7,804 nucleotides of DNA, taken from NCBI GenBank assembly GCA_031255615.1, contig JAIRSD010000075.1:1-7804 (forward strand). Reading direction: 5' to 3'. The DNA is from Treponema sp. (GTDB taxonomy: Bacteria; Spirochaetota; Spirochaetia; Treponematales; Breznakiellaceae). This document shows positions 1 to 7,804 of this stretch, piece after piece. The position numbers were made by a program, and so were the translations under genes. Each line of letters starts with the position of its first letter. The first letter of the stretch is position 1. The notes below the pieces were generated by a model. The model was not told the origin of the DNA. It did no database searches and saw only the letters and a program-made list of their open reading frames with translations.

Positions 1-1
1 A

Positions 2-32
2 ACTCCAAAAAACATTTTGGAGTGAATTTTTT
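2..32 (+). terminator. Possible weak intrinsic terminator at the left edge
   Basis: A 9-bp stem (2-10 with 15-23, arms ACTCCAAAA and TTTTGGAGT, 4-nt loop) is followed by six T residues at 27-32. It would suit a plus-strand transcript entering from outside the window. The stem is AT-rich and three bases separate it from the T-tract, so it may be inactive. The surrounding bases 1-129 are AT-rich and contain no other structure I recognise. Confidence 0.3.
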
Positions 33-129
33 GGTTCTTTGGTGGATAAATTCGGAGTTAGTTGGATGATCATGGTTAAAATGTAAAAACACGTAAATTG
101 GTATTTAAAAAGATGGATAAAAAATAATG

Positions 130-285
130 GTGTACGGCGGTGCGGCATATAACAGGACTGTATATGCTTCGCCGCCGGTAGGCGGCTCGGGCTAAGTTTT
201 GGCTAGGTCATTCCGCTTCGCTTCATTCCCACGCCAAAACTCCGCCAAACCGTCGCAAACAGCCGGAACGATTGTGTAATCAAGG
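130..285. other. Hairpin-rich non-coding segment, possible decayed attC-like site
   Basis: No gene is seen here. The segment holds three inverted repeats in a row: GCATATA/TATATGC (145-151 with 161-167), GCCGCC/GGCGGC (171-176 with 181-186) and AGTTTTGGC/GCCAAAACT (195-203 with 233-241). The last encloses a loop containing GCTTCGC at 215-221; another GCTTCGC lies at 166-172. ATATAAC at 147-153 resembles the left core of an integron recombination site, and ATTGTGT at 271-277 resembles a right core whose essential G has become A. The spacing of about 130 bp fits an attC, but the two cores do not pair well and no integron integrase is in the window. It may simply be another dispersed repeat. Confidence 0.3.
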
Positions 286-335
286 CAATAGAGTTATTCA
301 GAAACTGAAGTTTCTGAATAACAGCCGCTTAAAGA
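286..335 (+). repeat. Three-hairpin repeat, fragment A (first hairpin only)
   Basis: The fragment starts AATAGAG and carries a perfect 14-bp stem (293-306 with 309-322, arm GTTATTCAGAAACT). After it come CCGCTTAAAGACG, the linker that also follows the first hairpin in the full copies. The second and third hairpins are absent, and the sequence runs directly into the larger repeat at 336. Against the copy at 2275, the fourth stem pair is A-T instead of G-C, so pairing is kept while sequence changes. Confidence 0.8.
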
Positions 336-530
336 CGGCAGGGATGCCGAACCAAAAGGCTGCGCCTTTTGGTTCGGCGGAGTTTCGCGAAGCGAAACTC
401 CCTACCCGCGCAAGGGATAGGAGGGGTGCGGAGCAGCCACGCCGCAGGCGGGGCCGGAGCGATAGCGGAGCCCCGGATAGCCCGGTTTTTTGCGGCCCGC
501 CGCGGGCGGCGGGCCGCAAAAAATGCGCCC
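336..530 (+). repeat. Large hairpin-mosaic repeat, left copy
   Basis: This element is a chain of hairpins and fixed islands. CGGC-AGGGAT-GCCG spans 337-348. A perfect 15-bp stem joins 346-360 to 364-378, and a 10-bp stem with GAA loop joins 379-388 to 392-401. Bases 405-436 are an island identical to 6171-6140 on the other strand. CGCC-GCA-GGCG lies at 440-450 and a GATA-loop mini-hairpin near 465. A second identical island (466-503) matches 6105-6068, and 518-530 match 6067-6055. The hairpin at 486-523 is an 18-bp perfect palindrome arm with T6 on its left and A6 on its right, the reverse of a terminator's polarity when read on either strand. Open frames through it are repeat-derived and not credible genes. 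Confidence 0.85.
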
Positions 531-625
531 AAAAGGAACAAGGACATACGGGGCCTTCCCGTCTTTCTACGCATGGACCGGACGGGCCGGAGTTCCCGCG
601 CTCCGGTTTCCGGTTTACCGCCGCG
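531..625. other. Spacer downstream of htrA, no gene
   Basis: There is no gene here. Two small hairpins are visible: ACGGG/CCCGT (548-552 with 558-562) and CCGGAG/CTCCGG (587-592 with 601-606). Neither has a T-tract on the minus strand, so I see no canonical terminator directly after htrA. Confidence 0.5.
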
Positions 626-2128
626 TTATCGTTTAAACTTCAGGGTCTCCAGGGTTGAACCGCCCCGGTTAAAGTTGAACCACAGTTCACGGGCGGTGTT
701 GTCCCGCAGGAGCCGGTAAAAAGTCCGCAGGTCCCGAATCGTTTGGCCGTTGATTCCCGTAATGACATCCCCCCGCCTGAGGCCGATGATGTCCGCGGGG
801 CTGTCCTGCAAGACCTGGGCGGCGAAGAGTCCCTGGGTGTTTTCAAGGTTAAAGGCGCTGCGGAGCTCGTCGGTGATGGGGACCGCCAGGACGCCGGGCC
901 AGAGTTTCTTGTTGTTCGCCGCCACTTCGTCGGTCCGTTTCTCTATGCGCACCTGAATATTCTGGGCCGCCCCGTCGCGGATCACCGTAAAGGCCGCCTG
1001 GTCTCCGGCCCGCAGATCCCCTACCATCCGGGAGAGGGTGGTAGAATCCCGGGCTTCCTTGCCGTCTACGTGGGTGATGAAATCGCCGGGCTTGATGCCT
1101 CCCTTGTCTGCGGGGGAATCGATGAAGACCTGGGAGGCCAGGGCCCCCCGCTTTCCTTCCGCGGAGAGGGCGGTCAAAATTTCCCGATCCGGGTCGCTGA
1201 GGGAAACTCCCAGCCAGCCGTAGCTGGAACTGCCGGAGGTGATGAGATCCTCGATAACCCGCTTGGCGTTGTTGATGGGGATGGCGAAGCCGAGGCCCAC
1301 CGAACCGCCGGCGTTGTCGCTGGCGATCCAGGTGTTGATGCCTATCACCTCGCCCCGGATATTCACCAGGGCCCCGCCGGAGTTCCCCCGGTTGATGGAG
1401 GAGTCGGTCTGGATGAAGTCGTTGATGTTCCCCGCGGGGCCGCCGGTCCGGCCCACGGCGCTGACGATGCCCATGGTCACCGAGGACATGAAGCCCAGGG
1501 GGTTCCCCACGGCGATGGCCCAGTCCCCGACCCGCACGGAATCCGAATCCCCCAACACGGCCACGGGCAGGATGTCGCCGGTTTTAACGGATACCATGGC
1601 CAGGTCTTTCCTTTCGTCCTTGCCTACCAGTTCCGCCGGGTATTCCGTGCCGTCCACGGTTACCAGGGAAATCTCCGTGGCCCCGTCCACCACATGGTTG
1701 TTGGTCAGCACATAGTAGGCGCCCCCGTCCTGGCGGACCACGATCCCCGATCCCATGCCCTGGGAACGGAATTCCCGTTCCTGGCCCCGGGAATCCGGGG
1801 CCCCCTCCCGGGGGCCGAAGAAAAACTCCCAGGGGATGCCGGGGTAATTGGGCACCTGCTGCCGGCGGACCGACATGGTCTTAATCTCCACCACCGAGGG
1901 GAGCACCTTGTCCGCCACGGCGCCGAAGGCGGTTTGCAGCCCCTCCGCCACCTCCAGGGCGCTGGCCGGAATCGCCGCCGGATTTTCCTCGGCCAGGACG
2001 GTTCGCGGAGACCGGGGGGTGGAACAGGAGAACGAAAGGAAGGCCAGGGAAAACCCAAAAATAATTCCGACCAGGACCAAATTAAAGATAAATAAATTTT
2101 TCGACGCCAGTTTTTGTGTAAAATTCAT
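626..2128 (-). CDS. htrA: HtrA/DegP-family periplasmic serine protease with two PDZ domains
   Basis: A 500-residue envelope protease/chaperone that degrades misfolded exported proteins. Residues 11-34 form a hydrophobic export or anchor segment. It ends LSFSC with Cys35, a loose spirochaete-type lipobox, so the mature protein may be a lipoprotein tethered to a membrane. The trypsin-like domain (about 65-298) carries the full triad: His145 in TNNHVVDG, Asp175 in KDLAMV and Ser250 in GNSGGAL. PDZ1 lies at about 300-398 and PDZ2 at about 408-495, the DegP/DegQ layout and the usual length. An AGGAG motif at 2142-2138 lies upstream of the ATG, which supports the start. It follows map on the same strand, but 385 bp of hairpin repeats intervene, so it is probably transcribed mostly on its own. 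No convincing -35/-10 pair was found just upstream. Confidence 0.97.
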   Translation of the reverse strand: MNFTQKLASKNLFIFNLVLVGIIFGFSLAFLSFSCSTPRSPRTVLAEENPAAIPASALEVAEGLQTAFGAVADKVLPSVVEIKTMSVRRQQVPNYPGIPWEFFFGPREGAPDSRGQEREFRSQGMGSGIVVRQDGGAYYVLTNNHVVDGATEISLVTVDGTEYPAELVGKDERKDLAMVSVKTGDILPVAVLGDSDSVRVGDWAIAVGNPLGFMSSVTMGIVSAVGRTGGPAGNINDFIQTDSSINRGNSGGALVNIRGEVIGINTWIASDNAGGSVGLGFAIPINNAKRVIEDLITSGSSSYGWLGVSLSDPDREILTALSAEGKRGALASQVFIDSPADKGGIKPGDFITHVDGKEARDSTTLSRMVGDLRAGDQAAFTVIRDGAAQNIQVRIEKRTDEVAANNKKLWPGVLAVPITDELRSAFNLENTQGLFAAQVLQDSPADIIGLRRGDVITGINGQTIRDLRTFYRLLRDNTARELWFNFNRGGSTLETLKFKR

Positions 2129-2168
2129 GGACCCTCACTCCTAAAAAAAATATGGACAAATATTTGAC

Positions 2169-2262
2169 CTGTTCCACAACCGGGCCGGTTATGGAACAAA
2201 TCTTGTGAAAAACGCGAATTTTCCGGGGAAATCCGCGTTTTTCGTCGTCTTTAAGCGCCGCC
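2169..2262 (-). repeat. Three-hairpin repeat, inverted partial copy
   Basis: On the minus strand this reads GCGCTTAAAGACGACG, then the A-tract/T-tract hairpin (2208-2222 with 2228-2242), then GTTCCATAACCGG pairing with 2171-2183. This is the same module order as the plus-strand copies (CGCTTAAA linker, middle hairpin, third hairpin). The first hairpin is reduced to a GAAGTTTCC remnant near 2267-2275. The stems differ in sequence from the other copies but still pair, with one C-A mismatch in the third hairpin and one A-C mismatch in the middle one. Confidence 0.7.
2208..2242. terminator. Bidirectional terminator-like hairpin upstream of htrA
   Basis: The core AAAAACGCG (2208-2216) pairs with CGCGTTTTT (2234-2242) and continues inward with one mismatch and a G-T wobble. 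Read on either strand, the right arm ends in T5 after a GC-rich base. It lies 80 bp before the htrA start, on the path of any transcript coming from map, and could limit read-through into htrA. Confidence 0.5.
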
Positions 2263-2274
2263 GCCCGGAAACTT

Positions 2275-2408
2275 CAATAGAGTTGTTCAGAAACTTCAGT
2301 TTCTGAACAACAACCGCTTAAATAAAGAAGAAAAACATGGGTTTCTTCAGGAAACCCATGTTTTTCGCAAGACTTGTTCAATAACCAACCGGGTTATTGA
2401 ACAAGTCC
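2275..2408 (+). repeat. Three-hairpin repeat, complete copy B
   Basis: Three consecutive near-perfect hairpins: 14 bp (2282-2295 with 2298-2311, arm GTTGTTCAGAAACT), 15 bp (2331-2345 with 2351-2365, arm AAAAACATGGGTTTC) and 16 bp (2371-2386 with 2392-2407, arm GACTTGTTCAATAACC). CCGCTTAAA links the first two. The copy at 4570-4703 has the same layout. It is non-coding and lies between map and htrA. Confidence 0.9.
2331..2365. terminator. Bidirectional intrinsic-terminator-like hairpin after map
   Basis: A perfect 15-bp stem with a 5-nt loop starts with A5 and ends with T5. It can therefore act as a hairpin-plus-U-tract on both strands. It lies about 150 bp past the map stop codon and is the best candidate for ending the upstream minus-strand transcript. 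Part of the U-tract pairs within the stem, which may weaken it. Confidence 0.55.
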
Positions 2409-2414
2409 AATTTT

Positions 2415-2463
2415 CGCGGGAACTGGAGTTTCCGGACAACTCCCTTTCAGAACCGCGGTTAAT
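2415..2463 (+). repeat. Degenerate remnant of the first repeat hairpin
   Basis: GGAACTGGAGTTTCCGGACAAC, split here as GGAACTGGAGTTT then CCGGACAAC, resembles the centre and right arm of the first hairpin of the other copies (GAAACTGAAGTTT then CTGAATAAC). It is followed by CAGAACCGCGGTTAA where they have a CCGCTTAA linker. AACCGCGGTT at 2451-2460 is a perfect palindrome. Bases 2464-2513 are AT-rich and featureless. Confidence 0.4.
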
Positions 2464-2513
2464 CAGATTCTATCGTCTGGATTTATCAATTTCTATTACA
2501 AAAATAATAAAAT

Positions 2514-3308
2514 CTAGCGGAAGTTACAAAGGTCGGAAAAAACCAGGGACTCCAGGGGATCGGTCAATATTTCCGTGCGGTCCGCAAAGATCGCCATCGT
2601 ATGCTCCCAATGGGCGGAGGGCCTTTCATCCTCCGTCACCACGGTCCAACCGTCTTCCAGAATCTCCACCGCATCCGTCCCCATGGTGATCATGGGTTCG
2701 ATGGCAATCACCATACCCTTCGACATCCGGGGGTTGGGGCCGTGGGGGTAGTTGGGGACCTGGGGATCCTCATGGAGCTCCAGCCCCACCCCGTGGCCGC
2801 AGAACTGCCGCACCACCCCGTAGTTCCCCAATTTGGCCCGGCCGCTGACCGCCCGGGCGATCTGAAGCAGCCGGTCCCCGGCCCTGGCGGCGGCGATTCC
2901 CCGGTAAAGACACTCCATGGTCGCCCGGTTCAGGGCCTGGAATTCCGGGGACGTCTTCCCCGCCTCCACGGTCACCGCCTGATCGCTGATAAAACCCTCC
3001 AGATCTATGCCGCAGTCCAGGGAAACCAGGTCCCCCTCCCGAATCTTCCGCTTGCCGGGGATTCCGTGGATCACCTCGTTGTTGATGGACACGCAAAGGG
3101 CGGCGGGATAGGGGTTCTTCGGGGAGCCGTAGCCCAAAAACGCCGGCTGGCCCCCGGATTTTTTTATCCAGTCCCGGACCCAGCGTTCCAGTTCTATAGT
3201 CTGGACCCCCGGCTTTACCAGGGGAATAAGCTCCCGGTACATGGCGGAAAGGAGTTTGCAGGACCTGCGAATCCCGTCAATCTGCCGGTCGGTTTTCAGG
3301 CGTATCAT
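2514..3308 (-). CDS. map: Methionine aminopeptidase, type I
   Basis: A 264-residue cytoplasmic dinuclear-metal enzyme that removes the initiator methionine from new proteins. All five expected metal ligands are visible: Asp98 (LDCGID), Asp109 (ISDQAV), His172 (GHGVG), Glu204 (IEPM) and Glu235 (WEHT). The substrate-side histidines His81 (EVIHGIP) and His179 are also present. The spacing almost matches the classic bacterial enzyme. There is no N-terminal zinc-finger extension, so it is the short type Ia form. The ATG lies one base after the stop of the J-domain gene and I see no good Shine-Dalgarno in front of it, which suggests translational coupling. A hairpin repeat follows the stop. Confidence 0.98.
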   Translation of the reverse strand: MIRLKTDRQIDGIRRSCKLLSAMYRELIPLVKPGVQTIELERWVRDWIKKSGGQPAFLGYGSPKNPYPAALCVSINNEVIHGIPGKRKIREGDLVSLDCGIDLEGFISDQAVTVEAGKTSPEFQALNRATMECLYRGIAAARAGDRLLQIARAVSGRAKLGNYGVVRQFCGHGVGLELHEDPQVPNYPHGPNPRMSKGMVIAIEPMITMGTDAVEILEDGWTVVTEDERPSAHWEHTMAIFADRTEILTDPLESLVFSDLCNFR

Positions 3309-3309
3309 G

Positions 3310-4086
3310 CTACACGTTCAACTTTTGCCGAATCCGGCCCGCATTGGGAAGCGCCGGATCCCGCCGCAGGGCTTCCCGGATAATACGGAGGGCGGCGGCG
3401 TTGTCCCCCATCTTCAAAAAAGTTTCCGCCATGGAACGCAGCCAGCGGGCCTCGTCCCGGGGGGGAAAACCGAGTTCCAGCAGGCTTTCCAAACAATCGA
3501 GCCACAGTTCATCCCCCACGGCGGGCCGCAGCCGCAGCCGCACCAATTCCTTAAGGAGACCTTCAACGTCATCCATAAAATGCCTAAAATAGGGCTGCCG
3601 CCGCTCCTCCCTGACCAGTTGAGTCAGAATTTCAAAGGCCTCGTAAGAGCGGTCCCGGCGGTCCAATTCCTCCGCCAAAAGGTACAGACAATCCATCAGA
3701 TCTTCCCGGCCCAGATACTTTTCCATGGGAAAATCCAGGCCGCCGGAACGATCCCACACCGCCAGGGCGTCGTCTTCTTCCAGGTGGAGCAGTTCAAAAA
3801 GAACCAGCTTGGCCCGGTTCGCCGGATCATCGGACCGTTCCCGCAGCCAGGAACGGTAATCAAATTCAACCCGGTTGATAAAGCGGCTGTAGGCCCGGTC
3901 GTATTCGTAACGCCGATCCCGATCCGCCAGAACCTCGTAGGCGGTAAGGAGCTTCCGCATCTCCTCCTCCGCCCCGTTCCCCGCGATATCCGGGTGCAGC
4001 CGCTTGGCCTTGTCCCGAAAGGCCCGTTTAATTTCCTGCGTAGAGGCGTTCTGCCGGATTCCCAGCATCGTATAGTAGTCGGTCAT
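3310..4086 (-). CDS. J-domain (DnaJ-like) co-chaperone with helical C-terminus
   Basis: A 258-residue protein. Residues 3-65 form a J domain with the HPD motif at 31-33, which stimulates the ATPase of an Hsp70 partner. The Gly/Phe region, the zinc-finger repeats and the substrate domain of true DnaJ are missing, so this is a type III J protein. The rest (about 66-258) is charged and helical, and about 212-245 (RSMAETFLKMGDNAAALRII) looks like one TPR-type helix pair. An adjacent GTG at 4089 precedes the ATG at 4086. I chose the ATG because AGGA lies five bases before it and only two before the GTG. It is followed one base later by map. Its client is unknown; the pairing with map and htrA suggests protein maturation or envelope quality control. 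Confidence 0.9.
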   Translation of the reverse strand: MTDYYTMLGIRQNASTQEIKRAFRDKAKRLHPDIAGNGAEEEMRKLLTAYEVLADRDRRYEYDRAYSRFINRVEFDYRSWLRERSDDPANRAKLVLFELLHLEEDDALAVWDRSGGLDFPMEKYLGREDLMDCLYLLAEELDRRDRSYEAFEILTQLVREERRQPYFRHFMDDVEGLLKELVRLRLRPAVGDELWLDCLESLLELGFPPRDEARWLRSMAETFLKMGDNAAALRIIREALRRDPALPNAGRIRQKLNV

Positions 4087-4114
4087 CACGATCCTGCCCC
4101 TTCAGCCGCCAAGA

Positions 4115-4522
4115 CTAGAGCCCGATACGCTTCCCAAGGGCTTCCGCGTGGGGTGGATTCAGGAGAATCTCGCTCCAGTTTACCCGCATCCCTTCCTTTT
4201 CCATAGCCTTCATCACGTTAAAAAGGGCCCGGGAGGAAAAAAGACCGCCCTTTTTTACAAAGGCCGCGCTCCGCTTCCCCCCCAAACCGCTGCCCGCGGA
4301 AAGAATTTTCCCCAGCGGCTCGGGAAGTTTTCCGGAAAAAAAGCCGGTAGACTCCGCCGCCACGGCGATATATTCGTAACCGGGAAGCCGCATCCCGTCT
4401 TCCGTCCATGCGTCGATCAGATCCACCCGGTGCCCCATGGATTCCATCCCCTTTGCCAGGGCGCCGGCATAATCGGGGATACCCCCCCGCTGCCGGGGGA
4501 CGCAGACTATCGCTATTCTCAT
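4115..4522 (-). CDS. Small flavodoxin-fold-like protein of unknown function
   Basis: 135 residues beginning MRIAIVCVPRQRGG. The pattern of a first beta strand, a glycine loop, a helix (DYAGALAKGMESMGH), a strand (RVDLID) and a later strand (YEYIAVAAES) followed by TGFFSGKLPEPL resembles the first two thirds of a flavodoxin. The usual T/S-x-T-G-x-T phosphate loop is not there, so FMN binding is doubtful. The open frame continues upstream to 4756, but those 78 extra residues are read through the hairpin repeat at 4570-4703. GGGGAAG at 4532-4526, just before the ATG at 4522, fixes the true start. It sits about 28 bases before the J-domain gene and probably shares its transcript. No role is assigned. 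Confidence 0.75.
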   Translation of the reverse strand: MRIAIVCVPRQRGGIPDYAGALAKGMESMGHRVDLIDAWTEDGMRLPGYEYIAVAAESTGFFSGKLPEPLGKILSAGSGLGGKRSAAFVKKGGLFSSRALFNVMKAMEKEGMRVNWSEILLNPPHAEALGKRIGL

Positions 4523-4569
4523 AAACTTCCCCGTTGTAAAGCAGAAATTTTCCTGTGCGAAAATTAAAA

Positions 4570-4703
4570 AATAGAGTTGCTCAGAAACTTCACTTTTTGA
4601 ACAACAACCGCTTAAAAACGAAGAAAAACGTGGATTCCCTCGGGAAACCCACGTTTTTCGCGGGGCCTGTTCGATAACCAAGGGGGTTATTGAACAAACC
4701 CAA
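4570..4703 (+). repeat. Three-hairpin repeat, complete copy C
   Basis: The layout is that of the copy at 2275-2408: ATAGAG, first hairpin (4576-4605), CCGCTTAAA linker, middle hairpin (4624-4658), third hairpin (4664-4700). The first stem is eroded, with a C-A mismatch and G-T wobble. The middle stem carries GTGG/CCAC where the other copy has ATGG/CCAT, a compensated change. The third has two C-A mismatches and a wobble. It lies between the usp stop and the start of the flavodoxin-like gene. Confidence 0.88.
4624..4658. terminator. Bidirectional terminator-like hairpin after the atpD-usp pair
   Basis: AAAAACGTGG (4624-4633) pairs with CCACGTTTTT (4649-4658), and the inner TTCC/GGAA continues the stem past a one-base bulge. 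The T5 end on the minus strand lies about 130 bp after the usp stop, and downstream genes begin at 4522. It is a plausible operon boundary. Confidence 0.5.
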
Positions 4704-4785
4704 TATTCCTCCGCAGGATCCGCAAAATCTCCGCCCGCTTTTAAGACCGCCTGCACCGCCTGCGGCCCCTTTTCGGCCCTGTTTA

Positions 4786-5271
4786 TCAGGCCTGTTTATA
4801 TAGAAGGTCGATGCCGGGCTCTTTCGCCAGCAGGACCGAACATTTGGCGTTTACCAGGATTTCCCGGTGGGCGGGGCCGATAATATCCCGGGGATTCCGG
4901 TTCTTCTCCCAGCCCCCCAGGATGATAAGATCCGCCCTTTTATCGTCCGCCGCCGCGAGAATTTCGGAATACACCGCCCCCCGGCGGATCTCCCGTTCGA
5001 TCTTCACCCCCTTGGCCCGGGCCAGCTCCTCCACGAAGGACAGATACCGTTCCCCGTTGGCGTTGAGACTCTTTTCATAATCCAGACTTTCTTCCTGAAT
5101 AAAAATCTTGCTCAAGGTAAGCTGCCGGATAGTGGCGGTGTCCACCACATAAACCGCGGTCATCCTGCAACGGTAGGCCTTGGACATGATAATGGCATAC
5201 TTGGCCGCCAGAATCGAGGCGTCGGAACCGGTAATGCCGACAATGATGTGGGATATAATAGGCTTTATCAT
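4786..5271 (-). CDS. Universal stress protein (UspA) family protein
   Basis: A 161-residue single Usp domain: N-terminal strand IISHIIVGITGSDAS, strand MTAVYVVD at 37-44, long central helix with ANGERYLSFVEELARAKGV, and C-terminal strands DLIILGG (114-120) and CSVLLAK. The ATP-binding signature G-x2-G-x9-G-S/T is degraded. The first glycine is present (119/120), the second is not in place, and the last position reads GPAH at 132-135, so it may not bind ATP in the classic way. The ATG overlaps the stop of the V-ATPase D gene as ATGA, so the two are translationally coupled. That suggests a link between energy state and the ATPase, which is inference. No cysteine or DNA-binding feature suggests a further role. 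Confidence 0.87.
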   Translation of the reverse strand: MIKPIISHIIVGITGSDASILAAKYAIIMSKAYRCRMTAVYVVDTATIRQLTLSKIFIQEESLDYEKSLNANGERYLSFVEELARAKGVKIEREIRRGAVYSEILAAADDKRADLIILGGWEKNRNPRDIIGPAHREILVNAKCSVLLAKEPGIDLLYKQA

Positions 5272-5891
5272 TCGGCGCCGGCCTTCCTCTTGAGCAGTTT
5301 ACTGGTAAAAAACGAATCCCGGTCCCGCTCCTCCAGGGCCGCCTCGATATAGGCCTTGGTTTCCCTGGCGCTGGGAATAACCATCTTTTCCAGGGCGTTC
5401 ACCCGCCGCTGGGTCTTCCGCAGCTCCCGGGCAAGCCGCCAGGCGATAGTCCGCACCGCCGCAAGTTCGGTGCAGATCCTAAGCAGTTGGAAGAATTCTA
5501 GCACAGTTTCATCACATTCGGCAAACGAATTCGCCGGAGAGTATTTTAACTCCACACCGGGCAGACGGATCTCCAGACCCGGCAGCGTCATCCCCGCGGC
5601 ATTCACCCGCTTTTCCTCCAACTCAAAATGGTAATGAATATCCCGGGACAAACGGTCCGCCCGCTCCCGGCCCACGGCGATAAGCATCCGCTTCAAAGCC
5701 GGATAAGCGACCGCCGCCCTGGCGTCCAGGTCCCGCTCCAGCAGCTTTACCCGCTCCACCTGCTGCATCAATTCCATCACCAGCAGCTCCCGCTTCTGCT
5801 CCAGCAGATCGTAGCCCTCCTCCGCGGTGGCGAGCCGTTCCTTCATGCGGATAAGATTGCTTTTTGTCGGCGCTACCGGTTCCCGGGCCAT
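5268..5891 (-). CDS. atpD: V/A-type ATPase subunit D (central rotor stalk)
   Basis: A 207-residue subunit forming, with subunit F, the rotating axle inside the A3B3 head of the V/A-type ATPase at the cytoplasmic face of the membrane. The N-terminal helix with PTKSNLIRMKERLATAEEG (8-26) and the C-terminal helix with RRVNALEKMVIP (162-173) and IEAALEERDRDSF (182-194) are the family hallmarks. They form the antiparallel coiled coil, with a globular middle at about 60-125. The length is normal. The start is supported by a strong purine-rich GGGAGGGGGAAGG just before the ATG. No other ATPase subunit is visible: gltX lies upstream and usp downstream. The gene is therefore separated from subunits A/B on one side and I/K on the other, its usual neighbours in spirochaete operons. 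Confidence 0.97.
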   Translation of the reverse strand: MAREPVAPTKSNLIRMKERLATAEEGYDLLEQKRELLVMELMQQVERVKLLERDLDARAAVAYPALKRMLIAVGRERADRLSRDIHYHFELEEKRVNAAGMTLPGLEIRLPGVELKYSPANSFAECDETVLEFFQLLRICTELAAVRTIAWRLARELRKTQRRVNALEKMVIPSARETKAYIEAALEERDRDSFFTSKLLKRKAGAE

Positions 5892-6054
5892 ATCCTTCCC
5901 CCTCCCTACTTTAATAAAAATCCTCCCCTTTTAACAGTACCCCCGCCCCGCCGACTCAGCGGCCCACCGGCCACGGGAGAAACAATTCCCGGCCAGGAAG
6001 ATGCCCCGGGACTGATTGGCGGATTGTTGGATTGGATTATCAAGTGTATATATA
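5892..6054 (-). other. Leader region of the atpD-usp pair, no gene
   Basis: No open frame here resembles a protein. The segment carries the atpD ribosome-binding site at its left end and GTATATATA near 6045-6053, which could be part of a -10 element. No well-spaced -35 box accompanies it, so I do not call a promoter. GGCCGGTGGGCCG near 5960-5972 and CGGGGCATCTTCCTGGCCGGG show local self-complementarity without a clear stem. Confidence 0.5.
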
Positions 6055-6257
6055 GGGCGCATTTTTTGCGGCGGGCCGCAAAAAACCGGGCTATCCGGGG
6101 CTCCGGCTTCGCCTCCGGCCCCGGCGCTGCGCGCCGGGTCTGCTCCGCACCCCTCCTATCCCTTGCGCGGGCGAAAGCCGCGCCGCGGCTTTCGCCTTCC
6201 GAAAATCCGCATCCCTGCGGATTTTCAGCCCGGGGTTTTACTCCGCAAAACCCCGGG
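6055..6257 (-). repeat. Large hairpin-mosaic repeat, right copy, inverted
   Basis: Read on the minus strand from 6257, the order is: an 11-bp stem CCCGGGGTTTT with loop GCGGAGT (6229-6257); GAAAATCCGC-AGGGAT-GCGGATTTTC (6201-6226); a 13-bp stem GGCGAAAGCCGCG (6170-6182 with 6184-6196); the identical island 6171-6140; CCGGCGC-GCA-GCGCCGG (6121-6137); GGC-GAA-GCC (6105-6113); the second identical island 6105-6068; and AAAAAATGCGCCC to 6055. The T6/A6 hairpin here lacks 14 bases present in the left copy (504-517), so its stem is 10 bp instead of 18. It lies between gltX and the V-ATPase D gene. Confidence 0.85.
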
Positions 6258-6261
6258 AAAT

Positions 6262-6286
6262 GGAAACAGCCGGCCTCCCTGCCGGC
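6262..6286 (-). terminator. Possible gltX terminator hairpin
   Basis: GCCGGC (6286-6281) and GCCGGC (6274-6269) enclose the loop AGGGAG and are followed by TGTTTCC on the minus strand, about 37 bases past the gltX stop. The T-run is short. The loop matches the AGGGAT loops of the adjoining repeat, so it may belong to that element instead. Confidence 0.35.
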
Positions 6287-6322
6287 GCGGCTCCCGCCTT
6301 CCGCGATGCCGCGCTCCGCCCC

Positions 6323-7804
6323 TTACGCGCGGCCCGGAGCCTGGGACAGCGCCGCCAGGGCCCGGTCCACCCGGGCCAGGGACCGCTCCGCCCCCAGGAT
6401 CCGGATGCTCCCAAAAAGGGGGGGGCTCACCCGGGCCCCGGTAACGGCCGCCCGCAGGGGCGTCATCAGGTCCCCCAGCTTAAGGCCCTCCGCTTCGGCA
6501 TAGCCCTTGACCAGGGCCTCCGCTTCCCCGTCATCCGCCGCCTCCGCCAGGGGCCCCACCAGATCCCGGCCCCGGCGCAGCAGGGCGGCCGCGGCGGCCA
6601 GGTCCCCCTTCTTGGGGATAAAGTCCTCCGCCGGGGGAAGATCCGGCTCCGCGAAAAGGTAGCCCAGCTTGGCCGCCGCCTCGTCCAGGAAGACCAGCCG
6701 TTCCCGGATCAGGGGCATGGCCCGGACAAAAATTTCCCGCTGCCCCCCCTCCGGCTCCCGGCCCGGCCCGCCGAACAGCCCCGCCCGCACCGCGTAGGGC
6801 AGGCAGAGTTCCGCCAGTTCCGCATCCCCCTTCCGCCGGATGTAGACCCCGTTGTACCATTCCAGCTTCTTGTAATCGAAAACAGCCGGGGCCTTGTTCA
6901 GCCTGTCCAGGCTGAAACGTTCCTCCAGCTCCGCCAGACTGTAGAGATCCTTCCCTTCCTCGTAGGAGGCCCCCAGCAGGGCTATGTAGTTGATCAGGGC
7001 CTCCCGAAGGTAGCCCCGGTCCCGGAATTCGTCGATGCTGGTGGCCCCGTGGCGTTTGGAAAGTTTTTTCCCGTCGGTCCCCATCACCATGGGCAGGTGG
7101 CAGAATTCCGGCGGAGTCCAGCCGAAGGCCCGGTACATGATCACATGCAGGGGGGTGGAGGACAGCCATTCCTGGGCCCGGAGTACGTGGGTGATGCCCA
7201 TCAGGTGATCGTCCACCACGTTGGCCAGATGGTAGGTAGGGAAACCGTCGGACTTGATCAGCACCGGATCGGGGTTCACGTCGCCGTTGTTCCATTCCAT
7301 GTCCCCCAGGAGCCGATCCCGGAACCGGGTTGCCGCGTCTTCCCCGTCCAGGGGGATTCTCAGGCGGATGGTATGGACTTCCCCGGCCTCCGCCCGGCGG
7401 CGGGCCTCCGCAGGGTCGATGCCCCGGCAATGGCGGTCGTAGCCCGTTTCCGAAGCGCGGGCCGCTTCCCGCTCCTTCCGAATCCGGTCCAGCCTTTCCG
7501 CGGAACAGAAACAGTAGTAGGCCCGGCCCTGTTCCAGCAGCTCCCCGGCGTATTTCCGGTACAGGCCGGTCCGCTCGGACTGGACATAGGGCCCCGCCGG
7601 GCCGCCGATGTCCGGCCCCTCATCCCAGCGGATTCCCAGCCATGCGAAGGTGTCGTAGAGGTTTTGCACATAGGACTCGTCGAACCGGGTCCGGTCGGTA
7701 TCCTCCAGGCGGAGGATGAATTTACCCCCCCCGGAGCGGGCAAAGAGGTAGTTGAACAGGGCGGTCCGCAGCCCGCCGATGTGCTGGAGCCCCGTGGGGG
7801 AGGG
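6323..7804 (-). CDS. gltX: Glutamyl-tRNA synthetase (N-terminus cut off by the window edge)
   Basis: The frame stays open to the last base of the window: 493 residues are visible, starting PSPTGLQHIGG, so only a few N-terminal residues are missing. The GTG at 7669 is internal, not the start. The enzyme charges tRNA-Glu with glutamate in the cytoplasm. Class I signatures are HIGG at visible residues 8-11 and KLSKR at 247-251 (the KMSKS loop). A zinc knuckle CxC (98, 100) with YxxxC (122-126) lies between them, and LEDTDRTRF at 33-41 and GGPAGPYVQSER are typical. The last third (about 330-493) is the helical anticodon-binding part. Whether it also charges tRNA-Gln cannot be told from this window. 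A hairpin repeat follows the stop. Confidence 0.98.
   Translation of the reverse strand, partial: PSPTGLQHIGGLRTALFNYLFARSGGGKFILRLEDTDRTRFDESYVQNLYDTFAWLGIRWDEGPDIGGPAGPYVQSERTGLYRKYAGELLEQGRAYYCFCSAERLDRIRKEREAARASETGYDRHCRGIDPAEARRRAEAGEVHTIRLRIPLDGEDAATRFRDRLLGDMEWNNGDVNPDPVLIKSDGFPTYHLANVVDDHLMGITHVLRAQEWLSSTPLHVIMYRAFGWTPPEFCHLPMVMGTDGKKLSKRHGATSIDEFRDRGYLREALINYIALLGASYEEGKDLYSLAELEERFSLDRLNKAPAVFDYKKLEWYNGVYIRRKGDAELAELCLPYAVRAGLFGGPGREPEGGQREIFVRAMPLIRERLVFLDEAAAKLGYLFAEPDLPPAEDFIPKKGDLAAAAALLRRGRDLVGPLAEAADDGEAEALVKGYAEAEGLKLGDLMTPLRAAVTGARVSPPLFGSIRILGAERSLARVDRALAALSQAPGRA

Follow-up and report, generated by a model that had tools for sequence, protein, structure and literature searches.

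The 7,804-nt stretch of Treponema sp. DNA analysed here (the window) carries, on either side of a gene block, two copies of an interspersed, mostly intergenic element that folds as a three-way junction and is very probably an arm-variant relative of the Flavo-1 motif (RF01705). The full element measures about 85 to over 300 nt. Its arms are a closing stem, P1 (GCGNN/N'N'CGC), the P2 arm, which is the part modelled by Rfam, and P3, a simple hairpin whose sequence varies greatly. The junction core, AGGGAUNGNAGNGG ... CGNANAGCCCG, is conserved.

Copy A occupies positions 408 to 530 on the plus strand and copy B, of the same architecture, positions 6055 to 6168 on the minus strand, with ends taken from copy comparison. 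The covariance model R1, which counted both copies among its training members, matched them at 404-534 (plus, 107.9 bits) and 6051-6172 (minus, 101.0 bits). In copy A (plus strand), structure and covariation place P1 at 408-412/524-528. The GGG/CCC helix lies at 414-416/481-483, the U-N pairs at 418-419/478-479, P2 at 423-426/471-474, and P3 at 486-523. P3 of copy B is shorter (6062-6085, minus; TTTTTTGCGG-CCCG-CCGCAAAAAA). The P2 arm of copy A contains a mini-hairpin, TGC-GGA-GCA, with a GNA triloop (427-435, plus), and an inner hairpin, hp1, CCACGCC-GCA-GGCGGGG (437-453, plus), whose equivalent in copy B is CCCGGCGC-GCA-GCGCCGGG (6120-6138, minus). The GCA loops at 444-446 and 6128-6130 (minus) correspond to each other, as a preliminary description had proposed, and their stems differ yet pair (CGCC/GGCG versus CCGGCGC/GCGCCGG).

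Three blocks are identical between the copies: 32 nt (405-436, plus; 6140-6171, minus), 38 nt (466-503, plus; 6068-6105, minus), and 18 nt (513-530, plus; 6055-6072, minus). When copy B was shuffled 200 times, no shared block exceeded 11 nt. The islands reported earlier are real, except that the third had been given as 13 nt. The repeat had also been drawn too long, as 336-530 and 6055-6257. Other copies start at GCGCA (408; 6168 on the minus strand), and thus 336-407 and 6169-6257 represent neighbouring hairpin modules. Those upstream of copy A (336-402, plus; CGGC-AGGGAT-GCCG and two more) were absent from this place in the other copies examined and had no Rfam match at E<=1. A further module, likewise separate from the unit, lies upstream of copy B at 6194-6286 (minus) and resembles TD-2 (RF03162; 44.8 bits against a gathering score of 48.7). 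A sub-threshold TD-1 match was also seen about 1 kb from another copy, at locus L133. GCA was the only one of three supposedly constant loops to hold up: the hairpins with AGGGAT (at 340-345, not 341-346) belong to the outer modules, and the two GAA loops are not counterparts, with copy A carrying its loop (389-391) in an outer hairpin and copy B (6108-6110) in an inner one. That the window copies are inverted relative to each other is not special, since orientation is unfixed in two other genomes.

Pairing rather than sequence is maintained, as had been suggested. In 93 distinct copies, 96.2% of the pair cells were paired, compared with 69.9% in shuffled and 35-49% in slid controls, and double changes were seen at 32 of 32 pairs. 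Further counts gave 97.6% and 96.3%; the alignments were fitted to the model and therefore favour pairing, and two of them, A3 and A4, have at least one copy in common (L094). Nine of 79 parsed copies, in which the second island or the end was not recognisable, were dropped, and R1 was trained without L091 and copies with long inserts. The four Watson-Crick types all occurred among the inner pairs of P1. The GGG/CCC helix covaried as GGG/CCC, ACG/CGT, and AGG/CCT. In 47 pairs of copies more than 80% alike from genome G126, 83 pair cells showed double Watson-Crick changes, 33 one-sided changes, and 4 other changes. Orthologues showed 21 double Watson-Crick changes, of which just 3 fell outside an arm swap (see below), against 12 one-sided changes among 603 pair cells. 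The proviso that stems might be fixed sequence families proved partly justified, as outer stem bases fall mostly into families within one genome (TCCCC..GGGGA in G001, TGGGGC..GCCCCA in G002, and TTTGCGGCG in young G004 copies).

Perfect palindromes could also be kept by mutation bias alone, through template switching from one hairpin arm to the other, with no function involved. Paired Watson-Crick changes with few intermediates would fit such a process, as would the occurrence of one loop in both orientations among near-identical copies (GGCGCATTGCGCC and GGCGCAATGCGCC). It is nevertheless a very improbable explanation of the whole, because the 5-bp P1 and the GGG/CCC helix still covary although they pair across about 50 to 300 nt, because the islands recur in different phyla, and because in 17 of 21 orthologous pairs (six loci, five related genomes) the element was more alike than either 300-nt flank. 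In one example, the element was identical at 103/103 positions next to flanks of 91.3% and 82.2%. A function as RNA, or a role in the host that has nothing to do with movement, would account for this conservation in place equally well.

The assignment to Flavo-1 came from relatives of the window copies. The copies themselves did not match the Flavo-1 model at E<=10 and hence did not reach its gathering score of 42. This score was attained by L175, L176, L179, L180, and many copies in G001 (up to 64 bits) and G034, for which 150 candidates were scored. Flavo-1-grade and window-type copies of G001 have P1, AAGGGATAG, GGATAGCCCGG, ATGCGCCC, the 3' end, and mostly P3 in common and differ in P2, and several G001 places were matched by both R1 and the Flavo-1 model. 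R2, untrained on Flavo-1-grade loci, recovered 36 of 40 of them. The element belongs with a known motif and is not wholly new. When the core letters were sought in the literature, none of the 30 papers listed seemed relevant from its title; one match was a 16S primer. Flavo-1 was listed in 2010 as a candidate structured RNA, and the portions of the literature at hand treat it as RNA; its Rfam type is sRNA. According to the available part of a study of F. psychrophilum (PMC9723704), matches to the motif gave no real clue to function.

The element was found in at least 57 of 296 Spirochaetota genomes, a lower bound because only 12 candidates were scored each in searches of more than 40 genomes. 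With 150 candidates scored, two genomes yielded over 100 matches each. Among 299 genomes of the phylum of G002 (12 candidates scored each), R1 gave no match beyond G002 itself. The element is present in records titled as three phyla, on Hymenobacter plasmids (BLAST with a window copy, then R1), and on viral contigs; other plasmid and phage BLAST matches of the window copy were weak and were taken as chance. In one viral clade it lies directly after terL. This position is not a general viral rule: among 80 loci from one TerL family, R2 detected the element twice, each time on a previously known contig. Many viral copies were already present in A4, on which R2 was trained.

Near-identical copies occur at unrelated loci within one genome. 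Those of G004 stand at 8 places with a common flank of only about 20-45 nt on the 5' side, which is ragged in these young copies, and 15 nt on the 3' side. Cleanly empty sites with a duplicated target were not seen; the one element-less site (G151) looks equally like a deletion and shows no duplication, and the relatives of G126 were too distant for such a comparison. As regards likeness to a MITE, P1 constitutes a terminal inverted repeat of 5 bp. Replication-strand bias was not seen (22 minus and 18 plus copies at positive skew, 21 and 13 at negative skew).

An element of the REP/BIME kind, mobilised by a RAYT (Y1) transposase, or one retroposed by reverse transcriptase, would likewise be small, palindromic, intergenic, and present in many copies, and the ragged 5' side in G004 would suit it. 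Genome occurrence makes this very unlikely. Y1_Tnp was detected in 21 of 57 genomes with the element and in 97 of 239 others (overlap counted by eye from lists; draft genomes may miss genes), and not in G001, G002, or G126, three of the highest-copy genomes counted, whose drafts may be incomplete. RVT_1 exceeded the cut-off in 3 of 14 element genomes, and inspection by eye of the 25 largest clusters of proteins encoded next to copies revealed no recognisable transposase. The linked RAYT or reverse transcriptase anticipated earlier consequently fails as a general explanation, and no mobiliser was found, so the preliminary description was right to leave the maker unnamed. In integron attC sites, pairing matters more than sequence, the arms vary, and the core is GTT/AAC. 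A folded-DNA site of this kind, worked by an integron-type integrase, would explain why structure outweighs sequence, and TIGR02249 exceeded the cut-off in 4 of 14 element genomes (G116, G162, G233, and G289). The other 10 (among them G001, G002, G034, and G126) gave only sub-cut-off matches, as did all 14 control genomes; the ends carry no fixed GTT/AAC core, and P1 takes all pair types. We consider this the most improbable of the explanations weighed. RAYT, reverse transcriptase, and integron integrase were all rejected as general partners on genome occurrence.

Different P2 arms were found on the same P1, islands, and P3 within one genome, and one P2 swap was observed at an orthologous site. 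There (L126 versus L143), P1, P3, and the flanks are kept (88-97%), whereas the whole P2 arm is replaced, leaving the element 75-76% alike. Exchange by recombination is the probable cause. Crossover in the islands between copies would replace whole arms, and both strands of one stem would move together. The pattern of constant islands and variable stems may then arise because arms swap whole and both ends must still pair.

As to whether the element works as RNA or as DNA, G-T pairs made up 53 of 4886 pair cells (1.1%; A3 plus A4), compared with 25 of 277 (9.0%) in a small comparison set of 13 tRNAs from retrieved loci; the absence of A-C in these tRNAs means little, since pairing is a requirement of the program that finds them. 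G-T (53) and A-C (37) were both rare in the model-based counts (sign test, p=0.11), which leaves the P3 count and the loop types as the basis of the strand-specific claim. The alignment-free count for P3 (177 of 205 distinct copies parsable) gave 1206 Watson-Crick pairs, 13 G-T, 1 A-C, and 23 others. GNA accounted for 59 of 93 triloops (GGA 27, GAA 24, GCA 7, GTA 1); TCT (19) and TCC (8) were among the other 34. The tetraloops listed included 25 GNRA and 42 GNYA, that is, no GNRA bias. Where both neighbours were co-directional, intergenic copies lay 22 sense and 18 antisense in G126 (3 of 74 copies at locus ends dropped) and 4 sense and 10 antisense in G034.

A structured non-coding RNA, either a small RNA or a cis element with its transcript under selection, as filed by Rfam, would agree with the strong covariation, the conservation in place, and the excess of G-T over A-C in P3. 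In the accessible part of PMC9723704, several F. psychrophilum matches coincide with 5' transcribed regions, many do not, and sense and antisense matches occur without distinction. The last two points, the rarity of G-T, the tetraloops, the unfixed orientation, and a load of over 100 divergent matches within a single genome speak against RNA, which we regard as possible but rather unlikely. Rare G-T, the lack of GNRA bias, and unfixed orientation favour folded DNA over RNA without proving it; DNA as the working form is about an even bet.

The working form would be the plus strand as folded single-stranded DNA, which replication or movement may expose. A putative protein may recognise the junction core together with the GNA/GNNA mini-loops, and the same protein might also copy the element to new sites. 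The whole account, combining Flavo-1 kinship, arm exchange, a folded single-stranded form, and copying by a protein, has in our estimation one chance in two of being right. In a bolder and rather improbable version, the element would be DNA addressed by its structure, a three-way junction of single-stranded DNA whose arms can be swapped. A putative enzyme common to several phyla and their phages would copy and recombine it, and a role for host or phage would preserve it at fixed sites, e.g. directly after terL in one viral clade.

What is added to Flavo-1 is the full fold including P1 and P3, an unrecognised arm variant, arm exchange, more than 100 matches in single genomes, rarity of G-T, conservation in place, and the terL-adjacent position in one viral clade. 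These features allow direct tests of RNA versus folded DNA and of what moves the element.

The element resembles Flavo-1 in its core (GGGAUNGNAGNGG ... GCGNANAGCCC), the position of the P2 arm, the lack of a fixed sense and, in G001, in P1, islands, ends, and mostly P3. It differs in that P1 and P3 have no pairing in the Rfam model, and the P2 arm of the window copies consists of GGGG/CCCC with a GNA mini-hairpin and two inner hairpins. The Flavo-1 model also matches Spirochaetota genomes and viral contigs, and the motif is listed for Bacteroidetes in the part of the source available. TD-1 and TD-2 (RF03155 and RF03162) are likewise multi-hairpin motifs, of one Rfam clan, but neither model matches the element itself, and the TD-2 match in the window lies outside the unit. 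With attC sites the element shares the primacy of pairing over sequence and variable arms, but it lacks fixed core ends and a general integrase. REPs, as described in the consulted part of PMC3733652, are small, palindromic, intergenic, many-copy sequences with a GTAG/CGTC tag at one palindrome end; the element shares the former traits but is a three-way junction with a conserved core and has no Y1 association.

Exact blocks of 38, 32, and 18 nt were found in the two inverted copies, in agreement with the identical islands claimed in the preliminary description except that the shortest was given there as 13 nt, but the repeat proved shorter than the 336-530 and 6055-6257 proposed there. It covers only 408-530 on the plus strand (copy A) and 6055-6168 on the minus strand (copy B); the outer hairpins at 336-402 and 6170-6257 were recognized by copy comparison as separate modules outside the unit. 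A 20-nt segment of the 32-nt island recurred without mismatch in 15 reference-genome contig stretches; each came from a metagenome-assembled genome whose title reads Spirochaetaceae, Spirochaetia, Treponema, or Clostridiales Family XIII. Alignment of these copies showed that the unit begins at GCGCA and finishes at TGCGCCC. Among the loop motifs thought to persist, GCA lies in equivalent hairpins of both copies; the comparisons for AGGGAT and GAA did not hold. The stretch at 6194-6286 resembles TD-2 RNA below the gathering score of TD-2. The window genes encode an HtrA/Do protease, methionine aminopeptidase, a DnaJ domain, V-ATPase subunit D, and GltX; taken with the matches to the island, they suggest a spirochaete. 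A second hairpin repeat family was seen in the window, with a 47-nt part at 287-333, 2276-2322, and 4570-4616 (89-94% to the reference copy) and a 95-nt part at 2321-2415 and 4614-4708 (81%). Its stems differ yet largely pair (GAAAAACATGGGTTTC versus GAAAAACGTGGATTCC), and the 47-nt part directly precedes the modules of copy A.

The element folds into three arms. The closing stem P1 (GCGNN / N'N'CGC) is followed by one A, a GGG/CCC helix, and a purine-rich internal loop with AUNGGA opposite GGAN'AG and U-N pairs inside. P2 and P3 come after this loop, and P3 leads into P1' without a linker. Window-type copies have a GGGG/CCCC P2 stem that encloses one or two inner hairpins as well as the mini-hairpin TGC-GNA-GCA. 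Among parsed copies, P3 length varied between 14 and about 240 nt. Paired cells amounted to 97.6% in 21 copies versus 86.9% after shuffling. In 93 distinct copies, fitted to the covariance model as were later alignments, 96.2% of cells were paired, double changes occurred at all 32 pairs, and the covariation score was 0.486 versus 0.114 for shuffled and at most 0.071 for slid alignments. Thus, pairing rather than stem sequence is maintained, as had been proposed. Single-sequence RNA folds of seven copies were at most weakly stabler than shuffles (z -0.01 to -3.31), so that the case stands on covariation, not energy.

At one orthologous locus (L126/L130/L127 versus L143), the whole P2 arm was replaced with P1, P3, and flanks kept, which is arm exchange seen in place. 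Within a genome, P3 mostly forms families. Forty-seven copy pairs more than 80% alike in genome G126, not independent of each other, contained 83 double Watson-Crick, 33 single, and 4 other pair-cell changes. In 21 orthologous pairs (603 cells), double changes numbered 21, single ones 12, and others 3; 18 of the doubles stemmed from the single arm swap. Element identity, computed without gaps and against flanks some of which are non-homologous (e.g. 5' of L226), was higher than that of either 300-nt flank for 17 of the 21 orthologous pairs (six loci, five closely related genomes); the exceptions were three swapped-arm pairs and L226/L227. One orthologous site, in G151, had no element and, with no target duplication legible, fits loss and original absence alike. 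In G233 (L236), the same element is interrupted inside P2 by an insert of roughly 144 nt with TTC at both ends. Young copies at eight places in G004 (nine rows, one place twice) had short common flanks and a ragged 5' side. An inner hairpin of near-identical G004 copies (L035, L043, and L045 versus L039, L088, and L090) has its loop either way round, GCGCATTGCGC or GCGCAATGCGC, which suggests hairpin flipping.

Folded DNA is favored over RNA as the working form, with the two almost evenly balanced. G-T cells numbered 53 of 4886 in two alignments with at least one copy in common, versus 25 of 277 in 13 distinct tRNAs from retrieved genome loci (Fisher test, p about 8e-14); A-C cells in these alignments numbered 37. 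An alignment-free count of P3 in 177 copies gave 1206 Watson-Crick, 13 G-T, 1 A-C, and 23 other pairs, and the excess of G-T over A-C shows a modest preference for the plus strand. GNA was found in 59 of 93 triloops; in DNA, such loops have exceptional stability. Among the tetraloops listed, 25 were GNRA and 42 GNYA (GATA 15, GAAA 14, GTTA 14, GCAA 7, and GACA 5), with no GNRA bias. According to a simple ORF caller, 63 of 71 copies in G126 and 21 of 21 in G034 lay outside ORFs. Their sense relative to genes varied in both genomes, and no correspondence between copy orientation and GC skew was found. On the side of RNA, the Flavo-1 passages of PMC9723704 report that several 5' transcribed regions of the Flavobacterium psychrophilum transcriptome coincide with matches to Flavo-1 (RF01705), but that the matches are indistinctly sense or antisense, and many lie away from such regions.

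The island 1 pattern (up to 3 mismatches) was found 6, 92, 1, 12, and 7 times in five genomes; the reversed pattern was absent from every one of them. The covariance model R1, trained with the window copies, matched at least 57 of 296 Spirochaetota genomes. With the best 150 candidates scored, 108 matches were obtained in G126 and 107 in G001 at E ≤ 0.01. A 397-kb portion of G126, selected for density, contained 74 matches. In 5' flanks of G126 copies (L186-L205), two other repeat families often finish where the element starts, one resembling TD-2 on the opposite strand by eye. Three divergent, mutually almost identical copies within about 2.5 kb (L198 of G126: 15310, 15538, and 17723) are a local duplication. 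The genome with 92 copies, G002, is a metagenome genome titled Clostridiales Family XIII (L002, L005, L007, and L046-L085); among 299 genomes of its phylum it was the sole one matched by R1, a lower bound. Its copies are probably due to horizontal gain, or else to a mislabeled bin. Similar sequence occurred in three Hymenobacter plasmids beyond the query's own record; R1 matched four of four such plasmids, and one plasmid copy (L091) carries the GGGG/CCCC arm. The consensus pattern was matched by 25 viral contigs. R1 matched 17 of the 23 given, none of them in its training (E ≤ 0.11), and R2, a model partly trained on them, matched 24 of 25.

The makers suggested earlier found no support as general partners. 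The transposase family Y1_Tnp, of RAYT type, occurred in 21 of 57 element genomes versus 97 of 239 others, and reverse transcriptase (RVT_1) exceeded the cut-off in 3 of 14 element genomes. With the integron integrase over cut-off in 4 of 14, no general partner emerged among these three in the genomes searched.

In 10 of the 25 viral contigs, a terminase-like gene stops 15-49 nt ahead of the pattern core, with the end of the element nearer still, and the element was antisense in all 10. Two pairs of these contigs are close relatives; the remaining TerL comparisons gave 25-60% identity. Relatives of the gene in phage records, including Microcystis, Flavobacterium, Cellulophaga, and Porphyromonas phages, are in some cases annotated as terminase large subunit. 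In one TerL family, R2, with which divergent copies may go undetected, found the element at 2 of 80 loci, each on an already-known contig; in another, it found the element directly after terL at 13 of 52 loci, of which three were known contigs and four were identical in score and coordinates. All but one of the 13 fall in a close clade of 17 loci (L322-L338), where L325 adds one by eye. Thus, the position after terL was rejected as a general rule and is a feature of one clade. Many element-free viral contigs of this terminase family (L242-L373) have a recurrent short motif after terL, ATATATGCC / TAATATGCC, noticed by eye, perhaps a packaging signal.

Flavo-1 exceeded its gathering score in four viral copies. 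At E ≤ 0.01 its model matched 86 places in G001 and 87 in G034, most of those listed being above the cut-off; several G001 places were matched by R1 as well. Fourteen control genomes gave zero matches, and the window copies gave none at E ≤ 10. Twenty Flavo-1-grade G001 copies have P1, the islands, and the 3' end in common with window-type copies, and P3 is mostly of the same family (TCCCC..GGGGA; exception, L383), whereas the P2 arm differs. Thirty-six Flavo-1-grade copies from G001 and G034 were 96.3% paired, with a covariation score of 0.460 versus 0.154 shuffled; Flavo-1-grade cells comprised 924 Watson-Crick, 16 G-T, 10 A-C, and 26 other. The common parts, together with the covariation of P1 and P3, make it highly probable that the window copies belong to the Flavo-1 family as arm variants, although they fall outside Rfam's own cut-off. 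PMC2864571 lists Flavo-1 in a table; the passages covered from PMC2864571, PMC9029176, and PMC9723704 do not mention P1/P3, arm exchange, more than 100 copies, or the terL position. The Rfam Flavo-1 model leaves P1 and P3 unpaired, whereas both covary here in Flavo-1-grade copies.
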